Shown here: positions 1-64,000 of the stretch, one piece after another | Numbering within the stretch: the stretch's first letter is position 1 | Layout: each line of letters begins with the position of its first letter | Assembly (NCBI GenBank): GCA_913054135.1 | Contig: CAJXJK010000012.1 | Span: forward strand, 1-64,000 | DNA from: an uncultured Flavobacteriales bacterium | Lineage (GTDB): Bacteria; Bacteroidota; Bacteroidia; Flavobacteriales_D; Crocinitomicaceae | DNA length: 64,000 bases | Direction: 5' to 3' | Position numbers and translations under genes: made by a program | The notes under the pieces: model-generated | Seen by the model: only the letters and a program-made list of their open reading frames with translations | The model's database searches: none | What the model was told of the DNA's origin: nothing

Positions 1-24
1 GCCGCACCATTAAAATGATGCGGC
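1..24 (-). terminator. Stem-loop after cysN, probable terminator (cut by window edge)
   Basis: An inverted repeat with 11-base arms (1-11 and 14-24, one mismatch) starts 20 bases after the cysN stop codon. Any T-tract for minus-strand transcription would lie before base 1, so this is only part of a terminator. It suggests that the cys operon ends with cysN. Confidence 0.6.
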
Positions 25-44
25 TCTCAAAATTATGATTTGAT

Positions 45-1286
45 TTATTCCTTAAATCCTACGCCGACCGTAGCATTTGATTGTTCGTCAATCAAAACGA
101 AATAGCCATTCTTTTTATTGATGGCGTAATCATCCAAATATATTGGAGAAGCACTCTTTAAATCAATCTCACTAATTGAGTTCACTGACACATTTTCAGG
201 TAATGCTTCAAAAGCTAGCGAATCAAAATCTAATTGACTTTTTACGGCCGCTACTTTCACCGCTACTTTTGAAGATCCGTATTGCAAAATATACTTCTTT
301 GCGGGCACCAAATCTTCTTTACCTAACCAGCAAATCTTAGACTTAATAGATTTTAAACCAGTGAACTTCTCTGGTTGTAAACTCAACAAATCTCCTCTTG
401 AAATATCGATATCGTCCTCAAGTTCTAAAGTGACAGAATCTCCTGAATTCGCCTTTAATAGTGGGTTTTCATATTTATGAATGGCCTTGATCTTCGAAGT
501 TTGATCAGAAGATAAAACCGCAATCTCATCTCCTACCTTCACAGAACCTGAAACGACCTTACCTGCATAACCTCTGAAATCATGAAAGTCATCAGATTGA
601 GGACGGATGACATATTGAACGTTAAATCTAAAAGCATTATCATCTTCTAAAATCTTCACATTCTCTAAATAATCTAACAAAGTACTGCCGGTATACCAAC
701 TCATCTCTTGTGACTTTGAAGCTACGTTATCTCCGACCTTAGCTGAAACCGGAACAAAAGATAAGTCCCTATTGGTGAGATTAAACTTCGTTTCAAGAAC
801 TTTAAGCTCCTTTTTAATTTCGTTGAAGCGCTCTTCAGAGTAATCAACCAAATCCATCTTATTTATTACGAAAACAATGTTCTTGATCTCCATCAATGAA
901 GCTATGAACAAATGTCTTTTTGTCTGCTCAATAATCCCATTTCTAGCATCTATCAAGATCATGAATACTGAAGCATTTGATGCGCCGGTAATCATGTTTC
1001 GCGTGTATTCAACGTGTCCAGGACTGTCAGCAACAATGTACTTTCTGTTTGGAGTGTTAAAATAAATGTGCGCCACATCAATGGTTATCCCCTGCTCTCT
1101 TTCAGCAGTTAAGCCGTCTGTGATTAGAGATAAATCCATTTCGTTTAAACCTCTCTGTTCTGAAATTGATTTAATGTTTTCAATCTTATCTTTTGATAAC
1201 GATTGCGTGTCATAAAGCAGCCTGCCGATTAATGTACTTTTGCCATCATCTACGCTTCCTGCTGTTGAAATTCTTAAAATATTCAT
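45..1286 (-). CDS. cysN: Sulfate adenylyltransferase subunit 1 (GTPase subunit)
   Basis: Regulatory GTPase of ATP sulfurylase. With CysD it couples GTP hydrolysis to formation of adenosine 5'-phosphosulfate (APS) from sulfate and ATP in the cytoplasm. The 413-residue product has a translation-factor-type G domain: P-loop GSVDDGKS (residues 10-17), DSPGH (87-91) and NKMD (142-145), followed by EF-Tu-like beta-barrel domains. The length fits CysN alone; there is no C-terminal APS kinase (CysC) domain as in CysNC fusions. It lies 10 bp after cysD and is the last gene of the DUF2061-cysH-cysD-cysN run. Confidence 0.97.
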   Translation of the reverse strand: MNILRISTAGSVDDGKSTLIGRLLYDTQSLSKDKIENIKSISEQRGLNEMDLSLITDGLTAEREQGITIDVAHIYFNTPNRKYIVADSPGHVEYTRNMITGASNASVFMILIDARNGIIEQTKRHLFIASLMEIKNIVFVINKMDLVDYSEERFNEIKKELKVLETKFNLTNRDLSFVPVSAKVGDNVASKSQEMSWYTGSTLLDYLENVKILEDDNAFRFNVQYVIRPQSDDFHDFRGYAGKVVSGSVKVGDEIAVLSSDQTSKIKAIHKYENPLLKANSGDSVTLELEDDIDISRGDLLSLQPEKFTGLKSIKSKICWLGKEDLVPAKKYILQYGSSKVAVKVAAVKSQLDFDSLAFEALPENVSVNSISEIDLKSASPIYLDDYAINKKNGYFVLIDEQSNATVGVGFKE

Positions 1287-1296
1287 GTCTTACTAA

Positions 1297-2187
1297 TTAA
1301 AAATAACCTACTTCTTTTCTTTTCTCCATTGCTGCTTCTGATCTCTTGTCGTCAATTCGTGCTCCTCTTTCAGAAATCTCTGCCGCAACAATTTCTTCAA
1401 TTACTGTGTCGATATCTGCTGCCTCTGACTTAACAGCTGCCGTACAAGTCATGTCTCCAACTGTTCTGAATCTGACAGTGTCTTCAAAAACTATCTCAGT
1501 TGGAAGTTTATTGATGAAATCAGAATCTGACCATATCATGCCATCTCGCAAAAAGACGTTTCTTTTGTGTGCATAATAAACTGATGGAATCTGAATTTCT
1601 TCTCGTTTGATGTAATTCCAAACATCAAGTTCAGTCCAATTTGAAATTGGAAAAGCTCTGATATTTTCACCTTGATCTATGTTACCGTTCAAGATGTCAA
1701 ATAATTCAGGTCGTTGATTTTTAGCATTCCATTGTCCAAAATCATCTCTTACTGAGAACACTCTTTCTTTAGCTCTCGCTTTCTCTTCATCTCTTCTGGC
1801 TCCTCCAATACAAGCATTGAATCCATGTTTTTCTATTCCACCTAAAAGAGATACTGTTTGCAAAGCATTTCTGCTCGCATATTTACCCGTCTCTTCTTGG
1901 ACTAGTTTTGCATCTATGGCGTCTTGAACATGCTCAACATATAAGTTAAGCCCGTATTTTTTCACCAATTCATCTCTAAATGTGATGGTCTCAGGAAAAT
2001 TATGTCCTGTATCAACATGCATTAAAGGAAAAGGAACTGCCGCGGGATAAAAGGCTTTAATTGCCAAATGCACCAACACAATAGAGTCTTTTCCTCCTGA
2101 AAACAGTAATACTGGTTTATCAAATTGAGCCGCCACTTCTCTCATTATATAAATGGCTTCATTTTCTAATTCATCTAAGTAATTCAT
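1297..2187 (-). CDS. cysD: Sulfate adenylyltransferase subunit 2
   Basis: Catalytic subunit of ATP sulfurylase, a PP-loop ATP pyrophosphatase-fold enzyme that adenylates sulfate to APS. The PP-loop SGGKDS is at residues 30-35, and the C-terminal part holds a typical CysD TCTAAVKSEA segment. I chose the ATG at 2187, giving 296 aa starting MNYLDELENEA as in the family. A longer reading frame from 2217 would run into cysH. The gap to the cysH stop is 11 bp and to cysN 10 bp, so the three genes are probably cotranscribed. Confidence 0.96.
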   Translation of the reverse strand: MNYLDELENEAIYIMREVAAQFDKPVLLFSGGKDSIVLVHLAIKAFYPAAVPFPLMHVDTGHNFPETITFRDELVKKYGLNLYVEHVQDAIDAKLVQEETGKYASRNALQTVSLLGGIEKHGFNACIGGARRDEEKARAKERVFSVRDDFGQWNAKNQRPELFDILNGNIDQGENIRAFPISNWTELDVWNYIKREEIQIPSVYYAHKRNVFLRDGMIWSDSDFINKLPTEIVFEDTVRFRTVGDMTCTAAVKSEAADIDTVIEEIVAAEISERGARIDDKRSEAAMEKRKEVGYF

Positions 2188-2198
2188 ACTTATCTTTT

Positions 2199-2825
2199 TT
2201 AGGTGTGTAATCCGCACTCTCTATTTTCAAGTGCTTTTGTTGGATCATAATATTTAAATTCATTAGGCAAATTATGTGCTGCCAGATACACGTCAAGTTC
2301 TTCATCACTGAAATGATAGAAAGGGCTTACCTTGATTATTCCATCAGCTCCTGAACTAACAATATCAAGATTGTCTCTATGAGCTGTTTGTCCTTTTCTC
2401 AAATTGGTAAACCAAACCTTTGGTCTGTGCTTTGCCATTGCTCTACCAAATGGTTCTAATTTCACCTGTTGAGTAAAGAGTTTATGTTCATCAGAGTCAA
2501 CTCCAGGAATTCCCATCACACTGTCTCTATGAGCTACAGATTGAACCGGAACGAATAAATCTACATTGAGATTCAATTCCTTAATCAAGTCATTAGCATG
2601 TTTGTAGGTGTTGGGTGTATTGTAGCCCGTATCACACCAGATTACATCTAAATCTGACTTCACCTGTGTACATGCATGTAAAATTGCCGCTTCATAGGGT
2701 CGGAAATTAGTCGTAACAACCGCTTTTAATCCTAAATTAATTGCCCAACTCACTATCTCTTTCGGACTCTTTGATCTCAATTCCAAATTAATATCTGTGA
2801 AGGTTTCTAATTGTATCTCACTCAT
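2199..2825 (-). CDS. cysH: Phosphoadenylyl-/adenylyl-sulfate reductase (CysH family)
   Basis: Thioredoxin-dependent reductase that converts activated sulfate (PAPS or APS) to sulfite. The 208-aa product from the ATG at 2825 has the PP-loop fold, the segment WCDTGYNTPNTYK (about 63-75) and the C-terminal catalytic motif ECGLHT. The paired CC...CxxC cysteines that hold the 4Fe-4S cluster of assimilatory APS reductases are absent, which formally points to the PAPS type. No APS kinase is visible in this window, so the substrate is left open. It starts 1 bp after the DUF2061 gene. Confidence 0.92.
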   Translation of the reverse strand: MSEIQLETFTDINLELRSKSPKEIVSWAINLGLKAVVTTNFRPYEAAILHACTQVKSDLDVIWCDTGYNTPNTYKHANDLIKELNLNVDLFVPVQSVAHRDSVMGIPGVDSDEHKLFTQQVKLEPFGRAMAKHRPKVWFTNLRKGQTAHRDNLDIVSSGADGIIKVSPFYHFSDEELDVYLAAHNLPNEFKYYDPTKALENRECGLHT

Positions 2826-2826
2826 T

Positions 2827-3057
2827 CTAAATAAATTTATTCCATACTCTTTCATGTAGATAATACAACACCATTTTGGTGAAGACTTCTACCGATCCAA
2901 TTGAAAGTGCCATTGATACTTCTCCTGTTAGGATGTATGCAATGAGCATAGTATCAATTGTACCCACGATTCTCCAACTAATAGTCTTCATAAGGCTTTT
3001 AGCACTAGAGTCTCCTCGCCTGACTCCTCTTTTATGTACAAATTGATCTAAGAACAT
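2827..3057 (-). CDS. DUF2061 small membrane protein
   Basis: A 76-aa protein matching the DUF2061 pattern: a basic N-terminus, then SWRIVGTIDT followed by hydrophobic stretches (about residues 28-50 and 52-68) and a C-terminal HERVWNKF-type end. Members are small predicted inner-membrane proteins of unknown function, often next to sulfate assimilation genes. Here it is the first gene of the cys operon, 1 bp before cysH, with its own promoter and candidate operator upstream. Confidence 0.85.
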   Translation of the reverse strand: MFLDQFVHKRGVRRGDSSAKSLMKTISWRIVGTIDTMLIAYILTGEVSMALSIGSVEVFTKMVLYYLHERVWNKFI

Positions 3058-3071
3058 TTCAATTTTTTCGT

Positions 3072-3079
3072 CAAATGTA
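3072..3079 (-). promoter_or_regulatory. TAnnTTTG promoter core of the DUF2061-cysHDN operon
   Basis: On the minus strand this reads TACATTTG, an exact match to the Bacteroidota -7 core TAnnTTTG, 14 nt before the DUF2061 ATG. No clear TTTG -33 element is present; an inverted repeat occupies that position. Confidence 0.65.
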
Positions 3080-3083
3080 CACT

Positions 3084-3106
3084 TAATCTACAGATCTAGT
3101 AGATTA
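3084..3106. promoter_or_regulatory. Inverted repeat, candidate operator of the cys operon
   Basis: Perfect 8-bp arms TAATCTAC (3084-3091) and GTAGATTA (3099-3106) flank AGATCTA, which itself contains the palindrome AGATCT. The site covers the -33 region of the cys promoter and lies 15 bp after the stop codon of the Rrf2 gene. The adjacent Rrf2 protein is the obvious candidate binder, but this is inferred from position only. Confidence 0.6.
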
Positions 3107-3121
3107 TTATAGAAAAAATTT

Positions 3122-3541
3122 TTAAGCTTCTGCTTTTAGGATATCCGCAAGGGTCTTTTTCGCTACGATTTTAAGCGTTTCATCACGAACTTCAATCATG
3201 ATTTTATTTAGGCCGCAAGTTGTTTCGTCAACACATTCGTCGCAAGGCTCATAATAGTTAAGAGAAACGCATGGAAGTAAGGCTATTGGACCATTAAACA
3301 TTCTTATCACATCAGCCAATTCAACATCAGCAGGATCTTTCAAAAGATAATATCCACCACCTTTACCCATTTTACTGGTTAAAATTCCGGCTTTCTTCAA
3401 ATCTAACAGAATTGATTCTAGAAATTTCTTTGGGACTTTCGTTTTATCAGCAACTTCTGAAATAAGAATAGGAGTCTTCTCTTCTTGCTTACCTAAGTAA
3501 GTAAGGGCGTGAAAGGCATATTTGGTCTTTTTTGACAGCAT
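3122..3541 (-). CDS. Rrf2 family transcriptional regulator with Cys cluster
   Basis: A 139-aa Rrf2-type winged-helix regulator (the IscR/CymR/NsrR superfamily). The N-terminal helix-turn-helix covers about residues 1-70, with the typical GKGGGYYLLKDP wing at 59-70. Cysteines at 91, 100, 103 and 109 form a C-x8-C-x2-C-x5-C cluster that could hold an iron-sulfur cluster, as in redox-sensing members. It lies directly upstream of, and in the same direction as, the sulfate assimilation operon, so control of sulfur metabolism is likely. It has its own TAnnTTTG element 8 nt before the ATG. Confidence 0.9.
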   Translation of the reverse strand: MLSKKTKYAFHALTYLGKQEEKTPILISEVADKTKVPKKFLESILLDLKKAGILTSKMGKGGGYYLLKDPADVELADVIRMFNGPIALLPCVSLNYYEPCDECVDETTCGLNKIMIEVRDETLKIVAKKTLADILKAEA

Positions 3542-3549
3542 CTTGGGCT

Positions 3550-3557
3550 CAAATTTA
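3550..3557 (-). promoter_or_regulatory. TAnnTTTG promoter core of the Rrf2 gene
   Basis: Minus strand TAAATTTG, 8 nt before the ATG at 3541, lying in the short gap after the GNAT gene. Transcription from it would give a nearly leaderless message. Confidence 0.55.
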
Positions 3558-3558
3558 A

Positions 3559-3987
3559 CTATATTAAATTTTTAACAAAGTGAAATCCTTTTATTTCGTA
3601 ACCTAAATTGTAATAGAACTTGTGCGAACGTGGATTCTCTACGTAGGAATTTAGCTCTGAAGCCTCAATGTTTTCAGCCTTTGCATAGTCAAATATCCAG
3701 TCAAACAATTGGTTTCCTATTCCTTTATTTTTGTATTCATCTAAGATGATAACGTGATCAGCCTCAATACTTCTTCCGCAATAATGTCGGGTCATATACC
3801 AGAGACCACAAATACCTATTAACTTTTCGCCTTCAAACACCCCAAGGCATTTATAATTTTGACTTGCCATTTCTTTAATCCGTTCTTCAAGTAACTTCTC
3901 AGGCGTTTTGGTGTTTATAAGACGCATCAAGGGCAGAATAAGGGTTATGTTTTCAGATTCAATAAATTTGAATTCAATTTTTGGCAT
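3559..3987 (-). CDS. GNAT family N-acetyltransferase
   Basis: A 142-aa single-domain GNAT acyltransferase. It shows the acetyl-CoA binding segment DEYKNKGIGNQLFDW (an R/Q-x-x-G-x-G/A variant, about residues 88-102) and a late beta-strand region with NPRSHKFYYNLGY, where the FYxxxGF-like signature is clear. The substrate cannot be told from sequence. It is upstream of the Rrf2 gene on the same strand with a 17-bp gap, which may be partial cotranscription. Confidence 0.88.
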   Translation of the reverse strand: MPKIEFKFIESENITLILPLMRLINTKTPEKLLEERIKEMASQNYKCLGVFEGEKLIGICGLWYMTRHYCGRSIEADHVIILDEYKNKGIGNQLFDWIFDYAKAENIEASELNSYVENPRSHKFYYNLGYEIKGFHFVKNLI

Positions 3988-4172
3988 GATTTTATTTGCT
4001 TAGTTGTGTTTTAAATATAGAAATATCCTGTCTTAATAATTAGGATTTCTGCCTTAAATTACATATACTTATAGGGCAAGGATTTAATGATGGTTGATAG
4101 CGTTCAACCAACCAAGAAGTGATTTTTAACGTCTATATATAAGAGAACCAAACAATTAAAATGAAATAGCAG

Positions 4173-5042
4173 ATGAGACAACTAAAAATTACAAAACAGG
4201 TCACTAACAGAGAAACAGCATCATTAGACAAATATTTACAAGAAATTGGAAAGGTTGATTTGATCACCGCAGAGGAAGAAGTTGCTCTGGCCAAAAGAAT
4301 CAAAGAAGGCGATATGGATGCCTTAGACAGACTGACCAAAGCAAATTTGAGATTTGTTGTTTCAGTATCCAAACAATATCAAAATCAAGGTTTATCATTG
4401 CCTGATTTAATTAATGAAGGAAACTTAGGATTGATCAAAGCAGCTCAACGTTTTGACGAAACACGTGGTTTCAAATTCATCTCATACGCAGTTTGGTGGA
4501 TTAGACAATCAATTTTACAAGCACTAGCTGAACAAGCTAGAATAGTAAGATTGCCACTAAATAAAATCGGAATCATTAATAAGGTAAACAAGGCCTTTGC
4601 AAAACTTGAACAAGACTTAGGAAGAACTCCTACCATTGATGAGCTAGCAGAAGTGCTTGAGGTTTCAGAAAATGATGTTAAGGCTTCAATTGCAAATACG
4701 GGAAGACATGTATCTATGGATGCACCCCTTAAAGAAGGAGATGACGGATCTTCAAGCATGTATGACGTTCTTCAAAACCCTGAAAGCAACAATCCTGAAA
4801 AAGACTTGATTGCAGAATCTCTCAGAAGCGAAATAGAGCGTTCTCTTAGCACGCTTAAAATGCGTGAGGCAGATGTAATTAGATTATATTTTGGACTTGG
4901 AGCAACACCACCAATGACATTAGCTGAAATCGGCTTACGTTTTGATTTGACAAGAGAACGTGTTAGACAAATTAAAGAAAAGGGTATCCGAAAGCTTAAG
5001 AACACATCAAGAAGTAAGATGCTAAGGGCTTATTTAGGTTAA
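4173..5042 (+). CDS. rpoD: Primary-type RNA polymerase sigma factor (RpoD/SigA)
   Basis: Sigma-70 factor of 289 aa, the compact primary sigma type of Bacteroidota that lacks region 1.1. Region 1.2 ([16 protein letters not shown]), region 2 with [20 protein letters not shown] and [15 protein letters not shown], region 3, and region 4 with the helix-turn-helix [20 protein letters not shown] are all present. It is the best candidate for the sigma that reads the TAnnTTTG promoters seen across this window. Its end overlaps the convergent ABC transporter gene by 9 bp. Confidence 0.95.
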
Positions 5043-6833
5043 TTGAATGTTATTCAATTTGAAATAAACACCTTCTTTATTGGCAATAAGGTCATCATGT
5101 TTACCTTGTTCAACCACTTTACCACCTTCCAAAACTAAAATTGTATCAGCATTTTTAATGGTTGACAATCTGTGCGCTATTACGAAAGAAGTACGTCCTT
5201 GCATTAATTTTTCAAGAGCCTCTTGAACTAAATGTTCTGACTCTGCATCTAATGCTGATGTAGCTTCATCTAAAATCAAGATTTTCGGATCTTTAAGGAC
5301 TGCCCTAGCAATTGCAATTCTTTGCTTTTGCCCTCCTGACAACTGAATTCCCCTATCACCAACTGTTGTTTCCATCCCATCAGGGAATCCATTAATAAAC
5401 TCTAAAGCGTTAGCTTTTGCTGCAGCATCTTGAATTTGCTCTTCAGTAGCATTTACATTTCCGTACAATATATTCTCTCTAATAGTTCCTCCAAAAAGCA
5501 TTACTTCTTGAGGTACAATGGCCATTTGATCTCTCAAAGAAGACTTAGAAATATCTGAGATATTCTTGTTATCAAACAAGATTTTCCCTTTATCAATTGA
5601 GTAGAAGTTGAACAATAAAGAAGAAATAGTTGATTTTCCTGCTCCCGAGCTTCCAACAAGAGCAATGGTTTGGCCTGCCTCACATTTAAAAGACACCTCA
5701 TTAAGAACTTCAATTTCTTTTCTTTGAGGATAAGAAAATGAGACCCCCTCAAAAATCACTTCACCATTTAATTTAGTTACATTTTCTCCATCTGGTGACT
5801 CTACTTCTTCTTCTAGAAGATCCATCAGATGTTCAGTAGAACCAATTGCTTGTTGAAGTTTAGCATATAGATCAGGAATAGCAGCAAAAGACATTCCTAG
5901 AAAGATGGTGAACAATATGAAGGATGTAAATTCAGCCAGGTTAATTAATCCAGCCTCCTGCATTCCTTTAGCTTTCCAAATAACAAAAGAGATTCCACCA
6001 AACATGCAGAAAATTATGAAGGACACAAATAAGCCTCTCATAATACCTCTTCTCAAATTGATTTTCATTACAGATTTGATATTCTTGTCATATCTGTTGA
6101 TCTCATAAGATTCATTCGTAAAGGCTTTGACATTGATGATTCCTGAAAGAACTTCAACCAAAATAGAGTTTGATTTGGCAGATGCATCCTGTGCATTCTT
6201 TGAAAGCTTCTTGATATAACGCCCAAAGGTAATAGCGACAATTGCTAAAACAGGAACAACGGCAAGCATCCATAAGGCAAGCTCCCAAGAAATGGATAAA
6301 ATCCAGATGAGCGCAACTGTTATGGTCACGAACTGCCTAAAGAATTCAGCAATTGTCGTGTTTAAAGTTTCTTGTATAAGGTTGATATCTGTAGCTATTC
6401 TAGAAGTTAGCTCACCAACTTTGTTTCGGTTAAAAAAATCAATAGGGTAGCCTACCATGCGTGAGAAAGCAGTTTTCTTCACATCTCTCAATGTTTTTTC
6501 GGTAACAGTATTAAAGATTACGATTCTAAAAAATGAAAAAAGAGCTTGTAAAGCAAAAACAATGAGCATCACCAAAATGATGACATTAATGTTAGTCATA
6601 TCTACATTCGGAATATCTACCAAAGGATCATCTCCCTTTTCAGCACCTAAGAGCTGCCCCATTAGAGCAGGAAACATCATAGAAATAAGACTAGACCCAA
6701 CGAGAAATAGCCATCCAATGAGATAAATCCCTCTGTATGGACGCATATACGCGAAAATTCTTCGTGCTTTCTTGTAAGAATCTTTTGACAATTCTACTTT
6801 ATCTTTTTTATCTTTTCTACCGAATTTAGCCAT
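5034..6833 (-). CDS. ABC transporter half-transporter (MsbA/exporter type)
   Basis: Exporter-type ABC protein of 599 aa with a transmembrane domain (about residues 30-330) fused to a nucleotide-binding domain. Walker [10 protein letters not shown] (about 390), signature LSGGQ (about 496) and Walker [13 protein letters not shown] (about 520) are intact, so it is probably active as a homodimer. Lipid or multidrug export is the usual role; the substrate is not evident. I chose the ATG at 6833 ([12 protein letters not shown]); it lies 9 nt after a TAnnTTTG element. The gene converges on rpoD and the two share 9 bp. Confidence 0.93.
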
Positions 6834-6842
6834 GAATGAGTG

Positions 6843-6850
6843 CAAATGTA
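6843..6850 (-). promoter_or_regulatory. TAnnTTTG promoter core of the ABC transporter gene
   Basis: Minus strand TACATTTG, 9 nt before the ATG at 6833. It supports the ATG start over an upstream TTG in the same frame. Confidence 0.55.
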
Positions 6851-6913
6851 GCCACATCAATAAGACTAATTGTCACAATAATTCCATATTTTTGAAAATT
6901 CAGGCACCAAATG

Positions 6914-6943
6914 TTTGTATAAAGTTTAATTGTTGTATCTTTG
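6914..6943 (+). promoter_or_regulatory. Promoter of rpmH, full -33/-7 pair
   Basis: TTTG (6914-6917), 18 bp, then TATCTTTG (6936-6943). This is the best full match in the window to the Bacteroidota consensus TTTG ... TAnnTTTG. It leaves a leader of about 45-50 nt before rpmH. Confidence 0.75.
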
Positions 6944-6996
6944 CACTCCCTTTTAGGGCAATTTTGAAAGATAGATTACAATAAATAATATTAGCA

Positions 6997-7164
6997 ATGA
7001 GTAAGCAAAAGAGGACGTTTCAACCATCATTAAGAAAGAGAAGAAACAAACACGGATTCAGATCTAGAATGGCTTCTAAGAATGGTAGAGCTGTTTTAAA
7101 CAGAAGAAGAAAGAAAGGAAGAAAGAAAGTTTCTGTATCTTCTGAAAGAATGGCTAAGAGATAA
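6997..7164 (+). CDS. rpmH: 50S ribosomal protein L34
   Basis: A 55-codon gene. The product begins [20 protein letters not shown] and continues with [22 protein letters not shown], the diagnostic L34 sequence, very rich in Arg and Lys. It is a structural protein of the large ribosomal subunit. It has its own full promoter (6914-6943) and terminator (7191-7222), so it appears monocistronic. The usual neighbours rnpA and dnaA are not in this window. Confidence 0.97.
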
Positions 7165-7190
7165 TTCTCTTACTCTTAATAAAGATATTA

Positions 7191-7222
7191 AGCCTGTTCA
7201 CTATGTGAGCAGGCTTTTTTTT
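7191..7222 (+). terminator. Rho-independent terminator of rpmH
   Basis: Arms AGCCTGTTCAC and GTGAGCAGGCT (one G-T pair) around a short loop, followed by a run of eight T. Confidence 0.9.
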
Positions 7223-7426
7223 GTCCCTGAGCATGAATTCTAACTTAATACTTGCGGAGAGCATTGCAAGCCAATGAAACTACCTTAGAATTGGCTTAAG
7301 AGCTTAAGAAGTTCATAAAATGAATAATAAGTCTCTCTATTTACTTGGCGTCTTTATTACCACCGTAGTTTAAGACCAACTCTAAATCAGAAATCAACCG
7401 AAGACTACCCAGTAAAAAAACAGTGC

Positions 7427-7463
7427 AAAAAAAAAGCCCTCACTATTGTGAAGGCTTTTTTTT
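7427..7463 (-). terminator. Terminator of the DUF1566-type gene, bidirectional form
   Basis: Arms AAAGCCCTCAC and GTGAAGGCTTT (one mismatch), flanked by an A-run on the left and a T-run on the right. It ends 15 bp after the stop codon of the minus-strand gene and could also stop plus-strand transcription. Confidence 0.85.
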
Positions 7464-7478
7464 ATAAAATCTTTTTTT

Positions 7479-9368
7479 CTAAAACGCTCTCATAGGTCTA
7501 GTTCTAACCGTGGTCGCACCATGAACATTAGTTTGAATAAAACCAACATTTCCCTGAACTGTAAAAGAAGAGAATCCATTTCCACCTGCGTTCTGCATTG
7601 TTGAACTCCAATACTCCACATCCAAGGCAAGTGCATCTCCTTTCATTATGTAATTACTTTGCGCCATAATTTGTAGCTCATATACCGCTGGTAAATACCA
7701 ATCAGTGAATCCACCCCCAGCATAGGCATTGCATAAATCAGCTGCCTCATATGTCACCGCAGATGCCACCAAAAGAGCAGTGTTCCCAGCACCATCAGTT
7801 GAATCTAAAGAAGTTAATTCAAAGCTTCCTCCACTTTCATAGGTAGTATTAGAAGAAAGATCATCCAGACCTGCTATCAATCCATGATCTCCAGTAGAAT
7901 CCACAAAAACGATTACTCCTCCGCCAAAATATTCTCCTACTTGAAATGCAGGACCACTTCCTCCACCTCCAGATAAAGAAGATAAATCAATAGTAGTTGT
8001 ACCACCAGCATCAGTAATCTCTAAATTAGTACCAGTCAAAGTACCTCCAGTGATTAACTCATTTGTTGAACTTGGATCTCCTCCACCAACAAGTGAACTT
8101 AAATCTACACTATGAGGAATTCCACCTTCAGTAAACTGTAATAAATTCGCTCCAGTAAGAGTTAACCCTGTTACCAACTCATTTGTTGAACTTGGATCAC
8201 CTCCACCAACTAATGAACTTAAATCAACTGTGATAGTTGAACCAGCATCAGTAATATTTAAATCTGTACCGGCTAAAACAGCTCCAGTGTTAAACTCATT
8301 TGTCGCATCAGCATCATTATCATCAATATTTAAAGAACCACCACCATTAGATAATGTAACAGTTGAACCTGCCTGTGATAATACCTGAATCTCATTATTA
8401 GGGTCTGCATCTGCATCATCTACATCATCAGTAAATGAAAGTCCTCCATTTGAAAGAGAAACTGTTGATCCTACTTTAGATAACTGCTGAATCTCATTTA
8501 ATGGGTCAGGATCGGCATCATCAACCTCATCAGTAAATGAAAGTCCACCATTAGATAAAGAAACTAGGTTACCAACTTTTGATAAAGTTTGAATTTCATT
8601 ATTTGGGTCAGAATCGGCATCTCCACTTAAAGCAGATAAATCAGCATTTAATGTTCCACCACCATCAGTAATTAAAAGAGTTGTACCTATTAAAGAAACA
8701 CTTGTATTGAACTCATTAGCTGGGTCAGCATCTGCATCATCCACCTCATCAGTAAAGGCTCCTCCACTTGGAGAGAGAGTCACTACTTGACCAACTTTAC
8801 TTAAAGACTGAATTTCATTTAATGGATCCATATCAGGATCTGTAGTTAAAACCGTAAGGTCAACTCCTAAAGTTCCACCTCCATCAGTAATTTCTAATAC
8901 ATTGGCATTCATTGCTGCTCCCGTATTATACTCATTGGCTGGATCAGCATCTGCATCATCAACATCTTCTGCTGTTTTAGCGTAAAGTGCATATGGTACC
9001 GACAACAACTGAGAAACAGAAGATACTGAGTAACTAGTTCCTCCAGTTGGATCAATTTCAATTTTAATAAAGTAGTTATCAATTCCCCAATCAATAGAAG
9101 AAAGAGCAGGACCTGTATTTGAACCTGTTCCAATTTGAAGATTGATTAAACCGTAAGAATTTGTAGTTGGTCCGTGTGTTTCAACGAAAACTGGCGTTCC
9201 TAATGATGAAGTCTGTAAGATACTCACCTTCACTCCTACCAATTGCGAAACAACTGATGCTCCACCAGCATCTCTCACTACCGCTTGATAATTAAATTTT
9301 TCAGGTGCTTGAGCAAATGTTAAAGCGCTCACAGCAAGAAAAGAAAATAATAGAATTAATTTTTTCAT
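7479..9368 (-). CDS. Secreted repeat-rich protein with C-terminal DUF1566-like domain
   Basis: A 629-aa protein with a signal peptide (cleavage near residue 19, ALTFAQ). Residues about 20-130 form a domain with FNYQAVVRDAGG, common at the start of such Bacteroidota surface proteins. Residues about 135-490 are made of two alternating repeat types: acidic DADxDPxNEIQxLSKVG units and NEFNTGxxLxGTxLxITDxGG...VDLSSL units. The last 135 residues (from about 495, FGGGVIVFVDSTGDHGLIA to RTRPMRAF) look like a DUF1566/Lcl-type domain, which may bind ligand. A surface or adhesin role is inferred. No CHU_C or type A sorting domain is obvious. It lies 11 bp after the small T9SS cargo gene, so both are likely in one operon. 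Confidence 0.75.
   Translation of the reverse strand: MKKLILLFSFLAVSALTFAQAPEKFNYQAVVRDAGGASVVSQLVGVKVSILQTSSLGTPVFVETHGPTTNSYGLINLQIGTGSNTGPALSSIDWGIDNYFIKIEIDPTGGTSYSVSSVSQLLSVPYALYAKTAEDVDDADADPANEYNTGAAMNANVLEITDGGGTLGVDLTVLTTDPDMDPLNEIQSLSKVGQVVTLSPSGGAFTDEVDDADADPANEFNTSVSLIGTTLLITDGGGTLNADLSALSGDADSDPNNEIQTLSKVGNLVSLSNGGLSFTDEVDDADPDPLNEIQQLSKVGSTVSLSNGGLSFTDDVDDADADPNNEIQVLSQAGSTVTLSNGGGSLNIDDNDADATNEFNTGAVLAGTDLNITDAGSTITVDLSSLVGGGDPSSTNELVTGLTLTGANLLQFTEGGIPHSVDLSSLVGGGDPSSTNELITGGTLTGTNLEITDAGGTTTIDLSSLSGGGGSGPAFQVGEYFGGGVIVFVDSTGDHGLIAGLDDLSSNTTYESGGSFELTSLDSTDGAGNTALLVASAVTYEAADLCNAYAGGGFTDWYLPAVYELQIMAQSNYIMKGDALALDVEYWSSTMQNAGGNGFSSFTVQGNVGFIQTNVHGATTVRTRPMRAF
8055..8225 (-). 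repeat. 117-bp direct repeat in the DUF1566-type gene
   Basis: The stretches at 8055-8108 and 8172-8225 are nearly identical and are offset by 117 bp. They encode two copies of a 39-residue unit containing VDLSSLVGGGDPSSTNEL. This is the clearest recent duplication in the repeat stalk. Confidence 0.75.
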
Positions 9369-9379
9369 GGGGTTTTACT

Positions 9380-9844
9380 TTATAGTACTACAACTTTCAT
9401 TTTTTTTGCAAGGTTTCCACCCGCGTTAAAAATCAGCATATAAGTACCTCTTTCTAAATATGAAACATCAATATCAGATGTTACGGAATTTACATTATAG
9501 TTATTGATGATTTTTCCTTGTAAATCAATCAATGTCATTTGAGCATTTTCGTCAGAAGTAACATGAATCATGTCTCTTGCTGGATTCGGATAAACCGAAA
9601 TATTTAATTCTTGATAGTCTTGCACGTTCAAAACAGCAAGACACGGTTGATGAAATCCTTGTGTCACATGATTAGCAGGGAATATCAAAGTTGCCGTAAC
9701 AACCTCTCCTAATGTCCATGCTACCGAATGAGTTGCGCCCACAGTATAGTTACCACTAGACGCCAAAACGTTTAATTCTTGCGAAAATGACACTGAACTC
9801 AAATTGAGTAGAGCTGCAAATAATATAGGTTTAACAAGTTTCAT
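9380..9844 (-). CDS. Small secreted T9SS cargo (type A sorting domain)
   Basis: A 154-aa protein with a signal peptide (cleavage near SVSFSQ, residue 22) and a short body of about 60 residues. It ends in a type A T9SS C-terminal sorting domain: YPNPARD near residue 86, then LIDLQGKII and a KKMKVVVL tail. The body has no recognisable enzymatic motif. Its opening, NVLASSGNYTVGATHSVAWTLGEVV, is a form often found in very small sorting-domain proteins. A weak ECF-like promoter, TAAC with 17 bp to CGTA, lies 10 nt before the ATG. Confidence 0.82.
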   Translation of the reverse strand: MKLVKPILFAALLNLSSVSFSQELNVLASSGNYTVGATHSVAWTLGEVVTATLIFPANHVTQGFHQPCLAVLNVQDYQELNISVYPNPARDMIHVTSDENAQMTLIDLQGKIINNYNVNSVTSDIDVSYLERGTYMLIFNAGGNLAKKMKVVVL

Positions 9845-9936
9845 CTTTCTTTAATACGGACAATGGGCCTAAAAGGTTAGTTAAATAGCTAATTAATTTA
9901 TTTTCTTAAATATACGACTTTTAGAGATATGCGCAA

Positions 9937-9961
9937 AAAAGCCGGCTAAACGCCGGCTTTT
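9937..9961 (-). terminator. Terminator of giant gene A
   Basis: Arms AAAAGCCGGC and GCCGGCTTTT with a 5-nt loop, 4 bp after the stop codon of the minus-strand gene. On that strand the hairpin runs into a short T-run. Confidence 0.88.
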
Positions 9962-9965
9962 AAAA

Positions 9966-12900
9966 CTATTTTAGGACAGTTACGTGACCTCTATGAGTCT
10001 GTTTTTTATCAGAAAGTTTCTCTCCAAATTCAATTTGCCAGATGTAAACTCCATCTCTAACAAGTCCTCCATTACCATAGTGACCGTTCCAACCTTCATC
10101 AAAATTGTACGATTCAAACATCACTTCTCCCCAACGATTGAACATTGTCAAGTGATAGTCATAAGGATCAACACCTGATGTAAACACAGGGTGGAACGTT
10201 TCATTGAACAAATCACCATCTGGTGTGAATATGTTAGGAACATAGAATATAATCTCTTCGTGAATCTCAACTGGAATACAAATCGAAGCAGTACACCCTT
10301 CAGGAGAAATTATAGTTTGACAAATGTCAACTGTCGTTTCTTCAGTAACAGGGAATGTAATTGTTGGTTCAGCATCATTTGAAGAACCATATCCTCCGAA
10401 AGTATAAGAATAGAACTCTGCATTTGTAGAAATATCAACAATTGACACAGTAGGGTCTAATATTGATGGAGAGTTAGGATTTGTGTAGAATCCTGGAATT
10501 GGATCCTCATAGATACATACCAAGTTTGGATACGTTTGAGTAACAATACATCCTTCTAATGATGTTGACGTAAGTGTCACATCATAACAACCAGGATTCG
10601 CAAATACGATATCTGTCGGAGTTGGAGAAACAGAAGTCATTCCGTTTCCAAAATCCCAAAGCACAGCTGAACCGAATGCGTAAGATGGATTGTCAAATGA
10701 CATTGTATCAGGTGCACAACCATCTCCTCCACCTACGATATCCGTAATTGGATCTGGATGGAAACCTACAATAACTTCATCTGTTACTACATCACCACAT
10801 TCATCTGCAAGAGTGATTGTGTATGTAGTTTGAACTGCAGGACTCACACTTATAGCTGCTGTCGTATCTCCAGCAACTCCTGTATCCCAAGAATAACTAT
10901 AATCTAAGTAAGCTTGGAAATCAATCAAGGCTCCACCAGCACCAACAGCCAATAAGTTAGCTGTTCCGCCTGGACAAATTAATTGATCAGGACCTGCATC
11001 AACAGTTAAAGGTGGTAACGCATCTAAGTTATAAGTATCAAGAAGATCTAAAACACATCCGTTATCATCTGTAATAACTACGTGGTAGCTAATAGGACCT
11101 GTAACAGCTTCTACAAATACTTGCGTATTAGCTGTGTTAGCATTCACGTTATTGTCCCAAGCAAAGTTGTAAGGTTGAGTTCCACCAGTTACGAATGTTT
11201 GAATATTCGCATCAGCACCAAAACACAATACAGCATCTCCAGGAACAGACGCATCAATTGGGTCTGGCTGATAAATAGTAGTATTAGTTCCAGCGGCACA
11301 TCCATCACCATCATTGATCACAATGTCGTAGTTACCTTCTCCTACAATACCACCTAGAACATCTCCAAATACATTACCTGCTTGGAATGTAGCTCCACCA
11401 TCAATTGAATATTGGAATGGTGCAACACCTACAGTTGGTACACCAACAGTAATAGTACCTGTCGCATCTCCATTACATAATACATCAGTTGTTACAACTC
11501 CAGGGAATTGAACTGGTTGAGGTTCAGTAAGTGTGAAGTTAGCATCTACTTGACATCCGTTATCATCAGTAACCGTTAACGAGTAAGTTCCATCACATAC
11601 GCCAGTTGCATTTGCATCTGCATTACCAGCCAGGTTATTTGACCAGTTATAAGTATATGGTGCGGTACCATCAGTAACGTTTGAAGTCACAGATCCATCA
11701 CAGTCGTCAAAACAAGTAGGATCAACTACAGCAGGAGCCATTGCTAAAACCAATGGTTCAGTTAAAATAATATTATCTGTTGCTTGACATCCGTTATCAT
11801 CTTCAATCATGACATCATAGTTGCCAGCCGCAATGAAACTGAAAGTTCCACCACCTTGGAAGTTAACTCCATTATCAATTGAGAATTGGTAAGGACCAGT
11901 TCCACCACCTTCAGTTAAAACTATCTCTCCTGTGAAATCTCCATTACATAATAAATCAGTTCCGGCCGTAGCAATTGTCAACAATGGCGGCTCATTTAAT
12001 TGTACTTGTTGAGTTGCTATACATCCGTTAGCATCTTCAACGTAAACATCATACGTTCCATCTCCTAAGCCACCAAAAGTTGCTGCTGGATTAAATGGAC
12101 CTGCAGCATTCAAGCTGTAACCATGTGCTCCTACACCTCCAGATGAAGTTATAGTTATTGAACCGTCAAGACCTGCAAAACATAAAGGATCAACAGTTGC
12201 AACATTATCAATAGTTGGAAGATCGTCAGCTGCAATTGTAACTAACTCATCAATCTCACATCCATTTAAATCCTGAACAACTGTGTTATAATCACCTGCT
12301 GCCAATCCAGCAAATAATGTTCCCGCTTGGAAAGTTGTACCGTTATCATTTGAATACATATATCCTGGCGTTCCGTTACCACCTGTAATTGTGATATCAC
12401 CATTATTGTTACCACATGTAGCAGGATTAGTAGCAATTACACTAGTTAACTGTGTTGGTTCTCCAATGCATTCGTTTGAAACAAGTGTACAACCGTTATC
12501 ATCTTCAATTTCTACATCATAACATGCTGCAGCAAGACCAGTTAATACGTTTCCAGTTTGTTGGATCACTCCATTATCTGATGAATACAAGTAAGGAGGT
12601 GTTCCACCGCCAGCAGTAACGTCTATTTCTCCGTCAGCTGAACCATTACATAAGGCATCAGTAAGAGCATATGCTCCTGTAAGCTGAGGAGGCTCATTCA
12701 ATAATTGAGTTGTTGTGAAAGTACATCCAAGACCATCTGTTACAGTAATATTATAGTTGATCGCATCTAGACTTAAGTAAGTTGCAAACGCAGCCGGCCC
12801 AGCAGGTGCTCCTGATAAATCAAATGTATAAGGAGCAGTAGCACCACCACCAACAATTTGAATTAATCCTGTCGCATTTTGGAAACAAGTTAAATCAGTT

Positions 12901-15900
12901 GGGTTAACTGTCACATCCCATGCAGGAGGCTCTGTCAACTCAACAGTTGTAGTACCGATACAGTTATTTGGATCATCCATAGCTACGAGATTATAAGTAC
13001 CTGAAGTCAATCCAGCAAATATTGGTGAAGCTTGGAAAGTAGTTCCCCCATCAATACTATACGTATATGGTCCATTATCTCCTCCAGTTACAACACCAAA
13101 GTCAATTTGTCCATCTGCTCCTGCAGGACAAGTTATGTTTGTCAAGATTGGAGTATAAGTAATTGTATCAGGCTCAGCAATATTAATCTCTTCAATTCCA
13201 ATACATAATCCATTATCTTCAATTGTTACGAAGTGTTGACCAGCACATAAAGCGAAGAAAGAACCATTACCCTGTGTACCACCTGTATTAATAGTGTATG
13301 TAAAAGGTGGCGATCCGTTCACTTGAGATACTTGAGCACCTCCGTCACATGAACTTTTACATGTAGTTGGGAATTGGAAATCAATAGAAGTAGTCATTAT
13401 GTTATCTGAAAGCGCAGAGAATACACTATCCGCACATCCGTTATCATCAACTACGTACAATTCATATAGTCCTGAAAATAGAGATCCAAAGAAACCTCCA
13501 CCTTGAGTAGTCACACCTCCATCAATTGAATACGTATAAGGCGCAAGTCCGTTAGTTGCAATAATTTCAAATGAACCATCATTCGCTCCACAGTTAGAAG
13601 GGTTATTTGCGATAAAGATGAAGTCAAATGCAGGTGGCTCAGTTACCGTAATTTGATCAAAGAATTGACAACCATTTGCATCTTCAACAGCAATATCATA
13701 AGTACCAGCTGCTATTCCTAATTGAGGGTTAGCACCTGTAAAAGTCGTACCATTATCAACACTAAAAGTATAGCCAGGTGTTCCGCCTGCTGGCACGAAT
13801 GAAATCTCACCATCAGAAAGTCCGTGGCACGAAGGCTCAACAAATGCAGAAGCAGAAGTCACAACATCTGGCTCATCAATTACTTCAACTGAGTTTGCTA
13901 AACAACCCGAAGCATCTTGAACAACAACATTAACATTTCCTGCACATAAACCAGTAAGTGTATTTGAAGCTTGGAAAGTTAATCCATTATCATCTGAATA
14001 AGTATAAGGAGGTGTTGCATTTTGAGCTGTAATTACGATTTGCCCGTCACAGTCACCATTACAATTGGCATCTGTATTTACAGTGTTATAAGTCAATGGT
14101 AATGGTTCAGTAATATCGAACGTTACCGATCCAATACATCCGTTTGCATCAGTAACTGTCACTGTATGACCAACACCTGCAGGTAATGCAAATGTGTTAC
14201 TCGGTTGATTAGGACCAGCATTTAAACTGAATTGATAAGGAGCAGATCCTCCACCAACACCTATCGTTACAGAACCATTCAATCCACCAGCACATGTTAC
14301 CGGAGCTGAACTATCTACGAAAGGGACTGGACCTGCAGCAGAACCAACTGTTACATTCACAGTTTCTGTACAACCATTATCATCAGTTACTGTCACCACA
14401 TAGTTACCTGCAGCTAAACCAGTAAAGTTATTTGAAGCTTGTTGAGCTCCTCCAATATCATATTGATAATTCGGAGTTCCTCCTCCAGCAGTTACTGTAA
14501 GCTCACCATTTGATGCTCCACATGTTGCATCAACAGTACCAGCTTCAACTAAAGTCACATCTGTAGGTTCATTGATAGCAATGTTACTCATCAATACTTG
14601 ACAACCGTTATCATCTTCAGTGATTAAATTATATGTTCCAGCACATAAGCCAGGGAAAGTTGAAGCACCTCCGAAGACACCTCCATTAATATTATAAGTG
14701 TAAGGTGCTGTTCCACCAGTTGGAGCTGAAATTACAATTTGACCATCACAAACACCATTACATGATGCATCAGTTGGAGTAGCATTAGATGCCAAAACAA
14801 CCGGTTGACCAACTGCAATATTTACAGACGATTGACATCCGTTAAAATCAGTAATTGTTACTGAATAGTTTCCTGCTGGTAAGTTATTAGCAGTTTGAGT
14901 AGTTTGATTTCCTGTTCCTGCGTCCCACTGATAAGTGTAAGGAGCAACTCCATTAGCTGGATTTGCAGTTGCAGAACCAGTAGAAGTTCCAAAACATAAA
15001 GCATCAACAGAAGTCGCACTCACAGTACAACATGCCGGACCCGGATCAATGACAAAACTGGAATCGACGACACAAGTCCCTCCATCAGTAATAGTTATAG
15101 TGTAGTTTCCAGGAGCTAAATTCGTGAAATTTCCTGATCCATTAGAACTAGGAGTTGGCCCTGTTAGGTTATAGTTATAAGGAGCAGATCCACCAACAAC
15201 AGTAACATTTACTGTTCCAGTGTTATCTCCTAAACAAGCTTCAGTACCAATTACTAAACTTGTAATATCAATTGACTCAACTGTTACAGTTACTTGATCA
15301 CAAACAGAATTGATTCCATTTGTATAACATACTTCAAAAGTAGTAGTCTCTGTTACGTTAGTTGAAACGTCTGGCGCATCTGGAGATCCTGGAATATGAT
15401 CCCAATCATAGTAATAAGGAGCACAAGGTGCAGCATACACATAAAAATTATCTATTCCCCAGTGGTCATAAGAGTTACCTGAAGACCCATACTGGTGTAA
15501 TTGAAACATTGTATTTCCAGTCTCACATCCTGGAGGAATTGTAAAACAGTAATTCGCCCAACTTGTAAAAGGGTGAGTTCCGTTAACATTACCATAAGTA
15601 GTTGTTTGAGTAGTTTGAATATTTCCACCTGGTTCGAAATAAGCAAAATCTGTCCAAGTTGCTCCACCGTCAGTAGAACATTGAAGCGCAACACCCTCAC
15701 TTAATAAATCTGGCCCTTCACAAGGCTGCCCAGCACCCTGAACTGACATTTTAAAATCAAAACAAACCGTACCACCACAAGATACATCAACCGGAGCAGT
15801 TGTCATTTCTCTTGGAGCAGCAGTTCCGTTACCCATCCATAAGTATGTGCTTCCGTCAACGGACGCTCCACAAGGATTATTGAATTGAGCTGCAGCAGAA

Positions 15901-16103
15901 GCTGCCCAACCTGGCGCAACCATCCCGTTATTGAAGTCATCTCCAAAAACTGGCACGGTAGAATTTCCTAAAGCTGTTAAATCAACGTTACCTCCTCCAC
16001 AAGAAAGATTGGTAGGGTTAATTCCAGCAACAACAGTTTGCGCATTTAGGCTAGATCCTAGTACGAAACTGATCGCTATTAATATTAGACTTAATTTTTT
16101 CAT
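9966..16103 (-). CDS. Giant SprB-repeat surface protein A with CHU_C sorting domain
   Basis: A secreted protein of about 2045 aa. It has a signal peptide (residues 1-22), then a reelin-like/MAM-like jelly-roll region (about 50-220; FGDDFNNG, PCGASVDGSTYLW, CSTDGGATWTDF, WGIDNFYVY). About 18 SprB-type repeats of 70-90 aa follow (about 278-1690), each with a CxGxxDGxI start, a GGxxPYxYS centre and a DxNGC end. Then come a PKD domain (WDFGNGM) and a C-terminal CHU_C gliding-motility/type B T9SS domain (FYVPNIFTPDGD...FNRWGE...GHVTVLK). SprB itself is the mobile cell-surface gliding adhesin, and a surface-adhesin role is inferred by family. The ATG at 16103 is preferred over an upstream GTG. It follows a small secreted gene by 21 bp and is a colinear paralogue of the gene at 28175-34390. 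Confidence 0.93.
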   Translation of the reverse strand: MKKLSLILIAISFVLGSSLNAQTVVAGINPTNLSCGGGNVDLTALGNSTVPVFGDDFNNGMVAPGWAASAAAQFNNPCGASVDGSTYLWMGNGTAAPREMTTAPVDVSCGGTVCFDFKMSVQGAGQPCEGPDLLSEGVALQCSTDGGATWTDFAYFEPGGNIQTTQTTTYGNVNGTHPFTSWANYCFTIPPGCETGNTMFQLHQYGSSGNSYDHWGIDNFYVYAAPCAPYYYDWDHIPGSPDAPDVSTNVTETTTFEVCYTNGINSVCDQVTVTVESIDITSLVIGTEACLGDNTGTVNVTVVGGSAPYNYNLTGPTPSSNGSGNFTNLAPGNYTITITDGGTCVVDSSFVIDPGPACCTVSATSVDALCFGTSTGSATANPANGVAPYTYQWDAGTGNQTTQTANNLPAGNYSVTITDFNGCQSSVNIAVGQPVVLASNATPTDASCNGVCDGQIVISAPTGGTAPYTYNINGGVFGGASTFPGLCAGTYNLITEDDNGCQVLMSNIAINEPTDVTLVEAGTVDATCGASNGELTVTAGGGTPNYQYDIGGAQQASNNFTGLAAGNYVVTVTDDNGCTETVNVTVGSAAGPVPFVDSSAPVTCAGGLNGSVTIGVGGGSAPYQFSLNAGPNQPSNTFALPAGVGHTVTVTDANGCIGSVTFDITEPLPLTYNTVNTDANCNGDCDGQIVITAQNATPPYTYSDDNGLTFQASNTLTGLCAGNVNVVVQDASGCLANSVEVIDEPDVVTSASAFVEPSCHGLSDGEISFVPAGGTPGYTFSVDNGTTFTGANPQLGIAAGTYDIAVEDANGCQFFDQITVTEPPAFDFIFIANNPSNCGANDGSFEIIATNGLAPYTYSIDGGVTTQGGGFFGSLFSGLYELYVVDDNGCADSVFSALSDNIMTTSIDFQFPTTCKSSCDGGAQVSQVNGSPPFTYTINTGGTQGNGSFFALCAGQHFVTIEDNGLCIGIEEINIAEPDTITYTPILTNITCPAGADGQIDFGVVTGGDNGPYTYSIDGGTTFQASPIFAGLTSGTYNLVAMDDPNNCIGTTTVELTEPPAWDVTVNPTDLTCFQNATGLIQIVGGGATAPYTFDLSGAPAGPAAFATYLSLDAINYNITVTDGLGCTFTTTQLLNEPPQLTGAYALTDALCNGSADGEIDVTAGGGTPPYLYSSDNGVIQQTGNVLTGLAAACYDVEIEDDNGCTLVSNECIGEPTQLTSVIATNPATCGNNNGDITITGGNGTPGYMYSNDNGTTFQAGTLFAGLAAGDYNTVVQDLNGCEIDELVTIAADDLPTIDNVATVDPLCFAGLDGSITITSSGGVGAHGYSLNAAGPFNPAATFGGLGDGTYDVYVEDANGCIATQQVQLNEPPLLTIATAGTDLLCNGDFTGEIVLTEGGGTGPYQFSIDNGVNFQGGGTFSFIAAGNYDVMIEDDNGCQATDNIILTEPLVLAMAPAVVDPTCFDDCDGSVTSNVTDGTAPYTYNWSNNLAGNADANATGVCDGTYSLTVTDDNGCQVDANFTLTEPQPVQFPGVVTTDVLCNGDATGTITVGVPTVGVAPFQYSIDGGATFQAGNVFGDVLGGIVGEGNYDIVINDGDGCAAGTNTTIYQPDPIDASVPGDAVLCFGADANIQTFVTGGTQPYNFAWDNNVNANTANTQVFVEAVTGPISYHVVITDDNGCVLDLLDTYNLDALPPLTVDAGPDQLICPGGTANLLAVGAGGALIDFQAYLDYSYSWDTGVAGDTTAAISVSPAVQTTYTITLADECGDVVTDEVIVGFHPDPITDIVGGGDGCAPDTMSFDNPSYAFGSAVLWDFGNGMTSVSPTPTDIVFANPGCYDVTLTSTSLEGCIVTQTYPNLVCIYEDPIPGFYTNPNSPSILDPTVSIVDISTNAEFYSYTFGGYGSSNDAEPTITFPVTEETTVDICQTIISPEGCTASICIPVEIHEEIIFYVPNIFTPDGDLFNETFHPVFTSGVDPYDYHLTMFNRWGEVMFESYNFDEGWNGHYGNGGLVRDGVYIWQIEFGEKLSDKKQTHRGHVTVLK
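11020..15270 (-). repeat. SprB-type repeat array of protein A
   Basis: About 18 tandem protein repeats of roughly 210-270 bp each, identified by the recurring Cys-x-Gly...Asp-Gly, Pro-Tyr-x-Tyr and Asn-Gly-Cys pattern. The DNA repeats are diverged, so this is an old array. Most units hold two or more cysteines at fixed places. Edges are approximate. Confidence 0.85.
13219..13412 (-). repeat. 194-bp block identical to 31371-31564
   Basis: This block is identical base for base to 31371-31564 in giant gene B. It is bounded by mismatches at 13218 and 13413. It codes for the end of repeat 8 and most of repeat 9 (including FQFPTTCKSSCDGG). The flanking DNA of the two genes matches much less well. 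Confidence 0.93.
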
Positions 16104-16124
16104 AATCACTAAGGGTTGAAATTA

Positions 16125-16547
16125 TTATGATTTTGATACTTTAATATTTTGGAATTCGAATTTCGTAAGCTTTGTCTTACTTGACGCAGCTTTAAATCCT
16201 TTAATAATATATAGAGCTCCACGCGGGGTAGCGCAGTCTCCTATAATAGTTTCATTTTTTTCGATTGTAACCAAATGATGATTTTCTTCGATTGGTTCAG
16301 TACCTGTTGCCAATTTACCGTTATACCAAATCGCTAAATCCCATTCAATCTGAAGATTTTTATTGGTAGTATTCACAACTTTTAAAATATAAGCTGTTTG
16401 ATCTGGTAATTTGTTTTCTAAACATTCAACCTCTTGAGTGTACACTTCCACTCCTTCAACAGTTTTATAAAGTGTCCAATTGTCAGTCTGGCCGAAGCTT
16501 ACAGCAGTAATTGAAATCGAAAGCAAAACTATAAGAATTCTATTCAT
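16125..16547 (-). CDS. Small secreted protein of unknown function
   Basis: A 140-aa protein starting at the ATG at 16547, with a signal peptide (cleavage near AVSFGQ, residue 19). The mature part is about 120 residues, beta-rich in appearance, with two cysteines (CLENKL and GDCATP) that could pair, and a TNKNLQIEWDLAIWYNGK segment. I do not recognise the family. It is 21 bp upstream of giant gene A on the same strand and is the first gene after the ECF-like promoter at 16566-16592, so cotranscription with A is likely. A role in assembly or function of A is inference only. Confidence 0.8.
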   Translation of the reverse strand: MNRILIVLLSISITAVSFGQTDNWTLYKTVEGVEVYTQEVECLENKLPDQTAYILKVVNTTNKNLQIEWDLAIWYNGKLATGTEPIEENHHLVTIEKNETIIGDCATPRGALYIIKGFKAASSKTKLTKFEFQNIKVSKS

Positions 16548-16565
16548 GGTTAGGTTATTTAATGA

Positions 16566-16592
16566 CAAGACGTTATGCAAGCCTAAGGGTTG
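16566..16592 (-). promoter_or_regulatory. ECF-sigma-like promoter of the giant A unit
   Basis: On the minus strand, CAAC (16592-16589), 16 bp, then CGTCTTG (16572-16566), 18 nt before the ATG at 16547. AAC followed by CGTC at this spacing is the general pattern of ECF-sigma promoters. The same arrangement precedes giant gene B at 34411-34437. Confidence 0.6.
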
Positions 16593-16625
16593 TCAATTTT
16601 TTGAATTATTTTTTTAGTTCAAGTT

Positions 16626-16663
16626 TAAACCGTTAAATCTTAATTACTTCCTAAAACGGTTTA
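16626..16663. promoter_or_regulatory. Inverted repeat upstream of the giant A unit
   Basis: Perfect 9-bp arms TAAACCGTT (16626-16634) and AACGGTTTA (16655-16663), 20 bp apart, lying 33 bp upstream of the CAAC element. It is also 5 bp after the PorP stop codon and so could be a transcript end structure. However, no T-tract follows on the minus strand. Confidence 0.5.
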
Positions 16664-16668
16664 GCCAA

Positions 16669-18054
16669 TTATTTTCTGTTATAATATAATATCCAAGTTT
16701 CTTCATCTGGCAATTGATTCGCTTTATAAGAGGCATATGCAAGTCCTTCACCTTTCTTGGTAGAGTAATAAAGCATAACGTAATAAAGATCGTTTCTTTT
16801 GTTCTTAATTATTCTAGCACTAGGAAATTTTGACTTAATTTTTCTAACCAGAGCATCTGCATTTTTCTTCTCAGCAAAAGCTCCACCAATAACATAATAG
16901 CCATTACCAGAATCATTGTTGTTTAACTCAATGAAATGATCCCCTGCATTTGTTTTAAAATCATTGTTATCATCAATCGGCGTTTCAACATTATCTCCTT
17001 TTGGCCATTTAGCCAAAGAGTCTTCTAAAATTTGATTGGTATCGTTTAAATTAGAGATGTCATCATTTTGATTTGAGATCACTCTTCTCAAGCTATCTTC
17101 TCTAGCTTGATTAGCTGCCATTAATGAATCCATTAACGCTCCGTCTTGAACTTCTTCAACTTTCGAAGGAATAGAATACCTCAACATTAACTCGGCATTA
17201 GGAGCATTATTAAATGTTGCTAATGAATTAATTTGGAAATCGTACGCTACTCCAACTTTTAAATTCTTGATAGCATTGACTCCTACATTAATACCAACAG
17301 CATATCCGCTTTTATACATCCCTCCTACCCAGAAATATTTTTCCATTTCAAAGTAGAGTCCTCCATTGTATTGAAATGGAGCACCAGGAGTAAAATTCAC
17401 CAAAAGCTCTGGTCTCAGAACAATATTTTTATCAGCATTCAATCTCCATTCGTATCCTAAATTTCCGATTATTTGACGTTCAAGAGTATAATAAGAAGTT
17501 GTCATGTCACCATAAACTAATTTAGAACCCAGAACTTGAGGAACTGATACACCAAATTTCAAACCTGCCCAATACAAATTCAGACCTACGTTCAAATCAA
17601 ACATAGTTCTTCGAGCCTTTCCTGTATTGGTCAATATTGGATCATTAATATCTCCAACTAGAGCATTCGAAAAATCTAAGCGATTGTCAACAACCCCTAA
17701 ACCAGCCCCAGCAGCCAAAAATGCATTCTCGCCTAATTGAACTCTATAAGAGTATAATAAGTTTGCTTGAAGCTTACTTGTAATCCCAACAAAATCATTG
17801 TACAAGTTAATTCCCAATCCGTGCTTATCTTTCAAGAGAAACCCCATTGAAAGATTATTTGCATTAAATCCTTCTCCATAGTTCCCCCATTTTTGATTTC
17901 TAATCAAAGAAATATCCACGCCTTTTTCGAAGCCCACATAAGAAGGGTTATATATCCTTGGTGTAAGATGGTATTGATTATACATGGCGATTTGCTGCGC
18001 CATTGAATTAATACCGATAAACAGAAAGGCTAATAAAAGTAATTTCTTATTCAT
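16669..18054 (-). CDS. PorP/SprF family T9SS membrane protein with C-terminal SPOR-like domain
   Basis: A 461-aa outer-membrane protein of the PorP/SprF family. It has a signal peptide (to about residue 19, INSMAQ), the typical start QQIAMYNQYHLTPRIYNPSYVG, and a beta-barrel-like region to about residue 300. SprF-type proteins are needed for secretion or anchoring of CHU_C-type (type B) T9SS cargo. A linker (about 300-380) follows, with a short helical part (SLMAANQAREDSLRRVISNQ). A SPOR-like domain (about 383-461; GYYVIGGAFAEKKNADALV...YYVMLYYSTKKGE) ends the protein and may bind peptidoglycan. The start overlaps the stop of the upstream CHU_C gene by 8 bp, so the two are translationally coupled. 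Confidence 0.9.
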   Translation of the reverse strand: MNKKLLLLAFLFIGINSMAQQIAMYNQYHLTPRIYNPSYVGFEKGVDISLIRNQKWGNYGEGFNANNLSMGFLLKDKHGLGINLYNDFVGITSKLQANLLYSYRVQLGENAFLAAGAGLGVVDNRLDFSNALVGDINDPILTNTGKARRTMFDLNVGLNLYWAGLKFGVSVPQVLGSKLVYGDMTTSYYTLERQIIGNLGYEWRLNADKNIVLRPELLVNFTPGAPFQYNGGLYFEMEKYFWVGGMYKSGYAVGINVGVNAIKNLKVGVAYDFQINSLATFNNAPNAELMLRYSIPSKVEEVQDGALMDSLMAANQAREDSLRRVISNQNDDISNLNDTNQILEDSLAKWPKGDNVETPIDDNNDFKTNAGDHFIELNNNDSGNGYYVIGGAFAEKKNADALVRKIKSKFPSARIIKNKRNDLYYVMLYYSTKKGEGLAYASYKANQLPDEETWILYYNRK

Positions 18055-19753
18055 TTCCAGTGATTGTTACGTTACCTTGAATTGGATCAGGATAGAGTGG
18101 ATCATTTAATCTGATAACATAATAATATGTTCCATCAGGTAATTGACTTCCGTTATAGGTTCCATCCCATTGGTTGTTATAAGGAGCATACTCATTAATC
18201 AGTTGCCCATAGATATTAAAAATCGAAACTTCATTATCAACAAAACCTTCAATATTAGCTATCACCCAATTGTCATTAAATCCGTCAGCATTTGGTGTGA
18301 ATAGATTTGGAATAATCAAGTCTGTCAAATCAGGTGCCACAGTTATGAGGGCAACTGAAGTATCAATACAACCATTTATATCGGTAATTTGAACATAATA
18401 AGTCGTATTCACATCAGGATTGACCGTGGGATTTTGAAGGTTAGGGTCATCCATAAAATCATCAGGATACCAAAAGTAATCTGTTCCGCCAGTTGCATAA
18501 AGCTGTACAGCATCTCCCTCAGTAATCGTAGTATCTGGACCAGCATCCAAGAACAAAGGAAGAACATCCATTATATGAGGAACAGTCCATTCAGAAGGAC
18601 AAGCCCCTAAAGCTACCTCAGCAGAAAAGTAAATAGTTCCGCCACTCAAGTTAGAATACTCATATATCGAATCAGTATCAATTGTTGGAAGCCAAGTCGC
18701 TCCGCTATCCAAAGAATACCACCACGCAAAAGTATCTCCTGTAAAACCAACAACCTGAAGAGATGAATCATTAACCTCATTACAAACAACTGTTTCACCT
18801 ACCACTGAACCTGCAACAGATCCAGGGATGAGAGTTAATGTTATCGGGCCAGCAGTATCTGCCGGACAATAATCTGTGGCGACAATGACTTGAAACATAG
18901 TAGTGTCAGTAAAATTGGAAAAAGAAAGTGTATCATTTATATTCCCGGTTGGACTCCAAGTCGTGCCATTATCGGTTGAAATAATCCAATTCTGTATCGT
19001 CCCATTGAAGCCTGTCACCGCGATATCTCCGGAATTTCCATTATCACAAATATCAAAATCTGCCGGAAGCACTCCCGCATCTGAAGGCCCATCAATGTAC
19101 ATGGTATATGTCCAACTTGTATCATTAGGACAGAGGCCAAAGGTGGAGGCCACAACAACTTGAAATTGCGTTTCATTTGTCAAATCAGTATAAGCTAGAG
19201 TATCGTCAAAACCTGGCACAGGTACGCCCGTCCATGTTGTACCAGCATCAGTACTTATCAGCCACTCGACGGCATTCAAAGTGTGACCTGTCACTTCAAT
19301 GTTTCCAGAATTATTTCCATAACAAACAGTATCAGCTCCGGATAAAGTCCCAGTAATCGGTGGACAATCTGATTCAACTACATAATTCACAGTATCGTTG
19401 AAGATGTTAGGATCTGTTGGGTCATAAACCCAAATTTTGAGGTCATGCGCTTGGCAGGCCGAAAAATCATCATCAATTGGAAATGAATAGATGAACGTAA
19501 CACTTGGTCCAAGTAAAGCAATTGGTACAGACTCTATGACAGGAGCGCCAGCATTTAGAATGTAGCCAACCTCTAAGGTTCCGGCATAAGGAGAAGACCC
19601 AACGTTGACTATTGTGGCCGTAATCGTTTCAGTCCCTAACTGACATCCGTCATTAGGAGAATCTAAACTTGGATTAATTGTTAAATCGAATTGAGCGTAT
19701 GAACCAATCGAAAGACCAATCAATCCTATGAATAATGTAAGTTTTTTTATCAT
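18047..19753 (-). CDS. Secreted CHU_C (gliding-type) T9SS protein
   Basis: A 568-aa protein from the ATG at 19753, with a signal peptide (cleavage near IGSYAQ, residue 20). Next comes a CARDB/Ig-like region (about 25-125). Three related units of about 90 aa follow (each with a VxGxxxxxxxWxxSxDxGxTW core, about 130-400), then an Ig/PKD-like domain (about 400-475; LDAGPDTTITEGDAVQLYATGG). A CHU_C type B sorting domain ends the protein (about 480-568; IPNLFTPNADGFNDNWVI...VSIFNIYGQLI). It is coupled by an 8-bp overlap to the PorP/SprF gene, the usual pairing of cargo with its PorP-like partner. Confidence 0.9.
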   Translation of the reverse strand: MIKKLTLFIGLIGLSIGSYAQFDLTINPSLDSPNDGCQLGTETITATIVNVGSSPYAGTLEVGYILNAGAPVIESVPIALLGPSVTFIYSFPIDDDFSACQAHDLKIWVYDPTDPNIFNDTVNYVVESDCPPITGTLSGADTVCYGNNSGNIEVTGHTLNAVEWLISTDAGTTWTGVPVPGFDDTLAYTDLTNETQFQVVVASTFGLCPNDTSWTYTMYIDGPSDAGVLPADFDICDNGNSGDIAVTGFNGTIQNWIISTDNGTTWSPTGNINDTLSFSNFTDTTMFQVIVATDYCPADTAGPITLTLIPGSVAGSVVGETVVCNEVNDSSLQVVGFTGDTFAWWYSLDSGATWLPTIDTDSIYEYSNLSGGTIYFSAEVALGACPSEWTVPHIMDVLPLFLDAGPDTTITEGDAVQLYATGGTDYFWYPDDFMDDPNLQNPTVNPDVNTTYYVQITDINGCIDTSVALITVAPDLTDLIIPNLFTPNADGFNDNWVIANIEGFVDNEVSIFNIYGQLINEYAPYNNQWDGTYNGSQLPDGTYYYVIRLNDPLYPDPIQGNVTITGNE

Positions 19754-19778
19754 AACTGTACAGATGAAGTTATTCGAC

Positions 19779-19786
19779 CAAAGATA
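19779..19786 (-). promoter_or_regulatory. TAnnTTTG promoter core of the CHU_C/PorP operon
   Basis: Minus strand TATCTTTG, 25 nt before the ATG at 19753. It supports this start over a longer reading frame that begins at 19840. Confidence 0.6.
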
Positions 19787-20005
19787 GTTTTTCTGAAGAC
19801 GAATTCCAAGTACCAAAGTTGCCCAAGCGGACCGAACCAAAATACGCCCCTTTAAAAAAGGCCTAAACCTTTGCTAAAACGTATGAGGAATGGGGGATAC
19901 GGGTCGTTTCAAGATTATGATTATTTTGTTAAATACCTAACACAAAAAGATAAAATAGTTTCGCCTGCTCTCAAAAGACATTTAACGGATGAACTGATTT
20001 AATTT

Positions 20006-20013
20006 TAACTTTG
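20006..20013 (+). promoter_or_regulatory. TAnnTTTG promoter core of purK
   Basis: TAACTTTG, with only 8 nt between its G and the purK ATG. The message would be almost leaderless. Confidence 0.55.
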
Positions 20014-20021
20014 TCAGAATT

Positions 20022-21155
20022 ATGAGCGGATCAAAATTTGACAAAAAAGTTGGTTTTTTAGGAGGCGGACAGCTGGGAAGAATGGCACTTCAAGAAGCTA
20101 TGAATTTCAATCTTGATATTAGTTTTCTGGATAGCGATAACTCTCCTTGTCAAAACAATTCTCAAAACTTTGTAGTTGGTAATATCGGGTCGTTTGAAGA
20201 CGTTATTGAATTTGGAAAAGACAAGGATATCTTGACCATTGAAATTGAAAATGTAGACACAAAAGCTTTAAAAAATCTTGAAGAAAAAGGGATAAAAGTT
20301 TACCCTCAATCAAGGGTAATTGAATTGATTCAGGACAAGGGTTTGCAAAAAGATTTTTACACTCAAAATAACATCCCTACAGCACCTTATAAATTCCACT
20401 CTAAAGGAGATGGAATTGGCGAATTTTCTTTCCCTTTTATTCACAAACTGAGAAGAGGAGGGTATGATGGAAAAGGAGTTCAATTTATTAAGAATGAAGA
20501 GGACTTCAGGGCGTCTTTTTCTGAAGACTCTATTATTGAAAAATGCATAGCCTTTAAGAAAGAATTATCTGTTATTGTAGCAAGAAATGAAGATGGTAAA
20601 ACAGCCGTTTTCCCAATAGTAGAGCAAGAATTCAACTCAGAAGCCAACTTGGTGGAGTTTTTATTCAGTCCTGCAGATGTGAGCCCAGAAATTGCAGAAT
20701 CTGCCGAGAAAATCGCCATAAATATTATTGAAAAACTCGACATGGTAGGAATACTTGCCGTTGAACTTTTTCTTGATGAAAATGATGAATTATTAGTGAA
20801 CGAAGTAGCCCCTAGAACTCACAATAGTGGTCATCAAACAATTGAAGGAAATTACACCAGTCAATTTGAGCAACATTTGAGAGCAATTTTGAATTTACCA
20901 TTAGGTAGTACAGACCAAATTCAACCGGCGGTTATGATCAACCTTTTAGGTGCTAAAGGCTATGAAGGCAATGCTAATTATATTGGTCTCGAAGAAGCAA
21001 TAAAAGAACAAGGAGTTTACCCTCATTTATACGGTAAAACAATGACAAAACCATTCAGAAAAATGGGACACGTCACGGTAATTAATAAAGATTTGGAAAA
21101 AGCAAAAGAAATCGCTTTACGCATTAAAGAGAACATCAAGATTGAAGCCCACTAG
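20022..21155 (+). CDS. purK: N5-carboxyaminoimidazole ribonucleotide synthase
   Basis: ATP-grasp enzyme of purine synthesis that carboxylates AIR to N5-CAIR using ATP and bicarbonate. The 377-aa product has the N-terminal GFLGGGQLGRMA motif (about residues 11-22), the ATP-grasp core with KLRRGGYDGKG and the late segment NEVAPRTHNSGHQTIEG typical of PurK. It is full length. The final 14 bp overlap the start of an acyltransferase gene, and purE follows that gene, so the two halves of the PurK/PurE step are separated by one unrelated gene. Confidence 0.97.
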   Translation: MSGSKFDKKVGFLGGGQLGRMALQEAMNFNLDISFLDSDNSPCQNNSQNFVVGNIGSFEDVIEFGKDKDILTIEIENVDTKALKNLEEKGIKVYPQSRVIELIQDKGLQKDFYTQNNIPTAPYKFHSKGDGIGEFSFPFIHKLRRGGYDGKGVQFIKNEEDFRASFSEDSIIEKCIAFKKELSVIVARNEDGKTAVFPIVEQEFNSEANLVEFLFSPADVSPEIAESAEKIAINIIEKLDMVGILAVELFLDENDELLVNEVAPRTHNSGHQTIEGNYTSQFEQHLRAILNLPLGSTDQIQPAVMINLLGAKGYEGNANYIGLEEAIKEQGVYPHLYGKTMTKPFRKMGHVTVINKDLEKAKEIALRIKENIKIEAH

Positions 21156-22113
21156 ACCACATCTAAACCAGATTGAGTCGCTACGTGCGCTTGCGGCATT
21201 TACTGTGGCCATATTCCATTTTTCAGCTTATTTTTATTGGTCAGATTCTGCTGTAGAAAACTTTAAACTAGGAGCACAAGGGGTTGAACTCTTCTATTTC
21301 ATCTCAGGCTTTATTATCACCTACTCACTATTTCACTCAACTTACTCAATAAAAGATTATTTTAAATACTTAGGCAAGCGCTTCTCTAGACTAATGCCTC
21401 CTTACATTGTAACAATTGTTCTGATTCAAATAATCGGAATCCTATTTTGTATGTTTCTGTGGGGATGTGAACATGATGTTAACTTCAGACAAATTGTGAT
21501 CAACATCTTTTTTCTGGCAGACGCTTTCCCAACCTATGATTGGATAAATCCAATTTTTGCAACCCTAGAGGTTGAGGTGCAATTTTACCTTATCATAGCA
21601 ATTATCTTCCCGCTATTTAAAATAAACCAATGGTTTATCGTTCTTTTTGGCCTAGCATTAATAGTCCCTGGTATATTCTATAATGAATTTGATACCGTTT
21701 TTTATAACGCATCTTACTTTTGTTCAGGAATAGCTCTATTTCACATCTATCAAAAAACATCACTACCAGCAAGTTATACCTTGCTCACCGTTTCTTTAAT
21801 TACAATTTTTCAGTTTTACCAATGGTATGATCTGCTCCCTATCCTTGTAGGAATAGCTTTTATTTTAATTATTCCTTCTCAAACAAAGTTTCTTTCGCTT
21901 AGCGGCAAAATCTCCTACTCTTATTATTTGATTCATGGGATAGCAGGTGGCTGGTTTCTATTTTTCACCAAAGATTCTGTCTTTGCAATATCGAACCCTT
22001 GGCTCATGATACTTTTTGCCATGATAATTAGCTGGATTGCTGCCTTTGGACTTTACTGGCTGGTTGAAAGACCGTCAATGAAAATTTCACGCCGTATCAA
22101 ATACAGTAAATAA
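21142..22113 (+). CDS. Acyltransferase family 3 membrane protein
   Basis: A 323-aa integral membrane acyltransferase of the OafA/YrhL type (Acyl_transf_3). The N-terminal motif [18 protein letters not shown] holds the conserved Arg and His, and about ten hydrophobic segments follow. It ends with a WLVERPSMK-type tail as in the family. There is no SGNH domain. Members O-acylate surface sugars. The start is a TTG at 21142 inside the purK end (14-bp overlap); no in-frame ATG lies early enough to keep the motif. Placement between purK and purE suggests cotranscription, not a shared pathway. Confidence 0.87.
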
Positions 22114-22116
22114 TTT

Positions 22117-22124
22117 TAACTTTG
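22117..22124 (+). promoter_or_regulatory. TAnnTTTG promoter core of purE
   Basis: TAACTTTG ending 15 nt before the purE ATG at 22140. It is identical to the purK element, so purE can be transcribed separately from the acyltransferase gene and coordinated with purK. Confidence 0.6.
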
Positions 22125-22139
22125 ACTAAAAACAATTGC

Positions 22140-22619
22140 ATGGCACAAGTAGGAATCATCATGGGGTCAAAATCTGATCTTCCAGTAATGCAGGAAGCTG
22201 CAGACATCTTGAAATCATTAGGAATCGATTACGAATTGGATGTGGTTTCTGCTCACCGAACTCCAGAAATCATGTTTGACTATGCCAAAAGCGCTAAATC
22301 AAGAGGATTAAAAGTAATTATTGCTGGAGCAGGAGGAGCCGCTCACTTACCAGGAATGACGGCTTCTTTAACTGCACTGCCAGTTATTGGAGTACCTATC
22401 AAATCTTCAAACTCAATTGATGGATGGGATTCTGTACTTTCAATCCTTCAAATGCCTGGAGGGATTCCAGTGGCAACTGTCGCTTTGAACGGAGCTAAAA
22501 ATGCTGGTATTCTGGCCGCAAGTATCATTGGCTCTTCAGATGATCAAGTTTATTCTAAAGTCTCTGAGTACAAGGAATCATTGAAAGCCAAAGTGATAGA
22601 GTCAGCAAAAACTATCTAA
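22140..22619 (+). CDS. purE: 5-(carboxyamino)imidazole ribonucleotide mutase
   Basis: Class I PurE, which moves the carboxylate of N5-CAIR to give CAIR in purine synthesis. The 159-aa product from the ATG at 22140 ([17 protein letters not shown]) shows the GSKSDLPVM phosphate-binding motif, SAHRTPE (about 40-46) and [12 protein letters not shown] (about 68-79). A TTG six codons upstream is in frame but overlaps the promoter element and is unlikely. It acts directly after PurK. Confidence 0.97.
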
Positions 22620-22634
22620 AGAATCGATCTAAAT

Positions 22635-22666
22635 GTTGCAACATTAATTGTTGCAACTTATATTTG
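22635..22666 (+). promoter_or_regulatory. Candidate MarR operator and promoter
   Basis: Two copies of the self-palindrome GTTGCAAC (22635-22642 and 22650-22657), 15 bp apart start to start, directly precede the core TATATTTG (22659-22666). The operator covers the -33 region, 28 bp before the marR ATG. Autorepression by the MarR product is the simple reading. Confidence 0.65.
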
Positions 22667-22685
22667 TATTTAATTTTATAACCCA

Positions 22686-23132
22686 ATGAGAATTGAAGAC
22701 GAAATAAAATCTACATTCAAGAGCGAGTACCATAAATTACTTGTCAATTTGAAACTGACATCAAGCAGACTTGGGGAAGGAATGCAGGTATCTATGAAAG
22801 AATTTGGACTGACCTCTACCCAGTTCAATGTTTTGAGAATATTGAGAGGCCAAAAACAAATTCCGGCAAGCGTTGGTCTGATAAAAAGCAGGATGATAGA
22901 ACGAAATTCTGACGTTAGTAGAATCATTGATAGATTATTGAAGAAAGAATTCATCATCAGGACTGAAAACAAATTAGACAGAAGACAAAAGGACGTAATT
23001 ATTTCAGACAAAGGTTTGAGAGTGCTTTCTCAGATTGACTCTAAAGAGGATCAAATAAAAGAATTAGTAGGACATCTTAGCAAAAAAGAAGTCCAACAAT
23101 TAAACGAACTTTTAGACAAATGTCGAAAATAG
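22686..23132 (+). CDS. MarR family transcriptional regulator
   Basis: A 148-aa winged-helix regulator of the MarR family. The helix-turn-helix (GLTSTQFNVLRILRG, about residues 38-52, then SRIIDRLLKKEFI) and the wing (RTENKLDRRQKDVIISDKG, about 95-113) are intact. MarR proteins bind as dimers to palindromes, and two GTTGCAAC palindromes lie just upstream. The end overlaps the next gene by 13 bp, so the DUF3817 protein is a likely regulated partner. The effector is unknown. Confidence 0.92.
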   Translation: MRIEDEIKSTFKSEYHKLLVNLKLTSSRLGEGMQVSMKEFGLTSTQFNVLRILRGQKQIPASVGLIKSRMIERNSDVSRIIDRLLKKEFIIRTENKLDRRQKDVIISDKGLRVLSQIDSKEDQIKELVGHLSKKEVQQLNELLDKCRK

Positions 23133-23404
23133 GACTCTTAAGATTGGTAGGGAAACTTGAAGGAGTTTCTTACATACTTTTGCTAGGTCTTGCAATGCCT
23201 CTAAAATATTGGCTAGACATGCCCGGACTAATGTACCCTGTTGGAATGGCTCATGGCGTACTGTTCGTACTCTTTATTTTTGCTGTTTTTCTCGTTTGGA
23301 AAGAGCATAAATGGGACCTTTACACAGTATTTGTGTCCCTGCTCGTTTCACTGATTCCTTTCGGAACTTTTTGGGCAGACAAACATATCTGGGCTAAGGA
23401 TTAG
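23120..23404 (+). CDS. DUF3817 membrane protein
   Basis: A 94-aa protein with three hydrophobic segments (about residues 15-32, 40-58 and 68-84). It shows the DUF3817 pattern LRLVGKLEGVSYILLL...MPLKYWLDMP and the GMAHGVLFVLF motif. The family consists of small inner-membrane proteins of unknown function. It overlaps marR by 13 bp at its start and converges on aroQ, sharing 11 bp at its end. Confidence 0.87.
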   Translation: MSKIGLLRLVGKLEGVSYILLLGLAMPLKYWLDMPGLMYPVGMAHGVLFVLFIFAVFLVWKEHKWDLYTVFVSLLVSLIPFGTFWADKHIWAKD

Positions 23405-23816
23405 TGAAGTAGCGCAATCCTAGTCGATAAGATTCTATTCCGAAACCGCTAATACAACCAACACAAACTGGTCCTATAAGTGAATCATGTCTAAAAGATT
23501 CTCGAGCAGAAATATTAGAAATGTGAACCTCCACAACCTCTGTATCCAAGGCACTAATGGCATCTCTAATGGCAACTGAAGTGTGCGAATAACCAGCTGC
23601 GTTGAGTACGATTCCGTCAACTTCTGAACTTTGAATTTTATTAATTATTTCTCCTTCAACATTTGATTGGAAATAAGTAAGCTCGAGCTCATCAAATTCT
23701 TCTTTAAATCTCACAAAAATGTCTTCAAAACTTTCAGAACCATATATCTCTGGCTCACGTTTTCCGAGTAAATTTAGATTCGGACCATTAATGATTAAAA
23801 TTTGCTTTGCACTCAT
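23394..23816 (-). CDS. aroQ: 3-dehydroquinate dehydratase type II
   Basis: Shikimate pathway enzyme that dehydrates 3-dehydroquinate to 3-dehydroshikimate. The 140-aa product is of normal type II length and has INGPNLNLLGKREPEIYG (residues 8-25, with the catalytic Arg and Tyr), FQSNVEGEIINKI, NAAGYSHTSVAIRDA and EVHISNISARESFRH with the catalytic His. The ATG at 23816 lies 7 nt after a minus-strand TATATTTG element. It is divergent from xerD and the two starts overlap by 10 bp. Confidence 0.97.
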   Translation of the reverse strand: MSAKQILIINGPNLNLLGKREPEIYGSESFEDIFVRFKEEFDELELTYFQSNVEGEIINKIQSSEVDGIVLNAAGYSHTSVAIRDAISALDTEVVEVHISNISARESFRHDSLIGPVCVGCISGFGIESYRLGLRYFTNP

Positions 23817-24718
23817 CTTGGATCAAATATAAGAAGGATTATTCAAGTTATTTGAAAATCGAAAAATCGCTTTCAGCAAATAGTGTTGAAGCCTACCTGC
23901 GTGACTTTGATAAACTCACGCAATACCTTGAAGTCTCATCAAGCATTAAAAAACCTACAGAAATAGCACTGTCAGACTTACAGCAAATGATTCTATGGAT
24001 CAGTGAATTGGGGATTTCTGCAAGATCCCAATCGAGGATAATATCAGGCATTCGAAACTTCTTTTTTTACCTCCTTTTGGAAGATGAAATAAAGGAAGAC
24101 CCTAGCGAATTACTCGAACTACCCAAGATTGGTAAAAAACTTCCTGAAGTTCTTTCAATACAAGAAATTGATGATTTAAAAAATGCTATTGACATGTCAA
24201 AGCAAGAGGGACATAGAAACAGAGCGATAATAGAAACTCTGTACAGTTGTGGCCTACGTGTAAGCGAACTTGTAAATCTCCAAATCACTAACATATACTT
24301 TGATGAAGGTTTTGTTAGAGTTATAGGAAAAGGGAACAAAGAACGCCTGGTTCCAATAAGTCCTTCAGTAGAAAAAGAAATTAAAATCTATAGAGATCTC
24401 GTAAGAGTTCATCAAGAAATCAAAGACGGTAACGAAGACTATCTATTTTTGAACAGACGAGGCGCCAAATTGACAAGAGTTATGATATTTACTATCATTA
24501 AAAATTTGGCTGAAGAAATTGGTTTAAAAAAGAATATATCACCTCACACCTTTCGACATAGCTTCGCCACCCATTTAGTAGAGGGCGGAGCCAACTTAAG
24601 AGCCATTCAAGAAATGCTTGGGCATGAATCGATCTCAACTACTGAAATCTACACTCACCTGAGCAATGACTTCCTTAAAGATGCCATTATCTCATTTCAT
24701 CCAAGGAATAAGTCGTAA
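23807..24718 (+). CDS. xerD: Tyrosine recombinase XerD
   Basis: Site-specific tyrosine recombinase, most likely the chromosome-dimer-resolving XerD. The 303-aa product has an N-terminal SAM-like core-binding domain (about 1-90) and a catalytic domain. The residues are complete: Arg in YSCGLRVSEL, Lys in VIGKGNKERLV, HTFRHSFATHL (His-x-x-Arg), His in MLGHESISTT and the nucleophile Tyr in EIYTHL. The only usable start is the TTG at 23807, which lies inside the first codons of the divergent aroQ gene. The ribD gene follows closely. Confidence 0.93.
   Translation: MHSSWIKYKKDYSSYLKIEKSLSANSVEAYLRDFDKLTQYLEVSSSIKKPTEIALSDLQQMILWISELGISARSQSRIISGIRNFFFYLLLEDEIKEDPSELLELPKIGKKLPEVLSIQEIDDLKNAIDMSKQEGHRNRAIIETLYSCGLRVSELVNLQITNIYFDEGFVRVIGKGNKERLVPISPSVEKEIKIYRDLVRVHQEIKDGNEDYLFLNRRGAKLTRVMIFTIIKNLAEEIGLKKNISPHTFRHSFATHLVEGGANLRAIQEMLGHESISTTEIYTHLSNDFLKDAIISFHPRNKS
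23824..23831 (-). promoter_or_regulatory. TAnnTTTG promoter core of aroQ
   Basis: Minus strand TATATTTG, 7 nt before the aroQ ATG. It sits inside the fifth to ninth codons of xerD. Confidence 0.55.
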
Positions 24719-24725
24719 TTTCGCA

Positions 24726-25697
24726 ATGATGGAAGACTCATTTTACATGAAAAGGTGCATTCATCTTGCCAAACTTGGGCAAGGTAATGTTGCGCCAAAT
24801 CCATTAGTGGGCGCGGTGATCATCTTTAATAACAAAATCATTGGAGAAGGTTATCACGAAAAATATGGAGAGGCTCACGCGGAGGTGAATGCTGTAAACT
24901 CTGTTAAAGACAAAACACTCTTAGCAGAATCTACGATTTATGTTTGCCTTGAGCCTTGTGCACATTTTGGTAAAACACCACCTTGTTCTGATTTAATTAT
25001 ACAGCATAAGATTAAAAACGTGGTAATTGGCTGCATAGATAGCTACTCAGAAGTGGCAGGAAAAGGTGTAGCCAAATTAAAAGCTGCCGGAATCAATGTA
25101 AGAACAGGAGTTCTAGAAAAAGAATGCCTTGAATTGAACAAAAGATTCTTCACTTATCACAATAAGAAAAGACCTTACGTAATTCTGAAATGGGCTGAAA
25201 GTATTGATGGCTTTATGGATATAGAGAGAGAGCAAAACCAGGAGGGAGTGCATTGGATAAGTCAGGCTGAAACTAAGCAAATGGTCCATAAGTGGAGAAA
25301 CGAGGAGAACGGAATTGCAGTTGGTGCCAACACTTTTCTAACAGACCATCCTAAACTCACGGTGAGAGAAATTGAAGGCAATTCCCCTACTCGATTTATA
25401 ATAGGAAACATTGGTGGACAAAAAAATAATTACGAATTCAACATTGGCAATGACAAACGTCTTACTGTTCACGAATTGATGGACGAGATTTATAAGCAGA
25501 ATATCCAATCAATTCTCATTGAAGGAGGCGCATCTATTCTCAATCAATTTTTAAAAGCAAAAATTTGGGATGAAGTCAGAATTATCAGGGGTGTAAACAA
25601 AATCTCAAAAGGGTTAAAATCGCCCAAATTGGATATAAAACCTACTGAGGAGTACTCATACGGTAAAGATTTCATTCAAATTTATCTCAATGATTAA
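24726..25697 (+). CDS. ribD: Bifunctional riboflavin deaminase/reductase
   Basis: Riboflavin synthesis enzyme with an N-terminal diaminohydroxyphosphoribosylaminopyrimidine deaminase and a C-terminal 5-amino-6-(5-phosphoribosylamino)uracil reductase. The zinc site is complete: HAEVNA (about residues 51-56) and CLEPCAHFGKTPPC (about 76-89). The reductase half (about 150-323) has VILKWAESIDGFMD, near the substrate and NADPH site. I place the start at 24726 (MMEDSFYMKRCIHLA), 2 nt after a TAATTTCG near-match to the promoter core. An earlier in-frame ATG lies inside xerD. The end overlaps the next gene by 8 bp. Confidence 0.94.
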   Translation: MMEDSFYMKRCIHLAKLGQGNVAPNPLVGAVIIFNNKIIGEGYHEKYGEAHAEVNAVNSVKDKTLLAESTIYVCLEPCAHFGKTPPCSDLIIQHKIKNVVIGCIDSYSEVAGKGVAKLKAAGINVRTGVLEKECLELNKRFFTYHNKKRPYVILKWAESIDGFMDIEREQNQEGVHWISQAETKQMVHKWRNEENGIAVGANTFLTDHPKLTVREIEGNSPTRFIIGNIGGQKNNYEFNIGNDKRLTVHELMDEIYKQNIQSILIEGGASILNQFLKAKIWDEVRIIRGVNKISKGLKSPKLDIKPTEEYSYGKDFIQIYLND

Positions 25698-26553
25698 TTT
25701 AATACTAGGAATCGTTTTCTTCAATGTTATTTTAATCATTTTCAAATTATTTGAAAGATTTAAGGTCGACAATTTACAAGCCATCATAGTTAATTACGTA
25801 GTTGCTAGCTCGCTAGGAATATTCACCTCTAACATTTCCAATCCATTTAATTACATAGTTAATTCTGACTGGATTTTCTACGCATTGATAATTGGAACGC
25901 TCTTCATCATAGTCTTCAACCTATTAGCCACAGGAGCCCAAAAGGTAGGTATGGCTATATCTACTGTGGCGAACAAAATGTCCGTAGTTATCCCGGTTAT
26001 TTTTGCTTTTATCGTTTTTAGAGACACTGTTTCAACATTAAAGGTTACAGGGATATTGCTGGCAATTATTGGTGTTGTTCTAACCTCAACATCAGGTCAA
26101 AAATTAAGCTTTGACAAAAAGTATCTCTGGTTGATTATCATCATTTTTATAGGTCAAGGAATTGCTGATTGTATATTCAACTATGCTCAACACTTTGTGG
26201 TTGAAGCAGGAGATGCTAAAATATTTATTGCAAGTATGTTTATGGCAGCATGCGTAACAGGACTGGTGATGCTTGTACCAAAATTAATAAACGGAACATC
26301 TAAGTTTCAGATCAAGAATATTATTTGGGGAATTGCCCTGGGTGTGCCAAATTTTTTGACAGTCTACTTTTTCTTTCAAGCTTTAGAAAGTAATTTCTTA
26401 GAAGCCTCACAGGTATACCCAATATTAAACATGGGTGTGATTGTTCTTTCAGCTCTGTCAGGATTCATTTTGTTCAAAGAAAAATTAAGCATGTCGAACT
26501 GGCTAGGTATTGCTGTTTCGATTTTAGCAATTGCGGCCATAACTTTTGGATAA
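25690..26553 (+). CDS. DMT superfamily (EamA-type) transporter
   Basis: A 287-aa integral membrane protein with about ten hydrophobic segments in two EamA-like halves. The second half has the usual GLxxGxxNFLTVYFFFQAL and LFKEKLSMSNWLGIAVSILAIA endings. Family members export metabolites, but the substrate is not visible. The start overlaps ribD by 8 bp, so it is translationally coupled; export or uptake of a riboflavin-related compound is possible but not shown. Confidence 0.85.
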   Translation: MINLILGIVFFNVILIIFKLFERFKVDNLQAIIVNYVVASSLGIFTSNISNPFNYIVNSDWIFYALIIGTLFIIVFNLLATGAQKVGMAISTVANKMSVVIPVIFAFIVFRDTVSTLKVTGILLAIIGVVLTSTSGQKLSFDKKYLWLIIIIFIGQGIADCIFNYAQHFVVEAGDAKIFIASMFMAACVTGLVMLVPKLINGTSKFQIKNIIWGIALGVPNFLTVYFFFQALESNFLEASQVYPILNMGVIVLSALSGFILFKEKLSMSNWLGIAVSILAIAAITFG

Positions 26554-26624
26554 ACGGCTGAATTTGAAGTTTGAACAGCAAGTTGAGAATCATTAATTGA
26601 GCTATCTTGCCTAAAAATTACGCC

Positions 26625-27407
26625 ATGAAAAAATTCATATACCCAATCTTAGCAACGGCCATTTTATTCTCATGCTCTGATGCCCAAGAAAGCACTGAAA
26701 CCGCTGAGAAGACTGAAACCATTGAAGTTGAAAAACCAGACTTTGAAACCATTATGTTCGGAGCACCTGACAGTGTGGTAATAACTGCCAATGAATATAA
26801 AATTGATGGCACCTCTCCCACTATTGTTCTTTGTCACCAGGCTCAATTCAATAAGTTTGAATATGATGGGGTTGCTCAAAGGTTAAATGAAAATGGTTTT
26901 AATTGCGTGGCAATTGACCAGAGATCAGGAGGTCCAATTGGAAGTATGCCAAATGAAACCAATCTTGATGCCAAAGAAAAAGGTAAAGAAGTAAGCTATT
27001 TAGACGCTATTCAAGACATAAGTTCTGCTGTTGATTTTGTTTCAGAACGATACAATCAGAAAGTTATACTCTGGGGAAGCAGCTACTCTTCATCACTTGT
27101 TTTATGGGAAGCCATGGCTAATGAAAATGTTGAAGCAGTGGTGTCTTTTAGTCCAGGAGATTATTTTCCAGAACTAGGCTCATTGACAGACTCAATAGTT
27201 AGCCTTGAGAAACCTATGTTTATAACTTCAGGGAATTGGGAAGCATCAGGTATTACAGAGATGCTGGCTAAAAAAGAACTAAATAATAATCAAGTGCAGT
27301 TTATTCCTGAAGAGCAAGGTCATCATGGTTCTAGAGCACTTTGGCCTAACCAAGATGGAGGCGAAGAATACTGGGAAGCCGTATTAGACTTTTTAAACCA
27401 ACTTTAA
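26625..27407 (+). CDS. Lipoprotein alpha/beta-hydrolase
   Basis: A 260-aa predicted lipoprotein: lipobox LFSCSD with the Cys at residue 16, then an acidic, Thr/Glu-rich linker (about 18-40). The body looks like an alpha/beta hydrolase of the dienelactone-hydrolase kind: oxyanion-side segment IVLCHQAQFNKFEY, a nucleophile elbow GSSYSS (GxSxS, not the usual GxSxG), and a late His in EEQGHHGSRALW. The substrate is unknown. It would act on the periplasmic side or outer membrane. Confidence 0.78.
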   Translation: MKKFIYPILATAILFSCSDAQESTETAEKTETIEVEKPDFETIMFGAPDSVVITANEYKIDGTSPTIVLCHQAQFNKFEYDGVAQRLNENGFNCVAIDQRSGGPIGSMPNETNLDAKEKGKEVSYLDAIQDISSAVDFVSERYNQKVILWGSSYSSSLVLWEAMANENVEAVVSFSPGDYFPELGSLTDSIVSLEKPMFITSGNWEASGITEMLAKKELNNNQVQFIPEEQGHHGSRALWPNQDGGEEYWEAVLDFLNQL

Positions 27408-27447
27408 AGGCAACTATTTGCTTATATTAATCGTTTAAATAGTACTT

Positions 27448-27849
27448 ATGAAAATGAAATTTTATAAAAACCTTAAAACCATAGCTTTAACCGCCGGATT
27501 GTTTTTGGCAACTTCAGCTATGGCGGATCCAATTGTTGAATTAGCCGACAAGAAGACAAATTATATTCAAACTGAAACAGGATATGTGCTTAATTTCGAA
27601 TTAAGTGCTACTGCGGCCGAACTAGAAGATATTAAACTTAATATTTCTAAGCTTTCAGATAGAATCAAAATGACAACAGAATTGATTACCGATAATAAAT
27701 ACAAAGTGATTTACACTATCGATCATCAAAATCAACCAGAATATGTTTTTAAAATGATGCTTACTTCTGGATTTAAAGGAATTACTCATAAAGGAGAATC
27801 GCACAGTCTTAATAAGATTGTAGATATATTATATAGTTACCAAGATTGA
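27448..27849 (+). CDS. Small secreted protein of unknown function
   Basis: A 133-aa protein with a signal peptide (cleavage after TSAMA, about residue 26; a second Met two codons in could also start). The mature 107 residues are mixed charged and hydrophobic with no cysteines and no motif I recognise. It is followed by a strong terminator at 27871 and probably has its own transcript. Confidence 0.7.
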   Translation: MKMKFYKNLKTIALTAGLFLATSAMADPIVELADKKTNYIQTETGYVLNFELSATAAELEDIKLNISKLSDRIKMTTELITDNKYKVIYTIDHQNQPEYVFKMMLTSGFKGITHKGESHSLNKIVDILYSYQD

Positions 27850-27870
27850 TTATCGTTTAATTTTAACAGA

Positions 27871-27902
27871 AGGCTTGCAATTCAATTGCGAGCCTTTTTT
27901 TT
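27871..27902 (+). terminator. Rho-independent terminator
   Basis: Arms AGGCTTGCAAT and ATTGCGAGCCT (one G-T pair) and a run of eight T, 22 bp after the stop codon of the small secreted gene. Confidence 0.9.
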
Positions 27903-28143
27903 GCCCTTATTTTTCTTCAGTGAATGCTTCTTTTTTTCAATCTAATTGAGAAGATGTGTCAAAGCAGAAAACAGTGTCTCAAATCGCTTTATAATGCCCC
28001 AAAATCAGCTTTTAGGTTTCAGGTTAGTACTGATTCACAAACACAGCTAAACTCATAGGTGGCCAACTATTACACAAGCCTTGATATCTTTCTTTAATAT
28101 CTAGGATAGAAGGTCATAATAAAGTGATTGAGAAATAAATAAA

Positions 28144-28169
28144 AAAGGCCCTGAATAATCAGGGCCTTT
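28144..28169 (-). terminator. Terminator of giant gene B
   Basis: Perfect 11-bp arms AAAGGCCCTGA and TCAGGGCCTTT with a 4-nt loop, preceded by an A-run that becomes the T-run on the minus strand. It begins 5 bp after the stop codon. Confidence 0.9.
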
Positions 28170-28174
28170 CAATA

Positions 28175-31100
28175 TTACTTAAGGACTGTGACGTGTCCTC
28201 TATGTGTTTGCTTTTTATCTGATAGCTTTTCTCCGAATTCGATTTGCCATACACAAACTCCATCCTTTACTAAGCCGCCATCACCGAAGTGACCGTTCCA
28301 GCCAGTTTCAAAGTTGTATGACTCAAATAAGATTTCACCCCATCTATTAAAGATGGTCATGTGGTAATCATAAGGATCAACCCCTGATGTAAACACAGGC
28401 TTGAAGCTCTCATTAAATAAATCTCCGTCAGGTGTAAAGATATTTGGTACATAGAAGATGATATCTTCATATATCGTGATTACAGCACAAGTATCGGCTG
28501 AACAACCTTCGGCTGAAGTTACAGTTTGACAAACCATTACATCTGTTTCTTCTGTTATATCTGTAAATATTTGAACTGGGTTTTCTTCAGAAGAAGATCC
28601 ACCAGGATTGAAAGTATAAGAATAAGTACTTCCACCTTCAGAGATATTTACAATGCTTACTGTTGGATCAAGTACTGAAGGCTGTGAAGGCTCCCAGTAG
28701 AATCCAGGAACTGGATCTTCAGAAACACAAACTATATCACTAATTGTAGTCGTTCCGTAGCATCCTTCAACAGTAGTTACTTCTAAAGTAACATCATAAC
28801 AACCTGGCACCACATAAGTTGCTGTCGGATCATCACATCCAACATAGGTATCTCCGTTTCCGAAATCCCACGTACAAGTTCCACCAACCATATTTGCAAC
28901 AGTTAAGTTCGTAAAGCCTGTATTAAAGGGTGAACAGCCCAAAGTAGATGTTGGAGAGAAATTGGGTGTTGGATTTTCTAAAATCACAATATCAACCTCT
29001 AAAGTATCAGTCCTATCACATTCATCCACACCAACCATTACAATTGTTTCTGACACCAATGGGAAATGTGTATAAGGATTCACTGTTTCTAATGTATCCA
29101 TAGCTGTACTCAACCATTGATAAGAATAAGTTGGAACGCCATCAACTCCCGACCCAGTCATAGTAACTGAACCACCAGGGCAAATTGTTGCCGAAGTAGG
29201 GGTCACACTAGCTTGGAAAGGTGGGGCTAAAATACCTACACTTCCAATTTCAGTATTTGATGCACAACCATTAAGGTCATAAACTATACAACTGTAATCT
29301 GTTGGAACTGTAATTCCTTGAACTGGATAAAACTGAACAGTATCTGTTAATTCCCATTCATAGTGGTATGACCCAGTTCCTCCAGTAGCATAGGCCTCTA
29401 AAGTTCCAAATCCTCCATAACAGATATCAATTGGTGCAATAGGGGCCAATACTAATTGATCAGGCTCTATCAACTCTATTTGAGTATTTTGAGGGCACCC
29501 ATTAACATTTTCAACAACTACGTCATAAATTCCCGCAGTCAAGCCAACAAATGTATCTCCTGCCTGGAAAGTGACACCATTATCAATACTGTATTGAACG
29601 GCTTGTGCAGAATTAATGAAGATTTCTCCGTCAGCACCACCATTACAACTAATATCAACTCCAGAGATTGAAGTAATAACCACCATTGGAGGCTCAGTTA
29701 AGTTAAAGATTTCTTGTACTAAACATCCATTCGCATCTGTCACATCAACCATATAACCTCCAGCACAAAGACCAGTTGTTGTATTACCTGCAGGTGTTCC
29801 TCCTGACCAAGCATAATTATACACACCAGTCCCACCAGCAACAGTTACGTCAGCATCTCCATCACAAAGCCCAAAGCAACTCACATCATTTGAATTTGAA
29901 GCGGTAACAAGAAGTTCAGCTGGTTCAGCCAAAGGTTCAACAGAAATCGATTGACATCCATTCGCGTCTTGTACAATTACGTCAACATTACCTGCGGCTA
30001 AGAAATCAGCTACATCATTGTTACCGAAACTTGTTCCACCATCAAAGCTATACGAGTAAGGTAAAGTTCCCCCAACCCCATCTAAGTCAATCGCACCAGT
30101 ATTATCTTGGAAACAAAGAAGATCAGTTAGTGCTGCTGAATGATTAAGTACAGGAGGTTCAGTCAAATCAATTACTTGAGTTGCAATACATCCGTTAGCA
30201 TCTGTTACAGTTAATGTGTAATTGCCAGCACATTGGTTTTGGAAAAGTCCAGTAGGTTGACCAGCACCACCAATATCATAAGTTAAACCTCCAGTTCCAC
30301 CATTCGCAGATCCATCAATTTCTCCATTACAGTTTCCGAAACAATCTATATCAATTGTATTCACTGCAATTATCTGAGGTGAATTCTCGCTTGTTACAGC
30401 TACTAACTCATAGTATTGACATCCGTTATCATCTTCAACAACAACATCATAATTGCCAGGTGCTAGACCAGGGAAGTTTGTTCCAGCTTGGAATGTTCCT
30501 CCATTATTGATTGAATATTGGTAAACAGGTGTACCGCCACCTCCAGTTATTGTGATATCTCCATTTGGTAATCCACAAGTAGTTGCTGTTGTTCCAGATA
30601 TTCCGGTCACGGCAGGTGGTTCAGCACAAATTATTGGAGCTGTAATATTACAACCATTGTCATCTTCAACATACAAATCGTAATTACCAGCACACAAGCC
30701 TGTCAAGACATTTGAAGACTGATTAATTGTACCTCCGTCAGAACTATATAAATATGGAGGAGTTCCTCCACCAGCTGTCACATCAATCTCTCCATCACAA
30801 ACACCATTACAACTTACATCTGTAACTGCGTTTACTTGAGTTAACTGAGGTGGTTCAATCAGCAATTGAGTCGTGTTGAACGTACATCCATTATCATCTG
30901 TAACTGTAATATTATAGTTTTGAGCAGATAGACTATTATATAATCCCGTTCCTGAAGGAGTTCCTGATAAATCATAAGTGTAAGGGCCAGTTGCTCCACC
31001 ACCTACTATCTGTATAAATCCTGTGTTATTTTGGAAACATGTTAAGTCTACTGGATTCACAATCACATCCCATACCGGAGGCTCTCCAATTGTAATTGAA

Positions 31101-34100
31101 GTTGCGCCTAAACATCCATTTGCGTTATCCATTGCAACTAAGTTGTATACCCCTGAAGACAATCCATTAAAGACTGCACCAGCTTGGAAAGTTAAACCGC
31201 CATCAATGCTATAAGTGTATGGACCACCATCTCCACCAGTAACAACTCCGAAATCAATTGAACCATCTGCTCCTGCTGGACACAGAGGATCAGCTTTAGA
31301 AGGTGTAAAAGTAACCGTGTCAGGCTCAGCAATATTAATCTCTTCAATTCCAATACACAATCCATTATCCTCAATTGTTACGAAGTGTTGACCAGCACAT
31401 AAAGCGAAGAAAGAACCATTACCCTGTGTACCACCTGTATTAATAGTGTATGTAAAAGGTGGCGATCCGTTCACTTGAGATACTTGAGCACCTCCGTCAC
31501 ATGAACTTTTACATGTAGTTGGGAATTGGAAATCAATAGAAGTAGTCATTATGTTATCTGAAAGTGCAGAGAATACACTGTCGGCACATCCATTATCATC
31601 AACTACATACAATTGATATAATCCAGAGAACAAGCCTCCAAAGAAACCTCCACCTTGTTGAGTTACACCACCATCAATAGAATATAAATAAGGCGCTTGA
31701 CCGTTAGTTGCAATAATCTCAAAAGAACCGTCATTCGCTCCACAGTTAGAAGGGTTATTCGCGATAAAGATAAAATCGAATGAAGGTGGTTCTGTCACAA
31801 CCACTTGATCCGTGAATTGACAACCATTTACATCCTCTACAACCACATCATAAGTTCCGGCCGCTATTCCCGTTTGAGGGTTAGTACCAGAAAAAGTGGT
31901 TCCATTATCTACACTGAACGTGTATCCGCCACTACCACCAGCTGGTGTGAAAGAAATCTCACCATCAGCAAGTCCATTACAAGAAGGTTCTACAAAAGCA
32001 GTACCTGATGTCACTGGAGCAGGTTCAGCAATTGGCTCAACCGAATTGGCTAAACATCCGTTCGCATCTTGAACAACTACATTTACATTACCTGCACAAA
32101 GACCAGTTAAAGTGTTCAATGGCTGGAATGACAAACCATTATCATCAGAATAAGTATAAGGAGGTGTAGCATTAGACGCCGTAATTACAATTTCACCATC
32201 ACAAACTCCATTACATGAAGCATCCGTTATTACAGTCGTGTAAGATAAGGCAGTAGGCTGTCCTATAACAAAATTCACAGTTCCTGTACAACCGTTAGCG
32301 TCCGTTACATCAACAGAATGCGCCCCAGCCGTCACGTTAAAAGTATTTGAAGGTTGATTTGGTCCTGCATCAAGGCTAAACTGGTAAGGAGCAGATCCGC
32401 CACCAGCGCTAATTGTCACAGAACCATTCAAACCACCAGCACATGTTACTGGAGATTGAGCATCTACGAATGGCACAGGTCCTGCAGCTGAAGGAACAAC
32501 TACATTTACCACTTCAGTACAACCGTTAGCATCTGTTACAGTCACTGTATAATTTCCAGAAGTCAATCCAGTAAAATTATTAGAAGCCTGTTGAGCTCCA
32601 CCAATATCATATTGATAAACTGGTGTTCCTCCTCCAGCAGTAACAGTTAACTCTCCATTCGCAGCACCACAAGTTGCAGCAACAGTTGAAGCTTCAACAA
32701 GAGTTACATCTGTTGGTTCATTGACATTGTTACCTGCTAATATTAATTGACAGTTATTGTCATCTTGCATAATCACATTATACAAGCCTGAACAAAGTGC
32801 ATTAAAGGTACTTGGTGCACCAAAGGCACCTGCATTAATATTGTAAGTATAAGGAGGTGTTCCACCGCCTTGTCCTGAGACAACTACTTGACCATCACAT
32901 AATCCAAAACATGAAACATCTGTTGGTGTCGCCGTTCCTGCCAAAGCCGTTGGCTCTGTTATATCAACATTCGCCACAGCAACACATCCAATATTATCTG
33001 TTAAGGTAACCGTATAGCTTCCTGCAGGTAAGTTGGTAGCAGTTTGAGAAGTTTGACCTCCTCCTGACCATACATATGAGAATGGTGCTGAACCTGTTGG
33101 GTTCGCAGTTGTAGTTCCTGAATTATCTCCATTACAAAGCAAGTCGGTTCCTACCGCAGTAACTGCACAACATGTTGGGCCAACTCCTATTACAAAGACA
33201 CCATCATAGGTACATCCACTCGCATCCGTTACCGTATAAGTATAATTTCCTGGAGGTAAACCAGTAAAGTTAGCTACTCCTCCTCCTGTATTTGGCTCGA
33301 CAAAACTTTGGTTTGAAGGCCCTGCAATATCAACTGTATAAGGACCAGAACCCGGAGCATTATCAATAGTTACTGAACCATCATTTGCGCCATCACAAGT
33401 TTCATCAACCGGCGCAACTGCTGGCGGCGGTAAAGGATTATAAGTCACCGTCACATCATCTGTCTCAATAATTTGAACTCCATCACATCTTGTATAAGTC
33501 ACCTCAGCAGTATAGGTTGTTGAAGTCCCTGCCGGACAAACATTAATATTATTTCCAGATCCTAACAAAGTAGCACCTTCATACCAGTCTACAGTGTAAA
33601 TCGGCGCTCCGTTTGGAGTAAATCTCCATCCTTCTGGAGTATTTACAGTCCATGTCCCAGGATTACAGTTACGTCCTGGAGCCGCAATACCAGCAGTTCC
33701 AGTTTCATTTTGAATTCCGATAATTGCATGACCACCATTCCATCCTGTACAAGTTGGTTTACTTTCGACATAGACATCAATCACATTTGTAGTTTCATAC
33801 AAAACCATCATACTTCTGGTTTGATCTCCGTTACATGAAAAATGACAAACATTATTAAAAGAAACCACAAAAATTCTACACGGAGCAGATCCAAGTAAAT
33901 ACCACCTAATACTGCCACACACTGAGGGATCAATATCATGAAGGACTCCAAAAATATCACCATCATCATTTAGCGCATTACTTGGGCAATTGGCTGTAAA
34001 ATTCCAAGGTTGTCCACCACCACCTCCGGCTGGACCCAAATCAATTGCACCATTGGAACCTACTTTACAAGTTGTGTATGTATTTCCGTAATAACAGAAA

Positions 34101-34390
34101 GGGAATGGTAAGTTAATTACACTTGACCAAACGTCATCTGTGCCTGCAGATACCGCGGTACCACCTGCTTGATTATATGCAATTGGTGGCGCATGAGGGA
34201 TTGAACCTACAGTATAGGTGTTCGTTGCTCCCGCGTGAAAAGGCACTGCTGTTAAATCAACACAGTTTTGAGAACAAGGCACTGCTTGATCTAGTCCTGC
34301 ATCCACGGTTGGGCAACCTGGGAATTGTGTAAAGGCAAAAGTGCTAGAAATAGCTAAAGTTGCGGTTAAGAGGGCTTTTTTAAAATTCAT
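28175..34390 (-). CDS. Giant SprB-repeat surface protein B with CHU_C sorting domain
   Basis: A secreted protein of 2071 aa, colinear paralogue of the protein at 9966-16103. The signal peptide covers residues 1-21. The N-terminal domain differs from A: residues about 40-260 resemble a nidogen-like or plasma-membrane-surface domain (LPFPFCYYGNTYTTCKVGSNG, GWRFTPNG). About 18 SprB-type repeats follow (about 318-1720) in the same order as in A, then Ig/PKD-like domains (CTWDFGNGDTY). The CHU_C type B T9SS domain ends in the same GHVTVLK tail as A. The CHU_C domain has a Cys (DGVCVW) where A has Tyr. It is presumably a second cell-surface adhesin. It has no adjacent PorP gene and appears monocistronic, with an ECF-like promoter at 34411-34437. 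Confidence 0.93.
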   Translation of the reverse strand: MNFKKALLTATLAISSTFAFTQFPGCPTVDAGLDQAVPCSQNCVDLTAVPFHAGATNTYTVGSIPHAPPIAYNQAGGTAVSAGTDDVWSSVINLPFPFCYYGNTYTTCKVGSNGAIDLGPAGGGGGQPWNFTANCPSNALNDDGDIFGVLHDIDPSVCGSIRWYLLGSAPCRIFVVSFNNVCHFSCNGDQTRSMMVLYETTNVIDVYVESKPTCTGWNGGHAIIGIQNETGTAGIAAPGRNCNPGTWTVNTPEGWRFTPNGAPIYTVDWYEGATLLGSGNNINVCPAGTSTTYTAEVTYTRCDGVQIIETDDVTVTYNPLPPPAVAPVDETCDGANDGSVTIDNAPGSGPYTVDIAGPSNQSFVEPNTGGGVANFTGLPPGNYTYTVTDASGCTYDGVFVIGVGPTCCAVTAVGTDLLCNGDNSGTTTANPTGSAPFSYVWSGGGQTSQTATNLPAGSYTVTLTDNIGCVAVANVDITEPTALAGTATPTDVSCFGLCDGQVVVSGQGGGTPPYTYNINAGAFGAPSTFNALCSGLYNVIMQDDNNCQLILAGNNVNEPTDVTLVEASTVAATCGAANGELTVTAGGGTPVYQYDIGGAQQASNNFTGLTSGNYTVTVTDANGCTEVVNVVVPSAAGPVPFVDAQSPVTCAGGLNGSVTISAGGGSAPYQFSLDAGPNQPSNTFNVTAGAHSVDVTDANGCTGTVNFVIGQPTALSYTTVITDASCNGVCDGEIVITASNATPPYTYSDDNGLSFQPLNTLTGLCAGNVNVVVQDANGCLANSVEPIAEPAPVTSGTAFVEPSCNGLADGEISFTPAGGSGGYTFSVDNGTTFSGTNPQTGIAAGTYDVVVEDVNGCQFTDQVVVTEPPSFDFIFIANNPSNCGANDGSFEIIATNGQAPYLYSIDGGVTQQGGGFFGGLFSGLYQLYVVDDNGCADSVFSALSDNIMTTSIDFQFPTTCKSSCDGGAQVSQVNGSPPFTYTINTGGTQGNGSFFALCAGQHFVTIEDNGLCIGIEEINIAEPDTVTFTPSKADPLCPAGADGSIDFGVVTGGDGGPYTYSIDGGLTFQAGAVFNGLSSGVYNLVAMDNANGCLGATSITIGEPPVWDVIVNPVDLTCFQNNTGFIQIVGGGATGPYTYDLSGTPSGTGLYNSLSAQNYNITVTDDNGCTFNTTQLLIEPPQLTQVNAVTDVSCNGVCDGEIDVTAGGGTPPYLYSSDGGTINQSSNVLTGLCAGNYDLYVEDDNGCNITAPIICAEPPAVTGISGTTATTCGLPNGDITITGGGGTPVYQYSINNGGTFQAGTNFPGLAPGNYDVVVEDDNGCQYYELVAVTSENSPQIIAVNTIDIDCFGNCNGEIDGSANGGTGGLTYDIGGAGQPTGLFQNQCAGNYTLTVTDANGCIATQVIDLTEPPVLNHSAALTDLLCFQDNTGAIDLDGVGGTLPYSYSFDGGTSFGNNDVADFLAAGNVDVIVQDANGCQSISVEPLAEPAELLVTASNSNDVSCFGLCDGDADVTVAGGTGVYNYAWSGGTPAGNTTTGLCAGGYMVDVTDANGCLVQEIFNLTEPPMVVITSISGVDISCNGGADGEIFINSAQAVQYSIDNGVTFQAGDTFVGLTAGIYDVVVENVNGCPQNTQIELIEPDQLVLAPIAPIDICYGGFGTLEAYATGGTGSYHYEWELTDTVQFYPVQGITVPTDYSCIVYDLNGCASNTEIGSVGILAPPFQASVTPTSATICPGGSVTMTGSGVDGVPTYSYQWLSTAMDTLETVNPYTHFPLVSETIVMVGVDECDRTDTLEVDIVILENPTPNFSPTSTLGCSPFNTGFTNLTVANMVGGTCTWDFGNGDTYVGCDDPTATYVVPGCYDVTLEVTTVEGCYGTTTISDIVCVSEDPVPGFYWEPSQPSVLDPTVSIVNISEGGSTYSYTFNPGGSSSEENPVQIFTDITEETDVMVCQTVTSAEGCSADTCAVITIYEDIIFYVPNIFTPDGDLFNESFKPVFTSGVDPYDYHMTIFNRWGEILFESYNFETGWNGHFGDGGLVKDGVCVWQIEFGEKLSDKKQTHRGHVTVLK
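29220..33440 (-). repeat. SprB-type repeat array of protein B
   Basis: About 18 units with the same Cys-x-Gly...Asp-Gly, Pro-Tyr-x-Tyr, Asn-Gly-Cys pattern, in register with array A. Edges are approximate. Confidence 0.85.
31371..31564 (-). repeat. 194-bp block identical to 13219-13412
   Basis: Perfect copy of the block in giant gene A, bounded by mismatches at 31370 and 31565. DNA on either side is clearly less similar. Confidence 0.93.
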
Positions 34391-34410
34391 AGATACTAGT
34401 TTCTTGTCGC

Positions 34411-34437
34411 CAAGACGCTAAACTATGAAATGAGTTG
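34411..34437 (-). promoter_or_regulatory. ECF-sigma-like promoter of giant gene B
   Basis: On the minus strand, CAAC (34437-34434), 16 bp, then CGTCTTG (34417-34411), 20 nt before the ATG at 34390. It matches the element before the giant A unit in sequence and spacing. Confidence 0.6.
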
Positions 34438-34472
34438 CTTCTCTTTATGAAATTTTAGGTGATAAATTAGAC

Positions 34473-34510
34473 ATACGGTTTAATTTTTAACACGCGCCTC
34501 TAAACCGTAT
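34473..34510. promoter_or_regulatory. Inverted repeat upstream of giant gene B
   Basis: Perfect 10-bp arms ATACGGTTTA (34473-34482) and TAAACCGTAT (34501-34510), 18 bp apart, 35 bp upstream of the CAAC element. The half-site TAAACCGT is the same as in the repeat at 16626-16663, with the arms in the opposite order. It also lies 11 bp after the DUF5686 stop codon, so a transcript-end role is possible, but there is no T-tract. Confidence 0.5.
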
Positions 34511-34521
34511 TAGAATAAGGG

Positions 34522-37038
34522 TTACCAGGTCCACTGATTTGTCCAAGAATTGAAGAAATCAAAGCCAATTTTGAAATTCAAGTTGACAGATGATGCACTA
34601 TTTTCTCTCAGAACATAAAAAACCGCCAATTTCAGTAATTGCTTTCTGATTTTAAATTTCCTCTCAATTCCGCCATAAAATTCGATATGTCTGTAGTTGA
34701 CATCATTTATTAAAAGTACCCCACCTCCGGCAACTAATTCTAACTTCAATTTATTTATCAAAGGAATTTTATTCATTATTGCGCCATTGAAATGATGGAT
34801 GGCGTATCCTTGAAAAAATGGCCTTGCAGTATTGAAAGTCGAATCGAGTAATTGCATTGTCATTAGTGGATTTGAGAAGAAAAAGAGATCTGATCCTCTG
34901 AAGAATTTTTGCTCAATAAATTGGACGCTATTGAGATTGTTTTCACTCCCAATAAATGAACCGGCTTCGACATCCCACTTGAGCTTACCGAAAGTTCCAA
35001 ATTCCACCTCATCTGATGCTCCAATTTCAACATAATTGAAATTAACATCACTCCCAAACATATCAGGAACACCTTTCTTATACGTAAATCTTAACTGAGG
35101 GAATTCGGTTCCGACAACAATTTTTTTGCCTCTTTTAATAATATATTTCTGCTTGAAACGGTAAAGAAATTCCAGTTCAAAAATTGAGACCGTATACGTT
35201 TCGTAATCGATTGGCGGAGGCCAATCTAAAGTGTCACTCAACCATTGCTGCCATGGTGCTAAAGGGGTATCTGAAACGCTTTCTCTCTTTGAATAATCGA
35301 ACGATAATCTACCGTATAAACCATTCACAATTTCAAACCTTTGACTCAACTCAATGTATGTTTTCTCAACTTGATTGCCAGGACCAATAAAGTTTATAAT
35401 TGACTCATTGAAGGTCACGAAATCGTAAACATTTCCCCCTCCAATTTTGAAGCTCCCAAATTTCTTTGGAAGAAAGGTGTATTCGGCGCTTAAAAAACCT
35501 TTTATATTCTGCAGTCTCTGACCGTAATCTAAATTACCATCAACTCTTAATTTCTGAGCGTTCTCAAATTCTTTCGAGTAATATCCTCCAAGACTATATC
35601 TCACGCCACCGAGCCTCATAAAATGCACTGAATTAATCAAGGAATTAAAATATATTTCTTGCCTCTTCTCCCTGTTTCTAAATCCTACACCATTTAAAAC
35701 AACATCCCAAATTGTCACCTTATTGAATTCTGTATTGACTGAGTCAATATATTCATCTGAAGCCAATTCTTTTGCTATACTGTCTTGCTCTGAAATAAAC
35801 ATTAGCTCTTCAGGTTTCAGACTTATCGGTCTCGTCTCTGCCCAGTAAAGTGAATCCTTATCAAAAGCATCATCATCATATGTCATGATTACGTTTTTGA
35901 ATTCATTTTTATCAAACTCCAAATCAAATTTATAATTAGTATGATTCACTCTGGTGTTTGCCATCACCAGGTCAGTTCCATCATTAATATTATAAATAAA
36001 CTCCCTTCTCACAGGAACCCAATTGCCTTCAATATTTTCAAAATCCTGAATAATTCTAAAGTCCTTAAAGAACTCCATGGCAGATGAATTGATTTTCAAA
36101 TCCATTGATTTAATCACCCATAGCGAATCGATAATGTACAGATTACCTGAAAAAAGACCAGCCTCTTTAAATCTCGGCTCTACGATTATGTCATAGATTT
36201 TCTGTTCATTTTCAATAAAGACTGATTTCAAATAAAATTTATAATTCACAAAAGCATTAATTGCTGCCGGAGAAACCAGAGGTCTTGAACTAACCTTTGG
36301 AAGGTCAATTAGATTCTGATAAGGATCAAACTCTCCGTCTTGAATTTTCTCAAAAAAGATGTACGGATTGTACTCTATCGCTTGTGAAGGTAATATACTA
36401 TTAGGGTTCGTAAAATCAGCTGTTACAACTACCGAACTTGCGGATTTATCTGAATAATCATGATGAGCTAAAATTTGCTCTTTATAAGTGTTTGATGCTT
36501 TGAATTTACTGATAGAATAGCTTTCTATGAAATTCATTTTTTGTTTACCCTCAGGCTCTTTATCTCCTTTCATAAAAGGAATTCGATTCTCTTTCTCTAA
36601 AGATGTCTTGATGTAAGTGTTGCATTCAAACGACTCAAACTGACGCTTCATGTTTTTCTTGTTATCAATAACAGCTTTCATTACTTCTTTTGCAATGTCC
36701 CTTTTATCAGCATAGATTTCAACTGTATTGAGCGAAGTTGCCTGCTCTATTAAAACGACATCAAAGACGTTTATTTTGTCTTCAATCAGAATTGAGTCGG
36801 TCAAGGGCTCGAAACCCAACATTGAAAATGAGATTTTTAACCAGCCCTTTTCTGCAACCTCCAAAAAATACGCTCCTTTTGCATTGGTAGGAACTCCATA
36901 GGTGGAATTTTCAACAGCAACTCTCGCGCCAGGAACACCTCTTTGATTCTCATCTCTTACATTTCCTTTAAGGATGTATTGAGAATTGGCTTGTAAAGCG
37001 CAAAACAGAACTAATATTAAGAGAAAAGATTTCTTCAT
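34522..37038 (-). CDS. DUF5686 outer-membrane protein with carboxypeptidase-like regulatory domain
   Basis: An 838-aa protein with a signal peptide (cleavage near QANSQ, residue 19). A carboxypeptidase-regulatory-like beta-sandwich (about 22-105; LKGNVRDENQRGVPGARVAVENS) is followed by the DUF5686 region. The last 350 residues are rich in alternating beta-strands and end in Trp (NQWTW), as expected of an outer-membrane barrel. The family is common in Bacteroidota and of unknown function, with a general resemblance to TonB-dependent receptor plug-associated domains. A TAnnTTTG element lies 15 nt before the ATG. Confidence 0.88.
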   Translation of the reverse strand: MKKSFLLILVLFCALQANSQYILKGNVRDENQRGVPGARVAVENSTYGVPTNAKGAYFLEVAEKGWLKISFSMLGFEPLTDSILIEDKINVFDVVLIEQATSLNTVEIYADKRDIAKEVMKAVIDNKKNMKRQFESFECNTYIKTSLEKENRIPFMKGDKEPEGKQKMNFIESYSISKFKASNTYKEQILAHHDYSDKSASSVVVTADFTNPNSILPSQAIEYNPYIFFEKIQDGEFDPYQNLIDLPKVSSRPLVSPAAINAFVNYKFYLKSVFIENEQKIYDIIVEPRFKEAGLFSGNLYIIDSLWVIKSMDLKINSSAMEFFKDFRIIQDFENIEGNWVPVRREFIYNINDGTDLVMANTRVNHTNYKFDLEFDKNEFKNVIMTYDDDAFDKDSLYWAETRPISLKPEELMFISEQDSIAKELASDEYIDSVNTEFNKVTIWDVVLNGVGFRNREKRQEIYFNSLINSVHFMRLGGVRYSLGGYYSKEFENAQKLRVDGNLDYGQRLQNIKGFLSAEYTFLPKKFGSFKIGGGNVYDFVTFNESIINFIGPGNQVEKTYIELSQRFEIVNGLYGRLSFDYSKRESVSDTPLAPWQQWLSDTLDWPPPIDYETYTVSIFELEFLYRFKQKYIIKRGKKIVVGTEFPQLRFTYKKGVPDMFGSDVNFNYVEIGASDEVEFGTFGKLKWDVEAGSFIGSENNLNSVQFIEQKFFRGSDLFFFSNPLMTMQLLDSTFNTARPFFQGYAIHHFNGAIMNKIPLINKLKLELVAGGGVLLINDVNYRHIEFYGGIERKFKIRKQLLKLAVFYVLRENSASSVNLNFKIGFDFFNSWTNQWTW

Positions 37039-37053
37039 TCTTTAAGGACGCTT

Positions 37054-37061
37054 CAAATCTA
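37054..37061 (-). promoter_or_regulatory. TAnnTTTG promoter core of the DUF5686 gene
   Basis: Minus strand TAGATTTG, 15 nt before the ATG at 37038, downstream of the preceding gene's terminator. Confidence 0.55.
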
Positions 37062-37076
37062 CAAAAGTTACAGTAA

Positions 37077-37114
37077 AAAAATAGGCGTCTCAGTTAATTG
37101 AAACGCCTATTTTT
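37077..37114 (-). terminator. Terminator of the M1 aminopeptidase gene
   Basis: Arms ATAGGCGTCTCA and TGAAACGCCTAT (one mismatch) flanked by A and T runs. It separates the M1 gene from the DUF5686 gene and is 18 bp after the M1 stop codon. Confidence 0.85.
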
Positions 37115-37132
37115 AATTGTTAATCTAAATTT

Positions 37133-39025
37133 TTAAGATTCCCATCCTAAAATCTCATCTATTGTTAAATAAGAAATAGAGTGGTAATTAGGTCTTGCCT
37201 GCGCATAAATTTTGTGCGCTAATTTCATTCCATCTTCTGATTTCGCTAGCTCACCATAAATCGGCTCAAGAAATTTTCTTCGTCCAACATTGATCAAAAA
37301 AGTCTCCATAGATTCATTGATCCCATCATAATCAAGCATGATTGATAAAACATACCATTCTGCCATAATCTCAGAGTTGCCACAATCTGTGAATCCAAAT
37401 TCTTTATCAAGTATTGTTAAATGACTAGCGTCAGCATCTGCTGGAATGTGACGAATAAAATGTAACCACTCATGAGTTGACCAATCTTCAGGAATTTCAA
37501 GCTCTGCTCCTGAAGAAACAGAAGTAATCATCTCGCACTTTAAGTCCACCTTTTCAAATCTATCCGAATTGATTTGAACACAATTATCTGGTATTCCCTC
37601 TTCGTAAATCCAATCATTGGTATTAAACTCTAAATCGTTTGGTTCAAGTAAGTTTGCTTCAAGATACGCCACGAATTTCTCAGTCGTCAAAGTTTGAAAT
37701 TCGTGATCATTGAAATAATTACTTAAGAAAGAATCAAACGTTTCTCTTCCTGCTAATTCTTCCAATGTCTTTAAAAAGAAAGCACCTTTTACATAGGCTA
37801 TTGCAGTCATCCCATCATCAGGATTTCTTCCTTCTAAGTCTAACTTCAATTGTGTGTCTTCAGGGTAATCACCTGAAAGTATATCATCATTCTCGTACTC
37901 TAAGCCTTGATACTCAATTTGCATGAGCATGTCAGCATATTCTTTTCCATAAACCTGTTCCATGATTCTGTTCTCAAAATATACTGTGAAGCCTTCATTC
38001 AACCAGAAATCATCCCAAGTTGCATTTGTCACCAAATTCCCTGACCAGCTATGAGCCAATTCATGAGCTACTAATGAAACTAAAGAGCGGTCACCAGCCA
38101 ATATTGTAGGAGTCGCAAAAGTCAGTTTAGGATTTTCCATTCCACCAAATGGAAATGAAGGAGGAAGAACTATTAAATCATATCGGCCCCATTTATAATC
38201 TCCGTAGAGCTGCTCAGCGGCTTCAACCATTTTTTCTACATCAACAAATTCATATACACAAGCCTCAGTCATTGAAGGTTCACAATAAACTCCTGTTCTT
38301 TCACCTAAAGAAGAAAACTCTAAATCTCCTACAGCCAATGCAATCAAATATGAAGGTATTGGGTTATTCATCTCGAAAGAGTACTTTCCTTCGCTATTTT
38401 TTTCGGTTGGATTATCAGCACTCATCACAGCCAATAAGTTTGACGGAACCTTGATATCTGCAGAATAAGTAATTCTATTTCCTGGCGTATCTTGGCAAGG
38501 AATCCAAGTTCTGGTCAGAATGGCCTGACCTTGAGTAAACAAATATGGATTCTTTTTACCGGCAGTTTGTTGGGGATTCAACCATTGAAGAGCTCCCGCT
38601 GAAGGCGCAGTTTCATAAAAAATTTGAACACTCTCGGTATTCTCATTTATAGCAACTTCTAATGGCGCACCTAATAACTCATCTTGATCACCAATTTCAA
38701 AAGTAGTCTCTTCTTCACCATTTAATAATACCTTCTCAATGTTTAAATCATAAACATCAAAAACAGCTTTTGAGGCCCCACTTAGGTTTTCAATTTCATG
38801 ATTTACAGAACCTTTCAATGTTTGAGTTTCAAAATCAACATTCAAGTCAAGGTGCAAATGTTCGGTTCTCACCTCAAACACATTAGAATAAGAGTGCAAA
38901 TCGGCAATTTGAGTTTCAACTGAATCAGAAGAAGGAGTCTCTGAACCCTCTGAATTTCCTGAATCACAAGAAGTCAGTAGAGAGATAAAAAGGAATAACG
39001 TAAAATATAAAGTGGGCTTTGTCAT
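37133..39025 (-). CDS. M1 family metallo-aminopeptidase, lipoprotein
   Basis: A 630-aa zinc aminopeptidase of family M1, closest in build to the leukotriene A4 hydrolase group. It starts with a lipoprotein signal (SLLTSCDSG, Cys at about residue 20), so it is probably an envelope enzyme that trims peptides. The exopeptidase motif GGMENP, the zinc site HELAHSW-x17-NE (WLNEGFTVYFE) and a C-terminal helical domain are all present. The ATG at 39025 is chosen because it begins a proper signal sequence and follows a TAnnTTTG element by 24 nt. Two peptide transporters lie divergently next to it, which fits peptide use. Confidence 0.93.
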   Translation of the reverse strand: MTKPTLYFTLFLFISLLTSCDSGNSEGSETPSSDSVETQIADLHSYSNVFEVRTEHLHLDLNVDFETQTLKGSVNHEIENLSGASKAVFDVYDLNIEKVLLNGEEETTFEIGDQDELLGAPLEVAINENTESVQIFYETAPSAGALQWLNPQQTAGKKNPYLFTQGQAILTRTWIPCQDTPGNRITYSADIKVPSNLLAVMSADNPTEKNSEGKYSFEMNNPIPSYLIALAVGDLEFSSLGERTGVYCEPSMTEACVYEFVDVEKMVEAAEQLYGDYKWGRYDLIVLPPSFPFGGMENPKLTFATPTILAGDRSLVSLVAHELAHSWSGNLVTNATWDDFWLNEGFTVYFENRIMEQVYGKEYADMLMQIEYQGLEYENDDILSGDYPEDTQLKLDLEGRNPDDGMTAIAYVKGAFFLKTLEELAGRETFDSFLSNYFNDHEFQTLTTEKFVAYLEANLLEPNDLEFNTNDWIYEEGIPDNCVQINSDRFEKVDLKCEMITSVSSGAELEIPEDWSTHEWLHFIRHIPADADASHLTILDKEFGFTDCGNSEIMAEWYVLSIMLDYDGINESMETFLINVGRRKFLEPIYGELAKSEDGMKLAHKIYAQARPNYHSISYLTIDEILGWES

Positions 39026-39049
39026 ATGCGCTTTCTTTTTTGTAGGGTG

Positions 39050-39057
39050 CAAAGGTA
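39050..39057 (-). promoter_or_regulatory. TAnnTTTG promoter core of the M1 peptidase gene
   Basis: Minus strand TACCTTTG, 24 nt before the ATG at 39025. Confidence 0.6.
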
Positions 39058-39250
39058 ATTTTAAAAAGATGTAGAAGGGCAAAAAATTATCTTAACGGCC
39101 CAAAGATTTCGTTAAAGAATGTAATTTACCAGACCAATCAATAAATAACTTTTTAATAATGTTCATTTAACCGATTATTTTATGCTAAACGGTAGTTCAT
39201 TTAATTTTATTTTGGTTAATTTCACGGGCTTAAACAATTTAGGGATATAG

Positions 39251-40813
39251 ATGAATAATACCTTAGCACCAAACCAGAAAGAGCTCTTCGGACACCCGGT
39301 AGGTCTTTACGTTTTGTTCTTCACAGAGATGTGGGAGCGTTTTTCGTACTACGGTATGCGTGCCATATTGGTAATTTATATGTTGGCAGAGGCCGGCCAT
39401 GAGCATGGCGCAGGGATGGGATGGACCGAAAAAGAAGCTTATATGCTTTATGGATGGTATGTGATGTTGGTTTATGTCATCTCTATTCCTGGTGGTATTC
39501 TCGCCGACAAAGTTTTAGGACAAAAAAAGACTGTAATGCTCGGTGCGGCAATTCTCGTGCTTGGACATGGGACTCTAGCAATTGAAGAGAGCTGGGCGTT
39601 TTTCACTGGTCTAGGACTTATTGTATTAGGAGTTGGATGCCTTAAACCTAACATTTCTACAATGGTTGGTGGGCTTTACAAACAAGGAGATATTCGAAGA
39701 GATAAAGGATTTAGTATTTTTTATATTGGTATTAATTTAGGATCATTACTAGCAACTTCATTCATTGGATTAGTTGTTGCGAAATGGGGATGGCATGCAG
39801 GATTTGGAATGGCAGGTATTGCAATGTTGCTTGGTCTTCTTGTTTACATTTTCGGTCAAAAATACATTAGTCATGTAGGAAACAAACCAGTTAAAGAAGC
39901 AGACGGAAATGATGTTTCAATACTTCAATTGTTTATCAATTTAACAAAGTCTACTCCACACTTAATCATTGTTCTTGTTCTATTAGGACTGTCAATATAT
40001 GCTGGCGTCTCTTTCAAAGGAATTGATCACTGGGGGTACGGAGCTCTATTCATATTCATCTCTTTAGTGGTAGGTATGATGATGATGATATACAAAAGCC
40101 TTGAAAACAAGGTGATGAAAGATCGTTTTCTAGTTCTATTGCTTTCTTTCTTAATCGTAATTGTATTCTGGGGAGCATTTGAGCAAGCCGGAGGACTTAT
40201 GAGTGTGTATACTGAGACTAAAACGGATCGAATGTTATTTGGTTGGGAAGTACCTACTCCAATGTTCCAGGGCTTAAATGCAGGATTCATACTTCTTTTA
40301 GCAGTTTGGATTGCAAATATTTGGGCCAAGAGAAAATTAAAAAACAAAGAAGCTTCGGCATTATTTAAAATGGCTGTCGGAACCATTATCATGGGGCTTG
40401 GGTTTGTATTCATGGTTTTTGCTGTGAGAGATTACGACACTTATGGCAAGTCTTCAATGATTTGGTTGATATTAGCTTATTTGTTCCACACGATTGGAGA
40501 ACTTAGTTCTTCACCAGTTTCTCTTTCTTTTATTACCAAACTGGCCCCTGTTAAGTATGCCTCATTGATGATGGGAGTTTATTTTGCAGCCACTGGATTA
40601 GGAGGTAAGGTAGCAGGTATACTTGGAGAGAAATCAGCAGAATTAGGAGAATACACCATATTTACTGGAATTACAGTTTTTACAGTCATTTTTGGATTGC
40701 TGGTTATAGCATTGCTAAAACCTTTAAAAAGACTTACACACGGAGCCGAGGATAATGAAGGAACCTTTCATGAAGAGAATGAAGGCTTTGAATTAGGTGA
40801 TGTTGAAGATTAA
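39251..40813 (+). CDS. POT family proton-dependent oligopeptide transporter
   Basis: A 520-aa MFS protein of the POT/PTR2 family that imports di- or tripeptides with protons. The proton-coupling motif ExxERFxYY appears as EMWERFSYYGMRA (about residues 26-38) and the second POT signature as FYIGINLGSL (about 156-165). About 12-14 transmembrane segments and an acidic C-terminal tail are present. It is followed 56 bp later by a longer paralogue, so this is a tandem pair, and it is divergent from an envelope aminopeptidase that could supply substrates. Confidence 0.94.
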   Translation: MNNTLAPNQKELFGHPVGLYVLFFTEMWERFSYYGMRAILVIYMLAEAGHEHGAGMGWTEKEAYMLYGWYVMLVYVISIPGGILADKVLGQKKTVMLGAAILVLGHGTLAIEESWAFFTGLGLIVLGVGCLKPNISTMVGGLYKQGDIRRDKGFSIFYIGINLGSLLATSFIGLVVAKWGWHAGFGMAGIAMLLGLLVYIFGQKYISHVGNKPVKEADGNDVSILQLFINLTKSTPHLIIVLVLLGLSIYAGVSFKGIDHWGYGALFIFISLVVGMMMMIYKSLENKVMKDRFLVLLLSFLIVIVFWGAFEQAGGLMSVYTETKTDRMLFGWEVPTPMFQGLNAGFILLLAVWIANIWAKRKLKNKEASALFKMAVGTIIMGLGFVFMVFAVRDYDTYGKSSMIWLILAYLFHTIGELSSSPVSLSFITKLAPVKYASLMMGVYFAATGLGGKVAGILGEKSAELGEYTIFTGITVFTVIFGLLVIALLKPLKRLTHGAEDNEGTFHEENEGFELGDVED

Positions 40814-40869
40814 GAGCTATTAGCCAAAGAAATTAAAATATTAGATTAATAAATTTATTACTGAATTAA

Positions 40870-43014
40870 ATGCAAGGAAATTCACAAAATAACTTTTTCG
40901 AATCAAAGGTATTAGGTCACCCATCTGGGTTGTTCGTTTTGTTCTTTACAGAAATGTGGGAACGTTTTTCATATTATGGAATGCGTGCATTGTTAATCTT
41001 ATTCCTAACAAGTTCTATCGGACTTGGAGGATGGGATTGGTCTATTTCACAAGCAATGTCGCTTTACGGAACCTACACAGCAATGGTTTACTTAACTCCA
41101 ATTCTGGGAGGATTCATTGCCGATCAAATTATAGGATATAGAAAGGCGGTAGTTATTGGAGCACTCCTCATGACCCTCGGGCATGGATCAATGGCTCTTG
41201 AGAACGAAATCTCAATGTACCTTGGTATAGCATTATTAATATTTGGTAATGGTTTCTTTAAACCAAATATGACATCTATTATTTCTCACATGTATAAAGA
41301 TGTACCTGAGAAACAAGATGGCGCCTACACAATCTTTTATATGGGTGTAAACGCTGGAGCATTTTTAGGAATCATGCTTTGTGGATACATAGGAGTGAAC
41401 GTCTCATGGAGTTACGGCTTTGGTTTAGCAGGAATATTCATGTTCTTAGGAATGTTACAATTCATCTTTGCTCAAAAGATTCTTGGAAACATAGGTTTAG
41501 CGCCAGATAGAAATGCTCTACCTGAACTTGAAAATGCAAGTCAGACTTCAGAAATGAAAGAAGACACTCCTTTAGATGACTTAGGAGAAGATATTATTAA
41601 AGATACACCTCTTGAGAAGGGAGACAAGCGAAACCCATTTACCCCACTCGATCAGTTCTTAATGTGGGCAAGTGCAATTATTGCGGTTGTTTGGATTATT
41701 AATGATCCCGTTTCTAAGATTGGTGGATTCAACATATTTAATTTCTATGTAGGGAATTTAGATGGCGCTTCTTTTATGATACTTATCGCCTTAGGAATGT
41801 TCTTGACCTTACTTATCACAAGAATCATCAGATACGGTAATGTCGTAAGGGATAAAATGATTGTTGTCGCAATCTTCGCCTTTTTCACAGTGTTCTTCTG
41901 GGCAGCCTTTGAGCAAGCTGGTGGAACTATGACATTGTTTGCTGCTGACTTTACCGATAGAGTTATGACGGGCGGCTATGCTACTCTATTTTTAGTAATT
42001 GACATTATAATCACGGTAGTACCTATCGGAATCATTTCTTGGGTACTATTCAAGTTATTCACGCAAACTTTCAAAAAGTACGCACTTTCAAACTTGATAC
42101 TAGCATCATCATTTATTTTCATTTGGGGAATCGTAATCTGGAAAATTGACAGAAACCTTTCTTCTAAAGCCTATGTAGTTTCTTACCAAAGTGTAGCAAC
42201 AACAGAGCTTGATCCAGAAACAAATGAGCTAGTGGATGTTGAGCACGCGGTTTACGCAAATTCAGATGATTTTAAACCAGACGATATCGTAACAACCAAA
42301 ACGGCGAAGGTAATTGAGCCAGTTGATATGAAAATTGGACAAACGTTCCCTATTGTTGAAAAGAAACGTGGAGGATTTAGATATCTTGATGAAGAAGGAT
42401 TAGAAACATACAAAGACAGAATGATATTTGATGGTCAACGACCTAAAGTATTAGAAGCCACTGTAACAGAAGTAAAGGAGAACGAAGTTGAAATTGAACC
42501 AACATGGTTTGGTATATTGAACTCTTTGTTCATTATTATGTTTGCTCCATTATTCAGTAGACTATGGGAGAGCAAATGGAACCCAAGAGGACCTGTTAAG
42601 TATGGTCTTGGTCTAATATTATTAGGTGCTGGATTTGGAGCGCTTGCCCTTGGAGCACAAGGATTAGGGGAAGCGAACCCAGATGGAAGCGTCATGTTGG
42701 TGAGTGTCTGGTGGCTGACAGCCGCCTACCTGCTGCACACACTTGGTGAGCTCTGTTTATCTCCGGTAGGATTATCATATGTATCTAAACTGGTACCGAG
42801 TAGAATGATTGCGTTCATGTTTGGTGTATGGTACCTGGCAGTAGCAATCGGTAACAAGTTGGCAAGTTTAGTTGGTGGAATGGTTGAAGAAATTACAGCA
42901 GACTACTCATTATCTACCTTCTTTATGATATTCACATTGATACCTATTGGAATGGGAGTGATAGCAATTCTACTTACACCAATTATCAAGAAATTCATGC
43001 ACGGAGTTTATTAG
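40870..43014 (+). CDS. POT family oligopeptide transporter with large inserted domain
   Basis: A 714-aa POT-family transporter with the same motifs as its upstream neighbour (EMWERFSYYGMRA; FYMGVNAGAF). It is about 190 residues longer. Two additions explain this: an acidic cytoplasmic-type loop (about 220-258, with ETPLDDLGEDI-like sequence) and a soluble segment of about 110 residues (about 430-540) between late transmembrane helices. That segment is rich in Val, Glu and Lys and probably lies outside the cytoplasm. Its function is unknown. A bidirectional terminator follows. Confidence 0.92.
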   Translation: MQGNSQNNFFESKVLGHPSGLFVLFFTEMWERFSYYGMRALLILFLTSSIGLGGWDWSISQAMSLYGTYTAMVYLTPILGGFIADQIIGYRKAVVIGALLMTLGHGSMALENEISMYLGIALLIFGNGFFKPNMTSIISHMYKDVPEKQDGAYTIFYMGVNAGAFLGIMLCGYIGVNVSWSYGFGLAGIFMFLGMLQFIFAQKILGNIGLAPDRNALPELENASQTSEMKEDTPLDDLGEDIIKDTPLEKGDKRNPFTPLDQFLMWASAIIAVVWIINDPVSKIGGFNIFNFYVGNLDGASFMILIALGMFLTLLITRIIRYGNVVRDKMIVVAIFAFFTVFFWAAFEQAGGTMTLFAADFTDRVMTGGYATLFLVIDIIITVVPIGIISWVLFKLFTQTFKKYALSNLILASSFIFIWGIVIWKIDRNLSSKAYVVSYQSVATTELDPETNELVDVEHAVYANSDDFKPDDIVTTKTAKVIEPVDMKIGQTFPIVEKKRGGFRYLDEEGLETYKDRMIFDGQRPKVLEATVTEVKENEVEIEPTWFGILNSLFIIMFAPLFSRLWESKWNPRGPVKYGLGLILLGAGFGALALGAQGLGEANPDGSVMLVSVWWLTAAYLLHTLGELCLSPVGLSYVSKLVPSRMIAFMFGVWYLAVAIGNKLASLVGGMVEEITADYSLSTFFMIFTLIPIGMGVIAILLTPIIKKFMHGVY

Positions 43015-43033
43015 ACTCTAGCATTTCAAAGCA

Positions 43034-43072
43034 TAAAAAAAACCGTCTCGGCTAAGCCAAGACGGTTTTTTT
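43034..43072. terminator. Bidirectional terminator between convergent genes
   Basis: Arms AACCGTCTCGGC and GCCAAGACGGTT (one mismatch) around TAA, with an A-run before and a T-run after. It serves the POT gene (plus) and the amidohydrolase gene (minus). Confidence 0.92.
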
Positions 43073-43088
43073 ATATCCTTATTTTTTC

Positions 43089-44105
43089 TTACATAAATCT
43101 AGACTTATCTATATCTAACCAACTCAATATTGAATTGCAAAAAATATTCTCAACGTCAGCAGGAGCAATATCACTCTCTTCAATGAACTTTCCTATTTCA
43201 AGATCTCCTAGTGGAAATGGATAATCAGTTCCTAAACAGACCTTCTCAGAACCTTGAGCCTTTAAAATATACTTGAGCAAGTCAATGTCGTGAGTAATAC
43301 AATCAGTCCAGAACTTACCTAAATACTCTCTTGGGTTCACAGGATTATCTATTGCAACCAAATCAGGACGGCAATTAAACCCATGTTCAATTCTACCAAT
43401 AGTTGGAATAAATGACCCTCCTGCATGAGAAGCCAGTACTCTTAAATTTGGTAGTCGCTCTAAGATGCCTCCAAAAATTAATGAACTCATAGCTCTAGAC
43501 GTCTCTGCTGGCATTCCAACCAACCAAGGTAGCCAATACTTTTCCATACTATCAAAGCCCATCATTTCCCAAGGGTGAATCATAATAGAGATTCCTAACT
43601 TTTCGCATTCTTGAAAGATTGGGAAAAACTCAGGCTCAGATAAGTTCTTATCATTAATATTAGACCCTATTTGTATACCGTCTATTCCCAATTCGTTCTT
43701 CAGTCTATGCAATTCTTGAATAGCAAGCTCTGAGTCTTGCATAGGAATCGTTCCTAAGCCCACATAATTCTTTGGATATCTTACTTGCAAGTCAGCAATG
43801 TGATCATTCAAAAATCGACTTAGCTCTAAACAATCTTTACCTTTAGACCAATATGAAAACATCACAGGTACAGTACAAACAACTTGCACTTGAGTCTGAA
43901 ACTTTTCATAATCGGCAATTCGCACATCTGCATCCCAGCAATTTTCTTCGATCGTTCTAAAATATTGGTTTCCCTTCATCATATCTGCAAACCCCGCCTT
44001 AGCGGCCGAAGGTTTTAACCAAATAAAATCGCCGTAACCAAATTTGGCTGTCCAATTGGGCATTTCAGGCGGAAGGATATGCGTATGCATGTCAATTTTC
44101 AACAT
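43089..44105 (-). CDS. Amidohydrolase 2 family protein, ACMSD-like decarboxylase
   Basis: A 338-aa metal-dependent TIM-barrel protein resembling 2-amino-3-carboxymuconate-6-semialdehyde decarboxylase of tryptophan/kynurenine breakdown. The metal ligands are visible: HTH at residues 7-9 (IDMHTHILPPE), MIHPWE (about 177), ASHAGG (about 228) and Asp in LGTDYPFPLGD (about 294). Related decarboxylases of this superfamily cannot be excluded. No other kynurenine gene is in the window. It lies 29 bp after an NTF2-like gene on the same strand. Confidence 0.87.
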   Translation of the reverse strand: MLKIDMHTHILPPEMPNWTAKFGYGDFIWLKPSAAKAGFADMMKGNQYFRTIEENCWDADVRIADYEKFQTQVQVVCTVPVMFSYWSKGKDCLELSRFLNDHIADLQVRYPKNYVGLGTIPMQDSELAIQELHRLKNELGIDGIQIGSNINDKNLSEPEFFPIFQECEKLGISIMIHPWEMMGFDSMEKYWLPWLVGMPAETSRAMSSLIFGGILERLPNLRVLASHAGGSFIPTIGRIEHGFNCRPDLVAIDNPVNPREYLGKFWTDCITHDIDLLKYILKAQGSEKVCLGTDYPFPLGDLEIGKFIEESDIAPADVENIFCNSILSWLDIDKSRFM

Positions 44106-44134
44106 AGACTTAATTTATTTTTATCAATGAGGTT

Positions 44135-45004
44135 TTACTTCTTTCTGAGCTTAATGAATTTTTTCATTTTCTCATTTTCAATTAGAACGGTCAAATTGTA
44201 CTGAACAATCTTCCATTCTCCATTCTCTTTAATCATTACTCCTGACCCTCTGCATTCTTCCATCCACGTATCCAAACTTTCATCAAACCAAGCAAATTTG
44301 CCATCAGGGGAAATATCCCAATTTCTTTTAATCGGTTTAAAGTTCCATGTTTGCTTCTTTTCTAAAAAATAAGGCTCACAAAACTTTCTGAACTCCTTCT
44401 TACTCCATCTTTCTCCTGGATCAGTTCCTAGATAGAAAAAATCTTCTGACATTAAATTGAAAAAGGCATCTAACTCCAGTGCAGCCACATCTTTATGCCA
44501 ATTGTTCATTAGCCTATCCATCTCACGAACTTCTGAAGTATAATCGACACCCACGTCCTCTATATCCTCTCCGCAAACCACATTATCTGTGGAAATGATG
44601 TCTTGTATCAACAATTCTCCCGCCTTTTCAATCCAAGTGAAGTGATCAATACCGCAATGGTTGTATTTCCCATTCAAGAAAAACTTGAATTCAACTTGAA
44701 CCGTAAATACTTGTGGAGAAATTTCTAAAGCAATAATAGAATGTACCTTCTCATTAAACATTCCTGATTTAAAAGAAGGACAAACATCCAAAAATTCATT
44801 TGCATCAAAACCGAAAGTGGTATCTTTTCCTACATGTGTCACCATGGCGTCCTTATGAAAAAAGCCAGATAATGTAAGTGAGTCACCCGCATTAAGCGCA
44901 GAATAGAACTCTTTATTCAAGTTTATTAATTCAGATTGAGCTGCAGATTCAACTGCAAAGAAGGCTGTACAGCACAGTACAACCAGTTTGAGACCTTTTA
45001 ACAT
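44135..45004 (-). CDS. Secreted protein with two NTF2/SnoaL-like domains
   Basis: A 289-aa protein with a signal peptide (cleavage near VESAAQ, residue 23). Two halves of about 125 residues each look like the NTF2/SnoaL cone fold: residues about 25-150 (LNKEFYSALNAGDSLTLSGFFHKDA...) and about 158-285 (MDRLMNNWHKDVAALELDAFFNLMSEDFFYLGTDPGE...GEWKIVQYNL). The second half is the better match to SnoaL-like_3 proteins. Such domains bind small molecules; no catalytic role can be assigned. It is upstream of the ACMSD-like gene by 29 bp, so the two are likely cotranscribed. Confidence 0.75.
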   Translation of the reverse strand: MLKGLKLVVLCCTAFFAVESAAQSELINLNKEFYSALNAGDSLTLSGFFHKDAMVTHVGKDTTFGFDANEFLDVCPSFKSGMFNEKVHSIIALEISPQVFTVQVEFKFFLNGKYNHCGIDHFTWIEKAGELLIQDIISTDNVVCGEDIEDVGVDYTSEVREMDRLMNNWHKDVAALELDAFFNLMSEDFFYLGTDPGERWSKKEFRKFCEPYFLEKKQTWNFKPIKRNWDISPDGKFAWFDESLDTWMEECRGSGVMIKENGEWKIVQYNLTVLIENEKMKKFIKLRKK

Positions 45005-45053
45005 ATAAATTTACCAATTATCAATGACGCTAAAAATATTAAGAAACATCTGT

Positions 45054-45061
45054 TATTTTTG
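45054..45061 (+). promoter_or_regulatory. TAnnTTTG promoter core of the M16 peptidase pair
   Basis: TATTTTTG, 22 nt before the ATG at 45084, in the divergent gap to the NTF2-like gene. Confidence 0.5.
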
Positions 45062-45083
45062 CATCTTGAACAAATAAATAATT

Positions 45084-46586
45084 ATGAAACTTAAAAATTG
45101 GTTGATTGCCGGAACGATATTATGTTCGATTTCTGCATCTGCACAGGACTCAAGAAAGATTGACTTTGTTGAATATGACTTGCCAAATGGACTGCACGTG
45201 ATATTGCATGAAGATCATTCAACTCCTATTGCAGCTGTAACTATCTTATATCATGTTGGATCTAAAAATGAGAATGTAGGCCGAACAGGTTTTGCTCACT
45301 TCTTCGAACACTTAATGTTTGAAGGAACTACAAATATCGAGAGACATACTTATGATAAATATGTTGAAGGAGCTGGAGGTACGTTAAACGCAAACACTTC
45401 GCAAGACAGAACTTTCTATTACGAACTTTTACCTTCAAACCAATTAGAACTAGGTCTTTGGCTTGAATCTGAAAGATTACTTCATGCAAAAGTTGAAGAT
45501 ATCGGAATTGAAACGCAAAGAGAAGTTGTTAAAGAAGAGAAGAGACAAAGAATGGACAACCAACCTTATGGATCTTTGATGTACGAAGTTTTTAGAAGAG
45601 CTTATAAAGAGCATCCTTACCAATGGGTTCCTATTGGATCAATGGAAGATTTAGATGCTGCACAAGAAGAAGACTATGTTAACTTTTATAGAACTTTTTA
45701 TGTGCCTCACAATGCAACTCTAACAATTGCAGGTGACATTGATATTGAACAAACTAAAAAATGGATTGATCAGTATTATGGCACTATTCCAAACGGAGAC
45801 CGCCTTGATCTTTATAGAGATCTAGAATTCTTATCTCTTGAACAGTTTCAAGAAAAATATGGAGATGAATTAAAGGGGATGGCTACTTCAAAAGACTTTA
45901 TGGGAGATTGGCACAATGAGATGCCAACTGAAGATTTCATAAAGAAATACTTTTCTAAAGTATCTAATGAACAACATGAAGTACCGCGCCCAACAATTAA
46001 AGAAGGATTACTTCAAGCCGAAATTAGAGATACAGTATATGACAATATCCAACTTCCTGCAATAATTATGGCATACAGAACTCCTGAGCTTAAACATGAA
46101 GATCACTACGCAGTTGAAATGCTGAGCATGCTTTTATCCCAAGGAAACAGCTCAAGGTTCAATAAGAACATTGTTGAAAAGCAAGAAAAGGCATTAGCTG
46201 CATTCGCATTTCCTTTTGGATTAGAAGATCCAGGAATAGCATTGTCTTTAGCTATTGCTAACATGGGAGTAGATTTAAAAGATCTAGAAGCAGCACTTGA
46301 CGCAGAAGTTGAAAATACGCAAACTGAATTAATTTCAGATGAAGAGTTTGAAAAACTAAGAAACATGGCTGAGAGCGATTTTATCTCTTCAAACTCTACA
46401 ATGGCTGGAATTGCAGAATCATTAGCAAATTATCATGTTTACAATGGTTCAACAGATTTGATCAATACAGAATTAGAAAAGTATATGGCTGTAACTAAAG
46501 AAGACATTAAGCGAGTTGCAAATAAATACTTCATTAAATCAAACAGAGTTGTTCTTTATTACTTACCAAAAGAGCAAAATAATTAA
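45084..46586 (+). CDS. M16 family metallopeptidase, catalytic subunit
   Basis: A 500-aa secreted zinc peptidase of family M16 (pitrilysin type). A signal peptide (cleavage near SASAQ, residue 21) precedes the inverted zinc motif HFFEH (His72, Glu75, His76); the third ligand Glu is in the helix with QREVVKEEKRQ. A stretch of about 55 residues (about 245-300; LEFLSLEQFQEKYGDEL...HNEMPTEDF) between the two M16 lobes is longer than usual. The next gene encodes the inactive partner, as in two-subunit M16B peptidases. It is probably periplasmic or outer-membrane linked. Confidence 0.93.
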   Translation: MKLKNWLIAGTILCSISASAQDSRKIDFVEYDLPNGLHVILHEDHSTPIAAVTILYHVGSKNENVGRTGFAHFFEHLMFEGTTNIERHTYDKYVEGAGGTLNANTSQDRTFYYELLPSNQLELGLWLESERLLHAKVEDIGIETQREVVKEEKRQRMDNQPYGSLMYEVFRRAYKEHPYQWVPIGSMEDLDAAQEEDYVNFYRTFYVPHNATLTIAGDIDIEQTKKWIDQYYGTIPNGDRLDLYRDLEFLSLEQFQEKYGDELKGMATSKDFMGDWHNEMPTEDFIKKYFSKVSNEQHEVPRPTIKEGLLQAEIRDTVYDNIQLPAIIMAYRTPELKHEDHYAVEMLSMLLSQGNSSRFNKNIVEKQEKALAAFAFPFGLEDPGIALSLAIANMGVDLKDLEAALDAEVENTQTELISDEEFEKLRNMAESDFISSNSTMAGIAESLANYHVYNGSTDLINTELEKYMAVTKEDIKRVANKYFIKSNRVVLYYLPKEQNN

Positions 46587-46610
46587 TCATAGAGCATTAT
46601 TAGAAACGTT

Positions 46611-48743
46611 ATGAAAAAGAATTTAATTATAGCATTGGCTACCTTTTTTGTTGGATCATCTGCAATTGCTCAGATTGATAGAACTGAGGCCCCTAAGCCA
46701 CAACCAAATCCTGAGATTAAAATTAATATTCCGGATGTTGTTACCTCTGAAAACGGACTTAAAGTAATTGTGGTAGAAAATCACAAATTACCTGTTGTTT
46801 CTTTTCAGTTATTTGTTGACTACCCTACTCTTCCTGAAGTAGACAAAGCGGGTAAGGCAGATATTTTTGGACAGCTTTTAGCCTCAGGAACAACTGAATC
46901 TACAAAAGATGAATTAGATGCAAAAATAGATTATATGGGAGCCTCGGTTGCCACAACCTCTAGAGGATTCTTTGCTTCTTCATTAAAGAAACATACTCCG
47001 AAACTACTGAGCATTTTAAGCGAGATGATTACTAAACCTTCTTTTCCTCAAGATGAATTTGACAGAGTTGTGAAACAAAGTATTTCAGCTTTAGAGCAGG
47101 CAAAATCGAGTCCTGACGCAATGGCTTCGAATGTTGCTGGTGTGGTTAATTATGGAGCCGATCACCCTTACGGAGAAATCACTACCGAAGAGTCTTTAGG
47201 AAATTTGACAGTAGACGACATCAAGAAACACTACAAAGAAAACTTTATTCCCAATATGGCATATTTAGTAATTGTAGGTGATGTTACTCAGGCTGAGGCC
47301 AAAGAGTATGTTGCTACGTACTTTAGCGGATGGAACAAAGGAACAGCTCCGGCTGCCAAAACTTTTGACGTACCAACTTCAGAAGGAAACAATGTCTACT
47401 TTGTTGATAAGCCTGGAGCAGTTCAAAGTAGAATAACAATCACTCATAATATGGACCTGAAACCAGGTCACGAAGACGTGATTAAACTAAGAGTTCTAAA
47501 CCAAGTTTTAGGTGGTGGATCTTTCTCGGCAAGATTAATGTCTAATCTTAGAGAAGACAAGGCGTATACATACGGTTGTTATTCTCAAATCTCGCCAGAT
47601 AAATTGGTTGGTGATTTCACAGCAGGTGGAAACTTCAGAAATGAAGTAACTGATAGCGCAATCGTTCAAATCATCATGGAAATCAATAAGATTTCAGAGT
47701 CAGGTGTTACAGACAAGGAACTTGAATTAGTAAAAAATTCTATGACTGGAGCTTTTGCAAGATCTTTAGAGCGTCCTGAAACTATGGCAAGATTTGCTTT
47801 GAATACAGTTCGTTACAACCTTCCTAAGGATTATTACGCTACCTATTTGAAAGATCTTGAAAAGATAACTAAAGCAGAACTTTTAGATGTTGCTAAAAAA
47901 TATCTAAGACCAGACAATTTAAATATCATTGTTGTTGGTAACGAAGAGGTAGCAAGTACCCTTGAGCAATTCGACAATAAAGGTGGAATGGAATTGAAAG
48001 ATTCTCAAGGAAAAGAGAAAATCAAATTAAAGAGTGTTGCTGAAGGTGTAACTGCAGAATCTGTAGTTAAGTCTTTCTTATACAAATCATTTTCAGTTGA
48101 CAACAAGGCAGATTATGACAAGATCATGAAGAAGGTTGGCTATGTAATCAAATCTTACTCTGCGCCGCTTGAAGCGATTGGAGGAGACATTTACATGACT
48201 TCGTACTCAGGTAAACCAAATATGACAGCTTCTGTGTTAAGAATGAACGCAGGAGGACAAAAGGCGACTGTTCAAAAAGAATACTTCAATGGAAATTCTG
48301 GAGGAACTTTCATGATGGGAGCTGGAACTACAAAATATGAAGCAGATGAACTACAAAAGAAAAAGGATGGTGCTTTCTTATTTAGCCAAGCAAACTACTT
48401 TACAACTGATTTTTACGACATTGACTTAATGGGAATAGATGAAGTTGAAGGAGAAGAGTATTACAAAATGAAAGTTAACCGTAAAGGAGAAGAAGACTTC
48501 GGATACGAGTACTATTCAGTAAAGACAGGTTGGTTAGTGATGGAAGAGAACTTCGGAACAGATGATGAAGGAAACAGTGTTGGCGGGACAATCAAGTATG
48601 AAGATTTCAAAGAAATCAAAAAGGGAATTATGTTCCCCCACAAAATGTCTATTAATAACCAAGGACAATTGATAGAGTTCACCTTGAATGAAGTGAAGAT
48701 CAAAAAGAAACCGAAATCTGAACCATTTGTTGGTCAGTTTTAA
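46611..48743 (+). CDS. M16 family peptidase-like, non-catalytic subunit with extra C-terminal domain
   Basis: A 710-aa partner of the upstream M16 peptidase. A signal peptide (cleavage near SAIAQ, residue 20) is followed by an M16 fold (about 25-450) in which the HxxEH motif is replaced (DIFGQLLASG), so it lacks zinc. The Arg/Tyr pair that completes the active site of such heterodimers is present (SNLREDKAYTYG). Residues about 465-710 form a separate beta-rich domain resembling LolA/LppX-type lipoprotein-binding folds (FGYEYYSVKTGWLVMEE, then KGIMFPHKMSI). That fusion hints at a substrate or lipid-binding role. It lies 24 bp after its partner. Confidence 0.9.
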   Translation: MKKNLIIALATFFVGSSAIAQIDRTEAPKPQPNPEIKINIPDVVTSENGLKVIVVENHKLPVVSFQLFVDYPTLPEVDKAGKADIFGQLLASGTTESTKDELDAKIDYMGASVATTSRGFFASSLKKHTPKLLSILSEMITKPSFPQDEFDRVVKQSISALEQAKSSPDAMASNVAGVVNYGADHPYGEITTEESLGNLTVDDIKKHYKENFIPNMAYLVIVGDVTQAEAKEYVATYFSGWNKGTAPAAKTFDVPTSEGNNVYFVDKPGAVQSRITITHNMDLKPGHEDVIKLRVLNQVLGGGSFSARLMSNLREDKAYTYGCYSQISPDKLVGDFTAGGNFRNEVTDSAIVQIIMEINKISESGVTDKELELVKNSMTGAFARSLERPETMARFALNTVRYNLPKDYYATYLKDLEKITKAELLDVAKKYLRPDNLNIIVVGNEEVASTLEQFDNKGGMELKDSQGKEKIKLKSVAEGVTAESVVKSFLYKSFSVDNKADYDKIMKKVGYVIKSYSAPLEAIGGDIYMTSYSGKPNMTASVLRMNAGGQKATVQKEYFNGNSGGTFMMGAGTTKYEADELQKKKDGAFLFSQANYFTTDFYDIDLMGIDEVEGEEYYKMKVNRKGEEDFGYEYYSVKTGWLVMEENFGTDDEGNSVGGTIKYEDFKEIKKGIMFPHKMSINNQGQLIEFTLNEVKIKKKPKSEPFVGQF

Positions 48744-48750
48744 ATAATTG

Positions 48751-48783
48751 AAAAGCCACTCATTTTGCGAGTGGCTTTTTTTT
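48751..48783 (+). terminator. Rho-independent terminator after the M16 pair
   Basis: Perfect arms AAAGCCACTC and GAGTGGCTTT with a 7-nt loop and a T-run, 8 bp after the stop codon. Confidence 0.92.
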
Positions 48784-48811
48784 GGTTAAATTGCTGTAAA
48801 TATTGAAAAAT

Positions 48812-49159
48812 ATGAAACTCTTCTCTCTCTCACTACTAATACTTATTTCAACAATTGGTTTTGCTCAAAAGAAACCTAAACAACAAGAGGTCAAGGCAGT
48901 GATCAAGCTTGACCAAAGTATAAACAAAGCTGGCAATGTGATGCCCGGTGAAGGAGATTATTATCTTATATATAATGAAGAATCATACTTTGTTAAGCTT
49001 TCTGAAGGAAAAGTGAGCCGAGAGCAACTAAAGGCTGTATTGGGCACAAAAACAACATTTGAAGTCATTTTTGACAATGGTTTGTGGGATACAGACGACC
49101 CTAATGTTCAAAGCCGAATTGGAAATTATGTAGGCATAATTAACATCCACACTCCTTAA
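48812..49159 (+). CDS. Small secreted protein of unknown function
   Basis: A 115-aa protein from the ATG at 48812, with a signal peptide (cleavage near TIGFAQ, residue 19). A Lys-rich start to the mature part (KKPKQQE) is followed by a beta-rich body (GEGDYYLIYNEESYFVKLSEG; FEVIFDNGLW). I recognise no family. It stands between a terminator and a T9SS cargo gene and probably has its own transcript. Confidence 0.7.
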   Translation: MKLFSLSLLILISTIGFAQKKPKQQEVKAVIKLDQSINKAGNVMPGEGDYYLIYNEESYFVKLSEGKVSREQLKAVLGTKTTFEVIFDNGLWDTDDPNVQSRIGNYVGIINIHTP

Positions 49160-49216
49160 GGTATCAAATTGTTAATAATTCGATAACCTTACTACCTACT
49201 TTCTACAAGAAAAATG

Positions 49217-49230
49217 TCGTAACTTTACGA
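49217..49230. promoter_or_regulatory. 14-bp palindrome upstream of a T9SS cargo gene
   Basis: Arms TCGTAA and TTACGA separated by CT, 41 bp before the ATG at 49272. The right part, TAACTTTA, is one base off the promoter core. It may be an operator, or may be chance. Confidence 0.3.
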
Positions 49231-49271
49231 GGCTCGTTTTGTTACACTTGCAAGGCTTGCCTGCTTAAGAA

Positions 49272-50471
49272 ATGAAAAACTTTATCCTCATAGGAATTCT
49301 ATTATTCTCTATCTGCCCGATAGTGGAGGCTCAAAATGTATTTTTTGAAAATTTTGAAGGTGAAGCAGATGGCGCCACAACGGGAACTGATCAATTTGGA
49401 ACAAACTGGACGGCAACATGTACCTACTGTGGTACATCTGGAGATTGGAATGAGGTAAATACCGTTTCAGGCAATAATTATCTTGAGGGAACTGATACAA
49501 ATGGTCCGGCCGAATGGATTACAGGAGAAATAGATATTTCTTCATGCACCGAAGGTGTCACAATTTCATTAGACTTATCGCACGTATCAACTTTAGAAGG
49601 AATTCAGGCAACTTGCGCTGGTGGCTGCAATACAATAGACCTGGTAAAACTAGAAGTATCCTACGATAGTGGTTCTTCATGGTTCGCATACAGTGATGCA
49701 GGAAATGGAACTACAAGCACCGCAAATCTTGCCTGCAATTGCGGAACCTGTGGAACTCCCACAACGACCTATCCCATCCCTTGGTGCGGAGCCGTGGTCA
49801 GTGGACCCGCTATAACTGTTGACGATTTTACGGCTTTCACATTTTCAGATTGTATCTCTGTCGGAGTATCAAGTACTGTTTTGCTAAAAATAACAACAAT
49901 GACATGGGCGGCAGCCGAAAAAATTAGGGTTGACAATGTAACCTTAGCCTGCTCTAGCTGTGCTCTTCCCGTTGAACTGATTGACTTTGAAGTTGAACGA
50001 ACAGACAAGTCGGCTATTCTATCTTGGTCAACAATGAGTGAGCTAGACAACAAAAAGTTTAATATTGAAAGAAGTCTAGATGGTGTTGTTTTCGAAAAAA
50101 TAGGCTCAATCAAAGGAAAAGGTAGCTCAGATCAATTGACAAACTATTCATTTTCTGACAAGAATCCATTAGCACGACCAATTGTTTATTATAGAATTCA
50201 ACAAATGGATAAAAACGGTGAATACAACTACTCTGAAATTAAATCAGTTCGTTACTTGGCTCCTGATATTTTCTATAATGGAACTCAAATTGAAGTGAAC
50301 TTTTTAGAGAACCCAACAAAAAAATATACTGTCAATCTTTATGATGCACTAGGTAAATTGCTTTTTAATGGTCCCGTGCACACTGCAGATCTTATTCAGT
50401 GGACAGAATCAGGATTCTACACAGTAGAAATTCCTGAACTGGAAATTCGCAAAAAAATTGTAATTCCTTAA
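49272..50471 (+). CDS. Secreted T9SS cargo protein with jelly-roll N-terminal domain
   Basis: A 399-aa protein with a signal peptide (cleavage near IVEAQ, residue 21). The N-terminal domain (about 22-225) is a lectin-like jelly roll rich in Cys (FFENFEGEADG, CTYCGTSGDWNEV, LEVSYDSGSSWFAY, KIRVDNVTL), similar to domains of other Bacteroidota extracellular proteins. A fibronectin-like section follows (LPVELIDFEVERTDKSAILSW), a classic stretch in front of sorting domains. A short type A-like sorting domain ends it (NPTKKYTVNLYDALGKLLF...KKIVIP). A role on the cell surface or secreted is inferred. Confidence 0.83.
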   Translation: MKNFILIGILLFSICPIVEAQNVFFENFEGEADGATTGTDQFGTNWTATCTYCGTSGDWNEVNTVSGNNYLEGTDTNGPAEWITGEIDISSCTEGVTISLDLSHVSTLEGIQATCAGGCNTIDLVKLEVSYDSGSSWFAYSDAGNGTTSTANLACNCGTCGTPTTTYPIPWCGAVVSGPAITVDDFTAFTFSDCISVGVSSTVLLKITTMTWAAAEKIRVDNVTLACSSCALPVELIDFEVERTDKSAILSWSTMSELDNKKFNIERSLDGVVFEKIGSIKGKGSSDQLTNYSFSDKNPLARPIVYYRIQQMDKNGEYNYSEIKSVRYLAPDIFYNGTQIEVNFLENPTKKYTVNLYDALGKLLFNGPVHTADLIQWTESGFYTVEIPELEIRKKIVIP

Positions 50472-50553
50472 AGCAAGGATATCAACGATTACCCCAATTT
50501 AGCTGTTAATAAATTAAAAGAGAGGAAGCTGCATTTAAGCAGGTGCTATTCCT

Positions 50554-50561
50554 TATCTTTG
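50554..50561 (+). promoter_or_regulatory. TAnnTTTG promoter core of dnaB
   Basis: TATCTTTG with only 5 nt between its G and the dnaB ATG at 50567. A start site at the usual distance would fall at or next to the ATG, so the message is predicted to be leaderless. Confidence 0.6.
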
Positions 50562-50566
50562 TAAGG

Positions 50567-52105
50567 ATGGACGAGAAAAAAGCAAATAGCACAAAGAAGA
50601 GAAGCTTAATTAATAAGCCTGCTCAAGCTTTGGGAGAGATGGGGAAACTTCCGCCGCAGGCGATTGAAGTTGAAGAAGCAGTTTTAGGAGCAATGCTTTT
50701 AGAGAAGAATGCAGTTAATGATGCAATTGACATTCTTCATGCTGAGAGTTTCTATAAAATCGAACATCAAAAAATATTTGCTGTAATTCTTGAACTTTTC
50801 GGTAATTCAGAGAATATTGATATCCTTTCGGTTACTGAAAAGTTGAGAAAGAATGGAGACCTACAGTTGGTAGGTGGTCCTGGATACATTGCAACCTTGA
50901 CAAATCGTGTCGCTTCGGCTGCCCATGTTGAGTATCATGCGAGAATCATTTCAGAAAAATACATCTTGAGATCACTCATTGAAGTTTCTTCTGAAGTCAT
51001 CAAAAGTTCGTATGACGAAACGAAAGACGTTTTCAATGTCTTAAACGAAGCTGAAGATGGACTATTCAAAATTGCAGAAGGAAACCTTAAAAAAGGTTAT
51101 TCTAGTGTTAAAGACCTAGTAAAAGAAGCGACAGAAGAAATTGAAGCAGCCTCAAAAAATAAAGATGGCGTTTCTGGTGTACCTACTGGATTCACAGATC
51201 TAGATAGATTAACTGCTGGTTTTCAAAAATCGGATATGATTGTATTGGCTGCCAGACCAGGTATGGGTAAAACGGCATTCGTTCTATCTATGGCTAGAAA
51301 TACAGCTGTGCAGTTTAATCAAGGTGTTGCCATATTCTCTCTAGAGATGTCAAATGTTCAGCTTACCAAGAGGATGATGGCAATGGAAACTGGAATCTCA
51401 TCTGAAAAATTCAGAAAAGGATTTTCTGATGAAGCAGATTGGGAAACATTGCACTCAAAAATTGGCGCATTAGCTGATGCTCCTCTTTTTATTGATGACA
51501 CACCTGGATTATCAATTTTTGAATTGAGAGCAAAATGTAGAAGGCTTAAAATGCAGCATGACATTCAAATGGTAATTATTGATTACTTGCAATTAATGAC
51601 GGCTGGTATTAAGGGAGGAAATAGAGAGCAGGAGATTTCTACAATTTCTAGATCCATTAAAGAGATCGCTAAAGAACTTAATGTGCCAATTATTGCACTT
51701 TCTCAGCTTTCACGTTCGGTGGAAACAAGAGGTGGTGATAAACGTCCAATGCTGTCAGATTTAAGAGAATCTGGAGCAATTGAGCAAGATGCCGATATGG
51801 TTTGTTTTATCTACAGACCTGAGTATTACGGTTTAATTGAAGATGAAAATGGAATGCCAACTGATGGAATTGGCGAGATTATTGTAGCTAAGCATAGAAA
51901 TGGATCATTAGATACCGTTAGATTGAAGTTCGTCAAAGAGCTTACTCGTTTTGACAATCTTGACGCATTTGATACTATGGACTATGGTTCAGGGTTCTCT
52001 CCAAACAAAGAGTTTGAAGGAAGTTCTGACACAATTACTTTAGGATCAAAAATGAATAATGATGACGACTTATTAACTGATATGAATGACGAAGTTCCTT
52101 TCTAA
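50567..52105 (+). CDS. dnaB: Replicative DNA helicase
   Basis: The hexameric helicase of the replication fork. The 512-aa product has the N-terminal DnaB domain (about 30-130; PQAIEVEEAVLGAMLLE) and the RecA-like motor: Walker A AARPGMGKTAF (about 223-233), Walker B MVIIDYLQLM, and the late RSVETRGGDKRPMLSDLRESG and EQDADMV segments. It has no intein. An in-frame TTG upstream overlaps the promoter element, so the ATG at 50567 is preferred. The last 20 bp overlap the next gene. Confidence 0.97.
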   Translation: MDEKKANSTKKRSLINKPAQALGEMGKLPPQAIEVEEAVLGAMLLEKNAVNDAIDILHAESFYKIEHQKIFAVILELFGNSENIDILSVTEKLRKNGDLQLVGGPGYIATLTNRVASAAHVEYHARIISEKYILRSLIEVSSEVIKSSYDETKDVFNVLNEAEDGLFKIAEGNLKKGYSSVKDLVKEATEEIEAASKNKDGVSGVPTGFTDLDRLTAGFQKSDMIVLAARPGMGKTAFVLSMARNTAVQFNQGVAIFSLEMSNVQLTKRMMAMETGISSEKFRKGFSDEADWETLHSKIGALADAPLFIDDTPGLSIFELRAKCRRLKMQHDIQMVIIDYLQLMTAGIKGGNREQEISTISRSIKEIAKELNVPIIALSQLSRSVETRGGDKRPMLSDLRESGAIEQDADMVCFIYRPEYYGLIEDENGMPTDGIGEIIVAKHRNGSLDTVRLKFVKELTRFDNLDAFDTMDYGSGFSPNKEFEGSSDTITLGSKMNNDDDLLTDMNDEVPF

Positions 52106-53351
52106 AATATTTCTATTCTTTCTTCTTTTGAGTCCGATTAAAGGTGAAGCTTCTACTTTACTTGTGCCAATGGACGAAACTCAAAAAAATCACCTCAAAG
52201 CATATGGGGTCGCATTTTGGGTACTTGAAAATGATGTCGTCATGGAGTGGCTTTTGAATTATCGAGGAGGAAGTTTTCTTTTTCCTCACAGCAAGCTGAT
52301 TGAAGAAGAACTGGTAATCAAAGGCGTATCATATGCCGTTCTTCCTGATCAAAAAATCAAACAGATAAAGTCAAAAATTGCTGACCCTGAGGTAAACATG
52401 GAAATTGTTCAGCTAGAGACTGCCCCTAAGATTGCCGTTTACACCCCTCAAGGGAAACAACCTTGGGATGACGCAGTAACTATGGTATTGACTTATGCTG
52501 AGATTCCGTATGAAGAAATTTACGATTCTACAGTTGTCACAGGTGGCTTACCCGAATTTGATTGGCTACACCTTCACCACGAAGATTTTACTGGACAGTA
52601 CGGTAAGTTCTACAAAAACTACCACACTCAATCTTGGTATCAAAAGCAGGTAAAAGACAATGAAAAAATGGCTGCTAAATTGGGCTTCGAGAAAGTTTCT
52701 GAATTGAAAAGAGACGTGGCCTTAAGAATCAGAGAATTTGTTTCAGGAGGCGGTTTCTTGTTCACTATGTGTAGCGGAACTGATAGCTATGACATAGCAC
52801 TATCTGCTCAAAATACTGATATCTGTGAACACATGTACGATCATGACCCATCTGAACCGAATTATCAATCTAAAATTGACTACACCCAGACCTTAGCCTT
52901 TAAAGATTATACAATTGTGAGAGATCCAATGGAATATGAATATTCTGATATTGACGGAACTAAAGACCACAGAGTGCCTGAAAGTCAAGATAAATTCTTC
53001 TTATTTGAATTCTCTGCAAAGTGGGACATTGTGCCAACAATGCTTTGCCAAAACCACACCATGGAGATTGATGGATTCATGGGACAAACTACTGATTTTA
53101 GAACCGAGTTTATCAAGCCTGATGTACTAATTATGGGCGAAAACAAAGCAATGAGAACTGCAAGATACCTTCATGGCGAGTTTGGCGAAGGAACATGGAC
53201 ATTCTATGGAGGTCATGATCCTGAAGATTACAAGCATTTCGTTGGAGATCCTCCTACTGACCTTAATTTACATCCTAATTCCCCGGGCTATAGATTAATC
53301 TTAAATAACATTTTATTTCCGGCGGCAAAAAAGAAGAAACGAAAAACATAA
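52086..53351 (+). CDS. Secreted GATase1-like protein (often named asparagine synthetase B in Bacteroidota)
   Basis: A 421-aa protein with a signal peptide (cleavage near KGEAS, residue 22). From memory, Bacteroidota homologues are often labelled asparagine synthetase B. However, neither the N-terminal Ntn glutaminase (Cys2) nor the synthetase PP-loop is present, and the protein is exported. The region from about 115 to 235 looks like a class I glutamine amidotransferase/ThuA-like fold: IAVYTPQGKQPWDDAV, DWLHLHHEDFTGQ, and a nucleophile-elbow-like GGGFLFTMCSGTDSYD. The function is unknown, and the label should not be carried over. The start overlaps dnaB by 20 bp. The C-terminus is very basic (KKKKRKT). 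Confidence 0.8.
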   Translation: MTKFLSKIFLFFLLLSPIKGEASTLLVPMDETQKNHLKAYGVAFWVLENDVVMEWLLNYRGGSFLFPHSKLIEEELVIKGVSYAVLPDQKIKQIKSKIADPEVNMEIVQLETAPKIAVYTPQGKQPWDDAVTMVLTYAEIPYEEIYDSTVVTGGLPEFDWLHLHHEDFTGQYGKFYKNYHTQSWYQKQVKDNEKMAAKLGFEKVSELKRDVALRIREFVSGGGFLFTMCSGTDSYDIALSAQNTDICEHMYDHDPSEPNYQSKIDYTQTLAFKDYTIVRDPMEYEYSDIDGTKDHRVPESQDKFFLFEFSAKWDIVPTMLCQNHTMEIDGFMGQTTDFRTEFIKPDVLIMGENKAMRTARYLHGEFGEGTWTFYGGHDPEDYKHFVGDPPTDLNLHPNSPGYRLILNNILFPAAKKKKRKT

Positions 53352-53373
53352 AAAATTCGTATCACTACTCTCA

Positions 53374-55683
53374 ATGAAAACTCTCTACTTAATACTTCTG
53401 CTGCTATCAACGGCAGCTATACCTTCAAATTCATTTACTCAAAATAAAAAATGGAACACATATAAAGGTAAAAGCAATGTGCGAAAAGGAGACTTTGATA
53501 AGGCATTGTACCACTTTCAAAAGGCACTAAAAAAGGACAGTATTTATATTAAAGCTAATCGCGGTGCTGGAAGAATTTTCCTGTACAATTATCAATTATT
53601 TGACTCTGCAACATTTTATCTGTCAAGGGTCATGGAAAACCAGGCACAAGATTCTAATTATTTCGACATTTATGATTGGGCAAGTACTCTAAGACTTAGC
53701 GAGAAACCTAATCAGGCCATCAAATATTTCGAACTCTTCAAATCAGAATATGTAGACGGTAAAAATATTGACCAACCTGAACTAACTAATTTGGTTGAAG
53801 AAAACATTGCGTATTGTAGAAATGCCTCAATGAACATGAATAAACCTAAGAACGAGATCTCTGTGAACAACATGGATTTCTTCATCAACTCTAGGGAAAG
53901 TGAATATACACCTGTCTTTATGGAAGATGATAGTTCTTTGATGTTCAATGCTCGTTATAAGGATCTTAAAAGTGAGAAACAATTTGCAGATTATCAATAC
54001 ATGGAAAACGTCTATTATTTTGACCTGAAAGAATCGGTAGCCTCTACTTTTGATGAAAGCTTGGGCCAAGGAAGTCATCATGCTGTTGTAGGTAAAAACT
54101 TCGGCTCTGATTCAATTGTACTCTTTTACCAGAATAAACTTTGGGTTGGTACAACATTTCAAAAAAGATTAAGTGAACAAAAGCCACTTCCTGAAATATT
54201 AACTGATTTCTATTTCCAACCTCATGGCGTATTTTCAAGAGACCAAAACTCTTTTTATTTCTCTGCAATGAAAACGGAGCTAGATAATCTTGATTTGTAT
54301 GTATCCAACAAAGATGAAAATGGTAATTGGTCTGAACCGAAAAAACTAGAAGGAGATATCAACACTGACAAAAGAGAAGACAGTCCTTTCTTAGCAGAAG
54401 GAGACTCAGTTTTGTACTTCTCTTCAAAAGGACACAATTCTTCAGGAGGATATGATGTATTCAAAAGCACGCTTGTAGATGGTATATGGTCTAATATTGA
54501 AGCTCTACCCTACCCAATTAACTCAGCAGGAGACGACATTTATTACTCTCTTAATGAAGATGAGACATTCGGATACCTCTCTTCAAACAGAACAGGTGGA
54601 TTCGGTTTAATGGATATTTATAACGTTCGATTAGTTCCTGTTCCAACTTTTGATTGTCCTAATTTTGAAAATCCAGATTTGATAGTTGAATTAGATATTT
54701 CAGAAAGTGTTGACTCAAACTCTGTAGAATTAGCCTATGAATGGTTTTTTGAAGATGGAGAAGTTGTAAAAGGGTTGAAACAAACTAAACGTTTCAGATC
54801 ACCCGGAAATCATACTGTTAGAATTGACATAACTGACATCAGTGCCGGACAGGTTGAAAAATCTGAAGTAGTTGAAGAAGTACTTATTGATAGTGTTGAT
54901 TATATTGGATTCAAATCAAATGTGAATTACCTTGTTGGTGACACTGCCATTTTAGATGCTGGAGTCTCTTATTTAGAGAACGTTCAATTCACTAATTATT
55001 TTTGGAGTCTTGATGATTCAATAATTAAATTAGATAATCCCGTTTACGAATTGCCATTGACTAAAGATGGAATTCATATTATTGGCCTTCAGCTATTTGG
55101 CTATGATAATGTAGAAAGTAATTCATGGTGTCATTACGACACCATCTATATTCGAAACAAAGAAGATATTGTTGCACTTGACACGAATGTATTTGTTGAC
55201 AATAATGGAAATCCTGATAAGCAGAATGGAAATAACCCTGATAAAGACACCACAGGCAACACTTCAACCTTCGTAGATAAAGATTCTGTTAATGCCATTA
55301 TAAATAGCGGTACACTGGTAGCAGATTTAGATATCAATCCAATCTACTTCGGATTTGACAAATGGAACTTAAGCAATAAGTCTATCCAAGAATTGAATCA
55401 ATTGGTCGATTATTTAGGCAAATATCCATCAGCAAAGATTATCATTGAGGGACATACGGATGCAATGGGATCTGAAGAGTACAATAAAATACTTGCTCAG
55501 AAGAGAATCACAGCAGCTGTTAATTATTTAAAGAATAAGGGAATTACAAATAAGCGAATCATTAAAACTGTGAACGAAGGAGAAAGTAATCCAGCCAAAC
55601 CAAATACGTTGGCGAACGGAGAAGACAATTTCCAAGGAAGAAAACTAAATAGAAGAGTTGAATTCAAGGCCGTCAAAAAATGA
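53374..55683 (+). CDS. TPR/PD40/PKD/OmpA envelope protein (PorE-like)
   Basis: A 769-aa secreted protein with a signal peptide (to about residue 22). TPR-like repeats cover about 30-150 (GDFDKALYHFQKALKKDSIYIKANRGAG). A WD40-like PD40 propeller covers about 165-420 (DSPFLAEGDSVLYFSSKGHNSSGGYDV, YLSSNRTGGFGLMDIY). PKD/Ig-like domains cover about 430-610, and an OmpA peptidoglycan-binding domain ends the protein at about 655-769 (IIIEGHTDAMGSEEYN). TPR, propeller and OmpA modules are the layout of PorE, a T9SS periplasmic component, but here PKD-like domains replace the CarboxypepD module, so only PorE-like is claimed. It starts 22 bp after the previous gene and overlaps the next by 4 bp. Confidence 0.86.
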   Translation: MKTLYLILLLLSTAAIPSNSFTQNKKWNTYKGKSNVRKGDFDKALYHFQKALKKDSIYIKANRGAGRIFLYNYQLFDSATFYLSRVMENQAQDSNYFDIYDWASTLRLSEKPNQAIKYFELFKSEYVDGKNIDQPELTNLVEENIAYCRNASMNMNKPKNEISVNNMDFFINSRESEYTPVFMEDDSSLMFNARYKDLKSEKQFADYQYMENVYYFDLKESVASTFDESLGQGSHHAVVGKNFGSDSIVLFYQNKLWVGTTFQKRLSEQKPLPEILTDFYFQPHGVFSRDQNSFYFSAMKTELDNLDLYVSNKDENGNWSEPKKLEGDINTDKREDSPFLAEGDSVLYFSSKGHNSSGGYDVFKSTLVDGIWSNIEALPYPINSAGDDIYYSLNEDETFGYLSSNRTGGFGLMDIYNVRLVPVPTFDCPNFENPDLIVELDISESVDSNSVELAYEWFFEDGEVVKGLKQTKRFRSPGNHTVRIDITDISAGQVEKSEVVEEVLIDSVDYIGFKSNVNYLVGDTAILDAGVSYLENVQFTNYFWSLDDSIIKLDNPVYELPLTKDGIHIIGLQLFGYDNVESNSWCHYDTIYIRNKEDIVALDTNVFVDNNGNPDKQNGNNPDKDTTGNTSTFVDKDSVNAIINSGTLVADLDINPIYFGFDKWNLSNKSIQELNQLVDYLGKYPSAKIIIEGHTDAMGSEEYNKILAQKRITAAVNYLKNKGITNKRIIKTVNEGESNPAKPNTLANGEDNFQGRKLNRRVEFKAVKK

Positions 55684-56636
55684 AAAGAGTAATTACAATC
55701 ATATCGATTTACCTATTTAGCCTGACTTCATTTGCTCAATTGGCACCTTCATCATATGAAAACATTGATTACTTGGTGACTTTCGGGAAACAAGCCGATC
55801 CTAAATGGGGAGATGATGACAATGTTCAAATTCACTTTTTTGTAGTGCCAAAATCTGAAACAGCCCCTGTATATATAAGGATATTTGATCCTGAAACTGG
55901 CGGTAAGCATGACACTAAAAATTCAGCATTCAACACTTCTTGTAAATTCACCCTTTACGGAGGAAGAGGTGCACATTCAACCAAGGCAGCAAGACAAATA
56001 AATCCCATTACAGGCTACGATAAAGGAAAAGTAATCCAAACTAAAACTTTCAAATCAGACCCATCTTTAGATGGCAAATGGTATAGCTTTGGCCCCATTA
56101 ATCCGAGTGAAGGGGAATACTCTAGTGACTTTGGAGGTTACATATTTAAAATGATCTGTTCAGGAGTATCAGGTGATGATGGCAATGCTTACAGGTACGC
56201 ACTGAGCTATAGTAAGAATGATAATTTATTCATTGAGAACGGAAACATTTTCACTTACGAAATGTCTTTTAAGCTTAAGAAATCATCAAAATCTACTGCT
56301 CATGTTTATCCATTTATTGAAAAAAATATTGTTTCAATCACACAAAATAATTTTGACGCCGACAGTGACCTCTTAATGAGAGTGACTTCTGTTGCGCGTA
56401 AACTTGTACCAGCAGCTGTAAGCACAGATGGAAGATGGCAGAAGAGCACTTACCAAATAAGAGCGAAAGAGATTAATACTACCGTTGACATTCAAATGAT
56501 AAAGCAATCAACTGCTGATAATGACATGGTTGTCTATATATTGAATCAATACAATGAAGCCGTGCCTCTTTTTTCAGTACCCATTGGAGGTAAACCCAAA
56601 TATGACTACAAAGTGAAAGTCAAAACAAGCTTTTAA
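55680..56636 (+). CDS. Secreted protein of unknown function between OmpA-type and SpoIIE-type genes
   Basis: A 318-aa protein with a signal peptide (cleavage near LTSFAQ, residue 19). The mature part is beta-rich with aromatic strands (DNVQIHFFVVPKSETAPVYIRIFDPE; DKGKVIQTKTFKSDPSLDGKWYSFGP) and no cysteine pairs or catalytic motif I can name. I do not recognise a family. It overlaps the OmpA-type gene by 4 bp (ATGA) and the SpoIIE gene by 1 bp (TAATG), which strongly ties it to both. A periplasmic link between the wall-bound protein and the sensor is a plausible guess. Confidence 0.8.
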   Translation: MKRVITIISIYLFSLTSFAQLAPSSYENIDYLVTFGKQADPKWGDDDNVQIHFFVVPKSETAPVYIRIFDPETGGKHDTKNSAFNTSCKFTLYGGRGAHSTKAARQINPITGYDKGKVIQTKTFKSDPSLDGKWYSFGPINPSEGEYSSDFGGYIFKMICSGVSGDDGNAYRYALSYSKNDNLFIENGNIFTYEMSFKLKKSSKSTAHVYPFIEKNIVSITQNNFDADSDLLMRVTSVARKLVPAAVSTDGRWQKSTYQIRAKEINTTVDIQMIKQSTADNDMVVYILNQYNEAVPLFSVPIGGKPKYDYKVKVKTSF

Positions 56637-59600
56637 TGAGGTTAATCTGCCTAATCCTTCTTTTACTATTAAGTCTCAATGGCTATTCTCAAAAATTCAA
56701 TTTTGAGCATTTCGCTCAAGACCAACTAAAGGCCAATTTCTTCTATGACTTTGAGCAAGACTCAAAAGGAAACCTTTATATGGCCTCATCAAAAGGGCTC
56801 GTCATTTATGACGGAATTGACTTCATTCTGATGAATGAAAACGATTCATTGCAAGATGAATTCATTTCAGATATTTACATTTCTCAAGATGACGTAATAT
56901 GGCTAGCTTATTATAAAGGAGGACTTTCTAAATTAATAGGTAAAGAAATTACGCATCTGAATGATATAGTTTATGTGAATGATATTATTGAGACAAAAGA
57001 TGAGGGCATAGTAGTTTTGACGGATGAAGGTGGAATGAAAGTTGTCCAAAATCAATTAAGGTTTCTTCCTAAATATGACGGAGCTATAAGTATAGATTAT
57101 TATGGTACCGACTCCTATATGATTCTAAATGAATCGGGAGACCTGAGTTTTTCAAGTCCTGATAAAAAGCAATATCAAATTGACAATGGTGTTTTAAGCT
57201 TCTCTGTAAGCCAAGACGGTAAGCAAGCAATGGTTGTAAAAGAAGAAGGAATTTCTGTCTACTCAGTTTATGATGACAGCTCACCAAAATTTGAAACCTT
57301 CGCGACTTTTGTTCAACTCGGCATAAACTCACAGGTGACTGCTCATGTCATTCAAGATAGAAAAGCCATAGTGGGAACACAAGAAGAAGGGATCTTTGAA
57401 ATATTCCTGAATCCAGGCTTTCAAACTTATTCCATTCAAAGATTTACTGAAGACAATGGCTTAGGAATTCAAAAAGTAAACTCCTTGTTTATTGACAGAG
57501 AAAAGAGCTTATGGATAGGGTCATATGGCGAGGGAGTCTCAGTGATCCCAAAAAAGAGAATCTCATTGCATGGAGATTTAGATAAAAGCTTGAAATCCAG
57601 AATTAATGCCATTGAATATTTCAAGGGAGAATTATTTGTTGGTTCTGAAAGTGGATTGAGACCTCTAAAGGCTGAAAACAGCTTCGATTATCCAACTCTA
57701 AAAAACAGATCAATCACTACTCTCAAAGCACAAAACGACACTTTATGGATAGGTACAAAAAATGGCTTATTCTATCTATTCAATAATAAGGTTTCGAAAT
57801 TTGATTTTGTATCCCTCAGAGAACAGCCCTACTTCATCAATGACATTGAACTTTTTGAAAACTCAATTTATGTCGGTACCAACAGTGGTCTCTTTAGTTA
57901 TGACTTCGGTACAGATACCCCTGAACATTTGACTACCAACGAAGGTCTTGCACATAATGTGATTGAAAACTTCATAATTGATGAGTCTGGAACTTTCTGG
58001 TTTGACTCACCAAATAGCCCCATTTACTCCTTTAAAAATGGCGAATACGAATACCACAAAAACATTGAGGGATATGAATCTCACAATCTAACAGACATTA
58101 TTCAAATTGCTGATGGAACCATTTGTTTTGCCACTGCAGGTGATGGCATTTTCACCTACAAAAATTCTGAATTCAAAAACTACTCTTCAAAGGACGGTCT
58201 GTTTAATGACTTCAGCTATTTTATTGAAGAAACTCAGGATGGTAAAATAATTGTTGGTCATAAAAACTCTATATCCATCATCAAAAATATTTCTGAAGAA
58301 ACTGAAATTACTGATCTCGGCCATATTCCCGAATTAGAATTCGTTCTACCTAATTCTAATTTCATATCGGCTAGTAACTATTTATGGATAGGAACCTTTC
58401 AAGGAGCCGTAAGAATTCCAAAAATCAATGTTTATGATCCAAAATACATTCCTGAATTACACATGGAATCCATTCTTATCAATCAAGAAGAATACGGAGA
58501 CCAAACAGAAATCAACTTAGATTATGGAAATTATTATGTTGAATTCGATTTCGAAGCTAACTACTTAGCAAATGCTCCTTCAGTTCAATACAAATATATA
58601 TTAGAAGGCTTTGACAAAGAATGGACGATTCTCGAGTATGACAAAGCTGGAGTCAGATACCAATCATTGTCAGATGGTGACTATGTTTTTAAGCTTAGTT
58701 TGATTCTTGACGAAAACTTGACTGAACAGGATTACGAAATAAAAATTCACATTGAAGCTCCCATTTGGAAAAAGACCTGGTTCTATGTTATTCTTGTAGT
58801 AGGAATCCTTCTTCTGTTCATAATTTCTCTCTACCTCATTCAAAGAAGAAACAGAAGCATTCAAAAGAAATTAACTGAAGAAGTTAAGAGAAGAACACAT
58901 GATTTAACTGTCAAAAACCAAGAGATAAGTAACATCAATTCAGAGCTTGAGTCATTGTCAGACCAATACCTTGAAGCTAAAAACGTGGCTGAATATAAAT
59001 CTGATCAAATTGAAGAGTCTATCAATTATGCTCAAAATATTCAAAAGGTATTATTTAGAAGAAAAGAATACAATGATTGGACACAAACCTTTAACGACTT
59101 CTTTTTGTTGTTCAAGCCGAAAGACATGGTTAGTGGAGATTTTTATTGGGGTCATGTAAACAATAATTATGCTTACGTAGCTGTTGCCGATTGCACAGGG
59201 CACGGCGTTCCTGGTGCAATGATTAGTATGTTGGGTGCTTCTTTCTTGAACGACTCTATTGCTGAAATGACCGAAACAGGAGACCTTCTTGAGGGATTAA
59301 GAAAAAGAGTGATTGAAGGCTTTAATCAAACTGCTGATTCTCTTTTATCAGACGGAATGGATATTTGTGTATTAAGGTTAGAGAAGGATACCTTAAAAGC
59401 ACAAACGGCCGGAGCAATGAACCCTATTTATGTTGTGAGACCAAAATCAAACACTGAAGAGATTCCTGGTTTCAAAAGATGGGCAGAAGATGATAATAAT
59501 GTGATTTGGGGGTCGAATCCTACAAAACAACCTATTGGTTACTATTTTAAAATGACGCCATTCGAATCTCAAGAATTCCAACTATGTAAAGGTGATCAGG

Positions 59601-59806
59601 TTTATCTATTATCAGATGGATATGTGGATCAATTTGGAGGACCAAACTATAAAAAGTTCATGAGAAAGCAACTTTTCGAACTCTTATTTGAAATTAATTC
59701 AATGGATGGAAAAGACCAAAAGAAAGTGCTTTGGAGCCGCATGAGTGAATGGATTGGGACTACTGAGCAAATTGATGATATCTCTATAATTGGAATAAAA
59801 ACATAA
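56636..59806 (+). CDS. Membrane sensor with ligand-binding propeller and SpoIIE (PP2C) phosphatase
   Basis: A 1056-aa signalling protein with a signal peptide (to about residue 19). A two-component-regulator-type beta-propeller covers about 25-600 (repeats such as SLWIGSYGEGVSV and DTLWIGTKNGLFY), and a Y_Y_Y domain about 610-705 (VQYKYILEGFDKEWTILEY). One transmembrane helix (about 712-735) and a coiled coil (about 740-800) follow. The C-terminal SpoIIE serine phosphatase covers about 815-1056 with metal-binding Asp in GDFYW, VADCTGHGVPGAM and ISIIGIKT. The build is like hybrid two-component sensors, but a phosphatase replaces the kinase. It probably acts on an anti-sigma antagonist elsewhere. 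It overlaps the previous gene by 1 bp. Confidence 0.93.
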   Translation: MRLICLILLLLLSLNGYSQKFNFEHFAQDQLKANFFYDFEQDSKGNLYMASSKGLVIYDGIDFILMNENDSLQDEFISDIYISQDDVIWLAYYKGGLSKLIGKEITHLNDIVYVNDIIETKDEGIVVLTDEGGMKVVQNQLRFLPKYDGAISIDYYGTDSYMILNESGDLSFSSPDKKQYQIDNGVLSFSVSQDGKQAMVVKEEGISVYSVYDDSSPKFETFATFVQLGINSQVTAHVIQDRKAIVGTQEEGIFEIFLNPGFQTYSIQRFTEDNGLGIQKVNSLFIDREKSLWIGSYGEGVSVIPKKRISLHGDLDKSLKSRINAIEYFKGELFVGSESGLRPLKAENSFDYPTLKNRSITTLKAQNDTLWIGTKNGLFYLFNNKVSKFDFVSLREQPYFINDIELFENSIYVGTNSGLFSYDFGTDTPEHLTTNEGLAHNVIENFIIDESGTFWFDSPNSPIYSFKNGEYEYHKNIEGYESHNLTDIIQIADGTICFATAGDGIFTYKNSEFKNYSSKDGLFNDFSYFIEETQDGKIIVGHKNSISIIKNISEETEITDLGHIPELEFVLPNSNFISASNYLWIGTFQGAVRIPKINVYDPKYIPELHMESILINQEEYGDQTEINLDYGNYYVEFDFEANYLANAPSVQYKYILEGFDKEWTILEYDKAGVRYQSLSDGDYVFKLSLILDENLTEQDYEIKIHIEAPIWKKTWFYVILVVGILLLFIISLYLIQRRNRSIQKKLTEEVKRRTHDLTVKNQEISNINSELESLSDQYLEAKNVAEYKSDQIEESINYAQNIQKVLFRRKEYNDWTQTFNDFFLLFKPKDMVSGDFYWGHVNNNYAYVAVADCTGHGVPGAMISMLGASFLNDSIAEMTETGDLLEGLRKRVIEGFNQTADSLLSDGMDICVLRLEKDTLKAQTAGAMNPIYVVRPKSNTEEIPGFKRWAEDDNNVIWGSNPTKQPIGYYFKMTPFESQEFQLCKGDQVYLLSDGYVDQFGGPNYKKFMRKQLFELLFEINSMDGKDQKKVLWSRMSEWIGTTEQIDDISIIGIKT

Positions 59807-59869
59807 TCATCAGACAACCCTTTATTTTTCATTTTGTATTTGAATTGAAACACAAATAAAAAAATCGAA

Positions 59870-60820
59870 ATGAAAAAATTAATCTATTCAACTCTAGCCA
59901 TTGCGCTTTTAGCAATGACATCATGTAAAAAAGAAGAGGTAATTCCACCTCCAACGCCAACCTCAAATTTGAGTTCTTACTTCTCAGATAATGAATCAAA
60001 TGCGATTCAAACATTCACTATGGATGCGTCAATTGCAATGAACATGACTGGAAATAATGGTGTAAAAATCTACGTTCCAGCCAACTCATTTGTATATAGT
60101 AATGGCACACAAGTGACAGGAACAGTTACTGTTGAACTTATTGAGGTTCTTGATGTATCTGCCATGGTCAAAATGAATAAAACAACTACTTCAAATGGAG
60201 AGTTATTGGTTTCAGGTGGTCAAATTAAAATCTCGGCCTCACAAAATTCAAGTGAAATCTATTTAGCGCCATCTGCGGCAATTAATGTTTCAGTTCCTAC
60301 TGCTGTAGCTGATCCACAAATGGCATTATTTACAGGTAATCAAATGTCTGATGGAGATGTTGTTTGGACTTCTTCTTTACAAGATTCTTCTCAACAAGAT
60401 TCTATTATCATCACTCAAGACACCACTGGTGGCGGAGGATGGTCAACTTATTACAACTTTGACTTTGATAACGATTCTTTAGGATGGATTAACTGTGACT
60501 ATTGGTGGAATTCAGGACAATCTCTAACTTCTGTAACTGCAAGTTTAGATACAGCTTACAATACTTCTAATACTGCTTGTTACTTGGTTTTCCCTAATAT
60601 TAATTCTGTTGCTGCTCTTTACGGTACAAACGTTTCAGGAACTTTCTCTGCGAGCGGAATCCCTGTAAACACTTCAGCAACCTTTGTATGTATTTCAGAA
60701 ATTGATGATGTCTATTACTCATCATTTGTGACGAACACAATATCTACAAATCATGTTGAGAACATCACCATGACAGAAACAACTTTAGCAGCCATTGAAA
60801 CTGCAATTGATAACCTTTAG
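59870..60820 (+). CDS. Lipoprotein of unknown function
   Basis: A 316-aa lipoprotein: signal with lipobox AMTSCKK (Cys at residue 19). The N-terminal half (about 50-165) has the segment VKIYVPANSFVYSNGTQVTGTVTVELIEV, seen in a group of Bacteroidota lipoproteins of unknown role. A Ser/Gln/Asp-rich linker (about 165-185) and a C-terminal beta-rich part follow (DFDNDSLGWINCDYWW). It is likely on the outer membrane. It is followed by a hairpin terminator and converges on rseP. Confidence 0.78.
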   Translation: MKKLIYSTLAIALLAMTSCKKEEVIPPPTPTSNLSSYFSDNESNAIQTFTMDASIAMNMTGNNGVKIYVPANSFVYSNGTQVTGTVTVELIEVLDVSAMVKMNKTTTSNGELLVSGGQIKISASQNSSEIYLAPSAAINVSVPTAVADPQMALFTGNQMSDGDVVWTSSLQDSSQQDSIIITQDTTGGGGWSTYYNFDFDNDSLGWINCDYWWNSGQSLTSVTASLDTAYNTSNTACYLVFPNINSVAALYGTNVSGTFSASGIPVNTSATFVCISEIDDVYYSSFVTNTISTNHVENITMTETTLAAIETAIDNL

Positions 60821-60847
60821 ATTTTTTTCAGCAAATACATAAAGGAC

Positions 60848-60880
60848 AAAGCCTTTCCGAATTTCGGGAGGGCTTTTTTT
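60848..60880 (+). terminator. Terminator of the lipoprotein gene
   Basis: Arms AAGCCTTTCCGA and TCGGGAGGGCTT (with G-T pairs) and a T-run. It overlaps the last bases of the convergent rseP gene. Confidence 0.8.
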
Positions 60881-62207
60881 ATTGCCCTGTAATCCACTTA
60901 TAGATGTCATTCCCGTTGGCATAGAGAACCAGACCTAGAATGAAAACGAATCCTGCAACTTGAGCATACTCCAATACTTTTTGATTCGGCTCTCTTCCCG
61001 TAATCATCTCATACAACAAGAACATGATATGCCCGCCGTCTAATGCCGGAATAGGTAAGAAGTTCATGAATGCAAGAATCAATGAAATCAATGCCGTGTT
61101 AGCCCAAAATGATTGCCAGTGCCATTCTTTCTGAAACATTTTACCAAATGCTCCAAATCCACCCATGCTGCTTGCACCTTTTGAAGTAAATAAGAATTTT
61201 AACTGAGCTGCATAATCATGTAATGTCCAGTATGCTTTTGAAACTCCTCCAGGAATTGATCCTCCAAATGAATACTCAATGTTAGTAAACTTCGGTCCAG
61301 TTTTCTTGCGTTCATCACTATTTTGCATTACTCCTATGTGACCTAGGCTATCTGCCATCACAGACAATGTCGTTTCGACTCCATCACGAATTACAACAAG
61401 CTCTGCACTCTCATCTTTGTGTGCCCTAACCTCTTCAGAAAATTCATCCCAAAATCTGATTGCTTTTCCGTTCACAGAAACGATTGAATCGCCATTAACA
61501 AAACCAGCCTTTTCGGCATTCCCATCAACTACAACCGAATCAATAACTGGATTGTACCTTGGTGATAAGAAATCATCTGATGAGAACATCTCATACTCAA
61601 AATCTTCAGGAACTGTAAGTGTCTCATCAACTCCACTTTGATGTTGAACAGTGACTTTCTTTACTCCTCTAAGAAGCATTCTCTTATTAATCTCTAATTG
61701 ATTCTCTAAAGTCTCTCCATCTACCGAAACAACTCTATCACCATCTTCAAAACCAATCCCTTCTAATTTCTCTCCAACATTAAATCCGTTCGGAATGTCA
61801 TCAAACTTTACGATATCTTCTCCCCAAGTGAAAAGAACCATGGCGTAAATAATAAATCCTACTACTACGTTTACTACGATTCCACCAATCATGATGATTA
61901 GTCTTTGCCAAGCTGGTTTACTTCTAAATTCCCAAGGTTCAGGGTCTTTCTTCATTTGCTCGGTATCCATTGACTCATCAATCATACCAGAGATCTTAAC
62001 GTACCCTCCTAAAGGAATCCATCCAATCCCCCACTCTGTATCATTTACCTTCTTTTTGAACAATGAAAATTTCCAATCGAAAAACAAATAGAATTTCTCT
62101 ACCCTCGTTTTGAATATTCGCGCTGGTATATAATGACCGAACTCGTGAAGAACAATGAGCAACGATAAACTAAGAATTAGCTGTCCAGCTTGTATTAAAA
62201 TATCCAT
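60879..62207 (-). CDS. rseP: Site-2 protease RseP (M50 zinc metalloprotease)
   Basis: Intramembrane protease that cuts anti-sigma factors and signal-peptide remnants. The 442-aa product has HEFGH in the first transmembrane helix (His21, Glu22, His25), two PDZ domains (about 125-190 and 205-275; EKAGFVNGDSIVSVNGKAIRFW), and the second active-site motif FLPIPALDGGH near the C-terminus. It is full length. A TAnnTTTG element lies 17 nt before the ATG. If ECF-type promoters are used here, as suspected for the giant adhesin genes, RseP could take part in releasing such sigma factors. Confidence 0.96.
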   Translation of the reverse strand: MDILIQAGQLILSLSLLIVLHEFGHYIPARIFKTRVEKFYLFFDWKFSLFKKKVNDTEWGIGWIPLGGYVKISGMIDESMDTEQMKKDPEPWEFRSKPAWQRLIIMIGGIVVNVVVGFIIYAMVLFTWGEDIVKFDDIPNGFNVGEKLEGIGFEDGDRVVSVDGETLENQLEINKRMLLRGVKKVTVQHQSGVDETLTVPEDFEYEMFSSDDFLSPRYNPVIDSVVVDGNAEKAGFVNGDSIVSVNGKAIRFWDEFSEEVRAHKDESAELVVIRDGVETTLSVMADSLGHIGVMQNSDERKKTGPKFTNIEYSFGGSIPGGVSKAYWTLHDYAAQLKFLFTSKGASSMGGFGAFGKMFQKEWHWQSFWANTALISLILAFMNFLPIPALDGGHIMFLLYEMITGREPNQKVLEYAQVAGFVFILGLVLYANGNDIYKWITGQ

Positions 62208-62224
62208 TCAAAAAAATTTAGCTT

Positions 62225-62232
62225 CAAAGATA
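62225..62232 (-). promoter_or_regulatory. TAnnTTTG promoter core of rseP
   Basis: Minus strand TATCTTTG, 17 nt before the rseP ATG, in the gap after the upstream small gene. Confidence 0.6.
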
Positions 62233-62236
62233 CGGT

Positions 62237-62578
62237 TTATAAGTAATCGTTCGCTCTGAAATATTGGGTGATAGCTTCTTTTAACAAATACTCTTGCTCT
62301 TTAGGCTTTAAAGCAGGTAAATTCTCAACCTTATCAAAGTGAGGCCAACCATCTTCGTCATCTTTGACAAACTTATAATAACCAAAGGGTTCAAGAATTG
62401 TACAGATAGCAATATGCATCAAATTCATCTTCTCATCTTTCGAAAACTCTTCATATCCCTTACCTAATTCTTGAATTCCGACAAGTAACAAAATGGCATC
62501 TAGTTCAAGCCCTTCTCCGAACTTTACTTCTAGCTCTTTTACCACAGCTTGATATTCAATGACGATTTTATGATCCAC
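62237..62578 (-). CDS. Conserved small protein upstream of rseP, unknown function
   Basis: A protein of about 113 aa, acidic, probably cytoplasmic and mainly helical (EYQAVVKELEVKFGEGLELDAIL; LLKEAITQYFRAND). It has no signal or membrane segment. I recall similar proteins in flavobacteria but know of no function. No early ATG exists. I prefer the GTG at 62578 because the conserved part begins there; a TTG at 62602 would add eight residues. It is 29 bp upstream of rseP. Confidence 0.72.
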   Translation of the reverse strand: MDHKIVIEYQAVVKELEVKFGEGLELDAILLLVGIQELGKGYEEFSKDEKMNLMHIAICTILEPFGYYKFVKDDEDGWPHFDKVENLPALKPKEQEYLLKEAITQYFRANDYL

Positions 62579-62640
62579 AAATAAACAGTTTGATGTTCGC
62601 AATTAGTATTGATTTCAACGAACACTGCAAAATTCAGAAT

Positions 62641-62648
62641 TATTTTTG
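62641..62648 (+). promoter_or_regulatory. TAnnTTTG promoter core of cvpA
   Basis: TATTTTTG, 6 nt before the ATG at 62655. The message is predicted to be leaderless or nearly so. Confidence 0.55.
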
Positions 62649-62654
62649 TGGATA

Positions 62655-63161
62655 ATGAATTATCTTGACATTTTATTATTTATACCCATTGTGTATGGCG
62701 CCTGGCGAGGTTTCAAAAAGGGATTTATAATTGAATTGTTCACGCTACTTGCTTTGCTTGTAGGGATCTATGCCGGAATTCATTTTTCTGATTTTATGTC
62801 TGAAATTCTCAGAGAGAATCTTTCCATGACCTCTAAATATTTACCTGCCATCTCGTTCACAATTACATTTCTAGCAGTTGGCGCAATGGTTTTCTTCGGA
62901 GGCAAAATGCTTGAAAAAGTTATAAAACTTGCTGCTCTGGGTCCGTTTAACAGAATTGCAGGATTAATTTTTGGAGCAACCAAAATGCTCTTCATCTTAA
63001 GTGCAGTACTCGTGATTTTTGAATCAATAGATGAAAAAAATGATTTCATCCCTCAAGATCTCAAAGACACATCTCTTTTATATGGGCCAGTAAAACACAC
63101 TTCTCTTAGTGCTATTCCAGCACTGAAATATAGTTCCCTTTTTGTCAAAACATTTCAGTAG
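62655..63161 (+). CDS. cvpA: CvpA family inner-membrane protein
   Basis: A 168-aa membrane protein with four hydrophobic segments (about residues 3-20, 25-45, 60-85 and 105-125). It has the CvpA pattern YGAWRGFKKGFIIELFTLLALLVGIYAG near the N-terminus and GPFNRIAGLIFGATKML in the middle. CvpA was first linked to colicin V production, and homologues affect envelope integrity. The ATG at 62655 is chosen over an upstream in-frame TTG that overlaps the promoter element. It is divergent from the rseP-side genes. Confidence 0.9.
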   Translation: MNYLDILLFIPIVYGAWRGFKKGFIIELFTLLALLVGIYAGIHFSDFMSEILRENLSMTSKYLPAISFTITFLAVGAMVFFGGKMLEKVIKLAALGPFNRIAGLIFGATKMLFILSAVLVIFESIDEKNDFIPQDLKDTSLLYGPVKHTSLSAIPALKYSSLFVKTFQ

Positions 63162-63244
63162 ATAAGCTTGTTAATTATTTGACAGCTTAATATTGTTTCG
63201 TAAATTGTGTAAGCTCAAGCTTGCATGCACATCTATATTAATGC

Positions 63245-63252
63245 TAAATTTG
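63245..63252 (+). promoter_or_regulatory. TAnnTTTG promoter core of the last gene
   Basis: TAAATTTG with only 4 nt before the ATG at 63257, the shortest such spacing in the window. Confidence 0.55.
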
Positions 63253-63256
63253 CAGT

Positions 63257-63985
63257 ATGTTAAAGAAATTTGCCTTCATTTTATCTATCGCTCTTGTCCA
63301 GCTTTCTTGGGCTCAAGAGCCAGATAATGGTGAGGTCAAAACTTTGATGACAAGAGATTATACTCTGGGTCTAAACTTTAACACATCTGGTTGGGGATTT
63401 GCATTTGATTACGGATGGCAAAAGAACTATAAATACAAACAGACTGCTGGATTCACTGCTACCAACATAAGACATCAAAAAGAACACAAGATTTACGGAG
63501 CACTATCTAACTCTAAAGGTTATTACTTAGGTAAACTAAATTCTTTGGTTTCTTTCAGACCTCATTATGGCGGAAAACTAATTTTATTTAAAGCAAAAAG
63601 AGAGAACGGAATCGAGATTTCAGCTAAGTGGTCAGCTGGTCCTTCTTTTGGACTAGTCAAACCAGTTTACCTAAAAATTGATCAAATCAATTCAAATTCA
63701 ATTGACTCAAAATATAATCCTGAGATTCATAACTCTGGAAATATCTCTTCACGCTCATCTTGGTTCAGAGGATTAGGAGAAGCGAAGATTAGACCAGGAG
63801 TATTCGGGAAATTAGGTTTCGATTTTAATTTCTCAGCATTGAAAAACGGAATATCAGGAGGAGAGTTTGGTATCATGGCGGATTATTTCCCGGGACCAGA
63901 AATTGTCGTAATGCACAATAACGATAATTCGAATTTTTATTCGGCTCTTTACTTACAATTCAATATCGGACAGAAACTGTACTAA
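63257..63985 (+). CDS. Secreted outer-membrane-type beta-barrel protein of unknown function
   Basis: A 242-aa protein with a signal peptide (cleavage near VQLSWAQ, residue 20). The mature part has alternating beta-strands with aromatic residues (YTLGLNFNTSGWGFAFDYGW; SFRPHYGGKLILFKA) and ends in a strand with YLQFNIGQKLY, as expected for a small outer-membrane barrel. No family is recognised. It is complete in the window. The ATG lies 4 nt after a TAnnTTTG element. Confidence 0.78.
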   Translation: MLKKFAFILSIALVQLSWAQEPDNGEVKTLMTRDYTLGLNFNTSGWGFAFDYGWQKNYKYKQTAGFTATNIRHQKEHKIYGALSNSKGYYLGKLNSLVSFRPHYGGKLILFKAKRENGIEISAKWSAGPSFGLVKPVYLKIDQINSNSIDSKYNPEIHNSGNISSRSSWFRGLGEAKIRPGVFGKLGFDFNFSALKNGISGGEFGIMADYFPGPEIVVMHNNDNSNFYSALYLQFNIGQKLY

Positions 63986-64000
63986 TTCAAATGGAAACAA

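Follow-up and report, generated by a model that had tools for sequence, protein, structure and literature searches.

A conserved palindrome beside a four-cysteine Rrf2 gene as the probable operator of a DUF2061-cysH-cysD-cysN operon in Bacteroidota

A 23-bp palindrome between an rrf2 gene and a group of sulfate genes in an uncultured Flavobacteriales bacterium very probably serves as operator for the Rrf2 regulator encoded next to it. Comparison of related loci points to this through the conservation of the site, its co-occurrence with the regulator, its fixed geometry relative to a promoter, and its absence from CysD loci in genomes that have no orthologue of the regulator; on these grounds, the proposal of a candidate Rrf2 operator, made in a first-pass annotation of this DNA, is supported. 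It is likely that an Rrf2 dimer on the 23-bp site blocks access to the promoter of the DUF2061-cysH-cysD-cysN operon, in effect a local repressor switch with essentially one target. The conservation of the site and its linkage to Rrf2 come from comparison, and we infer the steps beyond them: the dimer would bind directly by contacting the YCTA and TAGR half-sites, the bound protein would repress by occluding the promoter, and an Fe-S cluster or thiol signal would be sensed via four conserved cysteines. Feedback through such a cluster or through thiols is a natural guess for what would release Rrf2. The regulator-operator pair appears real and widely conserved. Its motif, cysteine pattern and taxonomic setting are new as far as literature searches show, while its kind is known; no described Rrf2 sulfur regulator for these Bacteroidota groups was found among the matches listed in the open-licence literature. 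The outcome is a concrete pairing of regulator and operator, its motif and promoter geometry defined, found beside sulfate genes in several Bacteroidota groups, and it makes testable what a four-cysteine Rrf2 protein senses.

The window, that is, the whole 64,000-nt stretch of DNA analysed, begins at base 1 of a 157-kb contig (G000:C12, where G000 is the window's own genome, of 4.05 Mb). On the minus strand, rrf2 (3541-3122) is followed by a 64-nt gap, from the rrf2 stop at 3122 to the DUF2061 start at 3057, which holds the repeat, and then by DUF2061, a cysH-like gene, cysD and cysN (Table 1). Among the matches listed, the named records with Rrf2 proteins nearest to that of the window include Crocinitomix and another Crocinitomicaceae record. 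The ECGLHT at the end of the CysH-like protein is presumably its catalytic-cysteine motif. The window's CysH is of a divergent type, and in some syntenic relatives the same slot is occupied by a canonical cysH (275.8 bits in L112); across syntenic loci, cysH types vary while the regulator and operator are constant. DUF2061 heads the operon in many loci, and may have a role in sulfate or sulfite transport.

Table 1. Features of the rrf2-cysN region, with coordinates in the window
Feature	Coordinates	Strand	Basis
Candidate operator: 23-bp palindrome TAATCTAC-N7-GTAGATTA; conserved core YCTA-N9-TAGR	3084..3106	.	Comparison with relatives
Putative -7 element TACATTTG, fits TAnnTTTG; starts 16 nt 3′ of operator centre	3072..3079	-	Consensus of Bacteroidota promoters
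rrf2: Rrf2-family regulator, 139 aa, C91-x8-C100-x2-C103-x5-C109	3122..3541	-	PF02082, TIGR00738, fold match CymR/IscR/RsrR/NsrR
DUF2061 small membrane protein; heads the putatively controlled operon	2827..3057	-	PF09834 89.9 bits
cysH-like PAPS/APS reductase, divergent type, C-terminal ECGLHT	2199..2855	-	PF01507 67.6 bits; NF002537 106.2 bits (cut-off 154)
cysD, sulfate adenylyltransferase subunit 2	1297..2187	-	NF003587 440 bits
cysN, sulfate adenylyltransferase subunit 1, 413 aa; contig end directly after	45..1286	-	TIGR02034 485 bits

The inverted repeat with 8-bp arms that had been annotated at 3084-3106 was verified there as an exact match, TAATCTAC-N7-GTAGATTA. The window contains 58 perfect repeats of this kind (8-bp arms, loop of 3-20 nt), whereas 20 first-order Markov resamples of the window gave 34.1 on average (range 22-51), and about 0.03 would be expected per 64 nt. 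The repeat is unusual for its 64-nt gap and unremarkable for the whole window. Because such repeats abound in the window, it is conservation, and not the palindrome alone, that carries weight. The exact repeat occurs once in the 4.05-Mb genome, and copies with up to three mismatches are not enriched genome-wide (33 versus 45 for a reversed-pattern control). The stricter motif YCTANTWNNYCKRTAGR was found in this genome at the window site and within one coding gene, with no others, and a wider regulon there was rejected; a site with one mismatch (G000:C4:203626) sits between sigma-factor-like and SanA-like genes, as judged by eye from their translations, and not between sulfur genes. Over 20 whole genomes, YCTANTWNNYCKRTAGR is not enriched either (57 matches versus 57 for the reversed control, as column sums), which leaves only sites near these genes as meaningful and no wider regulon as supported. 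A second perfect repeat, AAATTTAA-N5-TTAAATTT at 3551-3571, lies just before the rrf2 start and is unrelated to the operator motif.

With the window's Rrf2 protein as query, 30 of 59 genomes (its own included) gave a match at E <= 1e-20. A first set of 14 loci, made up of the window and 13 relatives, has Rrf2 followed by DUF2061 and/or cysH, the G003 contig ending after DUF2061. In all 14, a related 23-bp site, picked by eye, lies in the gap between rrf2 and the next gene. Positions C5, T6, A7, T9, T17, G19 and T22 are invariant in the alignment of these sites, with positions 4 and 20 always forming a complementary pair (T-A in eight, C-G in six). Conservation in relatives that share the gene order, on which the first-pass annotation had staked its proposal, was thus seen for a related site in the 13 relatives and, as described below, for its core in a larger set; it does not extend to the exact letters of the arms, as TAATCTA...TAGA is restricted to near relatives and YCTA-N9-TAGR is the conserved form.

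The pattern YCTA-N9-TAGR was fixed from the 14 loci and then tried on a second set of 80 loci from named genomes (the best 80 of at least 589 matches; Bacteroidota by their names). Of these, 31 count as cysH/cysD loci, defined by tblastn matches to three query proteins within 1.8 kb downstream, and other sulfate genes are possible among the remaining 49. Of the 31, 26 have the pattern no more than 250 nt from the Rrf2 stop (25 of 30 without L120, whose contig is already in the first set). By comparison, the rate in Markov resamples is 1.5%, and a distal control from the same loci, covering the stretch 1.5-3.5 kb beyond the Rrf2 stop, gave three matches in 60 kb. That the palindrome arose by chance might be argued from the 58 similar repeats in the window and from the parity of the strict motif with its control genome-wide. 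Nevertheless, recurrence at the same place in the second set, set against the resample rate, makes this explanation vanishingly improbable, and it was rejected. Three of the five loci without a match (L137, L178 and L179) carry, as judged by eye, a variant that differs by one base, while L160 and L162 are less clear.

In the 49 second-set loci where neither cysH nor cysD was found, the motif is present in 19, one of which (L118) is a truncated DUF2061 locus. The other 30 have no motif, so some Rrf2 orthologues may have other targets. L118 and L120 apparently overlap the contigs of L012 and L016 and were omitted from the sets of 57 sites and 39 loci used below. L120 still contributes to the 26 of 31, and L118 to the 19 of 49. 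L123 shows apparent overlap with G011:C37, and all three (L118, L120 and L123) are among the 112 proteins compared below. This overlap comparison covered second-set contigs against the 14 first-set loci and gave no further match. Some loci have further sites. For instance, in Maribacter, Polaribacter and Cellulophaga loci (L163, L185, L195 and L167), a pair of operator-like sites lies between rrf2 and DUF2061, with a spacing of about 70-80 bp. A CCTA-N9-TAGG palindrome is found 46-47 nt before rrf2 in four Algoriphagus loci (L131, L135, L148 and L186), where it is perhaps autoregulatory.

Adjacency by itself is no proof of binding by Rrf2, and another regulator common to these operons could in principle bind the site, with the position beside rrf2 being coincidental. 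This is very unlikely in view of how the motif is distributed. In a sample of 30 CysD loci (the best of 46 CysD matches in 44 genomes), the motif was found in 14 of 22 from genomes with an Rrf2 orthologue, the window's own included, and is missing from all eight from genomes without one (Fisher P=0.003, related genomes not being independent). In G009, G044 and G054, it is located 50-90 nt before DUF2061-cysH or cysC-cysD while Rrf2 is encoded elsewhere, and in G007, where Rrf2 is likewise not adjacent, it lies about 430 nt before DUF2061. The motif also stands beside Rrf2 genes with different neighbours, which again argues against another regulator of the cys operons. At motif-bearing Rrf2 loci without cysH or cysD, these neighbours include a sodium:sulfate/citrate-type transporter, cysteine dioxygenase, TauE/SafE and peroxiredoxin (names read from translations, with one example of each confirmed by Pfam), and we read in them a shared sulfur and thiol theme. 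In addition, the site is retained where the cysH type differs (L017, L018 and L028). CysD itself was found in 28 of 30 genomes with Rrf2 and in 16 of 29 without it (P=0.0009), and the rrf2 product is the sole PF02082 match in the window's genome. Consistent with this linkage, G032, which encodes an Rrf2 protein of 79% identity, gave no CysD match and is without the motif at its Rrf2 locus. The association has gaps. Eight of the 22 CysD loci with an orthologue have no strict site in the flank examined; of these, G010, G012, G038 and G048 have a variant or a site near an Rrf2 gene, and for G004, G005, G026 and G030 neither was found.

The base pair at operator positions 4/20 also varies with the protein, which is a further point, phylogenetically weak, against another regulator. 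Across 57 sites, T-A goes with Pro37 in 22 of 22 and C-G with Ser37 in 17 of 19, while 16 further sites are mixed. Base 4 correlates most strongly with residue 38 (phi 0.73), with residue 82 close behind (0.67). Only three to four independent changes lie behind the relation between helix residues 37-38 and base 4/20, with S37 changing four times on the tree, and with so few the relation cannot reach significance there; in these sequences, a tie between helix residues 37-38 and the base pair is suggestive only.

The -7 element of Bacteroidota promoters has the consensus TAnnTTTG. Downstream of the palindrome, TACATTTG runs from 3079 to 3072 on the minus strand and begins four bases past the repeat, which consequently covers the -33 region of the DUF2061-cysHDN promoter, as had been annotated. 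Similar geometry was observed among 39 cys-linked loci. In 27 of them, the window included, the operator centre is 14-16 nt before the -7 element, so that the 23-bp operator span lies over the -33 region (-33 class). Seven others have the centre over the expected transcription start (+1 class), 21-23 nt beyond the first base of the -7 element, and the remaining five have no strict -7 element nearby. Both placements would be expected to exclude RNA polymerase and are read as those of a repressor operator; the +1-class position, in particular, is hard to reconcile with activation.

Activation is nevertheless kept as the main rival, as the -33-class promoters could be activator-dependent. A TTG at -33 spacing was found in none of the 27, in 59 of 239 background elements and in five of the seven +1-class promoters (P=0.001 for 0/27 versus 59/239, the loci not being independent). 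At promoters of the -33 class, Rrf2 bound to the same operator would then replace the missing -33 contact and recruit RNA polymerase, and both the fixed spacing of 14-16 nt and the lack of a TTG in those 27 loci fit such a role. IscR, which activates suf from a promoter-proximal site, is a precedent. By contrast, the seven orthologue loci with the motif just after the -7 element, five of them with a -33 TTG, speak against an activator; the fixed operator bases themselves partly exclude TTG from the -33 window, and a change of sign between lineages would be less parsimonious. Altogether, activation seems unlikely, and repression is the preferred reading.

The repeat could also act at the RNA level, as a hairpin or terminator at the 3′ end of rrf2 or as part of an RNA switch. 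Fifteen nucleotides separate it from the rrf2 stop, and RNA of the 64-nt gap folds better than its shuffles (z -2.5). Against this, the motif can be as far as 196 nt from the Rrf2 stop in other loci (L183), tracks the -7 element, and occurs also before cysC/cysH operons away from rrf2, which makes such a role extremely improbable. An intrinsic terminator (GC stem plus T run) was rejected, with none found in 2900-3700, and so was a riboswitch or other cis-regulatory RNA, with no Rfam match at the gathering score in 1-7300 of the window.

The Rrf2 domain spans most of the window's Rrf2 protein, which scores above the curated cut-offs of its family models, with 122.9 bits for PF02082 (cut-off 30) and 106.7 for TIGR00738 (cut-off 73.3). 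The equivalog models of described members are not reached: CymR gives 61.2 bits (NCBIfam, cut-off 195), and the IscR/RirA/NsrR models fall far below their cut-offs (TIGR02010, 55 versus 207.55; NF008886, 55.1 versus 193; NF008240, 45.6 versus 182). The predicted structure is a standard Rrf2 winged helix (pLDDT 88.4), whose closest folds are CymR 3t8t (Z 15.7 over 122 residues, rmsd 2.7) and CymR 2y75 (Z 15.6), with further matches to IscR-DNA (Z 15.4), NsrR-operator (Z 13.2) and RsrR. A search with just the C-terminal 60 residues brought up no meaningful match in the PDB. Cysteines 91, 100, 103 and 109, listed in the first-pass annotation, are all present, and P-C-x8-C-x2-C-x(4-6)-C occurs in 112 of 112 Rrf2 orthologues, at least three duplicates among them; the conservation of C91 is partly circular, as one of the two peptide patterns for fetching loci contained it. 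In the predicted structure, the loop of the cysteine cluster (97-109) precedes the long C-terminal helix (110-128). Four recurring cysteines suggest, from sequence, a metal-cluster or thiol sensor; the cluster is compatible with sulfur, redox or Fe-S sensing and singles out no ligand.

Among characterized proteins, CymR, the cysteine regulator of Bacillus and Staphylococcus, shares the common Rrf2 fold and is the best structural match. It is described in PMC3828012 as a repressor of sulfur genes whose activity is set by a complex with CysK, and PMC9338935 states that B. subtilis CymR binds no Fe-S cluster. The 2y75 chain of CymR aligns with a gap over C91-C103 of the window's Rrf2, and CymR has a global regulon, whereas one local target is supported here. 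The Fe-S proteins NsrR, IscR and RirA have the common fold too and carry a cysteine cluster in the loop that leads into the long helix, and a 23-bp site is likewise reported for NsrR in PMC9338935. They differ in having three conserved cysteines, according to PMC5863699 and the abstract of PMC5411485, as opposed to four here in the arrangement C-x8-C-x2-C-x(4-6)-C. The SifR/HypR operators, given as TGTAA-N9-TTACA in PMC9218516, have half-sites that are also nine bases apart, but the half-site is TGTAA there and YCTA/TAGR here.

What the operon serves is less certain than its operator. The first-pass annotation had Rrf2 controlling sulfate assimilation; the operator supports such control of the operon, while assimilation is doubtful, because the window's genome (98.5% complete) lacks both a match to the NIR_SIR sulfite reductase family (PF01077), which 11 of 14 control genomes do have, and a siroheme SUMT scoring above the cut-off (one family, TIGR01469; best 32.9 bits versus 185). 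NIR_SIR is likewise missing in two genomes of the same genus, G001 (one contig, 99% complete) and G002, and nothing recognisably sulfur-related follows cysN in G001. A single partial NIR_SIR match does exceed the cut-off (48.4 bits) in G003, fourth among the genomes of this genus (93% complete, 4% contaminated), and this argues against absence throughout the genus. More widely, 31 of 44 genomes with CysD have no NIR_SIR match; among their CysD loci examined, cysH is present in seven and cysC instead in ten, and the cysC-type loci may serve sulfation. An Rrf2 orthologue was found in 13 of 14 NIR_SIR genomes. A sulfite reductase of an unrecognised kind, or one lost in assembly, is possible.

The physiology is perhaps one of sulfite supply rather than cysteine. 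Cysteate synthase uses sulfite, and sulfite from cysHDN could feed cysteate. The window's genome encodes a cysteate-acyltransferase-like protein, whose matches to a structure named cysteate-C-fatty acyltransferase (28eh, E=2.6e-168) and to one of a 7-keto-8-aminopelargonate-synthetase-like enzyme (7u7h, 2.7e-169) are far better than that to serine palmitoyltransferase (8.6e-68). Cysteate acyltransferases catalyse an early step of capnine/sulfonolipid synthesis, according to PMC9304779 and PMC11211663, the latter of which, in the part available, does not mention sulfite. A gene of this type is present in 57 of 59 genomes, some without a CysD match, so its presence alone does not tie it to cysHDN and the sulfonolipid link stays hypothetical; no motif was found in the stretches examined around the cysteate-acyltransferase-like and SorA-like genes. 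It is conceivable, if doubtful, that here and in several relatives the four-cysteine Rrf2 switch governs a sulfate-to-sulfite module whose sulfite, left unreduced, supplies cysteate for capnine/sulfonolipid lipids, and our estimate was lowered slightly once the G003 match had been weighed. If true, this would be a previously undescribed four-cysteine Rrf2 regulator of sulfite supply for Bacteroidota sulfonolipids. Whether sulfate reduction serves sulfonolipid synthesis in genomes that have no recognisable sulfite reductase is likewise made testable by the regulator-operator pair. As no sulfite reductase was found, the cell may oxidise surplus sulfite through a SorA/SoxC-like enzyme. A gene for such a sulfite dehydrogenase (G000:C10, L241:2676-3908; NF052245 233 bits, cut-off 600) is located directly after a BioF/Kbl-type acyltransferase gene.
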